In this document: one piece after another, positions 1 through 64,000 of the stretch
Position numbering within the stretch: position 1 is the stretch's first letter
Layout: each line of letters starts with the position of its first letter
Assembly: GCA_019637645.1 (NCBI GenBank)
Contig: JAHBVH010000047.1
Location: forward strand, 1-64,000
Direction: 5' to 3'
DNA length: 64,000 nt
Source of the DNA: Caldilineaceae bacterium
GTDB taxonomy: Bacteria; Chloroflexota; Anaerolineae; Caldilineales; Caldilineaceae
Position numbers and translations under genes: made by a program
Notes under the pieces: model-generated
Databases searched by the model: none
Told to the model about the DNA's origin: nothing
Seen by the model: the letters and a program-made list of their open reading frames with translations, nothing else

Positions 1-2
1 TC

Positions 3-704
3 GGGCCGACGGGAGCCGGAAAGACCACGTTGGTCAATCTATTACCCCGCTTCTACGATGCCACAGGCGGCAGCGTAACCATCGATGGGGTCGATGTGCG
101 GGATGTCACTTTACCCAGCCTGCGCCGCCAAATTGGGGTCGTCCTCCAAGATAGCTTCCTCTTTAGCGATACGGTGATGAATAATATTCGCTTTGGTCGC
201 CCAGAGGCGAGTGACGAAGAGGTGATTGCCGCGGCCAAATTAGCCCGTGCGCACGAGTTTATCGAACGGTTGGGGGATGGGTACCAGACCGTTTTGGGGG
301 AACGGGGCAGTGGCTTGAGCCAAGGCCAACGGCAGTTGCTTTCTATTGCGCGGGCGGCGTTAGCCCAGCCGCGTATTCTGATCCTGGATGAAGCGACCAG
401 TAGCGTCGATACGCGCACCGAGCGGCAGATTCAGGCGGCGCTCGAGCAGATCATGCAGGATCGTACAAGCTTTGTGATTGCCCACCGCCTCAGCACCATT
501 CGCAATGCCGATCAGGTGCTGGTTTTGGTCAAAGGGGAAATTGTCGAGCGGGGTCGCCATGAGGAGCTACTGGCGCAGCGTGGTGTCTACTATGATCTCT
601 ACATGAGCCAATTCCAACGCCAAGAAGAGATGAATGCGGCGGCGAATGGGCATGTCCAGGCGGATGCCACGTCGATGACGGTTGGCACAGTTGACAACGG
701 GTAG
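3..704 (+). CDS. ABC exporter ATPase domain, 5' end cut by the window
   Basis: This is the C-terminal nucleotide-binding domain of an ABC transporter. The reading frame is open from base 3 and starts inside the Walker A loop (GPTGAGKTTL), so the membrane domain lies outside the window. Other motifs are present in order: the Q-loop region (VVLQDSFLFSDTV), the signature LSQGQ, Walker B ILILDEATS with D-loop SSVD, and the H-loop IAHRLSTIRNADQ. This arrangement and the C-terminal ending are typical of MsbA/MdlB-type half or full exporters that hydrolyse ATP to extrude lipids, drugs or peptides. The substrate cannot be inferred. The gene ends 12 nt before a perfect palindrome that separates it from the converging tsaE. 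Confidence 0.93.
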   Translation, partial: GPTGAGKTTLVNLLPRFYDATGGSVTIDGVDVRDVTLPSLRRQIGVVLQDSFLFSDTVMNNIRFGRPEASDEEVIAAAKLARAHEFIERLGDGYQTVLGERGSGLSQGQRQLLSIARAALAQPRILILDEATSSVDTRTERQIQAALEQIMQDRTSFVIAHRLSTIRNADQVLVLVKGEIVERGRHEELLAQRGVYYDLYMSQFQRQEEMNAAANGHVQADATSMTVGTVDNG

Positions 705-715
705 AAATGAGAGCC

Positions 716-763
716 CGCGCCCCAGCGCGTAATGAGGCGCGCCTCATTACGCGCTGGGGCGCG
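716..763. terminator. 48-bp perfect palindrome between converging genes
   Basis: Bases 716-739 are the exact reverse complement of 740-763, with no loop and no mismatch. The element lies between the ABC gene stop (704) and the tsaE stop (795), and no long T tract follows either arm. It probably acts as a bidirectional transcription stop, or it is a mobile palindromic repeat that serves as one. Confidence 0.7.
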
Positions 764-794
764 CACCGTCTTCAGTGCGCGGCCACGGACTAGC

Positions 795-1295
795 CTAGGT
801 GGCTTGGACTAGCTGCTCAAGCAAGCGAGCACTGAGAGGGCCGTAGGCTTGAAAGTAGATCTGCCGCTTTTCTGGCGTTTCGGGGGCATAGGTCAGCGTA
901 ATGGACAGATGATCCGCGGGCAGCAGAGAAGCAACCCGTTCGGCCCATTCAATGATGACGATCGCGTCCGGCTGATCGAGAATTTCCTCCAGGCCCAAGA
1001 AGGCGGCCTCTAACGCCCCGTCTTGGGCCGTCGGGCTCCCTAAGCGATAGCTATCCATATGAATCAAGCGCTCACGATTGGGCCGCGCATATTCACTCAC
1101 GAGCGTGAAAGTGGGGCTAGTCACCCGCTGTTGAATCCCTAAGCCAGCAGCGATCCCCTGCGTTAATAAGGTCTTCCCCGCCCCAAGCTCACCATGGAGC
1201 GCAATCATTTGGCCCGCGACGAGCCATTGGCCCAGCTGTTGGCCGAGGGCAAAGGTGGCTGCCGGGGTTGTCGTTTCCGTTTGGTAGGTTACCAT
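795..1295 (-). CDS. tsaE: tRNA threonylcarbamoyladenosine biosynthesis ATPase TsaE
   Basis: A 166-residue P-loop protein of the TsaE (YjeE) family. It supports the TsaB-TsaD complex that makes the universal t6A modification at A37 of ANN-decoding tRNAs in the cytoplasm. The Walker A motif GELGAGKT lies around residues 36-43. The family motifs SPTFTLVSEY, HMDSYRLG and IIEWAERV follow in the expected order, and the length is normal for the family. The gene starts only 3 nt after the stop of the upstream sugar nucleotidyltransferase, so the two are very likely co-transcribed. The partner genes tsaB and tsaD are not in the window. Confidence 0.94.
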   Translation of the reverse strand: MVTYQTETTTPAATFALGQQLGQWLVAGQMIALHGELGAGKTLLTQGIAAGLGIQQRVTSPTFTLVSEYARPNRERLIHMDSYRLGSPTAQDGALEAAFLGLEEILDQPDAIVIIEWAERVASLLPADHLSITLTYAPETPEKRQIYFQAYGPLSARLLEQLVQAT

Positions 1296-1298
1296 TGG

Positions 1299-3812
1299 TT
1301 ATATCGCTGCATTTTGTAAAATTTCGGCGAATTTCTGTTCATAGATCTGGATCAACTCGGCAGCACGGCTCTCACTAGCGCCTTCGGCCAGCACCTCAAA
1401 CTGGGGTTTGTCGGGATTGGGGGAAAGATGAACCCACTCACCGTTGTCGAGATGAATTTTCAGCCCATCAATTGGCTCCAGCCGCCGGTCTTTATAACGC
1501 TCACTAAAGATCCGCATGATACGGCCTTTGGCCTCCCAAGGACAATGAACCGAAACACGCGCTAAATGCATGGGCGGTAAATAGCTGACCACTTTGTTAA
1601 GCGGCAATTGACGTACAGCTAGATATTCGAGCAACCGCGCCGTCGCCATCATGCCATCAACGGTCGGGTGAAAGTCGGGAAAGATAAAGTTACCGCCGCC
1701 ATCGGTTGCCAGCAGAATGCCCGCGTCATGGGCTCCGAGCATAAAACGATGCATCTGGTTGCCAATCCGCGCGAGCTGGCTGCCATGCCAACCGGCAATC
1801 GTATCAAAGGCGTTGGGCAAAGTAATGAGGGCTGCTACCGAACGGCCTGGATTCGCGTAGAGCCCCAACTCCACCATGAGCGCAGCGGTGGTGGTATCTT
1901 CTAACATATTGCCTTGGTCATCGACCAAAAAGATCTTTTCGCCACCCACATCGAATTGTACACCCAGATCCGCGCCCAGCGCACGTACAATCTTCGAGAC
2001 GCGCTCCTGATTGGCCTTAAACTCGCTTTGTAACATGGCGAGCTTGGTCTCGTCCATGCGTGCGTTGAGTTGTAGCACATCGACGCCCAAGCTGTTGAGA
2101 ATAGTCGAAAAGGTATCCGCCGTCAGCCCATGGGAGTAGTCAACCACCACCTTGAATTGGCGGTCGCGAATCCGCTGCGCATCGACATGCTGGAGAAAGC
2201 TTTGCGCGTATTCGGCTACGGGGTTGGAGGCATATTGGATGAGCCCGATCTCCTGTAGGAAAGCCCGGCGGAAATCTTCGCGGAAAAAGTTGCGCTCGAT
2301 GACGCGCTCATCGTTGCTGGTTTGATTCATGCCCTGGCTATTCATCAGCCGAATATCGACAACCCGTTGGTCGAAGGGGCTAATCCGCACATGGATGCCC
2401 GCCGAGGTATCGGCATGGGTACGGACAAAGGAGCGCGCCACCGGAATTGGCACCGAGCCCAGATCCCAGACATTGGTCCCCGAACTGACGAGGCCCCCAA
2501 TCAAGGCCCGCTTGAGCATGCGTGAGCTACGGTTGGCATCGCGATTGATCACCACAAAGCTGCCTTTGGGGAGGGTTGCTCCCAAGGCAGCACTGAGTTT
2601 AGCCGCGTATTCGGGTGTCAGATCGACATTAACCACCCCAGAGATGCCAAAGCGGCTAAAGAGGGAGCGACGCCCTTGGTCACCCCAGATAATACTTTCC
2701 TTGACCGTTGCTCCATCATCCACCTGTTTATGCGGCCATAGCTTTACATCGGCATGCAGAACACACCCTTCGCCCAGCGCACAGTGGTCGCCGATGACCA
2801 CTCCTTCGTACATCACCACCTTGGGTTTAATCGTACATTGGCGGGTGACGATAGCGCCGCGAATTTCGCAATTTTCGCCGATATAGTTATTGCGCCAGAA
2901 GGTGCTCCGCTCAATCCGGCTGTAGTTATCAATCACCGTATTGTCCCGAATGACGCTAGGGCCATAGATCTGGACATCGCCTTTGATCTTGACCTCGTTG
3001 CCCAAGAAGATGGGGCCAAAGAGTTGGGCGCTCGGCGCAATTTCCACATGATTACCCACCCAAATTCCACCACCGACATGGGTGCCAATCGGTTCGGCCA
3101 ATTTGACGCGGCCATAGAGCAGATCGGCGATCGCCCGCTGATATTCTGTGATATTGCCCACATCGCACCAATACCCATCGGCAACATAGCCAAAGATGGG
3201 TAGGTCGTTCTCCAACATGGCCGGAAAGAGTTCATTGGAGAAATCATAGGGTGTATCCGGTGGGATCAGGTCGAGGGCCTTGGGTTCTAGCACATAAATG
3301 CCTGTGTTTACCGTATCCGAAATAAGCTCTGCCCAACTGGGCTTTTCGAGAAAGCGGTCGATATAACTCTCTTCATCGGTCACCACCACGCCATATTCCA
3401 GGGGGTTGGGGACATGGGTTAGGGTTATAGTCGCGAGGACATTCCGGGCTTTATGCGTCTTGATAATTTCGCTTAAATTAAAATCGGTCAGGGCATCGCC
3501 ACTGATGACGAGGAAGGTATCATCTAGGTAGGCTGCCGCATTTTTGACGCTGCCCGCGGTGCCGAGCGGCGATTCCTCGACGACATAGGTGATATTCATC
3601 CCAAGATGGCTGCCATCGCCATAGAAATCTTGGATCACCGAGGCGAGGTAGCGAAGCGTGACAATGACTTCGGTAATGCCGTGGCTTTTGAGCAGATCAA
3701 AGATATGCCCCATGACCGGTTTATTCACCACGGGCACCATAGGCTTGGGGCGCCCAATGGTCAAAGGGCGTAGACGTGCGCCATCACCACCAGCCATTAC
3801 GACTGCTTTCAT
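1299..3812 (-). CDS. GDP-mannose pyrophosphorylase fused to a degenerate phosphomannomutase
   Basis: An 837-residue fusion. Residues 1-240 are a nucleotidyltransferase domain with the motif [15 protein letters not shown] and PKPMVPV. Residues 250-370 form a left-handed beta-helix with hexapeptide repeats. The rest is an alpha-D-phosphohexomutase fold. The N-terminal half should make GDP-mannose (or a related NDP-sugar) for glycan synthesis. In the mutase half the catalytic-serine loop TASHNP is replaced by a sequence containing RISPFDQ (near residue 478). The metal loop DGDADR is replaced by DVGGEK (near 620). Mutase activity is therefore doubtful and the domain may be regulatory. Fusions of this layout are known in Actinobacteria, Cyanobacteria and Chloroflexota. 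The gene is transcribed just ahead of tsaE. Confidence 0.88.
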
Positions 3813-3976
3813 CCAAATCTACTCCTTTCAACGGAACCACGCTCGCGTGGGTAAGCCAATCGGATCTAATTGAAGAAATGCGCGGATATGCCCGAGGCCG
3901 TGTTGCCGATCCAAGGGCAGCAAAGCATTTCCCTACCCGCAGTCTTGGCATACAACCTGTGGCAAAAACACTTTGT

Positions 3977-4720
3977 TCAGACGGGAGGCCAGGGATAGTT
4001 ACGTCGGTGGGGTTGCGGAGTGGGGTAAGTTGCCTTGCGAATTAACTGTTGCAAGCGAACTAGTAGCGCTTTACATTCGGCAGCACTAAGCAACTGGCCC
4101 AACTGCTGCGCGAGCGGGCTATCCTCATCCGTGAGCGATTGGCGCAACGCGCACATATCTTCCAGCAGCTTTTCGTCAATCGGTTCACCACTAAACTCCC
4201 AGATCACCGTACGCAATTTATATTCTGTATGAAAACAAATACCGTGATCAATGGCCCACAACCGTTCATCAGCCCCAATTAAGCAGTGGCCGCTCTTGCG
4301 ATCGGCATTGTTGACAATGTAGTCAAAGAGGGCGAGTTGACGGAGAGTTGGAGCAAAACGGGCATCTTCCTGGACGGTAAAATAGTGGGATTCAGCATTG
4401 TGGTCAATATAAAATTGCACGCTGCCGAGGCCACGCGTGCCCGCGCGCAACACCGTGGGCGGCACAAGCTGCCAGCCAAGCGCCGTGCCGATCAAATAGG
4501 CTGCGGCTTCGCGCATGCAAAGGGTGCCATAGGCAAAATCCCAGCGGGGGTCTTCACCCTTTTGGAGTTTGTAGACGGCCGGTAAGGTAAGCTCCTCAGC
4601 TTGCACAACAACCAGAAAGCTATGATTTGAACTGTAGGGCAGTAAGCCTTTTTCTTCCAAGGTGCCTAGGGTTAACGTGCGCAACACCTGGTCTTCTGTC
4701 AGTGGTATTGAGTCAGTCAT
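3977..4720 (-). CDS. SCO1664-family protein, PI3/4-kinase-like
   Basis: A 247-residue protein of the SCO1664 family (TIGR03843), which is known from Actinobacteria and Chloroflexota and resembles the PI3/PI4-kinase and HipA-like fold. Candidate nucleotide-binding and catalytic residues are visible: K51 in VYKLQKG, E71, the loop NNADRKSGH (D140) and the metal motif AIDHG (D158). Its substrate is unknown. It is the last gene of a three-gene run transcribed as histidine phosphatase, DUF3090 protein, then this gene, with gaps of 75 and 50 nt. The same trio is conserved in Actinobacteria. Kinase activity is inferred from motifs only. Confidence 0.85.
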
Positions 4721-4770
4721 ATATTGTGGCCATCCTACCTAGTCAGGCAAGCAGTTACTGGCAGCGCCTA

Positions 4771-5319
4771 TCAGAAGATGATTGGCATCGCATGACCATC
4801 CGAGCGCGCGCAAAAGTGACCATTTCGATCAATGGGGCGGCCACATAAGGGGCAAACGGGGCGCCCTTGACCAATGATTTCTAGCGCATGTTCACTCATG
4901 GCGCGCATTTGCTCGCGATTGGCGACAAAACGCACGCCGGGAACATCGTCCCGGTTGGGATCGACAACTTCGTCGGCGTCATTCACCATCAAGGCTTTGG
5001 CGATCAGCCAAACCATATCTTCGTCATCGTCATAACCGAAGCTTAGTTGTCCAACCCGAAACAAGGGCTCCATGGGCTGTTCAGGCCGTAGCGGCTTTTT
5101 CTGTCCGGGTGTAGAACGTTCCGGGTGAGTTTTTTCTAGCTCCTCCAGCAATTGTAAAACACTGACGGCAAGACTGCCAACTTCCTGTTTTTCCAACACA
5201 ATACTAACTACTTGTGAGCCAGCACGTGCTTGGAGGAAAAAGGTCCGTTGGCCAGGTTCACCAATAGCATCAGCGATAATGTGCTGAACAGGATTGAGAT
5301 CGTACAAATAATTGGCCAT
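4771..5319 (-). CDS. DUF3090 family protein (TIGR03847)
   Basis: A 182-residue conserved protein of unknown function, the middle member of the phosphatase/DUF3090/SCO1664 trio. The N-terminal part ([17 protein letters not shown], then [10 protein letters not shown]) carries the family signature. The last 30 residues form a likely zinc-binding knuckle (CPLCGRPI followed by HFCARSDGH). It has no signal peptide or membrane segment and is presumably cytoplasmic. It could be an adaptor or substrate-binding partner for the two putative phosphoryl-handling enzymes next to it. That role is an inference from neighbourhood alone. Confidence 0.88.
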
Positions 5320-5394
5320 AGATAATCTGATGCTCGCATAAGGGCCCCGTTATCCCCAGGGCTTTTGATTACTGGGGCTACGTCCTAGCCGTGG

Positions 5395-6045
5395 TTACGC
5401 TTCTTTTTTATCGCTAGTTTTAATTTCTATCTTTGCCAACACCGGTCGATAATTGACCCCTAGAACGGCTGGCACTTGCTTGGCAAAAAGCACGGTACTG
5501 ACAGAGGCGGTGCTGATAATGACACGCTGAAAGAGATCAAGCGGTGTTCCTACGTAATGAGCAATGGTAGTACGAATAATATCACCATGACTAAAGACGG
5601 CCACAACGCTATTCGGGTGAGCATCACGGATCCGTTCGATCGCACCAACAGCACGGCCTTGCACTTCACGTAACGTCTCGCCTTTGGGAAACCGGAAGGT
5701 GCTCGGGTAATGTTGCACCATCTGCCACTCGGGGAGCTTTGCCAGCTCTTTCAAATGGCCCGCTTGCCATTCCCCATAATCAACCTCCACAACATCTGGT
5801 TCAATCCGAACAGGAAGGTTGAGCACTTGGCCCAACGGCTGGGCAGTTTCGACACACCGCTCTAATGGGCTTGAATAAATCGCGGCAATTGGCTGCTGTT
5901 GCAAGAATTGAGCCAGCTCCTCCGCTTGTTGTCGCCCTTTTTCATTCAAATGGACCGCTGGCGAACGCCCAGCGAGGCGATCAGTGCCCACCCAATCATT
6001 CTCACCGTGCCGAATTAGCAACACATAGGTCGTTGATTCACTCAT
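5395..6045 (-). CDS. histidine phosphatase, MSMEG_4193 family
   Basis: A member of the histidine phosphatase (phosphoglycerate mutase-like) superfamily, close to TIGR03848. The phosphohistidine motif LIRHGEND lies near the N terminus. [12 protein letters not shown] and the second catalytic histidine in [11 protein letters not shown] follow. The ATG at 6045 is chosen because the conserved domain begins directly after it and an AAAGGG ribosome-binding site precedes it. A longer frame reaching 6156 adds 37 residues without family similarity. It opens the trio with DUF3090 and the SCO1664-type protein. The physiological substrate is unknown. Confidence 0.9.
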
Positions 6046-6744
6046 CCTTAGCCCTTTACTTGCCGTTTGCGCTTTGCCCATTGTTGTTTGTACATTCTCA
6101 GGTTGTACATTTCCAGTGGGACAATGCGCTGAAATGCGCTGATTGGCTGATGTCATTTGATCGCAGCCAGCATAACATAGTTTTGATCTCGATAGAAGTG
6201 GCTAAACTTACCTTCTCCGGCACGGGCAAGCCGAATCGCCCGCGTGCGCCGGTACGCGCTCACCCCTGGAGCTGAGCCATACCCCAGCCGAGAAGTGTCC
6301 AGTGTGGGAATATTGTCGATCATGAGTAACCATGCTATACTGGACAAACCTTGTCAGCTGGTTGGCTCTGTGGTTCCCACAACCGCCAACGCAAACCTTG
6401 TCAGCTCTCTAGTTACCCAGCCAACTGCGTAACTGCTAAGAAGCTGTTTCAAAAGAGGGTTGACTGGTCCATACCTAACCGGTTCTTATGAGGGTTAAAA
6501 ATTAAATTCGGTAAAGCAGCGCAGCTTCCTCGCGCAGGCGCTGCTTTACCGATAACAAATTACGATGACAAACGCAGTTAGCCGATAGATTCTGGCGCGC
6601 TGTCGTCAAATATGGTTCTTCGATGAACCATGATTCACAGATCAATGGAACTAGCCTACCCGTTATCACGTTCACCTGTCAGCGGGAAGCTGTAGCACTA
6701 GTTTTGCTGCCTGAACTCACATCTGTGGTGATGAAGTATCCTCT
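6046..6744. other. 700-bp non-coding stretch with repeat remnants
   Basis: No convincing gene is present. The block holds a plausible plus-strand promoter at 6313-6341 (TTGTCG, 17 bp, TATACT). It also holds a degenerate copy of the TTACGCA-type dispersed repeat (about 6347-6434, ending CCAACTGCGTAACT) and a 14-bp perfect stem at 6509-6522 and 6538-6551. The short frame on the minus strand at 6153-6347 has no recognisable features. Confidence 0.5.
6509..6551. repeat. 14-bp inverted repeat upstream of the M1-like peptidase
   Basis: CGGTAAAGCAGCGC at 6509-6522 is perfectly complementary to 6538-6551, with a 15-nt loop. No T tract follows on either strand, so it is not a canonical terminator. 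It may be a structured leader or a remnant of a repeat. Confidence 0.5.
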
Positions 6745-8337
6745 ATGATACGCATAAAAGTCATTTTAGACAAACGTTCTGCTTGGTGCTGGAGCGCCGG
6801 TGGCGTGGCAAGCGCCTTATTGCTCTTTCTCCTGCTTTTGACGGCTTGTTCGCAACAGGAAGCGCCTGATCCGCTGTTGCGCTATGCACCGGCCATGCGC
6901 CCTGAGTTTCAAACTCAGTTGAGCGATTTAACCCAGTTGCCCCGCTATGATATTTCAGTGAATCTGAGCGTGATCTCGGAAACCTTGACGGGCGAGATGC
7001 AGGTGCATGTGGTCAACACCAGCTCCGATCCGTGGCCCGTTCTGGTCTTTCGCCTCTATCCCATGATCAGCCAATACAATGGCGGGTTACAAAATGTCAT
7101 GCTGATTCATCGGGCAGCCATTAATGGCAAAACGATCAATGTTTCTTATATAGCCAACAATACCGCGGTTGAGTTACTCCTGCCCGAGCCACTACGCCCC
7201 AATGAAGCCGTGGATGTCCAACTGCGCTGGGCGATCGATATTCCCCTTTGGCCCGATAACAGTGGAGGCTATGTCCTCTTTGGCAAAAGCCAACAGATGA
7301 TCAGCCTGCCCCTCTTTTATCCATCCCTAGCGGTATACCAACCCCTACGGGGGATTGAAGCCGGGCGGTGGTGGCAAGAGATTGGGACAGTACGTGGCGA
7401 TACAGCATTTAATGTCGCCTCGCTTTTTGTGGTCACGGCGACCATGCCCGCCGATCAGATGCCGGTAGCCAGCGGCACCCTGATCACCTCTACGCTCATC
7501 AACGCGCAAGAAGCGCGCCATGTCTGGGTGACTGGCCCCTCGCGCGAGTTTTTGCTCCATCTTAGCTCGCGCTTTGGCTTCGCCCATACCGAAGCTTATG
7601 GAACCCGCATCACGAGCTATTGGCTCCCCGGCCAAGAAGCCATGGGGCGGGCCGCGCTCAATTATGCGGTTGCCGCGTTGCGGATCTTTAGCGATCTCTT
7701 CGGCCCCTATCCTTTCCGCGATATGCGTGTAGCACCGGCCCCCTTAAACTATCGCGGGATGGAGTATCCCCAAGTCAGCCTCATTGGCGTAGAGCTTTAC
7801 GATCGCTATCGTGATAGCTTGGAAATCTTGGTCGTCCATGAGGTGGCACACCAGTGGTGGTATCAATTGGTGCACAATGATCCCATTAGCGAACCCTGGC
7901 TTGATGAAGCACTGGCAGAGTACTCGGTTAAGCTCTATCTGGAGCAGGTCTATGGCGGGGCAGCGGCCAGCACCATGCAAGAAAAACGCTGGCAACTACC
8001 GATCACAACGATCAAAGGCCAAGGTGGGGATCGACCCGTCGATCAAGCCGTTGGGGAATTTGCTTCAGCACCGCAATACGAAACCATTATCTATGGGAAA
8101 GGCGCGCTCTTTTATGATGCGCTCCGCGAAGCGCTAGGGGAACGACGCTTTAACCGCTTTCTACAGGACTACCTGCGCGATCATGAATATCAGATTGTCA
8201 CAACGGAAGATTGGCTGGCGGCTATCCGCCAGTTGAATACACCTGAGATCGAAGTATTATATGATACTTGGGTCAAACGACCACCCCTCCTACCACCGGC
8301 AACAGCCACCCCAATACCACAGGCGAATACACCGTAA
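6745..8337 (+). CDS. M1-family metallopeptidase-like lipoprotein
   Basis: A 530-residue exported zinc peptidase of the M1 (gluzincin) type. The N terminus has a hydrophobic stretch ending in the lipobox LTAC, so it is probably lipid-anchored on the outside of the membrane. An N-terminal beta-rich domain precedes the catalytic domain. The zinc site is complete: H365-E366 to H369 in HEVAHQWW, and E388 exactly 18 residues after H369 in DEALAEY. The GAMEN-type exopeptidase motif is represented only by RGMEYPQ, so aminopeptidase rather than endopeptidase action is likely but not certain. A short Pro/Thr tail ends the protein. It stands alone, followed by the riboswitch-controlled terC. Confidence 0.88.
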   Translation: MIRIKVILDKRSAWCWSAGGVASALLLFLLLLTACSQQEAPDPLLRYAPAMRPEFQTQLSDLTQLPRYDISVNLSVISETLTGEMQVHVVNTSSDPWPVLVFRLYPMISQYNGGLQNVMLIHRAAINGKTINVSYIANNTAVELLLPEPLRPNEAVDVQLRWAIDIPLWPDNSGGYVLFGKSQQMISLPLFYPSLAVYQPLRGIEAGRWWQEIGTVRGDTAFNVASLFVVTATMPADQMPVASGTLITSTLINAQEARHVWVTGPSREFLLHLSSRFGFAHTEAYGTRITSYWLPGQEAMGRAALNYAVAALRIFSDLFGPYPFRDMRVAPAPLNYRGMEYPQVSLIGVELYDRYRDSLEILVVHEVAHQWWYQLVHNDPISEPWLDEALAEYSVKLYLEQVYGGAAASTMQEKRWQLPITTIKGQGGDRPVDQAVGEFASAPQYETIIYGKGALFYDALREALGERRFNRFLQDYLRDHEYQIVTTEDWLAAIRQLNTPEIEVLYDTWVKRPPLLPPATATPIPQANTP

Positions 8338-8408
8338 ACTACGCTAAAAGCGAAGACGAATGAGTTACTGAGCAAAAAAATGAAATCCACCCCCTAGTTC
8401 GCCTAGCT

Positions 8409-8437
8409 TTGACAATTCGTGGGGGGCGTGATAGCAT
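8409..8437 (+). promoter_or_regulatory. promoter of the terC riboswitch transcript
   Basis: TTGACA at 8409-8414, a 17-bp spacer and TAGCAT at 8432-8437. The expected start of transcription falls at the first bases of the manganese aptamer. Confidence 0.7.
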
Positions 8438-8443
8438 CTTCTG

Positions 8444-8639
8444 TTGGTTAGGGAGTAGCCGCCTGTAAAGGAACATCGCTTCGGTTGTCTATCTATGCAG
8501 GTTGATTAATCGTCAAGACAGAGCAGTGCTGCTCTCGGTTAATCATACGTATTATACGTTGGCGAGACTACCACGTCAGTTACCTTGGGCCTTCGCGGGC
8601 AAAGCGAGCGCTCTGTTGTCGTGGGTAGTCTCTTTTTTT
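8444..8639 (+). promoter_or_regulatory. yybP-ykoY manganese riboswitch with intrinsic terminator
   Basis: The leader carries the conserved blocks of the yybP-ykoY aptamer: TTAGGGAGTAGCC (about 8447-8459), CGTCAAGACAG (8511-8521) and TTGGCGAGACTACCA (8559-8573). The 3' strand of helix P1, GAGACTACCACG at 8564-8575, can instead pair with 8620-8632. That alternative forms a terminator stem with a seven-T tract at 8633-8639. Manganese binding, which stabilises P1, should therefore block termination and switch terC on, as in known Mn2+ riboswitches of this class. The logic is read from the mutually exclusive pairings. Confidence 0.93.
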
Positions 8640-8676
8640 GCCCACGATCTCTCCTGTAGGAAAGGCACTATAGACA

Positions 8677-9654
8677 ATGTTAGGCGAATATGTATGGTTA
8701 TTGGTTGGCTTTAATCTTTTTGTATTGGCGATGCTTGCCCTCGATTTGGGGGTCTTTCATCGTAAGGCACACAGTGTCTCGGTCCGTGAAGCAGCCACGT
8801 GGAGTGTCGTGTGGATCTCCTTGGCGCTCCTCTTTAATTTGGGTATCTACTTCTTTTGGCATGATCTAGTTCCCCATACAACCTATAGCAATCGGGATGC
8901 CGCGCTGGCTTTTCTCACAGGTTATCTCATTGAAAAATCCCTGAGCGTGGACAACATTTTTGTTTTTGTTCTTATTTTTGGTTACTTTGCCGTCCCGCCT
9001 ATTTATCAACACCGGATTCTCTTTTGGGGGATTCTGGGTGCGCTGATCATGCGTGCCCTCCTCATTGGAGTAGGTGCCGCCTTGCTCGAAGAATTCCACT
9101 GGATTATTTACATCTTTGGGGCCTTCCTGCTCTTCACGGGCATTCGCATGGCCTTCCACAAAGAAGAAGAGATTCAGATCGAAGAAAATGCTCTTGTTCG
9201 GCTCTTTCGACGCTTCATGCCTGTCGCGGAGCGCTATCATGGCAGCAGCTTTTTTATCAAAGAAGCGGGTAAGTGGGTAGCGACTCCCCTATTTTTAGTC
9301 TTGTTAGTAGTTGAAAGCACCGATTTGGTCTTTGCCCTCGATTCGATTCCGGCCATCTTTGCCGTGACAACAGACCCCTTCCTGGTTTATACCTCCAATA
9401 TCTTTGCCATTCTGGGCTTGCGTTCACTCTACTTCTTGCTGGCCGGTGTCATCGATAAATTCTATTATCTCAAATTAGGGCTAGCGGTTGTCCTGACCTT
9501 TGTTGGGGCAAAAATGGTCATTGTCGATCTCTACAAGATTCCTACCCCGGTCTCGCTGGGCGTTGTGGCTGGGGTGTTGCTCATTGCGGTCATGGCATCG
9601 CTCCTCCGTAACCAACGGATGACCAAGGCTGCCGAACTCTCGGCTGGTCATTAG
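8677..9654 (+). CDS. TerC/Alx-family membrane protein, probable manganese exporter
   Basis: A 325-residue integral membrane protein of the TerC/Alx family with about eight or nine hydrophobic segments. The family signatures are GYLIEKSLSVDNIFVF near residue 90 and VVESTDLVFALDSIPAIF near residue 215. Conserved acidic residues sit inside the membrane segments. Family members such as Alx and MeeF/MeeY move Mn2+ out of the cytoplasm or to exported proteins. The upstream Mn2+ riboswitch supports that role here. The start codon has a good AGGAAAGG site. The gene is transcribed alone and ends just before a 34-bp palindrome. Confidence 0.93.
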   Translation: MLGEYVWLLVGFNLFVLAMLALDLGVFHRKAHSVSVREAATWSVVWISLALLFNLGIYFFWHDLVPHTTYSNRDAALAFLTGYLIEKSLSVDNIFVFVLIFGYFAVPPIYQHRILFWGILGALIMRALLIGVGAALLEEFHWIIYIFGAFLLFTGIRMAFHKEEEIQIEENALVRLFRRFMPVAERYHGSSFFIKEAGKWVATPLFLVLLVVESTDLVFALDSIPAIFAVTTDPFLVYTSNIFAILGLRSLYFLLAGVIDKFYYLKLGLAVVLTFVGAKMVIVDLYKIPTPVSLGVVAGVLLIAVMASLLRNQRMTKAAELSAGH

Positions 9655-9666
9655 CGTAGCAGGTTC

Positions 9667-9705
9667 AAACCTGTCAGGTTTTGCAAAACCTGACAGGTTT
9701 TTGTT
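9667..9705 (+). terminator. 34-bp perfect palindrome plus T tract after terC
   Basis: Bases 9667-9683 are the exact reverse complement of 9684-9700, followed by five T residues. It fits a Rho-independent terminator for terC. The stem core ACCTGTCAGGTTTT is the same as the inner part of the dispersed TTACGCA-type repeats elsewhere in the window, so it is probably a trimmed copy of that family. Confidence 0.8.
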
Positions 9706-9783
9706 GGCGGATCAACTTTGATGCACAAGTGCAAAAGATAATCGATCGTCCCCAGCCATCATCGTTTCCTCACTTCTTCGCCA

Positions 9784-11364
9784 CTACCGTCCCGCCATAA
9801 AATCCCAGATAATCTGGTGCACAACGGCTTCGACAGGAGCCCGATCATCCGTAAAGATCAGGGCATCGGCTGGTGGCTGGACAACCCGCGTTCTGGGTAG
9901 CGCCTGTTGGACAAAGGCCAAGAACTCTGGCGGCCAGGTGGTTGGCAGCTGACCAAGGCGTGCCGCAACCATGGGCCATTCTGTCGGCTGCCCAGTCGCG
10001 ACAAGCAAAGTGTTGCCCAAGGTATCCGTTGGGCCTGGTTCATCAATGGCGTAAATCGTGGGAAAGAGTGGTGCAAGGGTCGCGGCCAAGGCATCGACCA
10101 AAGCATAGTTGGTGGCCGTCCGCCCCACATTGATCGCCACCACCCCCTCTGCCGACAAATGACGCCGGAGCAAAGCAAAGAACTCAACCGTTGTCAGATG
10201 AAACGGAATATACGGGGGGCGGTAGGCATCAACGACAATGATATCCCACTGCGCCGTTGGCGGCTGTTGAAGCAACCAACGCCGTCCATCAGCGGCAATG
10301 GCCGTCAAATTGGGCTGATTCATGCCAAAGTACTGTTGGCCGACCGTAATAATCTGGGGGTCTAGTTCAATGCCAGTCATCGGCAGGGGCCCATAGAGAT
10401 TCGTATATAGTTCACTCACTGTCCCCGCGGCCAACCCAATAATCAGCAGGTTCTGGGGAGTAGGCAGCGTAGCGGCTTCACAGGGCATTGTTGGGCAGGG
10501 CTGAAAAAACGGGGCGAGCAGAAAATAATCCCAAATCCCTAGGCTCAAGCGTGTCTCGGGATGGTACACACTATGAATGCCCACCCCATCGTTCAATTTG
10601 AGATGTCGTTCACTGCCCCATTGGCGGACGGCAATATAATTATAGAGACTTTCATCTTCATAGATCAGCGTGCCCGTGCTACCATCATCCCAGCTGCGCC
10701 GAATCGACGCGTCGGTTGTGGACCAGAGCGCGAGCGACAGGATCAAGAGGAAAGCAGCCAACGGCACCCAACGATGCGCTTGACGCCAAGTCCCGCCCAC
10801 CAAGACGGCCAATAAAGCCAAGGCTAAGAGGTAGAAGGTCCAGCGTGTACCATAGGCAGGGATGAGCCACAACACCGGCAGGAAGGTCCCGATCAAGCTG
10901 CCAGCCGTGGCAATGGCATAGAAGCGCCCTGCAACCTGACCAGCATGGACGACATCGGACAGAGCTAGCCGTACCACCCACGGGCTCACTGCCCCCAACA
11001 AGGTGATGGGGATACTAAAGAGCAGCAAGACACTCAGCAAAGCCCCCACCAAGGCCGTCGTTTGGAATTGTTCCAGGCCCAACGCCGCCCATTGCAAAAT
11101 GAAGGGGCTAATGGTGGGGATTAAACCCACACCCAACGCGCCCAAGGTTGCTGTAATTTCTAGTCCACGCCGATGGGGAAAGCGGTCGGCCAGTTTTCCC
11201 CCCAACCAAGCCCCCCCAGCCAAATAGAGCAGGATCAACCCAATTAACGCAGCCCAGACCACTTGATTATTGCCAAACGCTGGTTCCAACAGCCGCGACG
11301 CACTTAACTCAACGCCTAACGTCACCGCGCCAGTGGTAAAGACCAGAAGCGACAGATATTTCAC
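9784..11364 (-). CDS. membrane-fused spermidine synthase-like protein
   Basis: A protein of about 526 residues with six to eight N-terminal transmembrane helices (to about residue 230). A Rossmann-type domain related to spermidine synthases follows. The cofactor region reads LLIIGLAAGTVSEL, with the acidic ELDP and the later DIIVVDAYRPPY. The classical glycine-rich GGGDG loop is altered, so polyamine synthesis is uncertain. Such fused MFS/spermidine synthase proteins are common in bacteria and lack an agreed function. The frame runs to a GTG at 11397, but that codon lies inside an inverted repeat. The GTG at 11364, with GGGA upstream and directly before the first helix, is preferred. Confidence 0.82.
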   Translation of the reverse strand: MKYLSLLVFTTGAVTLGVELSASRLLEPAFGNNQVVWAALIGLILLYLAGGAWLGGKLADRFPHRRGLEITATLGALGVGLIPTISPFILQWAALGLEQFQTTALVGALLSVLLLFSIPITLLGAVSPWVVRLALSDVVHAGQVAGRFYAIATAGSLIGTFLPVLWLIPAYGTRWTFYLLALALLAVLVGGTWRQAHRWVPLAAFLLILSLALWSTTDASIRRSWDDGSTGTLIYEDESLYNYIAVRQWGSERHLKLNDGVGIHSVYHPETRLSLGIWDYFLLAPFFQPCPTMPCEAATLPTPQNLLIIGLAAGTVSELYTNLYGPLPMTGIELDPQIITVGQQYFGMNQPNLTAIAADGRRWLLQQPPTAQWDIIVVDAYRPPYIPFHLTTVEFFALLRRHLSAEGVVAINVGRTATNYALVDALAATLAPLFPTIYAIDEPGPTDTLGNTLLVATGQPTEWPMVAARLGQLPTTWPPEFLAFVQQALPRTRVVQPPADALIFTDDRAPVEAVVHQIIWDFMAGR

Positions 11365-11391
11365 AGCACATCCCAATCTGCTATAAAAATA

Positions 11392-11459
11392 GGACACGGA
11401 TCTACGCGGAGTGACGCGGACTTTTCTCTATCCGCGTCACTCCGCGTAAATCCGTGTCC
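11392..11459. repeat. 29-bp inverted repeat, family R2 copy 1
   Basis: Arms at 11392-11420 and 11431-11459 match at 28 of 29 positions around a 10-nt loop. The sequence (core ACGCGGAGTGACGCGGA, ends GGACACGGAT) recurs in diverged form at 50310-50377. It lies between the spermidine synthase-like gene and the thiolase gene. Confidence 0.8.
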
Positions 11460-11508
11460 AAAAATTTCCTAGGTTGCGCAAGTTCCCCGCGTAGGTCTTG
11501 CGGGGCGT

Positions 11509-12684
11509 TCAATTTAGCCGTTCAATAATACCAGCCGCGCCCATGCCACCGCCAATACACATCGTCACCAAACCAACCTGCTTCGCCTGGCGGCCCAATT
11601 CATGAATGAGTTGCACGCTTAATTTGGCACCGGTACAACCGAGTGGATGGCCTAACGCGATCGCACCACCGTTGACATTGACTTTTTCTTCATCAAAGCC
11701 CAATTCGCGGATCACGGCCAGTGCTTGCGCGGCAAAGGCTTCGTTTAACTCGATCAGATCGATATCGGCCAAGCTCATCCCCGCCAATTTCAGCGCTTTA
11801 GGCACCGCCGCGAGGGGGCCAATCCCCATCACTTCGGGGCGCACACCACCAACGGCAAAGCTGACAAAGCGTGCCAAGGGGCGCAGGCCAAGCGCCTTGG
11901 CTTTGCTTTCGCTCATGACCAAGAGCGCAGCGGCCCCATCGCTGGTTTGACTGCTGTTGCCCGCGGTCACACTCCCTTTCACATGAAAGACTGGCTTCAG
12001 TTTTGCCAGGGCCTCGAGCGAGGTATCGTGGCGAATCCCTTCGTCTGCGGCAAAGGTAAAGTCACTCGCTTGTACCGTATTCCCAACGCCCGTTTTCAGA
12101 TATACTTGGACTGGTACGATTTCTTCTGTAAATTTCCCATTGGCTTGGGCTGCCGCCGCCCGTTGATGGCTGCGCAGGGCAAAAGCATCTTGCTCAGCCC
12201 GGCTCACTTCATATTGACGGGCGACATTCTCCGCTGTCATCCCCATGCCGATATAGACACCTGGGTATTCTTCGGCCAAGGTAGGGTTCGCCACAAATTT
12301 GTTGCCAATCATCGGCACCATACTCATACTCTCGACGCCACCCGCAATGATCGAATCGCCCATGCCCGCCATAATTTGTTGCGCCGCGCTGGCAATGGTT
12401 TGGAGACCACTAGAACAAAAGCGATTCGTCGTTTGCCCACAGACACTTTCGGGCAAGCCCGCGCGCAGGGTGGCAATGCGTGCTACATTCATCCCCTGTT
12501 CTGCCTCGGGAAAGGCACAACCGAGGTTGACATCCTCAATTTCAGCGGCCTCTACACCCGCGCGTTCTACGGCAGCCTTGATCACCGTTGCGGCAAGATC
12601 ATCAGGGCGCACAGTACGTAAACTACCACGGGGCGCTTTACCCACTGCGGTACGCACCGCCGCCACAATCACTGCATTTTGCAT
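11509..12684 (-). CDS. fadA: acetyl-CoA C-acyltransferase (thiolase)
   Basis: A 391-residue thiolase that should cleave 3-ketoacyl-CoA with CoA at the last step of fatty acid beta-oxidation, or the reverse. Nucleophile C90 lies in [10 protein letters not shown], the catalytic histidine in [12 protein letters not shown] and the second cysteine in TMCIGGGMG. All are intact and the length is normal. It follows the multifunctional FadN-like gene by 58 nt on the same strand, so the two form a beta-oxidation operon. An acetoacetyl-CoA thiolase role is possible, but the partner gene favours degradation. Confidence 0.93.
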
Positions 12685-12742
12685 AAGCTTCTCCTATCAA
12701 GCAAAGAGAGGGCCTTCCAGCCGACTCTTGATCATGCTACGC

Positions 12743-15178
12743 TCAATTACGCAACGGTTTGCCGTTCTGCAACATAGACCAAATGCGCTCTTGGGTTTTC
12801 GCTTCGCCAGCGAGACTGATCAAGGCTTCGCGCTCTAGATCGAGGAAATACTGTTCATCCATCCAGGCCGGAGCGCTTAAGTCGCCCCCACAAAGCGTAG
12901 AGGCCAATTTGGTCGCGATCTTGGCATCATGTTCACTAATAAAACCACCAATCCGCATCGAATAGATCTCAATCTGGGTGCTTGCTAGCACATCGCGGCC
13001 AGCCGCATAGACATTATTCTTCACCACCGGCGGTTGGTACCCTTGCGCGGCCATGCTCACGACGGCTTGCTTGGCCAGGCCCAGTTGATGTTCACGGTTC
13101 ATGACAATCTCGTCGCTTGGCAGCAAAAAGCCCAGCGCTTGTGCTTCAGCGGCAGAGCTGGAAACCTTGGCGAGCCCAATGGTCTCAAAGACTTGGCGGA
13201 GATAGGGAGTTGGATTGACATTCGTGGCATGCATGTGGGGGCTAAGGTGGCGGCGCACCATTTCTTTACAGCCACCCCAGCCGGGAATGATCCCCACGCC
13301 CATTTCGACCAACCCCATATACGTTTCGGCATGGGCGACGATCCGATCCGCCGCCAGACAGACTTCGACGCCCCCGCCCAGCACCCGCTGAAAGGGCGCG
13401 GCCACGACCGGCTTAGGTGCCGTGCGCAGCGCCATAAAGGCATCTTGGCCTTGACGCAGAACCTGTTCCAACTCTTGCCATTGGCCTGCCTGCGCCAACA
13501 TCCCCAGCATCAAAAGATTCGCCCCTACGCTAAAGTTCTCGCCCTCGTTGGCAATGACCAAACCCGTAGCCTTACCATAGAGCTTATCGATGGCCTGCTG
13601 CATCACGGCGAAGCTGCCCGCATCAAGCGCGTTCATCTTGCTATGAAATTCGAGCAGCAACACGCCATCGTCCAGTTGCAAGAGGCTGGCTGATTCGTTT
13701 TCAGCCAACTTGCTCTTGGTGCGCCGAAGATCATCTACTTTTAGCACCAATGGGTTGCGCTCGACCGGCACATACCCCTTAGTCAGCGGACTATAGACCA
13801 TGGGCAGCGGGCCAGGGTGCGCATAAAAGGTCGTGCAACCGTTAGCCAACATCTCTGTAACCCACGGCGCGACCGCTAACCCATCCGCAGCCATGCGCGT
13901 CACGGTTTCGGCAACGCCCAGGCGATCCCACGTTTCAAAGGGGCCAAGCTTCCAGCCAAAGCCCCACTTCATGACATTATCCAGGTCGGCGACACTATCG
14001 GTGATTTCAGGAATACGTTTTGACGCATAGGCCATGGTGTGCGACAAGGTGTGCCAAATCAATTTCCCAGCCGGATCGTCGGCGAGAGTCAGCGAGACAA
14101 GCCGATCAATGATCGGCTTGTCTCGGAGCGCACCCACACTTTCCCAACGCGGTTTGGCGGGCGGCACATAGTCGATTTGCCCCGCTTCGGCGGCCTTTAG
14201 ATCCAAGCTCCAGAACTCTTTTTCACCTTTAGCACCCACAACCGTTTTGTAAAAACCTTGGCCCGTTTTACTTCCCAGCAATTTTTGGTCGATCAACTGC
14301 TTGAGTACGGCGCTTGTCCGCGGCGCGAGCAAAATTTCGCGATCCTCATCCGCGGGGATCAAGGGATAGAGATTTTGATTGACCAACGCCATAACGTCAA
14401 CACCGACGACATCGCCTAGGCGGAAGGTACCCGTTTTGGGCCGCCCGAGCAGATCACCCGTCAAGCGATCAACCTCTTCGACCGTATAGCCTTGTTCTAG
14501 GGCATATTCGATCACATCGCTGATGATAAAGCTGAACATGCGATTGGCAATAAAGTTGGGTGTATCCTTGCAAATCACAACCCCTTTGCCCAACACCCGC
14601 TCACCAAAGGTACGAATCCGCGCCACCATCGCCGGATCAGTCTCCGGCGTGGGGATCACTTCGAGCAGAGGCAAGTAGCGCGGCGGATTGAAAAAATGGG
14701 TGCCCAGAAAGCGCTTTTTAAACGCAGCACTCCGCCCCTCGCTAATGACGTGAATGGGAATACCCGAGGTGTTCGTGCTAATCACCGCATGGGCCGGTGC
14801 GGCTGCTTCAATCCGCGTCATTAGCGCCTGTTTGGGCGCTGGGCGCTCGACAATGACCTCAATGATCCAATCGCTTTTGGCAAGCGTCGCCGCGAAATCG
14901 TCCTCTAGATTCCCGATCTTGATTCGTTTCGCCACATCTGGGGTAAAAAGATTGTTAGGCCGGGCCTTGATCATTCGGTCAAAGCCCGCTTGCACAATCC
15001 GATTGCGGACGTTGGGGTGCGCCAAGGTCAGGCCAGCACGCTCCTCGTCAGGCGTTAGCGTCGTCGGAACCATATCCAGCAGCGTCACGGGTATGCCCGC
15101 ATTGGCAAACTGCCCTGCAATGGCTGCCCCCATGGTCCCGGCACCGATGACGGTGACATGGTTGATGCCCAAAGGCAT
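12743..15178 (-). CDS. fadN: 3-hydroxyacyl-CoA dehydrogenase / enoyl-CoA hydratase (FadN-like)
   Basis: An 811-residue bifunctional beta-oxidation enzyme. The N-terminal NAD-binding domain begins VTVIGAGTMGAAIAG. The C-terminal dehydrogenase domain and then the crotonase domain follow. The crotonase oxyanion and catalytic region is VLGGGVEVCLAADR and GLVEMGVGIIPGWGG. This order (dehydrogenase first, hydratase last) matches Bacillus FadN rather than E. coli FadB. The ATG at 15178 is chosen because AAGGAG lies just upstream and the Rossmann motif starts ten residues later. A longer frame to 15322 adds an unrelated 48-residue lead. It probably acts with the thiolase downstream. Confidence 0.92.
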   Translation of the reverse strand: MPLGINHVTVIGAGTMGAAIAGQFANAGIPVTLLDMVPTTLTPDEERAGLTLAHPNVRNRIVQAGFDRMIKARPNNLFTPDVAKRIKIGNLEDDFAATLAKSDWIIEVIVERPAPKQALMTRIEAAAPAHAVISTNTSGIPIHVISEGRSAAFKKRFLGTHFFNPPRYLPLLEVIPTPETDPAMVARIRTFGERVLGKGVVICKDTPNFIANRMFSFIISDVIEYALEQGYTVEEVDRLTGDLLGRPKTGTFRLGDVVGVDVMALVNQNLYPLIPADEDREILLAPRTSAVLKQLIDQKLLGSKTGQGFYKTVVGAKGEKEFWSLDLKAAEAGQIDYVPPAKPRWESVGALRDKPIIDRLVSLTLADDPAGKLIWHTLSHTMAYASKRIPEITDSVADLDNVMKWGFGWKLGPFETWDRLGVAETVTRMAADGLAVAPWVTEMLANGCTTFYAHPGPLPMVYSPLTKGYVPVERNPLVLKVDDLRRTKSKLAENESASLLQLDDGVLLLEFHSKMNALDAGSFAVMQQAIDKLYGKATGLVIANEGENFSVGANLLMLGMLAQAGQWQELEQVLRQGQDAFMALRTAPKPVVAAPFQRVLGGGVEVCLAADRIVAHAETYMGLVEMGVGIIPGWGGCKEMVRRHLSPHMHATNVNPTPYLRQVFETIGLAKVSSSAAEAQALGFLLPSDEIVMNREHQLGLAKQAVVSMAAQGYQPPVVKNNVYAAGRDVLASTQIEIYSMRIGGFISEHDAKIATKLASTLCGGDLSAPAWMDEQYFLDLEREALISLAGEAKTQERIWSMLQNGKPLRN

Positions 15179-15643
15179 AATGCGCTCCTTTTCTTTTTTG
15201 TAGAACGGGTAGATACAACTTGGATCAACGTTTCGTTCGTCTACTTTAACCACCTGCTGTTTTGGTATCGTTCTCGTATAGTATACGCTGAAATTCAGCC
15301 AATGTTTGAAAAAGTAAGCCAAGAAATTAGGCTATCGCAAAATATAAAGTCCAATGGCAGCATGACAAACACTTCCTTACGGTGGGAGAACTCTGATAGC
15401 CAAGTCTCTCCTATCATTTTTCGACAAGTTGGTGTAGCGCAAGACGGCACAATAAAAAATTATGTGGCTAGTGGAGTTGGCATTTTTTTAGAGAGGCAGG
15501 TTCGACAGATACTGTAAGCTCTTATAGTATCAATGGGGCTCACAAAGGCGATAAGTCACTCATGAACATAGACTATACCGTGCTTACTTTCCAATTGATC
15601 AACCTACTCCTCTTCTTGGCATGGGTCACATTAGTGGTAAATG
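15179..15643. other. AT-richer stretch with doubtful short frames
   Basis: The stretch between the FadN-like gene and the repeats near 15.65 kb is poorer in GC than its surroundings. A 51-codon plus-strand frame at 15361-15516 has no ribosome-binding site and no recognisable motif. Nothing firmly supported is seen here apart from the small frame at 15562. Confidence 0.4.
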
Positions 15644-15786
15644 GCAGAGACGCAACATGTTGCGTCTCTGCTAGACCTGACATATTAGGCGTCTTCAGAC
15701 GCAACATGTTGCGTCTCTGCCTTTGGCTCTACGTGAATCAACGCCTCGTTGACATTGGCGACATTCGCCCGAATCTGTTCTTGTAA
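15562..15786 (+). pseudogene. small membrane-protein frame interrupted by palindromic repeats
   Basis: A 74-codon frame whose first 27 residues (MNIDYTVLTFQLINLLLFLA and onward) look like the N-terminal helix of a small membrane protein. From about residue 28 the frame runs into two copies of a GCAGAGACGC palindrome and then into the antisense of the CDF gene. The sequence there stops looking like protein. It may be a small gene cut off by repeat insertion. No good ribosome-binding site is seen, so chance cannot be excluded. Confidence 0.3.
15644..15720. repeat. two copies of a GCAGAGACGC palindrome, family R3
   Basis: 15644-15671 is a perfect 28-bp palindrome centred on ACATGT. The second copy has a perfect 20-bp core at 15697-15716 and an extra CTGC to 15720. 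The two are separated by 25 bp. The second copy runs into the 3' end of the CDF gene and supplies its last codons. Confidence 0.85.
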
Positions 15787-17091
15787 TTGTGTACTTAGCT
15801 CATGCGCCTCGGCGACAGACATTGCGCCACTAGCCATAACTTCGAGAGTCACAAAGAGTCGCCCTTCCACCTGACGCACGAGAATATCATGGGGCTCGCT
15901 CAGGCCGGGCAAGGTGGCAACCGCCTTTTCAATGACTTCGACGACACGGTGTTGGAGGCGATGACTGACATGGGCGCTTGGCAAAATTTCTGAACTATTC
16001 GCCTCAATATGGCTGTAGACTGAATTAAGCTCAGGCAATCTTTCGAGTAAAAGCGCCTCTAAACGGTCCATCAACGCGTGGGCATCGGCCACCGTTAGAT
16101 TAGGGTCCACCCCCACATGTAAATGTAGGCCCAATTTCCCATCAATATCTTGTACCCACCATTCGTGGATCGCCAAGCCCAGTTCTTGGGCAGCTAAGCG
16201 GCTGGTTGTGTAGAGATCCAACGCACTTTCTGCGGCCCGCTCGGCTTCGGCATGGACGGTCACATCGCCAACACCGGGCAGGGCCAGCAAGCGCCGCCGC
16301 ACTTCATCAGCAATAGCATTGGCATCCTGCATCGACAACTGTGGGGAAACGCGTACATGCAAATCAATCGCGACATTGTCCTGTGGGCCACGGCTGCGAA
16401 TCCGATGATAGCTTTCCACCCCGGCCACGCCAGCCACAATATCACCAATCTGCTCAGCATCAATTGGGGCGCGGTCCACCAAAGCAGGAATATTCTCGCG
16501 TACCGTATCCACCCCAATTTTGGCAATAAAACCCGCTACCAGCAAAGCGACAACGGGGTCGGCCCAGACATAGCCCAATCGCACCACGCCCAAGCCCACC
16601 AAAACCGCGGCGCTCACGCCAATCGTTGCCAGCGTATGGCGCGCATCCGCGAGTAACAATTCGCTCTGCAATTGACGCGACTTGCGCCACTCCCACCAGC
16701 CCGCTATGCCTTGGACGACCCCACTAAAAAGCAACGCAAAAATACTCCACTGGTTGACCACAACTGGCGTTGGGGTAATCAGCCGATCAATGGCACCCGT
16801 GGCTAGCTCCCACGCCGCGATAAAGAGCGCCGACGCAATAAAAAACGCGGCGATCGTTTCAAATTTACGATGACCATATGGGTGATCGTCGTCGGGCGGT
16901 TGGCGGCTAATGCGGACAGCAATCATCCCCACCAAGTTAGAGAGGCCATCAAACAAGGTATCTAGCCCATCAGCCAAGAGACTCAATGAGCCGCTCCAGA
17001 TCCCAACGCCTAACTTGGCGATAGTGGCTAAAATATTTAGAATAAAAGTAACAATGAGGACGCGCTCAATGGCGGCGTAGTCGCGTTCCAT
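15685..17091 (-). CDS. cation diffusion facilitator with three C-terminal metal-domain repeats
   Basis: A 468-residue CDF-family transporter, much longer than the usual 300 residues. Six transmembrane helices are followed by what look like three consecutive cytoplasmic ZT-dimer-like domains (about residues 210-290, 300-375 and 385-465). In TM2 the metal pair D44xxxD48 is present. In TM5 the expected HxxxD reads H-T-L-A-T, so the aspartate is replaced by threonine. The last dozen codons are supplied by a palindromic repeat. It likely moves divalent cations such as Zn2+, Fe2+ or Mn2+, with altered transport-site chemistry. No metal-responsive site is recognised upstream. Confidence 0.87.
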   Translation of the reverse strand: MERDYAAIERVLIVTFILNILATIAKLGVGIWSGSLSLLADGLDTLFDGLSNLVGMIAVRISRQPPDDDHPYGHRKFETIAAFFIASALFIAAWELATGAIDRLITPTPVVVNQWSIFALLFSGVVQGIAGWWEWRKSRQLQSELLLADARHTLATIGVSAAVLVGLGVVRLGYVWADPVVALLVAGFIAKIGVDTVRENIPALVDRAPIDAEQIGDIVAGVAGVESYHRIRSRGPQDNVAIDLHVRVSPQLSMQDANAIADEVRRRLLALPGVGDVTVHAEAERAAESALDLYTTSRLAAQELGLAIHEWWVQDIDGKLGLHLHVGVDPNLTVADAHALMDRLEALLLERLPELNSVYSHIEANSSEILPSAHVSHRLQHRVVEVIEKAVATLPGLSEPHDILVRQVEGRLFVTLEVMASGAMSVAEAHELSTQLQEQIRANVANVNEALIHVEPKAETQHVASEDA

Positions 17092-17117
17092 AGATCCAAC
17101 CTAATCCACTAGCTCAT

Positions 17118-17154
17118 GTTACGCAATTAGCTTTGCCCTTGGGAAGTGCGTAAC
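17118..17154. repeat. short TTACGCA-type inverted repeat
   Basis: GTTACGCA at 17118-17125 faces TGCGTAAC at 17147-17154, just upstream of the CDF start. It has the ends of the dispersed R1 family but lacks its ACCTGTCAGGT core. Confidence 0.5.
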
Positions 17155-17268
17155 GGATATTTACGGTAAGGCTGCCCCAATCATTAGCATGAGCGAGGCA
17201 ACGTTAGCTTGAACTCCAATCATACCTACTTACGCATCGATTGAACAATTGGAGAGAGAATGGAGATC

Positions 17269-17301
17269 AAAAAAGGCGGCTGCATTGAGTGCAGCCGCCT
17301 T
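17269..17301 (-). terminator. intrinsic terminator of the phosphotriesterase-containing operon
   Basis: AAGGCGGCTGCA at 17273-17284 pairs perfectly with 17290-17301 around a 5-nt loop. On the minus strand the stem is followed by a T tract. It lies 5 nt after the stop of the phosphotriesterase-like gene and should end the transcript of the whole run that begins at 22655. Confidence 0.9.
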
Positions 17302-17305
17302 GCTC

Positions 17306-18232
17306 TTAGCGGGCATAAGCGCGGAAAGGGTTATCCCGTGTCAACAGGGTAATGGTTGCTTCGTCCATGCCCGCTTGCCGTAGCTTCGGCAAGAAAAGCT
17401 CACACAGATAGGTGTAGGGCTGCGGTGTCCCACCACCGGGCTTGGATGGATCATACCAGCCGCGGTCATGGCTTAAGAGCAATTTTTCGCCATAACCAGC
17501 ATCGATCAGCCGGAAAATCCAGTCAATCACTTGTGCATCGGCCAGCCCAGGGCTCCCAATCGCATCATATTCCAGCCACGCGCCCCGTTTTGCCATGGCA
17601 AGATGGAGAGCAAAGTCAGGCTCGGCTTGGGTATGAATCCAAATAAAGCGGTTGGCCGTATAGCCCGCATCCTCAAGAATATCGAGTTGATCTTGCACGA
17701 CGCGCCCGCGGATGGTATGGCTACCGATGATCGCCTGCGTATCGGCACCAGCCCGCGCCGCCGCCTGCAAGATCTTCTGCTCACATGCGGTAATCCCATC
17801 ATCACCAGCACTCACCTTAATCCAGGCTGCCGGAATACTACACTGCTCAATTTGATCGGTTAGTTCCCCTAACATCCATTCATAGAGCTGCGTTTCGCTG
17901 GCATCGTGGGCCCATCCTGGCACCCACGGCTCCCGATAGATCCCCGTTGGCAACACGACTGGCAGCGCGGTAGCCTGGGAAACGGCCAAGTCAATATCGG
18001 CACGCCGACCGACACCGACCGGCGTACATTCGACTAACGCCGTAATTCCTAGCAGCTTGATCTTCTCGAGCTCTGGGCCCATTACTCGGATCACATCGGC
18101 AGGGTCAGCATAGCGATAACTCTCGGCTGCGATTGGGCCTAAATCCACAAAGATATGCTCGTGTGGCAGGATCATCCCTAGTTGCTCGGCGGTAAAGTTC
18201 CCTAAAGTTGTTCGGAGCGTCGCCATTGTCAT
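17306..18232 (-). CDS. phosphotriesterase-family metal hydrolase
   Basis: A 308-residue TIM-barrel hydrolase of the phosphotriesterase/PHP family. The full binuclear metal set is visible: H24 and H26 in PHEHIF, K139 in AAWIKVSAG (the carbamylated bridging lysine), H172, H200 and D256 in LLSHDRGW. Natural members are mostly lactonases or esterases, and organophosphate activity is usually promiscuous, so a lactonase is the safer guess. It has no signal peptide. It lies 33 nt downstream of the SPFH-HTH gene on the same strand and may be co-transcribed, but nothing links its chemistry to that module. Confidence 0.9.
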
Positions 18233-18265
18233 TCCACCTCATCTACAACTTGGGCCACGGCCTGC

Positions 18266-19318
18266 TTAACTGCCCAGGTACGCGTCAATCGCTTCTTTGC
18301 TAATGCGATACTGAGTGCCAATCTTTTTGGCTTTGATCTCCCCACCGTCAATGAGCGCTTGTACATCCGTTGGTGCAACCCGAAGATAGGCAGCAGCCTC
18401 ATCGAGAGTCATCACAGATGGCACGGCACTCGCGGCGCTACTCGGCGTGGCTTGCCCAGCCTGTTGCGCGCTTGTCATCGCGTTAGCAATCATTCCGGCC
18501 ATACCCGCGCCCATGCCAATTCCGGCACCAAGCCCCAAGCCTTCGCTCGAAGCGCTACCAGACTGTTGGGCGGCGTCGCCAATCGCGCGGGCCGTTTTGA
18601 ACTTCATATAGGCATCGACATTCCCAATCGCGCCCATACTAGCCCGTTCGTCAATCGCTTTGGCGGTCTCATCGGTGGGATTGATGGAGACCACCATAAA
18701 CTGTTTGAGGGCAATGCCAACTGCGGCAAAATCATCTTGCACTTTGGCACGCATACCCGCCCCGATTTCATCAAACAGGCGGGGCAAGTCAAAGATGCTG
18801 GTCATGTTTTCGCCGAGCACATCCGTCAAGCGGCTCACGATGGCATTGCGCAGGTAATCTTCAATCTGAGCCGTTGTATAAACACCCTGTGCCCCGACAA
18901 TTTGATCGACAAAACGCTTGGGATCAATGACCTGCATGGTATATTGGCCAAAGGCCCGGAGACGCACTAGTCCCAAATCGGTATCACGCAGACTGATTGG
19001 TTGGGGTGTCCCCCACTTGAGATCGGTAAACTCGCGCAGATTGACAAAGTAGACTTCAGCCGTAAAGATATCTTTGCCATTCGTCGCAAGCCGCAACAAG
19101 TTCGACAATAACGGGAGATTCATCGTCGTAATGGTGTGACGACCGGGGTCGAAGACATCCAATGATTTGCCATCCCGGTAAAAGACAGCCCGTTGGCTTT
19201 CGCGTACAATGACTTGGCTGCCCAAGCGAAAATCACCAGCCCCTGTTTCGGGCACGCGTAAAACTAAATCACTCGCCCGCAGGTCGGGCGCATCAATGAC
19301 ATCAATAATCCGCGGCAT
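18266..19318 (-). CDS. SPFH-domain protein with C-terminal excisionase-type HTH
   Basis: A 350-residue protein. Residues 25-260 form an SPFH/band-7 domain of the YdjI ('virion core protein') kind, without an N-terminal membrane segment. A Gly/Ala/Met-rich linker (about 260-295) follows. The last 50 residues look like an excisionase/MerR-type helix-turn-helix ([12 protein letters not shown], then [18 protein letters not shown]). YdjI in Bacillus is recruited to the membrane with PspA and YdjGH. Here the neighbours include coiled-coil and zinc-ribbon membrane proteins that could fill those roles. The HTH may bind DNA or serve as a protein docking domain. AAGGAG precedes the start. Confidence 0.85.
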
Positions 19319-19386
19319 ACATTATTTCTCCTTATCATCATTGCTTAACATTCGAATCAGTCTCTGATCATAGCGACTGCACACTA

Positions 19387-19914
19387 TTAGGAATCTGGTG
19401 ACAGAATGGCTTCCCGCCGCCGGTTAAAGAGCGTGTCAATGGCCGTCACCGCTTGCAACAGTTCTTGTAGCGCCGGTTGGAAGGTGTCGCTATTAGCTGG
19501 TGCCGTCTGCAACCGCGTCACCAGTTCGGTCAAGGCCGCAACGCGGTTGGCGAGTTCCGTATCAAAGGTATGTAAGGTAGCCAGCTGTTCCTCACCGATC
19601 CGCACCGCATCAAATAAGCCCGCATAGCCCATAGTAGCCGTGCGAATGCGATCCGTCACAATTTGGAGCTTCTGGATAATCTGGTCTACCTCATCAAGCC
19701 AGCGCAGACCACCATTGCTCAAAAGCTGTTTTTGCAAAGCAAAGAGTTGTTCTTTTTGTTCCGTGAGTTGGGTTGCAATCAGTTCACGGAGCCGTTTGTC
19801 GGCATCGCGCCGCAACTCTTTATTCACGTAGCCACTAATACCAGGCAGCCCTTTTAACAGCCGCTCTAACACATTCATATTAGCTTTTGCTTGTTCAACA
19901 AATTGGTCACTCAT
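19387..19914 (-). CDS. coiled-coil conserved protein of unknown function
   Basis: A 175-residue soluble, mostly helical protein with long heptad-like stretches (for example ELIATQLTEQKEQLFALQKQ and later VAALTELVTRLQT). It has no signal peptide, membrane segment or recognisable catalytic motif. I do not recognise a named family. It lies between the zinc-ribbon membrane protein and the SPFH-HTH gene with strong ribosome-binding sites (AGGAG here). It may act as the PspA-like or scaffold component of this module, but that is suggested only by position and helical character. Confidence 0.75.
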   Translation of the reverse strand: MSDQFVEQAKANMNVLERLLKGLPGISGYVNKELRRDADKRLRELIATQLTEQKEQLFALQKQLLSNGGLRWLDEVDQIIQKLQIVTDRIRTATMGYAGLFDAVRIGEEQLATLHTFDTELANRVAALTELVTRLQTAPANSDTFQPALQELLQAVTAIDTLFNRRREAILSPDS

Positions 19915-19972
19915 GGTCTATTCTCCTGTTACCAACAGTTCAGGGGGATCACATCACACAACCAGCGGCTAC

Positions 19973-20524
19973 TTAGGCCGTGGTGGTCGTTGCGGCGGCG
20001 CGTTTGGTTAAAAAGACTTCGCTCCCACAATAAGGGCAAACGACTAGGCCCTTGCCCGCAAAGGTCAATTCACCCCCACAATTGGGGCACTTCCGATCGC
20101 CTGTCAACGCCTGGCTTTCAACACTATAGAGAATACCTTTCTCCCAGTTGATGGCGCCGCTAAAGAGCTGCTTACCCACGAGATTGCGGATCATATCTTC
20201 AACAGTTTCACGTGGGGCCTCTAGTTCCGCCACCAATTCAGGGATGGTCACCTTCCCTTGGGTCAGCACCATATTCAGAATTTTCTTCTCTTGCTGGACA
20301 TTGGCAAACTCAGCTTGTTCGGCTGTTCCTTTGCGGAACAGATAGGCCCCGATCCCAAAGACAGGCGCTAAGATAGCCAAGGCAAGAACAATCCCGATGG
20401 CCATCCCGCCACTGGATGTTTCGCCTGTGCCGAGCGCGACTGACACCCATGCCCCAAAGGCAATAAGGAGAATAGCACTAAGGCCCATTAGCACTATACC
20501 TACAGTTCGTCCACCGCCAATCAT
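19973..20524 (-). CDS. two-helix membrane protein with winged-helix-like and zinc-ribbon domains
   Basis: A 183-residue protein with two transmembrane helices (about residues 8-30 and 42-63). A region resembling a winged helix follows (ILNMVLTQGKVTIPELVAEL, about 80-115). The C terminus has a zinc ribbon CPNC...CPYC (about 143-167). The zinc-ribbon plus membrane layout recalls YdjG of the Bacillus PspA-YdjGHI system, although order and domains differ. AAGGAG lies 7 nt before the start. It is transcribed directly after the DUF2207 gene and ahead of the coiled-coil protein. Confidence 0.78.
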   Translation of the reverse strand: MIGGGRTVGIVLMGLSAILLIAFGAWVSVALGTGETSSGGMAIGIVLALAILAPVFGIGAYLFRKGTAEQAEFANVQQEKKILNMVLTQGKVTIPELVAELEAPRETVEDMIRNLVGKQLFSGAINWEKGILYSVESQALTGDRKCPNCGGELTFAGKGLVVCPYCGSEVFLTKRAAATTTTA

Positions 20525-20669
20525 GCCTTGCTCCTTCTGTCCTATTTATTGCGGTTGTTATTGTAAAGATTGGGTAGTACCAGCAAAGCCGTCAGGTTTC
20601 CCTCGCCGGACGGCTTTGCCACGTGCGCCACAGCGACGATAGAACAAAAGCTGGAAGTTGGGAAGGACT

Positions 20670-22655
20670 TTAGCCAAAGCCACCACTACCGCCGCCACCG
20701 CCACCTCCCCCGCCGCCACCACCGCCGGAGAAGCCACCGCCACCACTGCTCCAGCCACCGCTAGAAGAGCTGGCGGGACGGCTGGTCATGGTCGTACTGG
20801 CACTGGTAAGGAGAGCACCAAGGCCAGCACTCATGCTGGTGAGGCTAGTGCCTAGGCCGCGACTCATATCGCCCAAGCCACCACCAGCGCTCCCGCCTTC
20901 GTTCTTGCCCCCACCACTCGATTCGCCACGGGGGGAGCCGAGGACAGGCCCCCCAACCCAGGAGCCATCGTAATAGCGGCGGCGATAGGGCTCATACATG
21001 GTTGGGGATGGAATATACCAACCAGGCGCTGGCGCATCGACCTTTTCAAATTTGCGGATATAATCGCGATCAATGCCAAAAGCAATCGCATAGGGTAGCC
21101 AGCGATCCCAGATCGTTTTTTGCGCCTCAAGATCGGAATATTTGTCAATATTTTGCAGATATCGTTTGAAGGCTAGCCATTGGGCCGCGACTTCGGCCCC
21201 ACGCTCCGATTTGCGTGGCATACTTTGCGATAGAATGAGCAAGCCGATCGCCGTGACACCAAGGCCAATGCCTGGCAAAATGGCCGCTGCGGTCAAGTCC
21301 CCAAAGATGGCGAATAAAAACCCACCGACCACAACAGCACCAATGAGGGCAACAACACCAAAGACAGCGTAGGTTTGGCGTACGGTCTCGGGGTTGCGTG
21401 GGAATAGCCCCGCTTCGGTAACGGCTCTGTACAGGCTAGCTTTGATCGAAGGCAGCTTGGCATAAAATTTATCTTTCAAGGCCGAAAGCTTCACCTCGTC
21501 TTTATAGCCAAAAACCGCATTCAGCAAGACTCCTTCGTACGGCAAGAGCGGCACATCATCACGTTCGCGACGGTAGGTAAAATCGACACTTTTACGGAAG
21601 AAACTATCTTCACGCACCTCGGTGATGCTAATTGCCCGCCGACGCGCTAGGTCCACTAAGGTGGCAATAATGTCTTCCATATCGACCGACTCATCCAATA
21701 AGGTACCGGCCATCCCTGGCGAAAGTTCATCGGGCGGCTCGGGCAAATAATCCGCAACCGTCTCCACCGGCTTATCACGGCCAGCACGGAACCAGAGGAG
21801 ATAGAGGCCAGCTGGCCCCCCCAACAAGAACAGAAAGCCCAATGCACCAAAACCTAGCGTCGCCCACGGTCCCCATTGGTCACGATAGGCTTGGGCAGCC
21901 GCGCGTGCTGCCTCATCCGCATCAGCCTGCTGTTGCCAAGCGGCGGCAGTGCCAGCCACAATGCCATGTGGAAATTGGACTCTTACTTCTAATTCCTCAC
22001 CGGCATCTAGACGTTGCTGTAGAGTAAACACGATACGCTTGGCATCATCACGGCGCGAGGCCGTTACATAGTTACCTTGCCGGGCATCGGTGCCATTTAT
22101 ATAGGCCGCCCATTCAACAATTTCTGCCGCAGCGGGGACGTCCACCTGCACGCGCCCAGCTAGCACCGGAAAATCGCGGTCCCCATAAATGGCCTTCCAC
22201 CACAATTGATCGCCACCTTCATAGAAGCGCAGTGCCTCATGCACCGTATAACTGACGCGATAAGTTTCGGTCGTATTTTCTTGCGCTGGAAAGTACCAAC
22301 GGATGGCATAGCTTGAGCCAGTATTATCAACGGTAAAGGTGTAAGGGGTTTCACCACCATCCGCCAATTGATAGGAATTGCCGTTCCCATCTGTGACAGC
22401 CCATTGGGTGATGTAACCCAAATTATGAATGGGGAGTTCGCGGTAGCCAAAGGTGAAGCTACCACTGGTAAAGCGAATGGTCTGGCTTTCTTGCACATTG
22501 ATCGTGCCGTCTTGGTTGACGACCAAATCAACGTCAAATCTTTCCCAGACTAATGATTTGTCTTGTGCTAGCAATGGGGGCGCATAGAACAGCGAGCTTA
22601 GCAACAAACTCATTGTCAGCCAAAGAAACGCTGACCAACGCCGCTGCCTTATCAT
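20670..22655 (-). CDS. DUF2207 membrane protein with glycine-rich tail
   Basis: A 661-residue exported membrane protein. A signal peptide (about residues 1-30, ending PPLLAQ) is followed by an extracytoplasmic DUF2207 domain, a transmembrane helix near 268-288, a cytoplasmic region with two further helices near 430-480, and a C-terminal tail. The tail includes [11 protein letters not shown] and a run of 13 glycines, typical of DUF2207/TPM-type proteins. Function is unknown. It opens the putative envelope-stress operon that ends with the SPFH-HTH and phosphotriesterase genes. The glycine tract is a simple-sequence stretch prone to length change. Confidence 0.85.
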
Positions 22656-23004
22656 AGATCACTCCTTTAGCTTCGTCCTTGCTTTGGGGTCAAACAATCA
22701 GGCGCATACAATCACTTCTCTATCCTACCATGATCGACGTCGCATTGTCTGATAGGTAACCGACAGTTGCCTGAAATTCAGACAAAAGCTGACATGAAAA
22801 ATAGCCACATAAGCATCGAAATCAACTAACGAGCCTAAAATGGTCATCGTCTACCGATTTGGCACTTATGCATAACGAGTGGCCTGTCACATCAAGCCTG
22901 GCGTAAGTGCTACTCTTTTATTGACGGAGAGATGAATGAGTGGTTGGGAGTGTGTGCGATGAAGCTGTTTGAAAAGTAGCCTTTGTAGCTGCGATGGATC
23001 GTAC
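22656..23004. other. 350-bp intergenic stretch
   Basis: It lies upstream of the DUF2207 operon and downstream of scpB. It must hold the operon promoter, but no clear -35/-10 pair, repeat or RNA structure was recognised. Confidence 0.4.
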
Positions 23005-23682
23005 CTAGCTTTCGGCCAATACGGTGGCAGCCCACAAGGTATCGGCTTCTGTCGATTCCAAGGTGGGCAGTTCATGTAAGCCCGTTAACCCAAAATGATG
23101 CAGAAAAGCTTCGGTTACGCCATAGAGAATGGGGCGCCCCACCCCTTCTAGACGACCACTTTCTTCGATCAATCCGCGTTGCACCAAGGAGCGCAAGATG
23201 GCAGAACTATCAACACCGCGTACTGCCTCGATTTGGGCCCGTGTAATCGGCTGGCGATACGCGATAATGGCTAGCGTCTCAAGGGCAGATGCACTGAGCT
23301 TGGTCGTTAAATCAAGATTGAGAAAAGTTTCAATGAGTGTAGCCAGTGTTGGGTTTGTCACTAACTGAAACTTGCCATGATATTCTTGAACACGCAGCCC
23401 ACGCCCTGTTTGCAAGTAATGGTAATCAAGCTCTTTCAGATACTGAATCACAGCCTCATTCGACATTTGCAGGGTTTTGGTCAACTGTCCAATTTCTACT
23501 GGACCTTCTGCCACAAATAACAAGGTTTCTAGTAAAGCTGGTATCCCCCAAGGTTCGGCGATGATGTCTCTAGCGGGCTCATTGGTTGCCGAGATGGGCG
23601 GTTGCAGCTCCGTTTCAGCAGCAGAAAGATCAACCTCATCACACACTACATTGGTCACTACAGTTTGCTCAATCATCATCAA
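23005..23682 (-). CDS. scpB: segregation and condensation protein B
   Basis: A 225-residue ScpB, the kleisin-associated winged-helix partner of SMC-ScpA in chromosome condensation and origin segregation. The tandem winged helices are recognisable, with the family signatures LETLLFVAEGPVEIGQL, ALETLAIIAYRQPITRAQIE and GRPILYGVTEAFLHHFGL. A nonconserved N-terminal stretch of about 45 residues precedes the domain. scpA and smc are not in the window. It sits in the same neighbourhood as the parS candidate at 24683, which would load the same machinery. Confidence 0.93.
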   Translation of the reverse strand: MMMIEQTVVTNVVCDEVDLSAAETELQPPISATNEPARDIIAEPWGIPALLETLLFVAEGPVEIGQLTKTLQMSNEAVIQYLKELDYHYLQTGRGLRVQEYHGKFQLVTNPTLATLIETFLNLDLTTKLSASALETLAIIAYRQPITRAQIEAVRGVDSSAILRSLVQRGLIEESGRLEGVGRPILYGVTEAFLHHFGLTGLHELPTLESTEADTLWAATVLAES

Positions 23683-23740
23683 TATTTACTACGCATGGAA
23701 GGACAGCTTGTTGCAAAAACAGCAAAACCTAGTATACGTG

Positions 23741-24307
23741 CTAGCTACCGGCCAAACTTGGCTCAAAGGGCGCACAACGCATCTGAACATCCAACTTGCC
23801 TAAGGTTAGCCCAATATCTTCTTCCACCACATCGCGGGCAAGCGCAACAACTTCATCTGTTTTGGTTGGAATATCAACTTCAGGGGTCACTTCAATTTCC
23901 AGACGAATATCGACTGCCCCACCTTTGGCGCGCACAGTTGGAACAACGGTATTGACTTCGGCAACTTGCTCAAGATGCCACTCGAGCCGTCGGCCAATAC
24001 TAGCAGTGTCTAATTCAGCTAGGCCGCCAGCAGCGGTACGAATACGAACACCGCGATTGCGCATCCCCCAAAGCTCCACCCATAGGAGGATGCCAAAGAG
24101 CAGAATGGCCGTAACTCCAATCGTAGCTTGGGCAATGATGAAATTATCAGGATTCGTAGCTTTCCACGCTTGAATCTGTAGTGCGGCAACAGTCAGCCAT
24201 TGCTGTAGCCACTGAATCGTTTGCAAAGGAATGATAGCAAGCGCGCAAATAGCAACCAGCAGAAAAAACCAGAGTAGCGCAGCTATAATTCGATTAAACA
24301 TTGCCAT
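23741..24307 (-). CDS. amaP: alkaline shock response membrane anchor protein AmaP
   Basis: A 188-residue protein with two N-terminal transmembrane helices (about residues 5-30 and 58-80). A cytoplasmic domain resembling Asp23/AmaP follows (GVRIRTAAGGLAELD and onward). In Firmicutes AmaP anchors Asp23 near the membrane in cell-envelope stress. No Asp23 gene is adjacent here. It lies 58 nt upstream of scpB on the same strand. Confidence 0.8.
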   Translation of the reverse strand: MAMFNRIIAALLWFFLLVAICALAIIPLQTIQWLQQWLTVAALQIQAWKATNPDNFIIAQATIGVTAILLFGILLWVELWGMRNRGVRIRTAAGGLAELDTASIGRRLEWHLEQVAEVNTVVPTVRAKGGAVDIRLEIEVTPEVDIPTKTDEVVALARDVVEEDIGLTLGKLDVQMRCAPFEPSLAGS

Positions 24308-24650
24308 AGTTACGATCCTTCATTAAACCCAAGATTGCATTGCTGGGAAACGGTTGGAAAAGGTCTTCTACAGCTGACCAGCTTTTGAAAACAGGTCAGA
24401 CGTGGACTGTTCCTATCGTCTTCGCAAAACGTCTCTGTGGATTATACCTAAGTTTCCCCAACAAGGCGAAAGAATTGGCGCGAAAATGAGAACAGCTCCC
24501 TACCGCGCCTAACGGGCTCCAGAGAAAACAAGGGTAAGCGCCCAAGCACGTATTGAGCAAATCAGGTAGATTTTCACTGCTTTGATCTGCTTTGCGCTGC
24601 TGCCTCTACTAATCTACCTTCTATGCTTAGGACGGACCCATTCTAGCCCT

Positions 24651-24687
24651 AAAAAAAACACCGACGCTGGAAGTAGCGTCGGTGTTT
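24651..24687 (-). terminator. intrinsic terminator of the primary sigma factor gene
   Basis: AAACACCGACGCT at 24656-24668 pairs perfectly with AGCGTCGGTGTTT at 24675-24687 (6-nt loop). An eight-base A run at 24651-24658 becomes the T tract on the minus strand. It begins 23 nt after the sigma factor stop and overlaps the parS candidate by 5 bp. Confidence 0.92.
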
Positions 24688-24698
24688 CACGTGAAACC
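24683..24698. other. parS centromere site (ParB binding), 15 of 16 matches
   Basis: TGTTTCACGTGAAACC differs from the broad bacterial parS consensus TGTTTCACGTGAAACA only at the last base. It lies between the sigma factor stop (24711) and its terminator stem. parS sites normally cluster near the replication origin and nucleate ParB spreading and SMC loading. ParA/ParB genes are not in this window. Confidence 0.85.
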
Positions 24699-24710
24699 CA
24701 CAACCGTGAT

Positions 24711-26033
24711 TTACAGGTAGTCGCGCAATTTACGACTGCGGCTAGGATGGCGCAAGCGGCTTAGTGCCTGCGCTTCAATTTGGCGAATGCGCTCGCGCGT
24801 CACGCCAAACTTCTTGCCTACCTCTTCGAGCGTATAACAGTAGCCATCGACCAAGCCAAAACGCAATTGCAGAATACGCACCTCACGTGGCGTAAGACTC
24901 TGGAAGATCTCATCAATGACTTCCCGTAAGATTTGCTGGCCAGCCGCCTCATTGGGTGCTGCAGCATCTTCATCTTCGATAAAATCGCCCAAATAACTAT
25001 CTTCTTCTTCGCCAACGGGCATTTCCAAGCTTAGAGGCCGTTGACTAACGCGCATAATATGCTCGACTTTGCGCGGAGAAACCCCAAGCTCTTCAGCAAT
25101 CTCCTCGGTAGTCGGGTCGCGTCCAAGCTCCTGCACCAACTGGCGACTGGTTCGCGTCAGACGATTAATCTGCTCATACATGTGAACAGGCACGCGAATA
25201 GTGCGGCCTTGATCGGCAATGGCCCGTGTCACAGCCTGACGAATCCACCAAGTAGCATAGGTGCTGAACTTATAGCCACGGCGATAATCAAATTTCTTCA
25301 CCGCACGGATCAACCCAATATTGCCCTCCTGGATCAGATCCAAGAAAGGCACACCGCGCCCGACATACTTCTTGGCAACGCTCACGACAAGACGGCTGTT
25401 AGCCTTGATCAAGTGCTCTTGGGCAGCCTGACCATCGCGAACAAACCATAATAATCGTTCGCGCTCTTCCCAATCTTCAACACCCTGCGCTAATTTACGA
25501 CGTGCATCGCGGCCTTTTTCCATACGCTTGGCCAACGAAACCTCTTCTTCCGCCGTCAATAAAGGGACGCGACCGATCTCTTTGAGGTAGAGGCTAATCG
25601 AATCATCAATTTCAATCTGGCTGAGATCAAAATTATCTTCCTCGATCATCTCTGCATCAAGATCGGTCATGTCCTCGGCTTCTTCCTCGCGGACTTGGCC
25701 AACTTCAATACCCTGCTCAAAAAGAGAGGCAAATATATCTTCCACCTGCTCCATGTTATTCTCAGCTTCAGGCACTAGACCCAAAACATCGTCATAGGAA
25801 ACAAAGCCTTGGGTTCGCCCTAAGGTTAGAAGTTGGCTCAGAATCTGCTCAGGCGTCAAAACTACGGGCGGTGCTAACGCAACATCGCCATTTTCACGCA
25901 GTTCTGGCTCCTGCTCATCAAGCTCATCAATTTCGTCTTCGAAATCGCTTTCATATCTCTGTTCGAAGCCGTTATCGAAGTCCATATCGAAATCGGCATC
26001 CATCGAGAAATCCAGCATTCTTTGCTTACCCAT
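24711..26033 (-). CDS. sigA: primary RNA polymerase sigma factor (RpoD/SigA)
   Basis: A 440-residue sigma-70 family housekeeping factor. A very acidic N-terminal extension (about 1-130) contains a region 1.1-like segment. It is followed by region 1.2 ([19 protein letters not shown]), region 2 ([50 protein letters not shown]), region 3 and region 4 ([21 protein letters not shown]). The ATG at 26033 is preferred. AAGGAG lies 14 nt upstream, and the alternative GTG at 26045 is only 2 nt from it. The gene ends with a strong terminator overlapping parS. Its 5' flank is AT-rich. Confidence 0.95.
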
Positions 26034-26350
26034 ATGTAAAACCACATCTCCTTACGCACGAATAACTCACTGATAATCTCTATAAAGAGGTGGAATCTAC
26101 GCGATGATTTTCCACATTTGATTAAATTTCGATATACTTCCGAACGCTACGTTTAACTATCTCTACTTTTGCGTTAAGCCTCAATACACGGTATAATTTA
26201 ATTTTACGTCAACACACTTCATTATTGCGTATATTCATTTAATTTACCGTATTGTGAGTCTCTTTTCTGCATCTTCGCGCACGATTCCAGAAACGGTATT
26301 TTTACTTTTGCAATGCGGTCGTAAAAGCACAGCTCACAAAAGTAATAAAT
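26034..26350. other. AT-rich flank upstream of the sigma factor gene
   Basis: About 300 bp of AT-rich DNA that should contain the sigma factor promoter. No single -35/-10 pair stands out and no gene or repeat was recognised. Confidence 0.4.
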
Positions 26351-26396
26351 AAAGCGCAGTTATGGTTCTGACCTAAAGAGAATCATTCTGCGCTTT
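26351..26396 (-). terminator. terminator overlapping the end of the methyltransferase gene
   Basis: AAAGCGCAG at 26351-26359 pairs with CTGCGCTTT at 26388-26396. On the minus strand the stem is followed by an AT-rich, T-containing stretch. The methyltransferase stop at 26373 lies inside the loop. Confidence 0.65.
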
Positions 26397-27326
26397 AAAA
26401 TCCCAAATGCCATTTTTCTTTGCATAAGCAGCATTGCATTGTCTACAAAGCAGTTGCCCTTCAGTTACAAGCTGAAAAGCTTCCGCTCGACATTGGGGAC
26501 AGCAAAAAAGCTCAGCAATAGCGGTTCCATTCCCCGTAATAGCTTGGGGGACACGGCCCTGATTACTTGTTGCTTGGACAAATACGCTAGGGGCTAGCGG
26601 ATAATGCCCCCCCAATCGAAAAAAAACGCTATCGATTTGGGCCAAGTGCGTCGGGTTAACACGTTGCTTCAAGAAAGGTAAGCGGAAATGAGAAACAGCA
26701 AGTTGCTGCTGACGTACAAGGCCACTCTTCGTCATCTGCTCATTCATCCACTTCGGATGAAAGTCAAAATTTAAAGCCACAAACTCAAGAGGGGTTGGTG
26801 TAAATGGCGACCACGACTGCCTTCTTAGCAACCAACGAGTCATAGCTTTTAAGTTACGCTTATTAGCATATTCCAATACAGCTACACTGCGTTTGTGAAG
26901 AACACGCTCCAACTGCTGCAACGCTTGCGGAATATCCGCAAGGTGATGCATGACCCGAATCATAACGAGCGAGTCAAGGCAACCAGTCGCCAATGGTAAT
27001 TGATAAAGATTGCCAGCCACAAAAACAAAGCGGGGATCATGTCCCCACCGGCTGACTGCATCTTCCAATAAAGTACGGCTATAATCGAATAAGATAATCT
27101 GCTCGTACCCTAAATATAAATCGGCTAAGCGACCAAAACCTGCCCCAATTTCGGCAATACGAACCCCATGCTGTGGCAATAAACGGCGAATCGCGATTCG
27201 TTCAGCGGCGTCCTCGTAATCGCGTCCTTGACCTTCCCAAAAATCTGTTTTGTATTGACTATTTTCATAGTCAATGACCGGAACGTCAAGTTGATCTTCG
27301 GAGCGAACATTGCCAGCGATTGTCAT
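26373..27326 (-). CDS. class I SAM-dependent methyltransferase with C-terminal zinc ribbon
   Basis: A 317-residue protein. The SAM-binding motif I (IAEIGAGFGRLADLY) lies near residue 57. It is followed by an acidic FDYSRT motif, NLYQLPLATGCLDSLVMIRVMHHL and VLEYANKRN. This is a methyltransferase type 11/25 fold. The last 45 residues carry CPQC...CRQC, a Trm112/zinc-ribbon-like tail. The substrate is unknown. Small-molecule, lipid or tRNA targets are all possible. A small membrane-protein frame and a strong promoter lie just upstream on the same strand. Confidence 0.85.
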   Translation of the reverse strand: MTIAGNVRSEDQLDVPVIDYENSQYKTDFWEGQGRDYEDAAERIAIRRLLPQHGVRIAEIGAGFGRLADLYLGYEQIILFDYSRTLLEDAVSRWGHDPRFVFVAGNLYQLPLATGCLDSLVMIRVMHHLADIPQALQQLERVLHKRSVAVLEYANKRNLKAMTRWLLRRQSWSPFTPTPLEFVALNFDFHPKWMNEQMTKSGLVRQQQLAVSHFRLPFLKQRVNPTHLAQIDSVFFRLGGHYPLAPSVFVQATSNQGRVPQAITGNGTAIAELFCCPQCRAEAFQLVTEGQLLCRQCNAAYAKKNGIWDFKAQNDSL

Positions 27327-27357
27327 TGTTGAGTATTACCTGCTTCTCTATATTCGC

Positions 27358-27519
27358 TTAATTCACAATGATGTGGTAGAATTGCTTTATATAGTTATAG
27401 AGAAAAGTCGCTGATCGGCGCTTTCCTTGCAGGCTAAACAGCATTGTAAAGAGCCAAGCCACGCCTGTAAAGAAGAGCAGACTGACAATGGCAAAAAAAG
27501 AGCGGGAGCATTCTCCCAC
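27358..27519 (-). CDS. candidate 53-residue single-helix membrane protein
   Basis: A short frame starting at GTG 27519 and ending at 27358. It encodes a short polar head, one hydrophobic helix (about residues 7-30, FFAIVSLLFFTGVAWLFTML) and a basic tail (QGKRRSATFLYNYIKQFYHI). A strong promoter lies about 30 nt upstream. Its first codons also form a hairpin followed by seven T residues, so the same bases could be a terminator or attenuator for the methyltransferase transcript. It is not a recognised family. The helix plus basic tail looks like protein, but chance is possible. Confidence 0.4.
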   Translation of the reverse strand: MGECSRSFFAIVSLLFFTGVAWLFTMLFSLQGKRRSATFLYNYIKQFYHIIVN

Positions 27520-27520
27520 T
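27486..27520 (-). terminator. hairpin with T tract overlapping a small frame start
   Basis: On the minus strand AGTGGGAG pairs with CTCCCGCT (one G-U pair) around AATG. Seven T residues follow at 27483-27489. Located about 25 nt after the predicted transcription start, it resembles an attenuator. It could instead fold over the GTG start at 27519. Confidence 0.5.
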
Positions 27521-27549
27521 AACTATTGCTGCTACCTGTAGATGTGTAG

Positions 27550-27578
27550 ATTATAGCAGGCTTCAGTAACGATTTCAA
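27550..27578 (-). promoter_or_regulatory. strong sigma-70 type promoter on the minus strand
   Basis: Reading leftward, TTGAAA (27578-27573), a 17-bp spacer and a perfect TATAAT (27555-27550). It drives transcription toward the candidate small membrane protein and the methyltransferase. Confidence 0.8.
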
Positions 27579-27758
27579 CCCCCAATTTAATATTATGAGA
27601 CAATTATTTTTGCCAAAATTGCTTTAGACCTTTCCGCCTCGCAAGCAAAACAAATCGTTTTTGCGCGGTGGCGCGCAGAGCAATGCCCCTGCCACACAAC
27701 ATTCTCCCCCAAACACCTACCGCAATTAGCCAATTTATCAAAAATTATCATAGCCAGG

Positions 27759-27787
27759 TTGACACTAGGGACACCTCATGCTACACT
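27759..27787 (+). promoter_or_regulatory. promoter of the arginine cluster
   Basis: TTGACA at 27759-27764, 17-bp spacer, TACACT at 27782-27787. The predicted transcription start (27793-27795) coincides with the ATG of a 21-residue frame, suggesting a leaderless leader peptide. Confidence 0.75.
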
Positions 27788-27794
27788 ACCCATT

Positions 27795-27860
27795 ATGATG
27801 ACAGCTAGTGTTTCCTTCCATTACCTAAGCTTTAGGCCGTACCGCGTTCCTATCGGATGA
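27795..27860 (+). CDS. possible leader peptide of the argC operon
   Basis: A 21-codon frame, MMTASVSFHYLSFRPYRVPI plus Gly, starting at the predicted transcription start. It contains two arginine codons (AGG and CGC) within four residues and ends before the terminator at 27907. Its bases overlap several alternative helices of the leader RNA. Translation of the frame could influence termination, but no experimental parallel is known to me. Confidence 0.35.
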   Translation: MMTASVSFHYLSFRPYRVPIG

Positions 27861-27933
27861 TCCGACCTGGAAACAGCGCGCGCGGTTTGACACCCAGCAA
27901 CTAGCGAAGCTCTCCAGACGGAGAGCTTTTTTT
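27795..27933 (+). promoter_or_regulatory. structured leader RNA with intrinsic terminator upstream of argC
   Basis: The leader can fold into nested helices. GCTAGT (27803) pairs with ACTAGC (27900), GTTTCC with GGAAAC, ACCGCG with CGCGGT, and TCGGAT with ATCCGA. It ends in the hairpin AAGCTCTCC/GGAGAGCTT (27907-27928) with a T tract to 27933. This is the architecture of a transcription attenuator. It does not match the T-box consensus or any riboswitch class I know. A further 140 nt with smaller hairpins precede argC. Confidence 0.6.
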
Positions 27934-28070
27934 ATTTTACAGCATTCACCCGCTGTTTATGGCCCAGTAACCCTCGTTTAGCGAGGCAATCACCGAACAG
28001 CTGGGTCGCTTTGAGGATAGGCTTGAATCATCCTCAGCAAACCGGTTCTTTCTAGAATGGAGTAGCGTAT

Positions 28071-29105
28071 ATGTATAAGGCAGGCATAGCTGGCGCCACC
28101 GGCTATACAGGGATTGAATTGGTGGGGCTGATTCATCGCCATCCCCATTTGGAAATTGGCTGGGTGACGAGTGAAAGTAAGGCCGGCAGTACCCTGTCCG
28201 ATGTCCATGCCGTACCGTGGAATTACCCGTTGATTAGCCTAGAAGATGGGATTGCGCGTGCCAATGAGGTAGATGTGGTTTTTCTCTGTCTGCCGCACGC
28301 CGCTTCGATCGAGCCGGTACGGGCCTTTCAAGCCAGTGGCGTCCGTGTGATCGATCTCAGTGCCGACTTCCGCTTGGTGGATCAGGATATCTACAAACAG
28401 TGGTATCATACAGAACACACAGCACCAGAATTGCTCTCGCAATTTGTCTATGGGCTCTGTGAGATCTATCGCGAGCAAATCAAGGGGGCCCAACTGATCG
28501 CCAACCCTGGCTGCTATCCGACAACGGTTAACCTTGGCCTTTACCCACTGGCCAAAGCGGGGTGGCTGGGCAAACAAGTGATTGTTGACAGCAAAAGTGG
28601 CACCAGCGGCGCTGGGCGCAAAGCTTCGCTGCCCTATAGTTTTGTCGAAGTCAACGAAAATTTCTATCCCTACAATATTGGTTATCGCCATCGCCACATC
28701 GCCGAGATGGAACAGGTATTGAATCATGCCACCCCCCATGGGCAGGGCTTTCAATTTCTCTTTTCCCCCCACCTGCTCCCAATCAATCGCGGCATCCTCA
28801 GCACCATGTATGTAACCGTGACCGCGGATGTGAGCGAAGGCGATATTCGCCACCTTTATGCGGAAACCTATGCCAATGAGCCCTTTATTCATCTGCTGCC
28901 CGCGGGTCAGCTAGCAAGCATCCGCCATACAGCGTACACCAATCGCTGTGCCATTAGCCTCCTACCGGCCAATCCGCAGATGCCCAAGGATGGTAGCTAT
29001 ATTATCGTAGTCAGTGAGGACAATTTGATCAAGGGTGCTAGTGGGCAAGCGATCCAAAATTTCAACATTGCCGCTGGGCTCAACGAGACAGACGGCTTGC
29101 TATAA
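28071..29105 (+). CDS. argC: N-acetyl-gamma-glutamyl-phosphate reductase
   Basis: A 344-residue NADPH-dependent enzyme for the third step of arginine synthesis, from N-acetylglutamyl-phosphate to the semialdehyde. The N-terminal Rossmann motif GIAGATGYTGIELVGL, the active-site cysteine in ANPGCYPTTV and the later HRHIAEMEQ are intact. GGAG precedes the ATG. It is the first structural gene of the arginine cluster and lies about 140 nt downstream of the putative attenuator terminator. Confidence 0.96.
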   Translation: MYKAGIAGATGYTGIELVGLIHRHPHLEIGWVTSESKAGSTLSDVHAVPWNYPLISLEDGIARANEVDVVFLCLPHAASIEPVRAFQASGVRVIDLSADFRLVDQDIYKQWYHTEHTAPELLSQFVYGLCEIYREQIKGAQLIANPGCYPTTVNLGLYPLAKAGWLGKQVIVDSKSGTSGAGRKASLPYSFVEVNENFYPYNIGYRHRHIAEMEQVLNHATPHGQGFQFLFSPHLLPINRGILSTMYVTVTADVSEGDIRHLYAETYANEPFIHLLPAGQLASIRHTAYTNRCAISLLPANPQMPKDGSYIIVVSEDNLIKGASGQAIQNFNIAAGLNETDGLL

Positions 29106-29231
29106 CAAAGCTTCTTTGCCGACACGGTCGCTGGAGATACAGCTACGAAACAGGTTTGCAAAAAGGCAGCCTTGCCAAAGCGTCGCTACCGACCGTGAGC
29201 AGATCAACCGATACAAATGGAAACGATCACC

Positions 29232-30035
29232 ATGAATCAAGCAGAGCCAGCGCAAACAACCCCAGAAACTAGGTATATTGTTGTGCTCAAAGTGGGGGGC
29301 AATGAGCTTGACGACCCGTCCTTTTTATTTGGCCTAGCCCAAGCGGTGAGCGCGATCTTCGCACAGGGCTATTTTCCAGTCGTAGTGCATGGCGGTGGCA
29401 AGGCTATTGCCGACTATCAACAACGGCTGGGGCTAAAAACTGCCTTTATTGAAGGGTTGCGCGTCACGGATGAAGCCAGCCTTGATGTCGCCGAAATGGT
29501 CTTAAGTGGGTTGATGAATAAACGGATCGTGCGGGCTTTGGTCCATGCCGATATTATGGCAGCTGGCATCAGCGGGGTGGATGCTGGCACCATTTATGTC
29601 GAAAAATTATGGCATCCCCTCGGCGACTTGGGTCGCGTTGGTGATATTCGCGATGTCAGTGATCAATTGTTACAGACCTTAATCGCTGGCAACATCGTCC
29701 CTGTGGTCAGCCCCATTAGCTTTGGGGCCCACGATGCACTGAGCTATAACGTCAATGCCGATCACGCAGCAACGGCCATTGCCGCCAAACTAGGTGCCAT
29801 TAAATTGGTCTTTATTAGCAATGTGCCCGGCATCTTAGTGGCTGGGCGTGTGGTCCGTGCCGTCACAGCCAGCCAGGCCGAGCAGTGGATCGAAGAGGGA
29901 ATCATCACGGGCGGGATGATTCCCAAAGTGCGTAGTGCTACGGAAGCGGTCCGTAATGGTGTAGCCCAAGCGGTGATTACCAACCTCGCCGGTGTCCAAG
30001 AAGAGAGTGGCACCGGGATTGTTGGCTCCAAGTAA
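29232..30035 (+). CDS. argB: acetylglutamate kinase
   Basis: An amino-acid kinase family enzyme that phosphorylates N-acetylglutamate in arginine synthesis. Visible motifs are VVLKVGGNEL (phosphate binding), VVVHGGGKAI and FISNVPGIL, then the C-terminal GGMIPKVRSA. No clear N-terminal arginine-sensing helix is seen, so feedback inhibition is uncertain. The ATG at 29232, with GGAA upstream, is preferred over 29217, which lacks a ribosome-binding site and adds five residues. It follows argC by 126 nt. Confidence 0.94.
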   Translation: MNQAEPAQTTPETRYIVVLKVGGNELDDPSFLFGLAQAVSAIFAQGYFPVVVHGGGKAIADYQQRLGLKTAFIEGLRVTDEASLDVAEMVLSGLMNKRIVRALVHADIMAAGISGVDAGTIYVEKLWHPLGDLGRVGDIRDVSDQLLQTLIAGNIVPVVSPISFGAHDALSYNVNADHAATAIAAKLGAIKLVFISNVPGILVAGRVVRAVTASQAEQWIEEGIITGGMIPKVRSATEAVRNGVAQAVITNLAGVQEESGTGIVGSK

Positions 30036-30068
30036 ACAAAATAACAGGGTTGAGGAGGAATCGAGGTC

Positions 30069-31274
30069 ATGGATAAGCAGAGCGTTATCGAAATGGAACA
30101 GGAGTATATCCTTGGGGTTTATAGCCGCCCCCCGTTCGTGCTAGCCAGTGGCAAAGGCAGCACACTCTATGATACCGACGGCAAAGCGTATATCGATTGT
30201 GTGGCTGGGATTGCGGTGAATTCCCTGGGCTATGACGATCCAGGGGTCAAGCAGGCAATTCAAGAAGCGACCAGCACCGGCATGTTCCATGTTAGCAATC
30301 TATACCACACCGAGCCCCAAGCGCGCTTGGCAAAATTTCTGTGTGAAAACAGCTTTGCGGACAAAGTTCACTTTAGCTTAACCGGTGCTGACGCCAATGA
30401 AGGAGCCTTTAAATTTGCTCGGCGCTATGCTCGTGAACATGGCCATGAGGATAAATATCATATCCTGGCCTTTACCAATGCCTTCCATGGCCGCCTCTTT
30501 GGCAGCTTGGCCGCCACACCTCGCCCTAAATATCAAGATGCCTTCAAGCCATTGATGCCTGGGGTGCGCTTTGCCGAATTTAATGATCTAGCAAGTGCCA
30601 AGGCCCAAATGGACGAGGGTGTCTGCGCCATCATCGTCGAGCCCATCCAGGGGGAAGGTGGCGTCTATCCGGCTACCCTGGAATTTCTCCAAGGCTTGCG
30701 CGCATTGGCCGACCAATATGATGCCCTCCTGATCTATGATGAAGTGCAATGTGGCCTCGGGCGCACAGGCCACTTGTGGGGCCATCAAGCCATTGGTGCA
30801 GACCAAGCCGAGACCATTGCCCCAGACCTGATGACCTTAGCCAAGCCATTGGCGGGTGGGTTACCGATTGGAGCCATTTTGATGCGCCAAAAGGTGGCCG
30901 ATACGATTCACAAAGGCGACCATGCGAGCACCTTCGCCGCTAACCCCTTTACCACCCATGTGGCCCACCATGTTGTCAGCCGCATTGCCGAGCCAACTTT
31001 TCTCAGTGATGTGAGCGAAAAGGGTGACTATCTAAAAGAGTTGCTCGAAGAACTCAATAGCCCCCACATCAAAGAGATCCGGGGCAAAGGGTTGCTGGTT
31101 GGCGTCGAGATGGACATTGAGGTGGGGCCCATTGTGGAAAAGGCCTACGACAAAGGCGTGATCCTTGTGAGCGCGGGCACCCATGTATTGCGCTTTGTAC
31201 CGCCTTTGATTATCAACAAGGATGAGTTAGCCCAAGCCGTTCAAGTGGTTGGCGACATTTTACAGACACTCTAA
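30069..31274 (+). CDS. argD: acetylornithine aminotransferase
   Basis: A 401-residue class III PLP aminotransferase that makes N-acetylornithine from the semialdehyde and glutamate. The PLP motifs are present: GADANEGAFKFAR, AFHGR, the Asp in LIYDEVQCGLGRTG, and the Schiff-base lysine in LAKPLAGGLPIGA. GAGGAGG lies just before the start and the gene is 33 nt from argB. Related ornithine or succinylornithine aminotransferases look similar, but context decides. Confidence 0.94.
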   Translation: MDKQSVIEMEQEYILGVYSRPPFVLASGKGSTLYDTDGKAYIDCVAGIAVNSLGYDDPGVKQAIQEATSTGMFHVSNLYHTEPQARLAKFLCENSFADKVHFSLTGADANEGAFKFARRYAREHGHEDKYHILAFTNAFHGRLFGSLAATPRPKYQDAFKPLMPGVRFAEFNDLASAKAQMDEGVCAIIVEPIQGEGGVYPATLEFLQGLRALADQYDALLIYDEVQCGLGRTGHLWGHQAIGADQAETIAPDLMTLAKPLAGGLPIGAILMRQKVADTIHKGDHASTFAANPFTTHVAHHVVSRIAEPTFLSDVSEKGDYLKELLEELNSPHIKEIRGKGLLVGVEMDIEVGPIVEKAYDKGVILVSAGTHVLRFVPPLIINKDELAQAVQVVGDILQTL

Positions 31275-31782
31275 CCCAATGACCTTGCTCCGGTCATTAG
31301 GCTTCAAAAACCCTAAGACCGGAGCAAGGGCCGCCCCCGCGCGGTGTAGGATAAGCGGAAGTAGACGGTCCGAATCAAATCGGCGCTCGTTTCGTATCAT
31401 AGTTGTATCATTTGGATGGAAACGCGGGTTATCGGCTGCTCGATAGATTTTGTTGACATTAGATTTTGTTACCCTTGACAGTACCGCCACCGGCGGCTAG
31501 CCGTCCGCGCGTAGTTACTCGGCCACTCGGAAGTTCAGAAGGCACAAAAAACCTAACCTTGCTAAGCAGATTAGGATAAGAAACAGGTGATTAGATGATG
31601 GCCCCAAATCTAGGTTGGTCGCTTTCCCATAGCAGACAAGGGTTGTTGCCCAATGGGCTCACCCTTCTCGCCCAGCAGAGGAAGACGCGACGCGTGTTCT
31701 TTACGTGGTTTCGTTCCCTCCCGTTCGACCGACATGGTTGACGGCGGGACAGCCAACATTTATCGAAGAGGATAAAGTCAAG
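31275..31782. other. 500-bp gap inside the arginine cluster
   Basis: It holds a 13-bp perfect stem right after argD (31283-31295 with 31317-31329) that lacks a T tract. A short direct repeat TAGATTTTGTT lies near 31443-31470. No gene is supported. The GNAT gene may therefore have its own promoter, though none is clear. Confidence 0.5.
31283..31329 (+). terminator. stem-loop after argD
   Basis: CCTTGCTCCGGTC at 31283-31295 pairs perfectly with 31317-31329, and TTAGG/CCTAA pairs inside. There is no T run, so it may slow transcription or protect the 3' end rather than terminate by itself. Confidence 0.55.
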
Positions 31783-32415
<633 letters not shown>

Positions 32416-32483
32416 CTGCTCTACCCGGGACAATCAGCGCCAGCCCCATGATTTACCGGCTTGACAGACTCGATGAGACGATC

Positions 32484-32540
32484 AAAGGACTTGTCATATG
32501 GCTCTTGCCTCCAACTGGCAGCCATCTGACAAGTCCTTTT
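32484..32540 (+). terminator. long stem-loop between the GNAT gene and carA
   Basis: AAAGGACTTGTCA at 32484-32496 pairs perfectly with 32527-32539. ATGGCT/AGCCAT extends the stem inward, and four T residues follow. It could terminate the arginine transcript or act as an attenuator for carA, whose start is 76 nt further on. Confidence 0.65.
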
Positions 32541-32615
32541 AATGAACGACGCGCACAATGAAGATGCGACCATACAATGAAACGGCCAAACTATGCGGAG
32601 TAAAGGGTATCCCGA

Positions 32616-33809
32616 ATGAATGAAACAAATCAACTAGGCAAAGCGATCCTGGTCTTGGCGGATGGAACGGTCTACGAAGGTGCGGCCTTTGGCGCTGCCA
32701 CCACCGTTGTTGGAGAAGTTGTCTTTAATACCAGTCTGACTGGCTATCAAGAGGTCATTACTGATCCTTCCTATCGTGGGCAAATGGTCTGCATGACGGT
32801 TTCGCACGTGGGCAACACCGGCATCAACGCCGAGGATGTAGAAAGTGATCGGCCTCAGATCACGGCCTTTATTGTGCGAGAGATCAGCCCCATTGTCTCC
32901 AACTGGCGCGCCAACGAGACGCTCCAAAGCTATCTCGCGCGTTATGGTATTCCGGGCATTAGTCAAGTCGATACACGTGCGCTGACCCGTCGCTTGCGCG
33001 ACAAAGGGGTTCTCCATGCCGCCCTTTGCACGGATGGGAGCAAAAGTGTCGACGAATTACTCACCTTGGCGCGCACTTGGGAAGGGCTGGATGGCCGCGA
33101 TTTGGTGCGCGAAGTGACCTGCCAAGAGAGCTATCATTGGGTCGATGGCACCAAAGTAGAATGGTCTCCCGTTGCGGCAGGCAAAGCGGTAGTCAACACC
33201 GCCGAAGCCAGATCTGATCAAACCCCGCTCGTCGTCGCCTATGATTTTGGTATCAAACACAACATCTTGCGGCGCTTGACTAGCCACGGGCTGCGCGTGA
33301 CCGTTGTCCCTGCCACCACACCCGCCCAAGAGGTACTAGCGCTGAATCCAGATGGCATTTTCTTGAGTAACGGTCCCGGCGATCCGGCTGGTGTTCCCTA
33401 TGCCGCCCAAGCGGTGCGCGAATTGCTGGACACCAAGATTCCCACCTTTGGGATCTGTCTGGGGCACCAAATTATCGGGCTGGCCCTGGGTGGTCAGACC
33501 TATAAGCTCAAATTCGGCCATCATGGTGGCAATCAACCGGTCAGTGATGTCGATTCGACTAATGTTCAGATTACAGCCCAAAATCATAATTATGCCGTGG
33601 GGCTCGATGGCCTGCCCGCCAATGTGGAAGTCACCCATCGCAATCTGAATGATGATACGGTTGAAGGATTACGCCTGACGGATCGCCCTGTCTTTTGTGT
33701 GCAATATCACCCCGAAGCCAGCCCAGGTCCCCATGATGCCGACCTGCTCTTTGCGCGCTTTGCTGACCTTGTGAAGGAACATGCCCAACACACCGCGGCC
33801 AGTGCGTAG
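32616..33809 (+). CDS. carA: carbamoyl-phosphate synthase small subunit
   Basis: A 397-residue glutaminase subunit that supplies ammonia to CarB for carbamoyl phosphate, used in arginine and pyrimidine synthesis. The N-terminal CPSase domain ([20 protein letters not shown]) and C-terminal class I amidotransferase domain are complete. The latter has the nucleophile in FGICLGHQ and the His/Glu pair in YHPEASPGP. The large subunit carB does not follow. The next gene converges from the other strand, so carB must lie elsewhere. Confidence 0.95.
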
Positions 33810-33856
33810 GCTCTGTGCATTGGCCTGACCGTACTTTTTGGTCTATATCAAAATAA

Positions 33857-33913
33857 ACACCGGCAGCGGCTAGAGACGCCGCGAAGGTAGGCGTCTCTAG
33901 CCGCTGCCGGTGT
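33857..33913. terminator. 24-bp perfect stem-loop between converging carA and htrA
   Basis: Arms 33857-33880 and 33890-33913 are exactly complementary around a 9-nt loop. The inner part (TAGAGACGCC) echoes the GCAGAGACGC palindromes near 15.65 kb. It is probably a bidirectional terminator. Confidence 0.75.
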
Positions 33914-33951
33914 CTACAACAACTGGGCGGCCTTTTCTTGGAAATCCCGCG

Positions 33952-35199
33952 TTAGTTAGGCTCTTCGATCAGCTGTGTGCTTAAATTAAATTGCTGACCA
34001 TCACGCCAGAGCGTAACCGTCACCTGATCGCCCACGGTATAATTATCCTCCAGTAAGGTCTCCATGCCATCTAAGGTATCCACCACCTTACCATCAATCG
34101 CGGTGATAATGTCGCCCCCGACATAGACGCGCTGATTGCCCACCACAATTTCACGCTGCGCCCCAAGTACCCCCGCTTGACCAAGCGGACTATTATCATA
34201 CAGTTGGACCAAGAGGAGCCCCTGACTAATCGGTAGTTCCAGTGCGTTAGCCAGACTAGAGGTCAGTTCATAGGCATAACGTACCCCCAGCCAGGGATGG
34301 CGATACCGCCCCAATGCCAGGAGATCAGGCAACAAGCGTTTTAGCGTATCGACCGGCACCGCAAATCCGACGCCAGCACTGGTGCCGGTGGGGCTGAAGA
34401 TAGCGGTATTGATCCCAATCACGCGGCCACTGGAATCTAATAAAGGGCCACCTGAATTACCCCGGTTGATCGCGGCATCGGTCTGAATAATGCCGGTAAT
34501 CGTCCTACCATCTGAGCCTTCTAGGGTACGATCAAGAGCACTGACCACACCAATGGTCAACGTCCGTCCAAACTGACCAAAGGGATTGCCGATCGCGATG
34601 GCCCGTTGCCCAACTTTTAAATTGGTGGAAGTACCCAACGCCACGGGGACCAAGATCTCAGCGGGAGCGTCTACCTTCAGGACGGCAATATCATTACGGC
34701 GATCAACGCCGACAATCGTTGCGGAGACAACATAGTCATCGTTGATGCTTACATCGATTGCTTGCGCATTCTCAATGACATGATAGTTTGTCAAGATATG
34801 GCCGGTTTGATCCAAAATAAAACCCGTACCGGCACCCTCTTCGGGCAGTTCAAAGAAGAAGCCACGCCGCAGCACTTGGGTTGTAATGCTTACCACCGAA
34901 GGGGCGACCCTTTCGTAGACATCGATCACACGGCGTTCCGCAATATCGAGCCCGGCGTCGTCAATGAGTGCGCTAGCTTGGAGCTCAGCACTCATTGCAG
35001 AAGTAGCAGGCGTGGGTGTAAAGGTGGGCACCAATGCGGGCGTCTGCATTGGTGGAATCAATTGTTGCAATTGCCCTGGCTGACAGCCTGTTACCCCAAA
35101 GACAAGCCAAAGCAGGAGAATGAAACAAAGATAGGAGAAAAGGGTTCGGATGTTTACTTGCAATTTTGGGCCTTCTTCAAACACATAGACGTTATGCAC
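33952..35199 (-). CDS. HtrA/DegP-like S1C serine protease lipoprotein with PDZ domain
   Basis: A 415-residue exported protease for envelope protein quality control. The N-terminal hydrophobic stretch ends in a lipobox (GVTGC, cysteine 39), followed by a Pro/Thr-rich linker. The catalytic triad is visible: His in LTNYHVIENA, Asp in RRNDIAVLKV, Ser in NRGNSGGPLL. A single C-terminal PDZ domain (about 300-410) follows. HtrA proteins are more often anchored by a transmembrane helix, so the lipobox form is notable. It is monocistronic. Confidence 0.92.
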   Translation of the reverse strand: MHNVYVFEEGPKLQVNIRTLFSYLCFILLLWLVFGVTGCQPGQLQQLIPPMQTPALVPTFTPTPATSAMSAELQASALIDDAGLDIAERRVIDVYERVAPSVVSITTQVLRRGFFFELPEEGAGTGFILDQTGHILTNYHVIENAQAIDVSINDDYVVSATIVGVDRRNDIAVLKVDAPAEILVPVALGTSTNLKVGQRAIAIGNPFGQFGRTLTIGVVSALDRTLEGSDGRTITGIIQTDAAINRGNSGGPLLDSSGRVIGINTAIFSPTGTSAGVGFAVPVDTLKRLLPDLLALGRYRHPWLGVRYAYELTSSLANALELPISQGLLLVQLYDNSPLGQAGVLGAQREIVVGNQRVYVGGDIITAIDGKVVDTLDGMETLLEDNYTVGDQVTVTLWRDGQQFNLSTQLIEEPN

Positions 35200-35623
35200 T
35201 TGGGGAAGCGCTGAAGATTTGGAAAATCAGCCAGCGTTCTAGGTGTACCCACCAACTGCGTAATGTCTAACACAAATACCCTGTGAATGCTCTTCCTCAA
35301 GACAACTAGCCACGCCACGGTACATAACCGCATTAAGCGTTCTTTGACGGCTTTACCTTCTTACCATTGTACCATGCGGGCTAGAAGGAAGAGCAAGAAT
35401 AGCGTATTCCCCGTAAAACCAACTGGTAAAATTAGCCAATAAAATCGATGCGACCACACGCTCAATCCACAAGTGGCGGTTGGGAGCCGCGGGGTAAGCA
35501 AATGAGCACACAGGCTGCGCCGTTCACCAAGCAACCTGCTTGAAACAAAAATTCCCTTAACTGACCAAATTCCTTGGTTCGTTAAGGGAATCGATAGGCT
35601 AAGTTAAGAGAGAGGCGGCAAAC
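35200..35623. other. 420-bp gap with an R1 half-copy and a terminator
   Basis: A half-copy of the TTACGCA-type repeat lies near 35244-35268 (CCAACTGCGTAATG). The right part holds the terminator of the downstream response regulator. No gene is seen. Confidence 0.5.
35551..35591 (-). terminator. intrinsic terminator of the OmpR-type regulator
   Basis: ATTCCCTTAAC at 35551-35561 pairs with 35581-35591, and GACCAA/TTGGTTC extends the stem. On the minus strand five T residues follow. It lies 33 nt after the stop at 35624. Confidence 0.85.
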
Positions 35624-36553
35624 TTAGTAAGGGGCTACGATCTTTTCATTATCGGGAAGGGTGTCATTGACCGAAACAGAGGGGCGATAGGCTGGGGTAG
35701 TTGCTTGGGCTTGCCCTTTGTGACCTGCAATGGTTGTTTCTGGCTTCAACGGTTTTGTACTAGCAAAGCGATAGCCAATCCCACGGACGGTGAGCAAGCG
35801 ATCAGGGCGAGCGGGATCCTTTTCGATCTTCTTGCGCAGCCGACTAATGGCAACTTCAACCAAGTTCGAGCCATCCGTCGAATCGTAACCCCAAACAGCT
35901 TCTAGCAGCTCTTCTTTGCTAACAGTTTGATCGGCATGGGTCATTAAAAAGTGGAGCAACTGAAATTCAGTACCCGTCAACTCAACCGGCACACCGCTGA
36001 CGGTCACTTGATGGATTTCACTATTTAAACGAATATCCCCACGTTCAATAATCTGGAATACATATTGATTATTCTGGTAGTTTGTGCGGCGTAAAATGGC
36101 CCGTAATTTTGCCTCAACCTCTTTAAAGGTAAACGGTTTCACGATATAATTATCGGCACCGATCTCTAACCCACGGACAATATCATCAGGGCGGCTTAAG
36201 GCAGTCAACATGACGACGGGAATGTCAGAGCGCTTCCGGATCTCGGCGCAGGCAGAAAATCCATCCATGCCTGGCATGAGTACATCTAATAAAACAAGAT
36301 CAAAATGATTGCGATCAAATAATTCAATAGCCTCAAGGCCATTCTCGGCGGTTACCACATGATACCCGAGCCGCTGGAGCGACATGGACAGCAATTGCAG
36401 CATCATTTTTTCATCATCAGCAACCAAGATGCTAATCTTATCTCCTGGTTGCGTTGTGCTACCGCTCACGCCATTTTCACTTTCTACACTCACACGTTTT
36501 TCTCTTAGAGCAGAATTAGTTTGCTGAGGGTTCAATGTCTCGCCTCCAATCAC
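35624..36553 (-). CDS. OmpR/PhoB-family response regulator
   Basis: A 309-residue regulator. A disordered N-terminal extension of about 38 residues comes first. The receiver domain (SILVADDEKMM and the phospho-acceptor Asp in LVLLDVLMPGMDG) follows, then a winged-helix output domain (about 165-265, ending LLTVRGIGYRF). A low-complexity tail ends the protein. Both extensions are unusual for the family. No histidine kinase gene is adjacent, so it is an orphan here. It should bind DNA as a dimer on phosphorylation. Confidence 0.92.
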   Translation of the reverse strand: MIGGETLNPQQTNSALREKRVSVESENGVSGSTTQPGDKISILVADDEKMMLQLLSMSLQRLGYHVVTAENGLEAIELFDRNHFDLVLLDVLMPGMDGFSACAEIRKRSDIPVVMLTALSRPDDIVRGLEIGADNYIVKPFTFKEVEAKLRAILRRTNYQNNQYVFQIIERGDIRLNSEIHQVTVSGVPVELTGTEFQLLHFLMTHADQTVSKEELLEAVWGYDSTDGSNLVEVAISRLRKKIEKDPARPDRLLTVRGIGYRFASTKPLKPETTIAGHKGQAQATTPAYRPSVSVNDTLPDNEKIVAPY

Positions 36554-36870
36554 ACGCGGGCCAACACAGCAATCATGGCGGTATTTAAGCTAGGAAGAAT
36601 TTTCTTGCCGGTATGAAAATGCATTTTATGTAAGCATCCATCATACGACATACCGCGGCGGTTGTTCTTCAATACTCATTTTTGCATGTTGAACGCCATT
36701 CAGCATCTGCAAAAAGATGAATATTGATCCTAGCAAAAGAAGCACCAATAATCACCCGTTCTAAGACATATTATGCAGGATAGCCACACGTTATTGTTAG
36801 GAATTTGGAATTTTTGTAGAGCACCAAGAGGGTAGTTCAGTTGATTGATAGCCGGCGAACAAGTTGAGAC
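36554..36870. other. 317-bp gap between the two response regulators
   Basis: It should contain the promoter of the OmpR-type gene. No clear promoter pair, repeat or gene was recognised. Confidence 0.4.
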
Positions 36871-37536
36871 CTACCATTTGCTCGCTTCTTCCAAATTGGT
36901 TAATCCTTCTTTTAAGGCATAGAGCGCAGCTTGCGTACGATTGGCCAGGTGCAACTTACTTAAAATATTGCTTACATGAGTGCGCACCGTTCGCTCACTG
37001 ATAAAGAGCGCGTTGGCGATATCTTGATTCGAATAACCCCGGGCGACAAAGACCAATACTTCAATCTCACGTTCCGTTAACGGTTCATCCGCGGGCGGTA
37101 GATTCGATGGGCGATTCAACTCACGGATCAATTTACGGGCAATGGCAGGGTGCAAAGATGATTCGCCGCGATAAACATCGTGGATCGCTTGTAGCAATTC
37201 TTTTGTCGAAGTTTCTTTTAATAAGTAGCCTAACGCACCGGCCTTAATCGCGGCAAAGACTTTCTCATCATCCGAATAGCTCGTCAAAACAAGAATCCGC
37301 GCATCGGGGTCCTCTTGTTTGATCTCTTCGATGGCTTCAATGCCTGTTTTGCGCGGCATCATCAGATCCATCAAAATCACATCAGGATTCAGCGATCGAG
37401 TTTTTAAGACAGTCTCTACACCATCAGCAGCTTCGTCGATTACATCTATGTCCTCTTCCGTTTCTAACAACGCACGGATACCACCCCGCACTACATGATG
37501 ATCATCCGCAATTAATACCCGGATCCGTTCATTCAT
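36871..37536 (-). CDS. NarL/LuxR-family response regulator
   Basis: A 221-residue regulator with an N-terminal receiver ([13 protein letters not shown], acceptor Asp in [25 protein letters not shown]). A C-terminal LuxR helix-turn-helix follows ([25 protein letters not shown]). The ATG at 37536 is chosen because GGAG lies 7 nt upstream. The GTG at 37551 has no proper spacing. It lies next to another orphan regulator and upstream of the DnaA-box-rich block, without a kinase gene. Confidence 0.93.
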
Positions 37537-37947
37537 ACCATTCTCCAACACGCTGAGTTAGTACGCTCTGGCTTATTTTGAACAATGTTTTCATCAGCCA
37601 TTGCTCCAATAACCGAAACACAAATCTCATTAGAGTGCTGTACCAGCCGTATAAAATAATTCCTACTTATATAGCAGTGCATCTAATCACTTGATAAGAT
37701 AAAGCCTAAGTATTATAACAGCATATAACTATTATTTCCTCCGATAAATTGCGGGTTTTTCTACAAGCCACTCCCCTGCAATGCTCGTAGCACTCTATTG
37801 CTTTCTACGGAACGTGCTCAAGCAGCTCAGTGAACTTTCGGGACAAAGCCAAGTTGACGAACCACCAACCCCACAATCCAAGCCTTACAGCAACCTATTG
37901 TAGAATAAACGAGCGCCAAAGGCCAGCTTACCAACCGATCAATAATA

Positions 37948-38029
37948 GGACTTACGCAGTTGGTGGGTACGACCAGAGACCTGACAGGTTTCCAAACTTG
38001 TCAGGTTTTGTCCAAGTGCGTAACTTCTA
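37948..38029. repeat. R1 dispersed palindromic repeat, full copy
   Basis: The ends are imperfect inverted repeats of 18 bp (TAGGACTTACGCAGTTGG facing CCAAGTGCGTAACTTCTA, 15 of 18 paired). The inner core is ACCTGACAGGTTTCCAAACT and TGTCAGGT. There is no coding capacity. It resembles a MITE or REP-type element. Confidence 0.8.
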
Positions 38030-38092
38030 AATAAGTTCGGTATGTACCAATAATCGCGTTAATTCGGTATTTTTATGGAGGGAATATGCTGG

Positions 38093-38450
38093 CTAAGTTA
38101 TCCCCAATTTCAGAAATTTCGTTGTTGAAACTGGGGATAACTTAGCTATGCTGAGGATAACTTCTTTTCCCAGGTTATCCCCGCTTATCCCCAGTCTAGT
38201 ATTATGGAAAAGCTCGTAATACTAGATCTAGCGAAGGGCAAGCGGCCGCGAAAAAGTTTCCCACATCTTTCCCAATTTATTCCCAAAGTTATTCATGCAT
38301 TATCCCAAGTTTTCCCAAATCCACGCGACTAGATAGGGTACTATTCGGGCATGCGCTACCAATATCTAGGGGGTTATGTTATTTCGGCGAAGAGTTATCC
38401 CCATTTCCCCAGCCCCTATGACCAATACGATAAACTTATTATAATAATGA
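38093..38450. other. origin-like cluster of DnaA-box-type sequences
   Basis: TTATCCCCA or one-base variants occur at 38098-38106 (+), 38132-38140 (-), 38152-38160 (-, TGAGGATAA), 38175-38183 (+), 38185-38193 (+) and 38395-38403 (+). The first two sit in a perfect 14-bp inverted repeat (38093-38106 with 38132-38145). CTAGTATTA at 38196-38204 faces 38217-38225. An AT-rich stretch follows at 38427-38450. This composition is that of an oriC or a DnaA-regulated region. The boxes differ from TTATCCACA at one position. dnaA itself is not in the window. Confidence 0.5.
38257..38317 (+). repeat. 11-bp phased TTTCCCA array
   Basis: TTTCCCA at 38257 and 38268, ATTCCCA at 38279, a degenerate unit at 38290, TATCCCA at 38301 and TTTCCCA at 38311. 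The spacing is close to one helical turn, so all units face the same side of the DNA. It lies inside the origin-like block. Confidence 0.6.
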
Positions 38451-38510
38451 CACGGGAAGCTACTGAAAGATGCTTTGCGAATAACGGGAGCATTTCACTA
38501 CACGGCAAGC

Positions 38511-39116
38511 CTAGGGACGCCGCATCTGTTTCTGTTCATATACCATCCCGTGTGGCAAGAATGAGGGAAGCGGGTTTTCTTGGTTTTCGGAAGGAAAAAG
38601 GAGCTTGGCTGGGTTTAGGTAGGGTAGCGGATCGACAAAACCGCCCCAACCGTCAAAGCGATTAAAGGGCTTGATCCGAATACCAAAGTGAAGATAGGTC
38701 GAGGAAGGTTGGGCGCGTGAAGCTAGTGTGATTGGTTCGTCCATCAGGGCCAGCTGGGCACCACGCGCAACCGCTTGTCCTGCATCTACCAAAATAGTAT
38801 CGATATGGGCGTAGAATGACTCTCCCCAGCGGTGTTCTACTTTGAGGTAACGGCCTAGGCCACCCTGTTCCTCGCCAATTTCGGTCACTCGTCCGGCATC
38901 GACGGCAAGCACATAGGTTCCGGGGATAATGAGAAAATCAATCCCATTGTGGCCCTTGAGCGGAACACCATTATAGGAGAATTGACCGTAATGATCACTC
39001 TGTTCACCCCAGAAGTGGACTGCCATACAATCACCAGCGAGGGGCAAGCTGAGGTAAATTCCTTCGGGTTCGTACGCGCCATCTTCGAGGGGACGCACTA
39101 AAAACTTATAACTCAT
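38511..39116 (-). CDS. M23-like peptidase domain protein without export signal
   Basis: A 201-residue protein with a LytM/M23 fold. Zinc ligands H56 and D60 (GHNGID) and H143 are present, as is H104 (YAHID). The first histidine of the usual HxH motif is replaced by Y141 (STYLHFGIR), which may weaken or change catalysis. No signal peptide or membrane helix is seen, so a cytoplasmic or unconventional location is possible. The C-terminal 50 residues are unusual. It lies alone beside the origin-like block. Confidence 0.8.
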   Translation of the reverse strand: MSYKFLVRPLEDGAYEPEGIYLSLPLAGDCMAVHFWGEQSDHYGQFSYNGVPLKGHNGIDFLIIPGTYVLAVDAGRVTEIGEEQGGLGRYLKVEHRWGESFYAHIDTILVDAGQAVARGAQLALMDEPITLASRAQPSSTYLHFGIRIKPFNRFDGWGGFVDPLPYLNPAKLLFPSENQENPLPSFLPHGMVYEQKQMRRP

Positions 39117-39344
39117 GTGGATAGCTTACCCCTAGATGTATGCTCCTGCTTGTTTGTGGTACAACTGGTGGCATACGACTTCTAAATTCGACAAGAATTA
39201 GGTTGACGATTATACTCCTATATTATACTATACTACACTCATTCGGGCATTTACCCTTATTCTACGCTGGGTAGGGATAAATGGGAATGAGGGGATTTGA
39301 TCCATTGCGTGGCTGCGTAAGGCGCCAAATAGGGAGTGAGTTGT

Positions 39345-39692
39345 ATGCCGATCTACGAGTTTGTCTGCCGGAATTGTCACCATGAATTTGAACAAATTTT
39401 GTCTTTTTCTGCAACATCAATGCCCAATTGCCCCAACTGTAGTAGTAGTGAAGTAGAACGCCGTGTGGGGCGCCCCGCGATTCATTTCAAAGGGAGTGGC
39501 TGGTATATTACGGATAGCAAGGCAAGCAAAGATTCGGCCAACGCTACAACGAAGACAACCGAGAAAACGACAGACAAAGCATCAGACAAAGCATCATCAG
39601 ATTCTTCTACGGCTACGCCTGCTAGTGAAACCAAAAGTGAGAGCAAAGGCGAGACAAAGGAGAAGTCCACTTCGGTTGAAAGTGCAAGCTAA
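39345..39692 (+). CDS. FmdB-family zinc ribbon protein
   Basis: A 115-residue protein beginning MPIYEFVCRNCHHEFE, the hallmark of the FmdB/CxxC_CxxC_SSSS regulatory zinc-ribbon family. A second cysteine pair follows (CPNC). The last 60 residues are a Lys/Ser/Thr/Glu-rich, probably disordered tail. The function is not established, although FmdB was linked to formamidase regulation. The ATG at 39345 with GGAG upstream is chosen over the GTG at 39336. Confidence 0.88.
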   Translation: MPIYEFVCRNCHHEFEQILSFSATSMPNCPNCSSSEVERRVGRPAIHFKGSGWYITDSKASKDSANATTKTTEKTTDKASDKASSDSSTATPASETKSESKGETKEKSTSVESAS

Positions 39693-39846
39693 GTGAGCAA
39701 CAAGCTGAGCAACAACCGACAGCATCCAGCATGAAATCGTACTTTGAACGTGTACATGAGCAGTTCAATGCAGCTCTAACCTAAGCCATGGTTGGAGCGT
39801 GGTTAGTTGGTCTATTTCTGCCTAATCATCCTACAGGAGGAGTATC

Positions 39847-40257
39847 ATGAGTGTACCGAAGCGCTTCGGTGTGTTACGCGTCATGGGGACATTATTAAAA
39901 GTAATTGCCTGGATCTTTTTAATTCTAGCCATCTTAACGGCGATCGGTCTTGGCTTGACTGCCATGAGCGGTGACCTGCTGAACAGCTTATTAGGCAACA
40001 CGATACCCCCAGAGACTTTGGCAGCGCTCGGGCCAGCCGGCGGGATTGTGGCGGGTGTGGGGGCTTTACTCTTCGGTTTATTCTACTTCTTATTGCTCTA
40101 CGCTACTGGGGAAAGCCTGCATTTACAACTTGCCTTGGAAGAAAATACCCGTCTAACCGCTGCTCTCCTCCTCCGTATGCACCAAGAGAGCCACCAAGCT
40201 GACCCACGCGCCACCTATAGCGGTTCCGGCTTCACCAGCGACCCATTTGAACGATAA
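39847..40257 (+). CDS. small membrane protein of unknown function
   Basis: A 136-residue protein with two hydrophobic helices (about 15-42 and 62-88) joined by a Gly/Pro-containing loop. A polar C-terminal tail follows (LEENTRLTAALLLRMHQES). A very strong ribosome-binding site (AGGAGGAG) supports a real gene. I recognise no family. It follows the FmdB gene by 154 nt. Confidence 0.75.
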   Translation: MSVPKRFGVLRVMGTLLKVIAWIFLILAILTAIGLGLTAMSGDLLNSLLGNTIPPETLAALGPAGGIVAGVGALLFGLFYFLLLYATGESLHLQLALEENTRLTAALLLRMHQESHQADPRATYSGSGFTSDPFER

Positions 40258-40324
40258 GATACGCCTACCTCTTCGATCAGCACTGGGACTGCAACGCGGC
40301 TTCAATGGCAGCATGTTGCAGTCC

Positions 40325-40376
40325 TTTCGCTTCTCTCCTACTCTCTCTAATTTCTCTCTCTAATTTCTCTCTACAG
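40325..40376. repeat. CT-rich tandem repeat
   Basis: Three tandem copies of a 13-nt unit close to CTCTCTCTAATTT lie just before the stop of the gene at 40381. It is a simple-sequence tract with no evident function. Confidence 0.6.
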
Positions 40377-40380
40377 TGCC

Positions 40381-41103
40381 TTACAACAGCACCTTTAACT
40401 TATCATAGACTAGCTCAGCCGCAAAAGTACGTTCCTGGCTGCCGTCAAAGCTGACCGATAATCTGCCGTCATCGTATTGGGTGACCGTGCCAATGCCAAA
40501 GCGCTCGTGTTGGACACGCTGGCCGATCTGATAAGTGACTTTGGGCACTTTGCGCGGTGCTGCTTGGGGTGTGGTCTGTAGTTCAGCTGTCAGCCCTGTT
40601 TCGCGATCACGCCAACTTTCGGCCAAGGTTGCCATCACTTGCTCTGCATTTTTGCTCAGGCTGCTATGGACCTTGACGGCGCGGCCGCGCGCTTCATGTA
40701 AGGCCGGCATCCATTTCTGCTTTGCTGGCATCGCCTGTTGGCTTTGGGCCAAGACGCGGCTGGCGCGCGTGAGGGCTTGTAGCAAGTGATCCAGCTGCTT
40801 CCGCACATCATCAGCTGGATCAATCAAGACCAACTGAACGCCATTTTGTCGACAAAGCTCGACACGCGTTTCATCGCGTTGTTCGGTTTCTAGCACCTCC
40901 CAATCGCTTTGACGCCCTTGACCTTTGGCTAATAAGCCGATAAAGCGAATGGCAATCCCAGCTTCGGGATAATATTTATCAAGCTTTAAGCGGCGACGTG
41001 TGGCTGGATTCACCAACCATGCAGGGCTAACATTGTCTTGTTCCGTAAAACCTATAAAGATGCGGGCAAGCATCTCGCGCCACGCATTGATTTCGACATA
41101 CAT
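40381..41103 (-). CDS. protein with C-terminal UvrD/PcrA-type tudor-like domain
   Basis: A 240-residue protein. Residues 1-120 are unrecognised and may form an alpha/beta fold. A helical middle part with basic residues follows. The last 45 residues (YQIGQRVQHERFGIGTV and onward) resemble the tudor-like C-terminal domain of PcrA/UvrD helicases that contacts RNA polymerase. No helicase motifs are present. It might be a transcription-coupled or DNA-binding factor. The ATG at 41103 with AGGTG upstream is preferred to the GTG at 41112. Confidence 0.65.
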   Translation of the reverse strand: MYVEINAWREMLARIFIGFTEQDNVSPAWLVNPATRRRLKLDKYYPEAGIAIRFIGLLAKGQGRQSDWEVLETEQRDETRVELCRQNGVQLVLIDPADDVRKQLDHLLQALTRASRVLAQSQQAMPAKQKWMPALHEARGRAVKVHSSLSKNAEQVMATLAESWRDRETGLTAELQTTPQAAPRKVPKVTYQIGQRVQHERFGIGTVTQYDDGRLSVSFDGSQERTFAAELVYDKLKVLL

Positions 41104-41280
41104 AGCGAACACCTACCAGATAGATAGAAAGCCGAAAAGGATCGATGCTTATCGATAAATTATAGAACATCTGTTTTGTTTCGGCAAAGCTACAAACTAA
41201 TCGACAACCCATTTAAAGCCACACATTTGAGGCGGCTTTTCCATGAGAGCGCTTGTGCGACTTGGCTGGGGTTTATCTTA

Positions 41281-41360
41281 GAGTTACGCACTTGGACAAG
41301 ACCTGACGGGTTTGGAAAACCCGTCAGGTCTCTGGTCACGTCAGTCAACTGCGTAACTCC
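41281..41360. repeat. R1 dispersed palindromic repeat, full copy
   Basis: GAGTTACGCA at 41281-41290 faces TGCGTAACTC near 41350-41359. The core is a long stem, GACCTGACGGGTTT against AAACCCGTCAGGTC. This is the most symmetric copy of the family in the window. It fills the gap between the genes at 41103 and 41429. Confidence 0.85.
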
Positions 41361-41428
41361 TATATCTATAAGAAGCGTGGGAATCTCCCCTCACCATCCA
41401 TAATCCAGCGCTAGCGACCTCCCGACCG

Positions 41429-42202
41429 CTAGCGAAATGCATCCATGGCGGCGGGCCGCTGCAGGATGCGGGCCGGTGCTGGCGCAGTATGGGCCGGCAA
41501 TTGGTAGCCACGGACGATGACAACCGGCTGTCCCTCGTTGCTTTGGCCCATGACCAAACTGGCCGCTGCCGCCAATTCATCGACAATACACTCTTCGCTA
41601 CTCATCAATTCGTAGCCAAAAAGATCCCGCAACCCGCGTTGATTCCACAGCGGTGGCAGCCCCGCACAGCCGATGCTAATCCCCACCGTACCCATCCGCC
41701 AAGCACGACCATGGCTATCGGTAATGATCACCGCGGGGGCAAAACCAAGGTGTTGGGCTACGGCTTGGCGAATGCTTTCGGCGCTAGCATCGGCATCGAC
41801 CGGGAGCAGCGTCAAATACTCATCTCCGTTCGGGCCTGGCTGGACGTTGCTACGATCGACGCCCGCGTTGGCGCAGATCCAGCCGCCCTGCTGCTCCGTG
41901 ATCAGCAGTCCACGACGGGTGCGGATCACGGCACGGCTATCGTCTAGAATGACCTTGACCACCCGTGGGTCTTTATCGACCAGCGCGGCAATCCGGTGGG
42001 CTTCCTCATCGGGTTCCACATCGGCTAGGCGGACTAGGCGCCCCTCCGCCTTACTCACAATCTTTTGTGCGATGACAACAATATCATCCGGTCGTAGCTT
42101 TTCCTGGCTAGCCGTTAGGGCTTCAACAATCAGCTTACCTAGGGGATCGCCGGGGCGAATCATGGGTAGGCCAGGAACCGGAAAAAGTTGTAGCGATGGC
42201 AT
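41429..42202 (-). CDS. cofE: coenzyme F420-0:L-glutamate ligase
   Basis: A 257-residue CofE-type protein that adds glutamates to F420-0 using GTP. Conserved segments are visible: DDIVVIAQKIVSKAEGR, LITEQQGGWICANAGVDRSN, VIITDSHGRAWRMGTVGISIGCAG and the C-terminal DELAAAASLVMGQSNEGQPVV. It implies F420-dependent metabolism in this organism. No cofC, cofD, fbiC or FMN-reductase domain is adjacent. Confidence 0.92.
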   Translation of the reverse strand: MPSLQLFPVPGLPMIRPGDPLGKLIVEALTASQEKLRPDDIVVIAQKIVSKAEGRLVRLADVEPDEEAHRIAALVDKDPRVVKVILDDSRAVIRTRRGLLITEQQGGWICANAGVDRSNVQPGPNGDEYLTLLPVDADASAESIRQAVAQHLGFAPAVIITDSHGRAWRMGTVGISIGCAGLPPLWNQRGLRDLFGYELMSSEECIVDELAAAASLVMGQSNEGQPVVIVRGYQLPAHTAPAPARILQRPAAMDAFR

Positions 42203-42578
42203 AAGTCAGTCCGTTCTCATGGTGGTAAAAGAGGTTCCGTCAATTGACGTAGGCAAACCGTAGAATTACGGTCTGCATTCTTGGTAAAGTACCCTTATTA
42301 TGCAGGTAGGCTACGTTTGGTGGCAATGGTACAGCCGTTAACAAAACGTGCAGCAATAAAAATAAAGTTGAGTTACGCTCTTCTTTGGCCCTGTTGCGCT
42401 AGACGGCACACTGATCGATAAGCAATTGCGTCTATAAGCGATGCTAACGCAACGAACTATCAAGCAACTTGACCAATTACCTCATCGGTATACTGCACCG
42501 CTCACTCCTATAGCGCGCCGCTGTTGCCTAAAAAGCAAACCAGTCGATGCCTACAGATCACTCAAATAAGAGGAGCCT
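42203..42578. other. 375-bp gap
   Basis: It separates divergent cofE and the secreted beta-sandwich protein. No repeat, RNA or small gene is recognised. Confidence 0.4.
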
Positions 42579-43178
42579 ATGAAACGCTTAGCTTTATCAA
42601 CTCGTCCTGTAACCTTCGCTCATTCAGCCGCCCATCGCCCACGCGTTTGGTTTTGTGCCGTGGTGATGAGCACTTTGCTCAGTGTTGGCCTTCAGGCCCA
42701 AGCGCAGGCTGCCTCCTGTACGAATCTGGTCGTTGACAGTGGCTTGGAAACAGGCGCGGGGTGGGTGACCCAAAGCAGTAGCAATTATCCCCTCCTGAGT
42801 AATCGTTTAACCCACACGGGCAAACAAGCCGCGTATCTCGCTGGCACAAATCAAGCGCAGGATCTACTGGCGACAACCATCACCGTGCCTGCCAAGCCAA
42901 CCACACTCACCCTGACCTTTTGGTGGCAAATCCAAAGCCAAGAAAGTGGGCGCTACCAAGACAGCTTAGCCGTCATGCTCAGTGATGCGCAAGGAAAAAC
43001 ACCCCAACTCCTCACTACCTTATCTAGCCGTGAGATGTCCAACCAATGGCAACAGCGCACCATTACGCTCGTGGGTGTGGCGAACCAAACTGTGCAACTC
43101 CAATTTCTTGCCTACACGGATGCTGAAGCGGCTACCGACTTCTTTTTGGATGATATCGAAGTCGTTGCTTGTCAATAA
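42579..43178 (+). CDS. secreted jelly-roll protein
   Basis: A 199-residue exported protein. A long N-terminal leader ends near AQAQAASC (about residue 46). A single beta-sandwich domain of the carbohydrate-binding/MAM-like kind follows (CTNLVVDSGLETGAGWVT at the start, DFFLDDIEVVAC at the end). Two cysteines at the domain edges could form a disulphide. It probably binds sugars or stabilises surface proteins. GAGGAG precedes the start. It converges on the penicillin-binding protein gene. Confidence 0.75.
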   Translation: MKRLALSTRPVTFAHSAAHRPRVWFCAVVMSTLLSVGLQAQAQAASCTNLVVDSGLETGAGWVTQSSSNYPLLSNRLTHTGKQAAYLAGTNQAQDLLATTITVPAKPTTLTLTFWWQIQSQESGRYQDSLAVMLSDAQGKTPQLLTTLSSREMSNQWQQRTITLVGVANQTVQLQFLAYTDAEAATDFFLDDIEVVACQ

Positions 43179-43183
43179 CAGCC

Positions 43184-43229
43184 GTTATGCATACAGGGCA
43201 ATCGCGGCCTGATGCCCGGTATGCATAAC
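43184..43229. terminator. stem-loop between converging genes
   Basis: GTTATGCATAC at 43184-43194 pairs perfectly with 43219-43229, with GGGCA/TGCCC inside. It lies between the secreted protein stop (43178) and the penicillin-binding protein stop (43256), and suits bidirectional termination. Confidence 0.75.
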
Positions 43230-43255
43230 AGCCTGATGCACATGCGCTACTCCCC

Positions 43256-46201
43256 TTACTCGGTCGAGCTCTCACCCGCGCTAACGGTCATCAACGTAGT
43301 GGCGGTAACGCCTTCGGTTGTGGTGAGCGGCAGCGTTTCGGTGAGTACGCCACCTGCCGTCGTGCCTGCACTACTCGTCTCGGGGGTCCACGTTGGCGTC
43401 GCCTCGAGCGGTGGTTCAATCGGCGCTGTCGGCGTTTCCACCGGCGGCAGTGTCCAGGTTGGTTCTGGGGTGGGTGTTTCGGGCGGCGGTGGCAGTGTCC
43501 AGGTTGGCTCTGGGGTGGGCATTTCAACCACCGGTGTTGGCGTGTCGGTCGGTAACGCGAGCAACGTTGGCGTTGGCGCAACCACGGTCCACGTCGGGGT
43601 CGGTTCAACCGCTGGTGCTGTTTCATGGGTAACAAAAACCCGCACCCGCTGTTCGCGTTCTGCACCCGCTCGGTCACGGACGACAAGGCGCAGCGTATGG
43701 GGGCCGTCCTGCAGCCCTGTCGTATCCCACTGCCCAAGGATGTTATCAATCACCGGATTGCCATAGGGCCCGCTAATGGGCGGGCTAAACGCACCGGGAT
43801 CGTGGCTGATGCCATATTGCAGCTCATAGCTCGCAAAGGCCGGCGCGTCAGCGCTGCCCCACACCGTCACCACGCCACTCACAATCTCCCCTTCGACAGG
43901 GACCCGGATCACCAACTGGGCTTCCCCCGTATAGACATCACTGGCATCCTTGGGCGGTTGGGGAATGCCATGATCCTCGGCCCATTGGCGATATTGGTCA
44001 GGATAGACTTTGAAGACCTGTTCTTCAATCGCATCGGCAGGGGTGAACTCAGTCGCCAATTTACCGGTTAACTTATCCAGCTTAATCTTCTGATACAAAT
44101 CCCGCTCTGGGGCCAAGGGGAGGCGATCATCGGCAAACCATTGGACACTGCGCTCAGGACAGGCTTCGCTCGGTTGGGTGCCGGTTTCGGTACAAACCTC
44201 CACTTGACGCACGCCAGCGGGCACAGGAAATTCTAACGCTGGTTGATTCGCCAACGCAACGCGCATAAACTCATTCCAAATGGGGGCGGCACCGGTAATG
44301 CCAGAGATGTTGATCATTGCGCTGTTGTCGCTGTTACCCACCCAAACCCCTGTGACCAATTGCGGGGTGTAGCCCATGGTCAACACATCGCGGAAATCAT
44401 TGGTGGTGCCGGTTTTGGCCGCGGCGGGGCGATCCAGCCGTAAGAGGGAATTGGGGCCAAAGACTTCGGCGCGGGCATTGTTGTCGCTGAGGATCGTGGT
44501 CATCAAAAAGGCATCCACCGCGCTGATCATTTGCTGTCCGCTGTTGGCATTCGGTTGGCAAGGGGTTGCACTCCCCTGTTCACAGCGCACAAGGCCCGTA
44601 CTATCGACAATCTTCAAGATCGTAATCGGTGCCATATAGCGGCCTTGGTTGGCAAGCACCCCAAACGCGCCGGTCATCTCCACCAAGGGAATTTCACCGG
44701 CGCCCAAGGAAAGACTAAGGCCATAGTCCGGGCGTGTCAGGGTTGTGATCCCAAGGCGGCGCGTCATATCCAGGAAGGCCGGGAGGCCAACCGTTTGGAG
44801 CGCGCTCACGGCTGGAATGTTCAAGCTATTCCCCAAGGCCCGCCGGACGGTTACCAAGCCGCGCTCGCGATTGTCGTAGTTTGTGGGGACATAGGGCGGG
44901 TTGGCCCCATCGGGAAATTCGGTGCGAATATCCGCCACCAAGGTGCCGGGCGTCCAATGTTCGGCCACCGGGCGGTCCCGTTGCTCGAAGGCCGTCAGGT
45001 AGACAAAGGGTTTGATGGTGCTGCCGGGTTGGCGGGGGGCCAAGGCCATATTGACCTGCCCATCAATCTCGACGTTGTTAAAATCGGCACTGCCCACCAA
45101 GGCCAAGATTTCGCCGGTTTCGGGCCGGATGGCCACCAGGGCCCCATTGGAAACATTGCGATCAGCCACCAGCGCTACCTGTTCACGGACAATCCGTTCG
45201 GCTTCGGCTTGGAGGCGGGGATCCAGCGAGGTCGTGACACTGAGGCCACTTTGGTACATGGCCTCTGGCCCCAACAGCGATTCCAACTGTTGGCGCACAA
45301 AAAGGGTAAAATGGGGGGATTTTAGATCAAAGGTCACGGGGATATAGACGAGCGGCTCTAACCAAGCCCGGTCCGCTTCGTCTGGCGAAACAAAACCAGC
45401 TTCCACCATGAGCGCCAATACAACCCCTTGGCGGCCTTTGGCGCGGTCGGGGTTTGCGTAGGGGTCATAATAGGCTGGCGCTTGGGGCAGACCAGCCAAT
45501 AAGGCCGCTTGGGCCAAGGTTAGGTCGGCCACATCTTGCCCAAAATAGGTCTCTGCGGCGGCTTCCGCGCCATACGCCAAATTCCCATAGTTGATCTCAT
45601 TGAGGTAGGTCTCGAGAATCTTGTCTTTGGGGTATTCCCGGCTAATCTCGGCCGACAGCACCGCCTCTTTGATCTTGCGGGTAATGGAGCGCTCCGGCGA
45701 TAAAAAGAGCATCTTGACCAACTGCTGGGGAATCGTCGACGCCCCCGAAACGACATCACCTTCGCGCACGGCATAATAAACGGCCCGCACCAAGGCAAAA
45801 TAGTCGATCCCACTGTGCTCATAGAAGTTCGCATCTTCGGTGGCAATGGTCGCTTGGCGCAAATAGGGCGAGATCCGGTTGAGCGCGGCATAGGTGCGGC
45901 GGCCAGCATTGATATTGGTCACATCAAAGGCTTCGTTGAGGAGATTGCCTTCGCGGTCTAGGATGCGCATGCTCTGGAAGGTACTTGTGCGGCTCGTCAA
46001 TTCATCCGGCGAGGGCAGGGCACTGGCGATCGTCGCATAGGCGATTAAAAGCCCCGCGACCGTGAGCATGGCGGCAATGAGAAAGGTTACCGAACCGATC
46101 GTCATCCCCCGGTTAAAGTCGCCCCGGCGCGCTTCCCCGGGCTTGACTTCCCCCGGTTGACGACGTGGACGGGGCGGTGGTGTTGCTTTTAGTTCATACA
46201 T
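43256..46201 (-). CDS. class A penicillin-binding protein (PBP1A-type)
   Basis: A 981-residue bifunctional peptidoglycan synthase. A short Pro/Arg-rich cytoplasmic head is followed by one transmembrane helix (about 35-60). The GT51 transglycosylase domain ([27 protein letters not shown]) and the transpeptidase domain follow. The transpeptidase nucleophile lies in GSTIKPF, with SLN in GNSLNIP and KTG in [10 protein letters not shown]. An Ig-like segment and a long Pro/Thr/Glu tail with [11 protein letters not shown] repeats end the protein. ATG 46201 with AGGTG upstream is used, since the longer frame to 46294 runs into a repeat. Confidence 0.94.
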
Positions 46202-46257
46202 AAAATCACCTAAGATTGAGGACCACAGACAGCAGGGCAAAGCTGCGTCTCTTTCCA

Positions 46258-46345
46258 CATAGAACTTATGCACAAAGTTTGGTCTGCTACCCAAACGCTA
46301 TCAGGTTTTTCAAACCTCAGCGCGCTGGCTTTGCGTAAGCCCTAA
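46258..46345. repeat. R1 dispersed repeat, degenerate copy
   Basis: AGAACTTATGCACAAA at the left and TTTGCGTAAGCC at the right flank a core containing TATCAGGTTTTTCAAACCT. It lies immediately upstream of the penicillin-binding protein gene. Confidence 0.6.
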
Positions 46346-46365
46346 GCGATCCGTAGAAGCATTTC

Positions 46366-46883
46366 TCAAGACGGCCATGCCCAAGGTAAGGTATTCTGAT
46401 AGATCCACGCCGTCAAATGAAACCATTGTAGCATAAGCAAGGGAATAGTTCCGGCTTGTAAGTCGCTTAGATCCATAAATTGGCGCGCCAACAGCATGAC
46501 CAGCCAAAGGGTGGTTGGCATGGTCGCCAGGCTAAAGAGATCCCCATCGCGCTGACCGCCATAGTCTGGATTCCACATCCTGATAAAAAGTAAGTAACTG
46601 CGGCAAGGTTTGTGGATAAAACTGTGGATAACTCTGGGGATAAGTGGACTGGATCTGGGGATAAAATGCACCGCTTGCGCTGCCAAACCGACCAGTCGGC
46701 ATAGAGCAGAATACCAGCGGCAGCAAAGCGATAGTTTTCCAATATATAATAATGAAGGGCGAAGAACAATAAGATTACACCATGCAACGTGGCAACCAGC
46801 GGATGTTGTCTTGCTCTACATCTGCGGTGGTGTACAGGCGGCACAGTACGCTTGGGATGGGTTGGTTGTGGTGGTAAAGTCAT
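46366..46883 (-). pseudogene. frameshifted small membrane protein gene
   Basis: Two overlapping minus-strand frames each look like half of one membrane protein. The frame from 46883 gives a helix near [18 protein letters not shown] and [15 protein letters not shown] different frame ending at 46366 gives [18 protein letters not shown] and [14 protein letters not shown]. The switch falls at the GTGGATAA repeats near 46611-46664. A frameshift caused by repeat growth is the simplest reading. A sequencing error or two unrelated frames are alternatives. Confidence 0.4.
46611..46664 (-). repeat. array of four DnaA-box-like repeats
   Basis: On the minus strand TTATCCACA occurs twice (46611-46619 and 46623-46631) and TTATCCCCA twice (46635-46643 and 46656-46664). 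The first three are spaced exactly 12 bp. Two are perfect matches to the E. coli DnaA box. The array sits at the frameshift of the broken membrane protein gene. Confidence 0.7.
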
Positions 46884-46987
46884 TCCCAGGTAGGTATGGG
46901 AGCGGTATAACGAACAGGGTTTACAGAGACCGTGACCAGCAGAAGCGTACTCGCGCCATTTCCGCTGGTCACGGTGCTCATTCTCGC

Positions 46988-47698
46988 TTATTGACCGATG
47001 ATCAAGAATTCAGCGGCCACCCATCCCCCTTCGGGATTATCGCTATTGGAGCCAGTGGCGGGCGGAATCTGCACCCAAAGCCCATCACCGCTGGTGGCGA
47101 TTACCTGATAGGTCTCCCCATCATACGCATAGCCCACAATCGGCGCGTCGGCGGTCGGCTCGCTACGCACACGCAACCGAATCCCTTCGGTGCTAACCCG
47201 GGCAAAGCCAGGTTGTGGGGTCGGCACCAATGTCAGGGCCGGAGTGGCTTCTACCGCGACACTGGTGGTGCTCTCTGTCGTGTTGGTAATGGTCGTTGCA
47301 CTTTCGCTGCCAACGGCTAGACCTGTAATTTCACCTTCGACCGTGACAAAATTCGCCGATACCCAGCCGTTGCCCTCGGGTGCGCTTTCAATAGCTAATT
47401 GAACCCACTGGCCGTCGTCGCTAAGGCCAATGACACGATAGGTCTCGCCGGCGGCAATCCCAGCCACCACTTCGCTGCTTTCATTGGGCATTTGGCGCAC
47501 CCGCAGCGAGCGGGTCGCAACGGTGGCCGTTGCGCTGCTCTCCGCCGGAGCCGCTTCCGTCTCTGTGGTGGCTGTCGTATCACTGCTCGCACTGGGTTGG
47601 GGAATGGTGGCAGTGTTGAGCGGCAGCGTACACCCACTGATAAGCGCGATCAGCGACATGGACACAACAAAAGTAGAGACAAAAACTCGCAAATTCAT
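46988..47698 (-). CDS. lipoprotein with two bacterial SH3 domains
   Basis: A 236-residue lipoprotein with lipobox LISGC (cysteine near 23) followed by a Thr/Ser/Ala linker. Two SH3b domains (about residues 60-125 and 165-236) each contain LRVR followed by GETYxVI-type motifs. Such domains bind cell-wall peptides or other surface ligands. AAGGAG lies just before ATG 47698. A longer frame to 47767 has no such support. Confidence 0.85.
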   Translation of the reverse strand: MNLRVFVSTFVVSMSLIALISGCTLPLNTATIPQPSASSDTTATTETEAAPAESSATATVATRSLRVRQMPNESSEVVAGIAAGETYRVIGLSDDGQWVQLAIESAPEGNGWVSANFVTVEGEITGLAVGSESATTITNTTESTTSVAVEATPALTLVPTPQPGFARVSTEGIRLRVRSEPTADAPIVGYAYDGETYQVIATSGDGLWVQIPPATGSNSDNPEGGWVAAEFLIIGQ

Positions 47699-48212
47699 TC
47701 TAGACTCCTTCAAACAAATTAGCTGCGATTGTTTAGCGCTTGTATCAGCTCTGCCCACTGTGGGCAAAACGCAGACAAGGCTCTCCTAGAAAGTATGAAC
47801 AATGCACCTTCAGGCGGTGCAGGATAGTCAACTCAAAAGTCAATGCTCGGCAATCGTCGCCGGCTGTCGCCTAGCCATCGGCGTGACTGCTTGAAATGAG
47901 CCCTTGAAGCGAACCGGTGGAACAAACCGCTGGCGCGAATCGGCGGAGAAATCCCTTTGAGCCTACTTTAAGCCAAGGATACGATCCGCTCAGTTTAATC
48001 CGATTGTGAATTATGGCACGCTTTTAAGGATATGACAAAATTGCTCGCGCTAAAGCAAATCGTCATTTTATGGTGAAATGGCCCGTCATTGTGCCTATTA
48101 CTAGCGCCAAGCTACTCGAGAAAAGGGACGGTTGATCTGCTTTGCTGCGGCGAGGGCGCGGCTGACAACACAACCTTGGTCTTGTTACAGTTGACCGAGA
48201 ATCGATCAATTG
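47699..48212. other. 510-bp gap
   Basis: It separates the SH3 lipoprotein from the DUF2723 gene. No repeat copy, terminator or small gene is convincing. Confidence 0.4.
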
Positions 48213-50168
48213 TCAAGGAGGCGTAGGGAGATCGATGGCACCGGCCTCGGCACCATCGGCTTCGGCATAGAGGATGACGCGCAAGTGCGTGGCTGGGGGC
48301 GCATCCACGGGGGGGGACAGATAGTGGACATCACGGATGGTCTCCCCTGGTAGCCACGTCGTCGTCGGCGCAACCAAGCGTAAGGGGTAGCGATCGGCTT
48401 GCAGCAGCAAAGTATCACCCTGATAGAGCCGTAGCGATAGTTTGTAGACTTTGGTCAACGGCATGGTTGGTTGCCAGTACAGCGCCAAGCGCACCGTGCG
48501 GCCACCGGCTTCATCTAGCCAGACAAAATCATAGCCTGTCAATTGGAGCGTTCCCTCGATAAACGCCTGCTGCAGCGCGTGTTGGGGAGGGCCAACTTCG
48601 GCTTGCCCACGCGGCCATACGCGCACCAGCGGCCCCTCTCCGCTAAAGCTATAGTAGTCGGCAATGCCGGCAACTTCCTGGGTAAGATAGGTGGGATAGC
48701 CTTGGGCCATGCTCTCTGTTACCGCCGCCAAGCGCTGCGCTGGGCGATCCGCGATCACGGGCGTGGCTTGCCGACCCAAGTCGGTCGCCGCCTGCATATA
48801 GCGCAGCGCGGTGGCCTGTCCTTCCAGGGCGATGACACGGCTGTCGGGGGGAAAGGCGACCTTGGCTAGCGCCACCGCATAGTTATGTACAGCCCACGCC
48901 TGACTGCGGTTGATACCTTCCCCGCGGCCACTAACACCGAGCCAGAGTAGGAGCGTACAGAGGCCAGCTATCCCATGGCGTACCCAAGGCCAAGTCGCCA
49001 AACGCGCGGTAGCAGCACCGACACCCACGCCCACCAAGAGCGAAAAGCAGAGCCATGCGGGCAAAAGAAAGACTTCTTGATCCCCCACGCGATAGGTTAG
49101 CGTAAAAATGAGGTTGGTCAACAAGATCGCCACGATGCCGAGCCCCGGCCAACGGGGTTGACTACGCCAAAGCAACCAGACCAGCCCTACTGCCCCTAAG
49201 CCCAAGCCTATGCTGCCCAACTGTGCTTGCCACAGCTGTAGCCAATCGCGGGCGCTGCGGGTTACGCTCAAGTCGTTTTGGCTAAAGAAACCGGTGTAAC
49301 CCTGGGCTAGGACATGATGCCAAAAGCCCGCCCAATCGTTGATATAGCTGCCATGCAGATCGTTCCCCCCCATGGCGGCGCGTAGGGGCAGGAAGAGATA
49401 GAGGAATAAGGGTGCTAGAAGCGCACCCAGCCCCGCCAGCCATAGCCACTGTGGCCGCCAAAGCCACCGCTGACCTGCCACCATCAACGCCACGCCCGGC
49501 GCGACGAGGACAATAGTTCGATGGTGGGCTAGGCCCAAGCCAAAAAGGCAACAGATCAGCAAAAATTTGCGGCGGGCTGCCGGTGCAACGTCGCCTGAGC
49601 TGACAGGCTGGTCCGCCAAGTGGAGGGCAACGAGCAGGATGGTAGCGACCAAGAGATTGTGGAGAGCATAGACTTCGGCAATCGTGGCCTGGCTCCACCA
49701 GACTGGTCCCAACCCAAAGGCTAAGGCTGCTGTTAGCCCCGGCCAAAAGGTGCGCGCTTGGCTGGGTGTTGACCAAGCCGCTAGCCGCTGGGCCAACCCA
49801 AAGAGCAAGGCGACCGTAGCCGCCGCCGTCACCGCGCTGAAGAGATTCATGCGCCAGGCCCAGTTCCCAATGGGCAGCAGAACGCGGCTCCAGAGTCCGC
49901 CTAGCATAATATAGAGGGGATAACCGGTGGGGTGCGCAATGCCAAAGGTGGGGCCGACCAATTGAAATTCGAGGCTATCATCATAGAGCTCAACAATACT
50001 GGGCGCGGTGGTCATGGCATAGAGGAACAAAAAGCCAAGCCCGACCAGGGAGGGCCAAAGGGCGTGCTGACGTAGCCAACTCCGTATGCGCTTAAAACTC
50101 CCGCCGGTGCGCCGTTGGTTGGGGGCACTGACCTGCGGCGACATAGCGTTGGGTAAAGGACCATCCAT
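48213..50168 (-). CDS. DUF2723 (GT117-like) membrane glycosyltransferase
   Basis: A 651-residue membrane protein with about ten helices and a C-terminal soluble beta-rich domain (from about 500). The N-terminal signature is SIVELYDDSLEFQLVGPTFG and IAHPTGYPLY, with the catalytic acidic residues of the DUF2723 family. These are GT-C type transferases related to protein O-mannosyltransferases. The donor and acceptor are unknown, but cell-surface glycosylation is expected. It is transcribed alone. Confidence 0.86.
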   Translation of the reverse strand: MDGPLPNAMSPQVSAPNQRRTGGSFKRIRSWLRQHALWPSLVGLGFLFLYAMTTAPSIVELYDDSLEFQLVGPTFGIAHPTGYPLYIMLGGLWSRVLLPIGNWAWRMNLFSAVTAAATVALLFGLAQRLAAWSTPSQARTFWPGLTAALAFGLGPVWWSQATIAEVYALHNLLVATILLVALHLADQPVSSGDVAPAARRKFLLICCLFGLGLAHHRTIVLVAPGVALMVAGQRWLWRPQWLWLAGLGALLAPLFLYLFLPLRAAMGGNDLHGSYINDWAGFWHHVLAQGYTGFFSQNDLSVTRSARDWLQLWQAQLGSIGLGLGAVGLVWLLWRSQPRWPGLGIVAILLTNLIFTLTYRVGDQEVFLLPAWLCFSLLVGVGVGAATARLATWPWVRHGIAGLCTLLLWLGVSGRGEGINRSQAWAVHNYAVALAKVAFPPDSRVIALEGQATALRYMQAATDLGRQATPVIADRPAQRLAAVTESMAQGYPTYLTQEVAGIADYYSFSGEGPLVRVWPRGQAEVGPPQHALQQAFIEGTLQLTGYDFVWLDEAGGRTVRLALYWQPTMPLTKVYKLSLRLYQGDTLLLQADRYPLRLVAPTTTWLPGETIRDVHYLSPPVDAPPATHLRVILYAEADGAEAGAIDLPTPP

Positions 50169-50309
50169 GGGCTGCCTAAAAAGCGTTTATACGACCCTTC
50201 CGTCGTATGATATGATTAATCGTATGCTCACTATACTGTAACAGTGGCTTGATAACCAAACCCAATCAGGTAACAGGAACCGAGTTTACCGAGAACGATG
50301 AAAATAGTG

Positions 50310-50377
50310 GGACGTGGATTTACGCCGAACGACGCGGATGTTTCTTCATCCGCGTGCCTCCGTGTAAATCCGCGTCC
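50310..50377. repeat. R2 inverted repeat, diverged copy
   Basis: Arms 50310-50340 and 50347-50377 pair with several mismatches and share GTGGATTTACGC and GACGCGGAT with the copy at 11392-11459. It lies upstream of the RraA-like gene. Confidence 0.75.
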
Positions 50378-50428
50378 TATTTTCTTCACATCCGACTGTC
50401 GCCTGAGCAGCAAGCAAAAGGAGAACCT

Positions 50429-51163
50429 ATGTCTAGCCTTTCTGTCCAAGCTATGCTGGACGAATTGCGCCAATATGATACTCCCTCCATCACCAATGTG
50501 GTGGCGACCTACCCCGAAAGCAAACTCTGCCTGGGGCTCTATAATCCCTGGACGGAGAATTGGTATACGGATCAGACGCTCCGTTGTATGTATCCCGAAT
50601 TAGGGGCATTGGTTGGCTATGCCGTCACCTGTGTCTACGGCTTGCCCGACCCCAATTTCAAGCGGCTGACCTTTATGGATGTCTTGGATGCGCTCGATGC
50701 CGCGCCCAAGCCAACCGTCTTGGTTCTGCAGCAGAAATTCCCGCCTGAATTGGCGGGCAAGGTCGGCTTGGCCGGTGGTAACATGGTCTCGGCCATGAAG
50801 GCGATCAACTGTGTGGGCCTTATCTCCAATGGCCCTTCGCGGGACATTGATGAAGTGCGCCCGATGGGCTTTCAATATATGCTCACCGGCATTACCCCTG
50901 GGCATGGCGCCCAGGCCGTTCAAGCGATCAACGTGCCCGTGTCGGTCTGTGGCATGGATGTCGCACCCGGGGAACTGATCCACATGGACGAGAATGGTGC
51001 GTGTAAATTCCCCGCGGATAAGTTGGAAGCGGTGTTGCTGAATGCCCGGGCCTTGCGTGAGGAAGAGAGCGAACGGATTGGCCGCCTGCAAAAGGCTAGA
51101 TCCGCGGCCGAGCTGCGCGCTATCTTTGGCGGCCACAGCTACGCCGCCGAGAAGAAGGGGTAA
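50429..51163 (+). CDS. RraA/HMG-aldolase family protein
   Basis: A 244-residue protein of the RraA-like family (4-hydroxy-4-methyl-2-oxoglutarate aldolase / RNase E inhibitor fold). The signature YDTPSITNVV, then GLAGGNMVSAMKA, ISNGPSRDIDEVRPMG and the C-terminal GDxxH-like region (APGELIHMDENGA) are present. Members are oxaloacetate decarboxylases or aldolases, or they inhibit RNase E. Which applies is not decidable here. ATG 50429 with AAAGGAG is used. A frame to 50249 crosses a repeat and lacks homology. Confidence 0.85.
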   Translation: MSSLSVQAMLDELRQYDTPSITNVVATYPESKLCLGLYNPWTENWYTDQTLRCMYPELGALVGYAVTCVYGLPDPNFKRLTFMDVLDALDAAPKPTVLVLQQKFPPELAGKVGLAGGNMVSAMKAINCVGLISNGPSRDIDEVRPMGFQYMLTGITPGHGAQAVQAINVPVSVCGMDVAPGELIHMDENGACKFPADKLEAVLLNARALREEESERIGRLQKARSAAELRAIFGGHSYAAEKKG

Positions 51164-51169
51164 GATCCT

Positions 51170-51208
51170 GAAACGTGAGACGTGATCACCAATCACGCCT
51201 CACGTTTC
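51170..51208. terminator. stem-loop between converging rraA-like and phyH-like genes
   Basis: GAAACGTGAG at 51170-51179 pairs perfectly with CTCACGTTTC at 51199-51208, with GTGAT/ATCAC inside. It suits bidirectional termination between stops at 51163 and 51213. Confidence 0.8.
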
Positions 51209-51212
51209 ACAC

Positions 51213-51926
51213 CTACGCCACGCCCCGGAAGCGGCGATCCGCCCACCCCACGGCATATTGGAGTTGCATAATATAGCGCACCCGATCCGAGCGGTTGGGC
51301 GCGCCGCGATGCCACGTTTGGTGATTGGTCAGATAAATATCGCCAGCTTTGCAGAAGACCGAGGTCGGTCCTTGGCCTTCAAACTCCAATACTTCTGGTG
51401 GTTTGCGTCCAGAGTAGTGGCTCTTGGGGACAAACTGGGTGGGGCCATGTTCCTCGCTGTCAATATCACTCAACGCAACTTGGACGGTCATCCACAAGAC
51501 TGGCATGCGGATCCGTGCATCAAACCGGGCAATCTCTGGGGGCAACGCAAATTCTAACACATCGTCGACATGCCACCGGGCGATGGCCTGGCCTGGCCCA
51601 TTGCGGATCACATTCAGGGCGTTAAAACGCGCATCATTGCCCAACACCGCCTTCACGACCTGCATGATAGTGGGGTGGGTGGTCATGGCTTGGAAGAGGG
51701 GATCGAGTTCATGACAATAGCGCAGGACAAAGGCGTTGCCAGCCATGGTTAGATGTTTGCTGGCCGTATTGGGGTCGGCGGCATAGTCATCGGTCTTGGT
51801 GCGCAGCGCTGTGACTTCCGCTGTGGTCAAGATGCTGGGAATCAAGACCCCGCCTTCGCGGAAAAATTCATCGGTAAACGCCGTCAAGGTTGGCTCATCA
51901 AGGGTCGCGGTCGGTACCACACTCAT
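51213..51926 (-). CDS. phytanoyl-CoA dioxygenase family (PhyH) oxygenase
   Basis: A 237-residue Fe(II)/2-oxoglutarate oxygenase of the PhyH family. The iron-binding HxD lies in ARWHVDDVLEF, and the distal His is in LTNHQTWHRGAPN. The 2-oxoglutarate-binding Arg is probably in the APNRSDRVRY segment. The substrate is unknown, as most bacterial PhyH proteins act on secondary metabolites or lipids. It starts 11 nt after lepA ends and is probably co-transcribed. Confidence 0.87.
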   Translation of the reverse strand: MSVVPTATLDEPTLTAFTDEFFREGGVLIPSILTTAEVTALRTKTDDYAADPNTASKHLTMAGNAFVLRYCHELDPLFQAMTTHPTIMQVVKAVLGNDARFNALNVIRNGPGQAIARWHVDDVLEFALPPEIARFDARIRMPVLWMTVQVALSDIDSEEHGPTQFVPKSHYSGRKPPEVLEFEGQGPTSVFCKAGDIYLTNHQTWHRGAPNRSDRVRYIMQLQYAVGWADRRFRGVA

Positions 51927-51937
51927 CTGGAGATTCC

Positions 51938-53737
51938 TTATTCTTCGTCTAGTTTTAACACGGACATAAAGGCTTCTTGCGGAATCTCAACACTGCCCAC
52001 CATTTTCATCCGCTTTTTCCCCTCTTTTTGTTTTTCCAACAATTTTTTCTTCCGTGTAATATCGCCCCCGTAGCACTTAGAGAGGACATCTTTGCGCATA
52101 GCCTGGACGTTGGCCCGGCTGATCACCTTGTTGCCAACCGCGGCTTGGATGGGTACGACGAACATTTGGCGCGGGATGATCTCTTTCATCTTGGTGACGA
52201 GCCGTTGGCCTTTGTGGTAGGCCGATTCGCGGTGGACGATCACGCTAAGGGCATCGACCGGCTGTTCGTTGACCAGAATGTCGAGCTTGACCATGTCCGA
52301 TTCGCGGTATTCATCCAGCGTATAATCCATGCTGGCATAGCCACGCGTGCGCGCTTTGAGCTCGTTATAAAAATCGACAATGATTTCCGAGAGCGGAATC
52401 ATACACGAGATCTCGAGGCGTTTGCTATCGAGCCAATTCTGGTTGCGGAGCTGACCCCGGCGTTTGGTCACCAAGTCCATAATTGCGCCAATGTATTCGG
52501 AAGGAGTAAAGAGGCGCAATTCACACCACGGCTCCTCAACCTTTTCCAGGTGGTTGGGCTCGGGCAGGTCGGCGGGGCTGTCGATGATCATAACCGTGCC
52601 GTCAGTTTTGGTAATGCGGTAGGCTACCGACGGCGCGGTAAAGATTATGTCCATATCATATTCGCGCTCGAGCCGTTCCTGGACAATCTCCATGTGAAAG
52701 AGGCCCAAGAAGCCCAAGCGGAAGCCAAAGCCCAACGCTTGGCTCGTCTCCGGTTCGTAGACCAACGCCGCGTCATTCAGTTGGAGCTTTTCCAACGCCT
52801 CACGTAGATCCACATAGTCATCGGGATTGGAGGGGTAGAGCCCGGCAAAGACCATGGGCTTCATTGGCTGATAGCCCGGCAGCCGCTCGGTGGCTGGTTG
52901 CTTGAGTAGCGTGATGGTGTCACCCACGTCAATATCTTGCACCGCTTTGAGGCCGGTGGCAATGTAACCAACCTGACCCGCGTGGAGCTGAGAAACTGAC
53001 AACATGGCGGGCGTTAAGACCCCAATTTCCAGCGGAATGATTTGCTTGCCGGTGACCATGGCCAGCAGCGTGTCGTTGGGGCTAAAGGTGCCATCAATCA
53101 CCCGGATATAGGCAATCACCCCTTTGTAGGCATCGTATTGGCAATCAAAGACCAGGGCACGCAGCGGCGCGTTGAGATCACCTTTGGGGGGCTGCACTTG
53201 TTCAACGATCTGCTCCAACACCAGTTCAACATTCAGACCGGCCTTGGCACTAATGCGCGGAATATCCTCGGCAGGATAGGCCAGCATATCTTCCACTTCT
53301 TTGGCGATCTCATCGGGCATGGCCGCGGGCAGATCGATCTTGTTGAGCACTGGCACAATCGTTAGATTTTGTTCCAGCGCCGTGAACAAGTGGGCCATGG
53401 TCTGCGCTTGGATCCCTTGCGAGGCATCCACTACGAGTACCGCCCCTTCACAGGCTTGGAGCGCGCGACTGACTTCATAGCTAAAGTCAACGTGGCCGGG
53501 CGTGTCGATCAGGTTGATCTCATATTCTTCGCCTTTGTGCTTATAGATCATGCGCACGGCGCTGGCCTTGATCGTCACCCCTTTTTCCCGTTCCAGATCC
53601 ATGGAATCGAGCAGTTGTTCTTTCATTTCTCGTTCGGTCACGGTGCCGGTCATCTGCAACAGGCGATCGGCTAGGGTGCTCTTGCCGTGATCAATATGGG
53701 CGATAATTGAGATATTGCGTATGTGATCTAACTTCAT
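51938..53737 (-). CDS. lepA: elongation factor 4 (LepA)
   Basis: A 599-residue translational GTPase that aids initiation and ribosome back-translocation. The G motifs read [10 protein letters not shown], the DTPGH of [14 protein letters not shown] and SAKAG. The LepA-specific C-terminal domain follows ([30 protein letters not shown]). Length and motifs are complete. It begins at ATG 53737 and is followed by the PhyH-like gene after 11 nt. Confidence 0.96.
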
Positions 53738-54160
53738 AAAAGGATTAGGAATCTACTAAATGTTTCGTGCAGGTGCAACGCACCAACGCGTATACGGTGG
53801 GCAAATGGTCAGTTAAACAAAAAAGCGTACAGGGTCCATCAATCGACTGCTATTCTACCTCATCCTTGGCAAATCATTCAATAACCACTGTTCCATTTGC
53901 CGTAATTAAGGCGAACGGCCCTAAGCGGCCTAGGGCTTCTGGGTGCGCATGCTGTCAAGAATTGCTGGAAATTGTTGATCCAATTGGAGAGATTACTACT
54001 TGTTTCATAGCCGAAAGCGGCGCTATAGTGGCCTATGCACAGGAGTAGGCTGCGCAACTTGGCTTGGTCGTGTCTTCCACATCCCGCCTGAAATCCTTGG
54101 TGCCACACCCCTGGTGGTCTCTGTGGAGCGACTTTCAGGATAGAGACGAAGTAAACCACA
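53738..54160. other. 420-bp divergent intergenic stretch
   Basis: It separates lepA and the MBOAT gene, which diverge. A 93-codon plus-strand frame (53767-54048) and an antisense frame exist, but neither has a ribosome-binding site or a recognisable motif. No repeat copy is seen. Confidence 0.4.
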
Positions 54161-55636
54161 ATGCTCTTTAATTCTGTCGAATTCCTGATCTTCTTTCCAA
54201 CCGTCGTTACCCTCTATTTTCTCTGTCCCCAACGGTACCGCTGGCTGCTCCTGTTGGCGGCCAGTTATCTGTTTTATGCCGCCTGGCGAGTGGAATATGC
54301 CCTCCTCTTGCTCTTTTCTACCGTCGTTGACTTTTTTGTGGCGCGGGCGATGGACCGGGTAAGTGAGCCGACAAGTCGCCGCCGCTATCTAGCATTGAGT
54401 TTGGCGGTCAACCTGGGGGTGCTCTTTACCTTTAAGTATTTCAACTTTTTCAATGATTCGCTCCGTAGCTTGTTCAGCCTCTTTGCCATTGACTACCAGT
54501 GGACTGGGATCGATGTGCTACTGCCGGTCGGCATCTCTTTTTATACCTTCCAGTCGCTTAGCTACATTTTTGATGTTTACCGGGGCAAGCTCAAGGCCGA
54601 GCAACACTTTGGGATCTTTGCCCTCTATGTCGCCTTCTTTCCCCAATTGGTGGCCGGGCCAATTGAGCGGGCCGCGCATATGTTACCCCAGTTTCGCGTC
54701 AAACATCTCTTCTACGAACCGCGGGTCAACAGTGGGCTGCGGCTCATCTTGTGGGGGCTTTTCAAGAAGGTGGTCATCGCCGATCGGTTGGCGGTCTATG
54801 TCAACCAAGTCTATAACAACCCAACCGATTATACCGGCTGGCCGTTGCTCATGGCTACCTATTTCTTTGCCTTCCAGATTTATTGTGACTTCTCGGGTTA
54901 TTCGGATATTGCTATCGGCGCGGCGCGGATCATGGGCTTTGATCTCATGCAAAACTTTCGCCAACCCTATATGGCGCGTTCGGTGGCGGGCTTCTGGCGG
55001 CGCTGGCATATTTCATTATCGACGTGGTTTCGCGACTATCTCTACATTCCACTGGGGGGGAACCGTGTCGCACCGTGGCGTTGGTATCTGAACCTCGCCA
55101 TTGTCTTTCTCGTGAGCGGACTATGGCATGGCGCACGCTGGACCTTTGTCATCTGGGGTGCACTTCATGCGTTTTATATCCTTATGGAGCTTTGGCTGGG
55201 CCAACTACGCGCCCGGCGCAAACCGGATGAGCCAGCCTCCCCGCCCAAGGCTTTACTGCCGGATTGGCTCCAGATTGTCATCACCTTTCACTTGGTGCTT
55301 TTTAGCTGGATCTTCTTCCGGGCCAACAGTTTGAGCGATGCCTGGCTGATCCTTCAAAAGATGGGACAGCTAGGCGGAGCAGCCGTGGCCGAAGCCCTGT
55401 ATGCACCTTGGTTGGCGGCGGGGGTCGCCGATGCTCACCTAGAAATGGCGCTTTCGGTGGGCTTGATCCTCGTGCTCGAACTGATCCAATGGTTTGAACG
55501 CTATATTACCACGGTTGAGCGTAGCTTTGTGGGCAACCCCCGTTGGCTGCGTTGGGTGGCCTACGTCGCCATGGCGATTGCCATCACCAACCTCGGCGTT
55601 GCGATTGATACGCCCTTTATCTACTTCCAATTTTAA
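54161..55636 (+). CDS. MBOAT-family O-acyltransferase (AlgI-like)
   Basis: A 491-residue polytopic membrane acyltransferase with about ten helices. The N terminus MLFNSVEFLIFFPTVV and the core YCDFSGYSDIAIG are typical of the AlgI/PatA/DltB group. The catalytic histidine is H323 in SGLWHGARW. It moves acyl groups, usually acetyl, across the membrane to a polysaccharide acceptor. An SGNH-type partner lies in the same region on the opposite strand, as in AlgI-AlgJ/X systems. Confidence 0.92.
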   Translation: MLFNSVEFLIFFPTVVTLYFLCPQRYRWLLLLAASYLFYAAWRVEYALLLLFSTVVDFFVARAMDRVSEPTSRRRYLALSLAVNLGVLFTFKYFNFFNDSLRSLFSLFAIDYQWTGIDVLLPVGISFYTFQSLSYIFDVYRGKLKAEQHFGIFALYVAFFPQLVAGPIERAAHMLPQFRVKHLFYEPRVNSGLRLILWGLFKKVVIADRLAVYVNQVYNNPTDYTGWPLLMATYFFAFQIYCDFSGYSDIAIGAARIMGFDLMQNFRQPYMARSVAGFWRRWHISLSTWFRDYLYIPLGGNRVAPWRWYLNLAIVFLVSGLWHGARWTFVIWGALHAFYILMELWLGQLRARRKPDEPASPPKALLPDWLQIVITFHLVLFSWIFFRANSLSDAWLILQKMGQLGGAAVAEALYAPWLAAGVADAHLEMALSVGLILVLELIQWFERYITTVERSFVGNPRWLRWVAYVAMAIAITNLGVAIDTPFIYFQF

Positions 55637-55652
55637 TGGGGGACGTGGAACC

Positions 55653-55714
55653 AGAGCTGACAGGTTTTCAAAACCTGTCAGCTCTCTAGCTACCCAGCCA
55701 ACTGCGTAACTTCT
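55653..55714. repeat. R1 dispersed repeat, partial copy with 33-bp palindrome
   Basis: 55653-55685 is a palindrome with a one-base centre and the core ACAGGTTTTCAAAACCTGT. The right end TACCCAGCCAACTGCGTAAC follows, but a left TTACGCA end is missing. It separates the MBOAT gene from the converging hydrolase gene and may terminate both. Confidence 0.8.
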
Positions 55715-55725
55715 AGCCTAGATAC

Positions 55726-57201
55726 TTATGGTGCGGCTTCGGTGGTAAGCTGGGCACAGTCGCTCTGTGGTATCTCTCCTGCGGCTATGCCTTGTATCCA
55801 CGCTAAGGTCGCCTTGAAACTGGCTTGGCGCGTGTTGACATGTTGGATCGCGGGCAAGGTTACATAGGTCACTGGCTCGCCTTGTTCACAGAGAAAGGTG
55901 GCAAAGCGCTGTTGAGACTCGGGGGTGACGACATAGTCGGCGCTGCCCTGGAAAAAGGCCGCCGGAATGGCGAACCCCCCAAAGGTACCCGCATAGTTGG
56001 CATCGACCACGGCTTTGAAGAGCGGATAGGCTGCGCCTAGCGTGCCATCAAAGAGCGCCGCCCGGAACTCGGGCCGGTACATACCCGCCGGGTCGTTAGT
56101 GTAGTAGACGTAGATATCATCGACACAGCGTGTCATTACATCCTCATCAAAGGTCGGGAGCCATTCGGTCAAGAAGACATCTTCGGGGCCGATCACCTCT
56201 GCCCCAAAGAAATGGCGATAGGCATAGATCAGATAGGGCGTGAAGATCGGGCTTTCCCGCAACAGTGCTTCGACATTGGTGGTTGCTCCATGGCTGATCA
56301 CCCCTTGTAGCGGCAACTCGGGGGCATACTCTGCGGCAAAGTCTTTGGCGGCAAAAGCGGTATGGCCGCCATTGGAATAGCCGCCAAAGAAAAGGGCATT
56401 CTGGGGCTGCGCGAGGATTTCAGCCGGGGCATCGGTGAAGAAACCATAGGCCGCGCGGGCGGCGTCCAAAAGACTGTGGGCTTCCAACTCGGCAATAAAA
56501 TATTCATGGGGCCGATTGGGATCGCCGTAGCTCAGGCCGTCGGGCAAGATGCCAATCAAGCCTTGTCCGCTATAGCTCAACATGTGGGTGCGATAGTCGC
56601 CCCAGCGCCGTCCGAGCGGATATTCTTGGGAGGGCGCACAACGGTCGCCCATGCCGGTGGTGCCGGGGGCATAGCCAAAGACGGGAAAGGTCGTAGCCGT
56701 TGCAACTTGAGGAATAAAGAGATCGGCTTGGAGCGCAAGCGGCGTACCGACTTCGTCGCTGCTCTCAATGGTCAGCCGATAAATGGCTACGGCATATTGG
56801 GCATCCACCAAGTTGTCGGCGGGGTAGAAACCCGCGCTCAGGAGGTTGATATCATCGATCGCCACAACTTCGATCAATTCTGCCGCCAAGATCGCGCCAG
56901 GCTGCCCCGTGGCAGTGAAGGGAACACTGGCCGTCGCCGCTGTGGTCGTGACAACACTTGTCGCGGTTACGGCCAGTGTCTCGGAGACAGTTTCGGTGGC
57001 AGGCCCTGCGCTACTCTCTGTGAGCGGGCGCGTCGTCGTCAAAGTTGCGGTAATGGCCTCGTTAGCGGTCGTATCGGTTGAACTGGTTTCTACGACGGGT
57101 GTCGTGGTGGGTAAGACGAGCGTGAGCTGGTTGTTACAAGCGCTGCCCAGGAGCAAACTAAAGAGCATTGCGACGATGAAGCAAAGATGTTTGCCTGACA
57201 T
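55726..57201 (-). CDS. alpha/beta-hydrolase (secretory lipase-like) lipoprotein, paralogue 1
   Basis: A 491-residue lipoprotein (lipobox LLGSAC, cysteine 22) with a Thr-rich linker to about residue 100. An alpha/beta-hydrolase domain related to secretory lipases follows. The nucleophile is Ser near 276 in FFGGYSNGGH, with Asp in QGSADYVVTP and His in PAIQHVNTR. It is a close paralogue of the gene at 58515-60098 (shared FGYSxGG, PEFRAALFDG/PEFLNALFSG, GSADxxVTP). It may act on acylated surface glycans or lipids. Confidence 0.87.
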   Translation of the reverse strand: MSGKHLCFIVAMLFSLLLGSACNNQLTLVLPTTTPVVETSSTDTTANEAITATLTTTRPLTESSAGPATETVSETLAVTATSVVTTTAATASVPFTATGQPGAILAAELIEVVAIDDINLLSAGFYPADNLVDAQYAVAIYRLTIESSDEVGTPLALQADLFIPQVATATTFPVFGYAPGTTGMGDRCAPSQEYPLGRRWGDYRTHMLSYSGQGLIGILPDGLSYGDPNRPHEYFIAELEAHSLLDAARAAYGFFTDAPAEILAQPQNALFFGGYSNGGHTAFAAKDFAAEYAPELPLQGVISHGATTNVEALLRESPIFTPYLIYAYRHFFGAEVIGPEDVFLTEWLPTFDEDVMTRCVDDIYVYYTNDPAGMYRPEFRAALFDGTLGAAYPLFKAVVDANYAGTFGGFAIPAAFFQGSADYVVTPESQQRFATFLCEQGEPVTYVTLPAIQHVNTRQASFKATLAWIQGIAAGEIPQSDCAQLTTEAAP

Positions 57202-57303
57202 GTGAGTTCCTTCTTGCGTACCAAAGACTGTTCAGCTACGTACGTTTGGCTCAGTACCGCGCTGAGTGATAAAGCCCTTTGTCTGCTGGCCTAGCTGGGC
57301 GGC

Positions 57304-58512
57304 CTAGGGCTGGGCTGCCTCCGTTGCTCGCATCACAGCCGTGGCTAGCAGGGGGTTGGCAATGGGGCTGGGGGTGGCCGCGGGCGGTGCTGTGGGGGGT
57401 GTGGCGTTTTCCCCACTTGCGGCGGCGGTCGCGCGGGCAATCGCCGTCGCAAGGAGTGGATTGCCCGGCGCGGCGGCTGGGGCCGCGGGCGTGGCGACCA
57501 AGTGCGGCGTTGCTGTTGGTGTTGGTGCCAAAGCCGCTGGATCGATCGTGCGCGCCAACTGTTCCGCGATATATTGTTTGCCGCTCTGGCGTAGATGTTC
57601 GGTATCGCTAAAAAAGTAGGCGGCTAGGTCAAAGGAGAGATCGAGCAGGGGAAGCTCTAGGGCGGCCAATTCATTTTGGATCACGGCAACATTGGCGCTA
57701 AATTGTTGGCGAAAGGCTTCCCCAAGATAGACATCGCCGAATTCAGCATTGACCGGTGTGATATAAAAGAGAACGCCTACCCCGGCGGCCTGTAACTGTT
57801 GGGCCAGGGTGATCATGGCCGTTACTTTGCGGTGGGCTGGCGTTAATTGCTCCATATAGTAGTAGGTCATGAGCCGTTGATAGTCGGCATTGTCGGCCAC
57901 CTCTTGATAGTAGGCAAACTGTTCGCCGCCCTCTTGGGCTACAGGCGCTACGCCGACACTGCCTTCAAAATCTTCGACCTGACCAATCGGCACACTATCG
58001 GTGTAGACGGTGCTATGTAGAAATTCATCTTGGGTGATGCTGGGTTCATAGCCGCCAAAAAGCTGAAGAGGCCGCCCCCAGATGCGTGTTAGAGGAATCC
58101 CCATGCCAAGGACACGCTTTTCGTACGTAAATTGATAGCCAGGGCGGCGATCCCATTCTGGTGAAAACGAACGCATATTGATGGGGATAATGACCAGCGC
58201 CGGCTGCTGGTTTTGGCGCAACATATAGTTGATATAACTCAGATAGACATCCATGCCATAGGCCGCGTGCGAAAGCTCACTGACCTTGCGCGCGGGGAGC
58301 TGTTCTTGCAACATTGATGCGGTGCTTTGGGTGCCAGTTGGATGCCACAGGGTGCTATCCCCGAAGTAAAGAATGTCCACCCCGTCATCTAGCAAGGCTT
58401 GAAAGTGCAGAACCGTTTCTGGCACTGGCGACGGATAGAAATAGGCTACTACGACCTGGCCAAGCAGGAAGAGCAGTGATAAGACGAGAAGCTTGACCAG
58501 AAACCTGCGCAT
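57304..58512 (-). CDS. SGNH-hydrolase-like membrane protein (AlgJ/AlgX type)
   Basis: A 402-residue protein with one N-terminal anchor helix (about 5-27) and an SGNH domain. The nucleophile lies in ILYFGDSTLWHP and the Asp/His pair in FFSDTEHL. A C-terminal Ala/Pro/Thr-rich tail ends in two NPLLATAIARAT-like repeats. AlgJ/AlgX-like proteins work with MBOAT acyltransferases on polysaccharide O-acetylation. ATG 58512 lies 2 nt after the upstream stop and has GGTGGG, so translation is probably coupled. Confidence 0.8.
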   Translation of the reverse strand: MRRFLVKLLVLSLLFLLGQVVVAYFYPSPVPETVLHFQALLDDGVDILYFGDSTLWHPTGTQSTASMLQEQLPARKVSELSHAAYGMDVYLSYINYMLRQNQQPALVIIPINMRSFSPEWDRRPGYQFTYEKRVLGMGIPLTRIWGRPLQLFGGYEPSITQDEFLHSTVYTDSVPIGQVEDFEGSVGVAPVAQEGGEQFAYYQEVADNADYQRLMTYYYMEQLTPAHRKVTAMITLAQQLQAAGVGVLFYITPVNAEFGDVYLGEAFRQQFSANVAVIQNELAALELPLLDLSFDLAAYFFSDTEHLRQSGKQYIAEQLARTIDPAALAPTPTATPHLVATPAAPAAAPGNPLLATAIARATAAASGENATPPTAPPAATPSPIANPLLATAVMRATEAAQP

Positions 58513-58514
58513 TT

Positions 58515-60098
58515 TTACCCACCATTTGTCGTGGCAACCGCACAATCAGACGGCGGTGTGCCACCATTTAAAACTTCTTGCATCCAGTGCAAAGTATCGA
58601 CAAAGGCATGTTGCCGTGTAACAAAATGATCCACGCCCGGATAGAGACGGTAGGTGACGCGTTTGCCCAACGCGCAAATTTGCGCCATAAACGTTTCGTT
58701 GGTACGCGGTGTGACGATTGGATCGGTGGCTCCGTGTAAGAGCAGCGCCGGTGTATTGGGGTTAATCGAGGACCCGACATAATTGAGATCGAGCACCTGT
58801 TTAAAGGCCGGATACCCCGCGCTGAGCTGACCGCTAAACAATGCATTCAAAAATTCAGGTCGATAAATCTGGCCAGCCTGCAAGGGATAGTACTGGTAGA
58901 CTTCGTCAACACATTTGCTGGTAACATCTTGTGTAAAGTTGGGCAGCCACTGCGGCAGAAAGACATTTTCCGGTGAAATGACATAAGGCCCATAGTAGGT
59001 GCTGTAGGCATAGATGATATAGGGGGCTAAGGATGGCCGTTCCCGCAACAAGGCTTCGACACTAGGCGCGGTGGCGTGACCAATGACGCCTTTGATCGAT
59101 AATTCGGGTGCATACCAAGGGGCAAATTGATCGGCTGCAAACGCCCCATGGCCGCCCTGCGAGTAACCACTAAAAAAAATTGCATCGAGGGGCTGGGCCA
59201 GCGTATCAGGCGCAAGCGCGGCATCAAAGAATTGATAGACCGCGCGCGCCGCGTCAAGCATCAGATACCCTTCCAAGCGTGCCACGAAATAAGGATGGGT
59301 GCGAGTCGCATCATCGTAGCCTTGCCAGAGGGGCAGGACAGCAATATAGCCCTGCGACGCATAGGAAAGCATATGCGTGCGATAGTTCCCCCAGTTGCGC
59401 CCACGGGTTAGCTCATCTAGGGGGGCACAAGTAGAGCCAATGCCGGTTGTGCCAGAGCCATAGACAAAGAGCGGGAAAGCCGCCCATTCATCGACGCGTG
59501 GAATGAAAAGCTCGGCGCGCACCGAAACCGGTTGATCGTTTTCGTCGATAGTCTGGAAGTAGATCTGGTAGCGATCGACATCGTATTGCGCCGGTACAAA
59601 GTTGGAATTCGGGTAAAATTGGCCCGACAGTCCATCGATCTCGCTCGCCGTGACGGTATCCATATGTAGGGTATTGCCCAGTCCGCCACCGTGGGCCGTC
59701 AGCACAGAGATTATGGTGGGGGTTGGGGTCACTGGTGTGGGCGTTAAGGTCGGCGTTACCGGTGTAGGCGTCATGGTCGGGGTAACCGGCGTCGGCGTTT
59801 CGGTCGGACGGAGCACCAGTTGTGCCGTTGGGGTGGGGGTTGGAGGCAGCGGCGTTGCCGTGGGGATGGCGGCCACAGGCAAGGGCGTTGCGGTAAAGGT
59901 TGGCATGATGGCCCGCACCTCCGTGGCCGTGGCCGCTGCATTAGTGACATTGGCCGCCTCATCTGCTTGCTCAGAATCACCAAAGAAATCGCAACCGGAA
60001 GCGAGGAAGAGAAGAACAGCAAGTATACCGAGTAAACAAAATTGTTTCATTACATGATTTAAGTAACTACGCATTAAACTACGCATTAAACTACGCAT
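58515..60098 (-). CDS. alpha/beta-hydrolase (secretory lipase-like) lipoprotein, paralogue 2
   Basis: A 527-residue lipoprotein with lipobox LASGC (cysteine 36) and a long Thr/Pro linker containing repeated PVTPT units (about 95-135). The hydrolase domain has its nucleophile in FFSGYSQGGHG, Asp in GATDPIVTP and His in GVDHFVTR. The N terminus MRSLMRSLMRS comes from a 12-bp tandem repeat. AGGGA 7 nt before 60098 supports this start over an inner ATG at 60050. It is transcribed as one unit with the SGNH gene. Confidence 0.87.
   Translation of the reverse strand: MRSLMRSLMRSYLNHVMKQFCLLGILAVLLFLASGCDFFGDSEQADEAANVTNAAATATEVRAIMPTFTATPLPVAAIPTATPLPPTPTPTAQLVLRPTETPTPVTPTMTPTPVTPTLTPTPVTPTPTIISVLTAHGGGLGNTLHMDTVTASEIDGLSGQFYPNSNFVPAQYDVDRYQIYFQTIDENDQPVSVRAELFIPRVDEWAAFPLFVYGSGTTGIGSTCAPLDELTRGRNWGNYRTHMLSYASQGYIAVLPLWQGYDDATRTHPYFVARLEGYLMLDAARAVYQFFDAALAPDTLAQPLDAIFFSGYSQGGHGAFAADQFAPWYAPELSIKGVIGHATAPSVEALLRERPSLAPYIIYAYSTYYGPYVISPENVFLPQWLPNFTQDVTSKCVDEVYQYYPLQAGQIYRPEFLNALFSGQLSAGYPAFKQVLDLNYVGSSINPNTPALLLHGATDPIVTPRTNETFMAQICALGKRVTYRLYPGVDHFVTRQHAFVDTLHWMQEVLNGGTPPSDCAVATTNGG
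60064..60098 (-). repeat. 12-bp tandem repeat at a lipoprotein start
   Basis: Almost three tandem copies of a 12-bp unit (AACTACGCATTA on the plus strand). They encode MRSL repeats and give several in-frame ATG codons. Confidence 0.7.
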
Positions 60099-60525
60099 GG
60101 ACTATCCCTACATTGGGGCTATCATTAGGTCATCATTGGGCGTACTGCAACTGGCCCACCGATCGCGCTGACAATGAATAGCTAAAACCGAAAATCGTAC
60201 CAATAGACTGGTATTTCTCCGGGGATATATTTCTTTGGGTGTGACGGAATGACGTCGCTATGGGTTATCTATCACTAAGTCAATTCCGGGCGGGGAAGAG
60301 CTCGCTTGCGGTGAGCCATGAAAGGGAATGACTGTTTCGGTAAAATACAACAACAATAACCGGGTATATTTTCCCTGGTTATTGTTGTTGCGTAGTATAG
60401 CAAGCAAACGCTGACTTGTGCGTAAGCGAGCTTGTTTTTGTTGCTAATAGAAGTTACGCACTTGGACAAAACCTGTCAGGTTTCTGGTTGTACCAACCAA
60501 CGCGGTTCGCCCACGCGTGAAAAGC
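60099..60525. other. 430-bp gap with stem-loop and R1 half-copy
   Basis: It contains a 14-bp perfect stem (60348-60361 with 60377-60390) and a left half of the R1 repeat at 60448-60505 (TAGAAGTTACGCACTTGG with an ACCTGTCAGGT core). No gene is supported. Confidence 0.5.
60348..60390 (-). terminator. stem-loop downstream of the decarboxylase gene
   Basis: CAACAACAATAACC at 60348-60361 pairs perfectly with 60377-60390, with GGG/CCC inside. The T content after the stem on the minus strand is moderate. It probably ends the transcript of the sugar-nucleotide gene. Confidence 0.6.
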
Positions 60526-61464
60526 CTAGGCGCTCCCTAGCCGCTTGGCAAACCATTCCACCGTAGTCGCCATGCCCTCATCAAGGGCGACTTTGGGTTG
60601 CCATCCCAGCACACGCTTCGCCTTTTGAATATTGGGCTGCCGTTGTTTTGGATCATCTTTGGGCAGCGGTTTAAACTGAATGCCAGCTTGATTTCCCGTA
60701 TAGGCATTGATCTTTTGGGCAAATTCGAGAATGGTTGTTTCGGTCGGATTTCCAATATTGACGGGCTCTGTCTCTTCGCTCATGAGTAAGCGGTAGATGC
60801 CATCGATCAGATCACTCATAAAGCAGAAGCTACGGGTTTGGCTCCCATCGCCATAAACGGTTAGGGGTTCGCCCCGTAGCGCTTGCCCAATAAAATTGGG
60901 AACAACCCGTCCATCGTTCAGGCGCATCCGCGGGCCATAGGTGTTGAAAATACGGACAATCCGGGTATCAACCCCATGGCTGCGGTGATAGGCCATGACC
61001 ATGGCCTCGGCAAACCGTTTGGCCTCATCATAAACGCCCCGTGGCCCGATGGGGTTCACATGCCCCCAATAGTCCTCGGTTTGGGGATGAACTTGGGGAT
61101 CGCCATAGACTTCACTCGTGCTCGCAAGCAGCAGACGGGCCCCTTTGGCCCAAGCGAGCCCTAATGCATTATGCGTACCCAAACTGCCGACCTTGAGGGT
61201 TTGAATGGGCAATTCTAGATAGTCAACTGGACTGGCAGGACTGGCAAAGTGTAAAATAGCGTTGAGATCGCCTTGCAGATAGATATAGTTGGTTACATTG
61301 TGATGAATAAATTGAAAGCGCGGATTGCCAGCTAAATGGGCAATATTATCGGTATTGCCGGTAACCAAATTATCCATGGCAACAACGTCATGCCCTTCGG
61401 CAAGTAGGCGATCGCAGAGATGGCTGCCTAAAAAACCGGCACCTCCAGTAACTAAGATACGCAT
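60526..61464 (-). CDS. UDP-glucuronate decarboxylase-like SDR enzyme
   Basis: A 312-residue extended SDR. The NAD motif [10 protein letters not shown] lies at the N terminus. The catalytic Thr/Ser region ([14 protein letters not shown]) and Tyr-Lys (YDEAK) are present, followed by [10 protein letters not shown]. These features match UXS enzymes that convert UDP-glucuronate to UDP-xylose. UDP-glucose epimerase-like or dTDP-sugar enzymes are less likely. ATG 61464 with AAAGGA is used. It supplies a pentose for surface glycans handled by its neighbours. Confidence 0.88.
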
Positions 61465-61483
61465 CGAACTTTTCCTTTCATGG

Positions 61484-61570
61484 ATAGAACTTACGCACAA
61501 GAGTTGGTCTATCGCCGCAGATCTGGGTGGTTTTCAAACCCCGACAGATCTCGCTATGCGCAAGTGCTAA
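61484..61570. repeat. R1 dispersed repeat, diverged copy
   Basis: TAGAACTTACGCACAA at the left and TATGCGCAAGTGCTAA at the right flank a stem around GGTTTTCAAACC. It lies between the decarboxylase gene and the Lgt-like gene. Confidence 0.65.
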
Positions 61571-61623
61571 TGTATAAAACTGACACTACTTGTCAGACAA
61601 GCTAAGGAGCGTTGGCTTCGCTT

Positions 61624-62394
61624 ATGTACCCTGTTCTGCCCTTTGGCCCAATGACGATTCCGACGGGGCCGCTTGTTGCACTCGTCGCACTTACCGTTGG
61701 TCTTGAAGTTGCTGGTCGTGTCGGTCGGCGATTGCACTTATCAACCGATGATGTCTGGAACATCGGGTTAGTAAGTATTTCTGTAAGTTTGATTGTAGCG
61801 CGTCTCTGGAATGTGATCCAGTTTTGGGAGGTCTATCTGGCAGAACCGGGGTTGATCCTCAGCCTACGACCAAGCGGCTTTGTTTGGAGTGCTGGTCTGG
61901 CTGCCGGGCTGATTGTGGCCTATGCCTATCTTTGGCGGCGTTCCTTGGCGCCCGCTCCCATGGCGGTGACCTTTGCGGCTGGCGCACTAAGTGCCGCCGC
62001 ACTGCTAGCCAGCGGAGCCTTTCTAACCGGCAGCCTTATTGGTCTGCCCACTGATCTTCCTTGGGCGCTTCCCTACTATGGGGTTTTGCGTCATCCGGTT
62101 GCCTTGTACTATGCGCTAGGCTTTGTTTTGCTCTTGGTCGGTGGTGCCGCACTCCTGAACAAAGCCACGCATGGCCGCTTACTCCTCCTTTGGCTCCTGG
62201 GCAGTGGCCTGCTTGCGGTTGGCGTTGGTGCCTACCAAGAAGGCGGAGAACTGTTTATGAGCCTGCGTGTCAGCCAAGTCGTTGGTCTACTCGTGGCATT
62301 AGCCGCCACGCTTGGCTTGGCGCGTCGTCCTTCCTTGCCCGCCTCGCCCATGGCAGCCGCGCCCGCACGCGTGGCAGATGCCGAATCCACTTAG
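61624..62394 (+). CDS. Lgt-like membrane protein
   Basis: A 256-residue protein with six to seven helices that resembles prolipoprotein diacylglyceryl transferase. The region SGFVWSAGLAAG stands where Lgt has its GGLvsFGG motif. LPTDLPWALPYYGVLRHPVALYYAL matches the Lgt LPWA...RHPTQLYE region. Key residues are partly changed, so it may be a paralogue rather than the main Lgt. AAGGAG lies 14 nt before ATG 61624. A TTG at 61612 is the alternative. Lipoprotein maturation would serve the many lipoproteins nearby. Confidence 0.7.
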   Translation: MYPVLPFGPMTIPTGPLVALVALTVGLEVAGRVGRRLHLSTDDVWNIGLVSISVSLIVARLWNVIQFWEVYLAEPGLILSLRPSGFVWSAGLAAGLIVAYAYLWRRSLAPAPMAVTFAAGALSAAALLASGAFLTGSLIGLPTDLPWALPYYGVLRHPVALYYALGFVLLLVGGAALLNKATHGRLLLLWLLGSGLLAVGVGAYQEGGELFMSLRVSQVVGLLVALAATLGLARRPSLPASPMAAAPARVADAEST

Positions 62395-62784
62395 TATGGA
62401 TAGTCGGGGGGCCGCAACCATGGTTCGCCACCCGAGCTACTGCGAAAGTGCCTTCTCCCGCAGTTTACTTCCCGCGTCGTCTAGCTGACATTTAATGGTA
62501 AGGTAGAAATCGGTATTGAGAGTATCCTTATCTCAGCCAAACACTTTATCATGATTTGTTAGCACTTATGTTTGCCATTCTTAATTTTATCGGAAAATTA
62601 GAGAATAGCGAAGGATTCGGCTTCAAAATTCGATAAATAGAATAGCGTAAGAAACCTAGCTTGAACCTTGTCAGATTATGGAGTGCAGAGCTGTACTGGG
62701 TGATTCACTCAGGTTCATTTCCCCATCCTACTGATCCTTCTTCTAACCCAAAATCTTGTGATTTTCTGATGTGATGGCGACACT
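62395..62784. other. 390-bp gap
   Basis: It separates the Lgt-like gene from the J-domain gene and is AT-rich in its right half. No repeat copy, RNA or small gene is recognised. Confidence 0.4.
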
Positions 62785-64000
62785 ATGAACGATTATCGAC
62801 GAATTTTAGAAGTACCCACAGATGCCACGCCAGCGCAAATCAAGGCACAGTATAAACGTCTTGTTCGTATTTATCATCCTGATCGATTTACCACTGTTGA
62901 AGATAAACAGTATGTAGAAGCAAAGCTTAAGGAAATTACCGAAGCCTATCACGCTCTCCTAAAAAATGGCCAACCATTAGGCGCAGAGCCTTTATCTGTG
63001 GGGGAGCGTCCCCTGGCATCGCCTGGGTGGCCACCGCAACCGATGGCGCTCCCTACTGCCCTCTCCTTTGGCGACCTACCGCATGGGGCGCAACGTACGT
63101 TAACCTTCCAGATCGAGAATACCGGCGGTGCCGCCGCTGGTTTGCACTTTCATTACAGCGGAGAAGATAGCTGGTTCAAAGTTGTCAAAGGTCGCCGGTT
63201 ACAGCCTGATCAGCCCTTTCCCATGGAATTTTCGGTGTTGGCTGATACCAGTCAATTGGATGTGGGTAAACAATATGAAGGGTGGATTGTGGTAGAGATG
63301 GATACGGCTACCGCCCGCATCGCGCTCTCTACCCGTGTGGTAAGCCCATCGCGTTCCCTCTTAACCCCACGGCTGACGTTGACCTTTGCCATGATAGGGA
63401 TCATCCTCTTTTGGGGGGCGATGAGTTTTATGGATACAGGGTTGCCCACCCTATTGCGTAACCCAAACACTGACCATGGTAGCGCCACAACGATGTTTAC
63501 CATGGCCGCCAGTGCTCCCATCGCGCGTGCCATTAGTGAGACCCAACTGCCCGCGGTAGAAGTGCGGGCGCTGACGGCCCTTTCATCCACCCAACAGCTA
63601 TCAGCTACGACAGCCACCACTACGGCTGTTACCACTACGGCTGTTACTACCACGGCTGTTACCACCACGGCTGTTACCACCACCACCAAGAGCGCCATTG
63701 GCGCAAAGAGTGAACTTTCCCCCACTTTGCTCATGACCCCAACGACCGCGGCTGTCTTGCCACCTCCTGTAGAGGTGCTCAGTATCACCGCTGCGCTGCG
63801 CACACCTAGCGTGACAGTAACCGTGCTGATAACCACACCATCCACAACCGCGGTGACCGCAACACAACCAATCAGCACAACGGCAGTCCCTACCCATAGC
63901 ATGGGCACGCACACCGCGACGGTGCAGCCTGCGGCACTCTATACGGCCACTGCTACACAGCGCCCGACCCTATCACGCACACCAACGAATACGCCGACTT
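62785..64000 (+). CDS. J-domain membrane protein, 3' end cut by the window
   Basis: An open frame of at least 405 codons running off the window. Residues 1-65 are a DnaJ domain with the HPDR motif at 31-34. A beta-rich domain (about 85-185) follows, then one transmembrane helix (about 197-215). A Thr-rich region with four TTTAV-type repeats comes from a 15-bp tandem repeat near 63618-63684. The J domain should face the cytoplasm and recruit DnaK, with the Thr-rich part outside. No DnaK or GrpE gene is seen. The antisense frame at 63252-63914 is a shadow. Confidence 0.85.
   Translation, partial: MNDYRRILEVPTDATPAQIKAQYKRLVRIYHPDRFTTVEDKQYVEAKLKEITEAYHALLKNGQPLGAEPLSVGERPLASPGWPPQPMALPTALSFGDLPHGAQRTLTFQIENTGGAAAGLHFHYSGEDSWFKVVKGRRLQPDQPFPMEFSVLADTSQLDVGKQYEGWIVVEMDTATARIALSTRVVSPSRSLLTPRLTLTFAMIGIILFWGAMSFMDTGLPTLLRNPNTDHGSATTMFTMAASAPIARAISETQLPAVEVRALTALSSTQQLSATTATTTAVTTTAVTTTAVTTTAVTTTTKSAIGAKSELSPTLLMTPTTAAVLPPPVEVLSITAALRTPSVTVTVLITTPSTTAVTATQPISTTAVPTHSMGTHTATVQPAALYTATATQRPTLSRTPTNTPT

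Follow-up and report, generated by a model that had tools for sequence, protein, structure and literature searches.

The block at positions 38092-38451 of the 64-kb stretch of DNA analysed here (the window) is, with a probability of about 0.9, the chromosomal oriC of an uncultured bacterium that belongs to the Caldilineales (Chloroflexota) or is closely related to them. An origin of a known kind, it combines a dense cluster of DnaA-box-type sites with a conserved, BUS-like core, and in the three relatives checked it is detached from dnaA. For Caldilineales-type bacteria, for which our literature search found no described oriC, this provides a concrete origin locus and a sequence profile that finds it.

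The block lies within a 959-bp intergenic region (37552-38510), flanked according to the ORF list and Pfam by a LuxR-type response-regulator gene on the left (36871-37551, minus strand) and an M23 peptidase gene on the right (38511-39116, minus strand; PF01551). This length, which agrees with the roughly 960 bp proposed by an earlier sequence-only reading, holds if a 104-aa ORF at 38351-38665 is spurious. That ORF is the only one of at least 100 aa that starts inside the region, and was rejected as a gene because it belongs to no Pfam family, has no homologue (a search of about 5.8 billion proteins gave nothing at E <= 0.001) and overlaps one box and the core. Scanning the window for Rfam families and for tRNAs gave no matches. 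Pfam likewise found no DnaA among 54 window translations, picked as likely genes from an ORF list with 107 entries of at least 100 aa, in keeping with the absence of dnaA reported before.

Eight sites with at most one mismatch to TTATCCCCA fall within 306 bp (38098-38403), forming a putative DnaA-box cluster. Four are exact copies (38098, 38185 and 38395 on the plus strand, 38132 on the minus strand) and four carry one mismatch (38152 on the minus strand; 38175, 38277 and 38300 on the plus strand); the density described earlier is thus real, while the count of six in 311 bp was too low. The whole window holds 38 such sites where shuffles predict 14.1, and none of 20,000 random placements of these 38 put eight within 311 bp; the cluster exceeds chance, as is looked for in an oriC. 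Its left end is an inverted repeat (38092-38146) whose 21-bp arms (38092-38112 and 38126-38146) match at 95%, with 15 bp perfect, and each carry one DnaA box (38098-38106, plus; 38132-38140, minus); the repeat was recognized previously, at a perfect 14 bp that understated its length. A head-to-tail box pair follows on the plus strand (38175-38193), comprising TTATCCCCG at 38175-38183 and TTATCCCCA at 38185-38193, and then a second inverted repeat (38195-38226) in which TCTAGTATTA (38195-38204) and TAATACTAGA (38217-38226) pair perfectly over 10 bp around a 12-bp loop. Weak boxes of the TTCCC/TATCCC type are spaced at about 11 bp along the plus strand (38258-38320), with units at 38258, 38269, 38280, 38290-91 (degenerate), 38301-02 and 38312. 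The last feature is a probable unwinding element, an AT-rich stretch (38416-38451, plus strand) that begins with a trio-like CTA and whose 75% AT is equalled or exceeded by 0.3% of the window's 36-mers. The second repeat, the 11-bp phased array and the AT-rich stretch were all correctly picked out by the sequence-only reading, and an intergenic AT-rich element beside boxes is a further feature sought in an oriC.

An equal box density in many other intergenic regions, which would have told against the oriC reading, was not seen, save for one smaller group of four boxes 8.2 kb from oriC. These boxes, two of TTATCCCCA and two of TTATCCACA, point in the same direction on the minus strand within 54 bp (46611-46664), inside an ORF (46467-46883) that has no Pfam family and a flat codon-position GC. 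The profile scan described below found no core beside this group, which is possibly a DnaA titration or reactivation site.

The sequence-only reading had the AT-rich stretch but lacked the larger core to which it belongs (38395-38451). At the M23-side end of the cluster, two putative head-to-tail boxes on the plus strand (38395-38411), namely TTATCCCCA (38395-38403) and a weak ATTTCCCCA (38403-38411), are followed by a 4-bp spacer read from the sequence as GCCC (38412-38415, plus strand) and then by the AT-rich stretch with its CTA start. The trinucleotide CTA corresponds to 3'-GAT-5' on the other strand. Many relatives in the order display the same succession of boxes, 4-bp spacer, CTACTAAGACATACTA-like sequence and AT-rich run. 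Under the BUS rule given in PMC8287927, three or more trios follow one another and a DnaA box, mostly a tandem one, stands no more than 16 bp from them. Tandem boxes are present (38395-38403 and 38403-38411), but the window has one formal DnaA-trio where the rule needs three, so its core is BUS-like and no formal BUS.

The M23 gene is the constant neighbour of this locus. The window is assigned to what we take to be the order Caldilineales, or to its close kin, via the M23 gene alone: the protein recovers two MAGs of the Caldilineaceae (51-52% identity) and a distant locus (30%), and reaches 59% with its best match in the order of G001. Matches were found in 45 of the 46 order genomes, many of them to longer M23 proteins, and the M23 loci of 30 genomes, plus G020 and G023, were examined. 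Beyond the M23 gene lies an FmdB-type zinc-ribbon gene (39336-39692, plus strand; PF09723), and the same pair occurs in L001, the single relative checked for it. Across the 30 relatives' loci and the window, strict boxes (TTATCC[AC]CA) number 68 in the 20.6 kb 3' of the M23 gene (700 bp per locus, less at contig ends) vs 3 in 84 kb elsewhere, and two of those three come from the opposite flank of the M23 gene in L013. At least one strict box stands 3' of the gene in 24/30 relatives and at least two in 18/30; the six loci without one include L013 and L023, whose contigs hold only 104 and 258 bp there. By eye, some relatives also carry other sequences in these regions. A dyad of TTGTGTCGAACATATATTCGACACAA, unlike the window's dyad, sits between boxes in G023 (C1 2403500-2403525), TTCG-type sequences occur in some others, and a motif of the CTATATCTAG / CCACATATAGT type recurs upstream of the core. 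All of these may be sites of further proteins.

The core itself recurs at these loci. A core seed is present in 23 of 30 regions, comprising G020, G023 and 28 of the 30 M23 loci (L013 and L023 were omitted, their contigs ending 104 and 258 bp past the M23 gene). Two strict regular expressions recovered the core in only 10/31 and 3/31 regions and were abandoned, and a position profile was therefore used. Built from 74 positions of the 23 regions without the window, the profile matches the window at 38382 with 42.2 bits, the next best score in the 64 kb being -0.3 bits; the seed was composed with the window's core already seen beside those of the relatives, and it is the profile alone that is blind to the window. 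The seed is missing from seven regions (L017, L019, L022, L030, L032, L036 and L039). Of these, L022 and L039 have a core variant by eye, the L039 place scoring 62.0 in the profile scan (there L045), and the genome of L030 has an exact core about 1.2 kb from its M23 gene. When a profile made without G020 and G023 was run over 140 stretches of three relatives' genomes (2.8 Mb sampled of about 16.4 Mb), each gave one strong place, at 62.0 bits in G022, 60.8 in G023 and 57.3 in G020, with 9.8 bits as the next best; G022 was never in the profile, and near kin of all three were.

Of 396 genomes drawn from the class, 12 contain the exact core string TATCCCCAGNNCCTACTA and 3 its reversed control; five of the 12 belong to the order and seven are absent from its set of 46. 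A DnaA box with at most one mismatch occupies the 9 bp immediately 5' of the core in 10 of these 12 genomes, and the search pattern did not require an upstream box. One match, L195, is probably a chance occurrence inside a gene. At least three trios are found in 13 of 23 order relatives, the other 10 having fewer, and in four of the seven class matches outside the order (L185 with 5, L187 with 4, L194 with 3 and L196 with 8); L186, L188 and L195 have two consecutive trios each, and the class counts include two trios built into the search pattern. The most telling link for the oriC reading is L186 (genome G206), where the core follows, at 418 bp on the 3' side, a 312-aa ORF that contains the DnaA ATPase domain (matched from profile position 25) and the DnaA box-binding domain. 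The core string there is TATCCCCAGCCCCTACTA, and before it stands TCATCCACA, which differs from TTATCCACA at one base.

The relatives G020, G022 and G023 served for tests across whole genomes. In G022 (contig of 5.40 Mb), four of the 37 strict boxes listed lie within 198 bp at the cluster, and no other dense group is found among those 37. In G023 (5.06 Mb), 10 of 62 strict boxes lie within 321 bp at the cluster, with at most a pair elsewhere, at 4.396 Mb. The G020 genome (5.95 Mb) has only two of its 48 strict boxes at the cluster place, 66 bp apart, and this pair is in kind no denser than one 0.4 kb apart near dnaA. Overall, strict boxes exceed the reversed control in G023 (62 vs 38) and come close to it in G022 (37 vs 32) and G020 (48 vs 37). 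The origin first suggested from the window's letters is borne out by boxes that recur next to a single gene within the order, by the absence of any second dense group from the near-complete G022 and G023, and by an unwinding-type core that in one class relative is close to dnaA.

A location beside dnaA is common for oriC and is not required. Neither the window nor the three relatives place the cluster next to dnaA, which lies 112-232 kb away and points away from the cluster in 3/3, whereas the L186 core is near dnaA. At the dnaA loci themselves, two DnaA-box-type sites in G022 (L042 3124-3173) and three in G020 (L044 2799-3190) stand no farther than about 1.7 kb from the DnaA domain, and are perhaps autoregulatory; the G023 locus (L043) has no such sites except one TTATCCACG. 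In the same three genomes rpoB lies 135-263 kb from the cluster and six 16S genes lie within 0.7 Mb of it, four directed away and two towards; rpoB and the ribosomal L2 gene point towards the cluster in 3/3.

Sites of the parS type are commonly located near the origin (PMC7333895). The window has a parS-like site at 24683-24698 on the plus strand (TGTTTCACGTGAAACC, one mismatch to TGTTTCACGTGAAACA), 13.4 kb from the cluster as had been stated, so that a nearby parS, also common for an oriC, is present. It lies just 3' of a sigma-70 gene (24711-26045, minus strand) and about 1 kb from a ScpB gene (23005-23682). Where about 0.06 sites with at most one mismatch are expected per genome by calculation, the relatives have them at 243 kb from the cluster in G023 (an exact copy), at 336 kb and 348 kb in G022, and at 492 kb in G020; at two mismatches there is no excess, with 2, 2 and 1 places vs 0, 1 and 2 in a reversed control, which slightly lowers the odds of oriC. 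The only ParB_N match of each genome (G022 C1 2.81 Mb, G020 C1 1.90 Mb, G023 C1 4.36 Mb) is 2.0-2.8 Mb from the cluster and far from the parS-like sites, and that of G022 sits between stretches of opposite skew. A search for dif by the XerCD pattern with one mismatch was uninformative, returning 7, 3 and 3 matches in G020, G022 and G023 vs 9, 8 and 6 in the reversed control, with no place common to the three.

The minimum of cumulative GC skew is the usual mark of an oriC, again without being a requirement. Here the expectation of the sequence-only reading failed: in G020 and G022 the minimum is far away, and it is the cumulative maximum that the cluster adjoins, at a distance of no more than about 0.3 Mb. 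Among 20-kb stretches of G022, sampled more densely near the cluster as in G020, 25/30 to the left of the cluster are positive and 25/30 to the right negative; the G020 counts are 20/24 and 12/16. The maximum can be placed only to about 0.3 Mb because the sign change is diffuse, the skew being weak between about -160 and +300 kb in G022 and between -290 and +30 kb in G020, and dnaA is in or near this weak-skew zone in both. The G020 minimum, at about +1.2 to +1.5 Mb from the cluster, is not opposite it. Skew at four-fold sites is -0.27 (G022) and -0.22 (G020) in genes pointing away from the cluster, and +0.07 and +0.05 in genes pointing towards it. There is hardly any skew in G023, whose cumulative low within the 400 kb around the cluster is about 80 kb to its left. 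The window, too short for this test, has its lowest cumulative skew at 42-44 kb; its left-side genes are less C-rich when pointing away (-0.09) than when pointing towards the cluster (-0.21) and its right side shows no difference, so that it leans weakly, and on the left side only, to normal polarity. Gene-strand bias was discarded as origin evidence, since 43-49% of coding length points away per distance band, which is too weak.

These skews are what a replication terminus would predict, with the true origin at the GC-skew minimum near parB. Such a terminus would account for the position of the cluster near the maximum in G020 and G022, for the direction of rpoB and L2, and for a parB near a skew sign change in G022. 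We nevertheless consider it quite unlikely: the parS-like sites (at most one mismatch), dnaA, rpoB and the 16S genes are all on the cluster's side, dnaA points away from the cluster in all three genomes, the core stands 3' of dnaA in L186, and the strict boxes listed for G022 include no group around 2.8 Mb. Because boxes, core, parS, dnaA, rpoB and 16S positions agree, it is much likelier that part of the order has inverted skew and gene polarity than that the origin is at the other end. We put at about even odds the fuller statement for G020 and G022, in which forks leave an origin near the skew maximum, the leading strand is C- and A-rich, rpoB and the L2 operon are transcribed head-on, and polarity has been inverted or swapped. 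This strand-polarity puzzle is the main unexplained point in the two genomes.

The numerous boxes without dnaA nearby could also belong to a regulatory site bound by DnaA, either of the datA or DARS kind (names for DnaA-binding regulatory sites) or a DnaA-controlled promoter, with oriC elsewhere, and the group 8.2 kb away shows that core-less groups exist. A titration site, however, would presumably need none of the fixed order of boxes, spacer, CTA and AT-rich run, and a second strong core is absent from the window and from the 2.8 Mb of sequence sampled in three relatives; this is a slightly more doubtful account than that of a terminus. That the boxes occupy a long intergenic block would even suit an origin brought in by an integrated plasmid or another mobile element, but such an element would hardly put them at the same place beside the M23 gene in 24/30 relatives, and the Pfam matches of the scanned neighbours, among which several ORFs are family-less, include no Rep, integrase or transposase. 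We regard this last account as barely credible.

For the oriC reading, what is observed is the boxes, their arrangement, their conservation beside the M23 gene, the absence of another dense group from two near-complete relatives and the core near dnaA in a class relative; DnaA binding, unwinding, initiation and a feeder role for the remaining boxes are inferred. DnaA, encoded elsewhere, would bind the cluster (38098-38403). From the tandem boxes (38395-38411) it would be guided, by analogy with B. subtilis, across GCCC (38412-38415) onto one strand of the AT-rich stretch (38416-38451), which would open and there receive the helicase. Looping or cooperative assembly would probably let the inverted pair of boxes at the far end, and the weak phased ones, feed DnaA to this opening site.

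In G020 and G022, the box-and-core evidence and GC skew thus name opposite chromosome ends. If the inverted polarity is real, skew-based origin finders would put the origin of these genomes at the terminus, and growth-rate estimates from metagenome coverage that use a skew-placed origin would be expected to mislead.

Origins detached from dnaA are also known from cyanobacteria, with other neighbours and another box type than in the window. Haloarchaeal origins use archaeal initiators, whereas the boxes here are of DnaA type. An inverse skew extremum like that of G020 and G022 is described for haloarchaeal origins in PMC2841640. For bacteria, our literature search found no chromosome described as wholly skew-inverted, and the skew papers PMC4916380 and PMC6220195 concern local inversions. 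Within the same phylum, the Ktedonobacteria are reported in PMC13289182 to have a major V of cumulative skew that coincides with the predicted ori, and dnaA/dnaN and parA/parB in one locus, whereas parB in G020, G022 and G023 is remote from the parS-like sites. The E. coli oriC also lies away from dnaA (PMC8287927), with different neighbours and box type. In L186 the core string follows a box as in the window, with dnaA as its neighbour there and the M23 gene here. The closest parallel is B. subtilis, where two boxes guide DnaA onto trios (3'-GAT-5') that are stretched to open the origin, and basal unwinding elements have been predicted in 1755 of 2070 origins (PMC8287927, PMC6669920). The window differs from the B. 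subtilis BUS in its single formal trio, in its predominantly TTATCCCCA box and in having no dnaA within it; what the two have in common is a pair of head-to-tail boxes, about 4 bp of spacer, and a CTA that leads into an AT-rich stretch.
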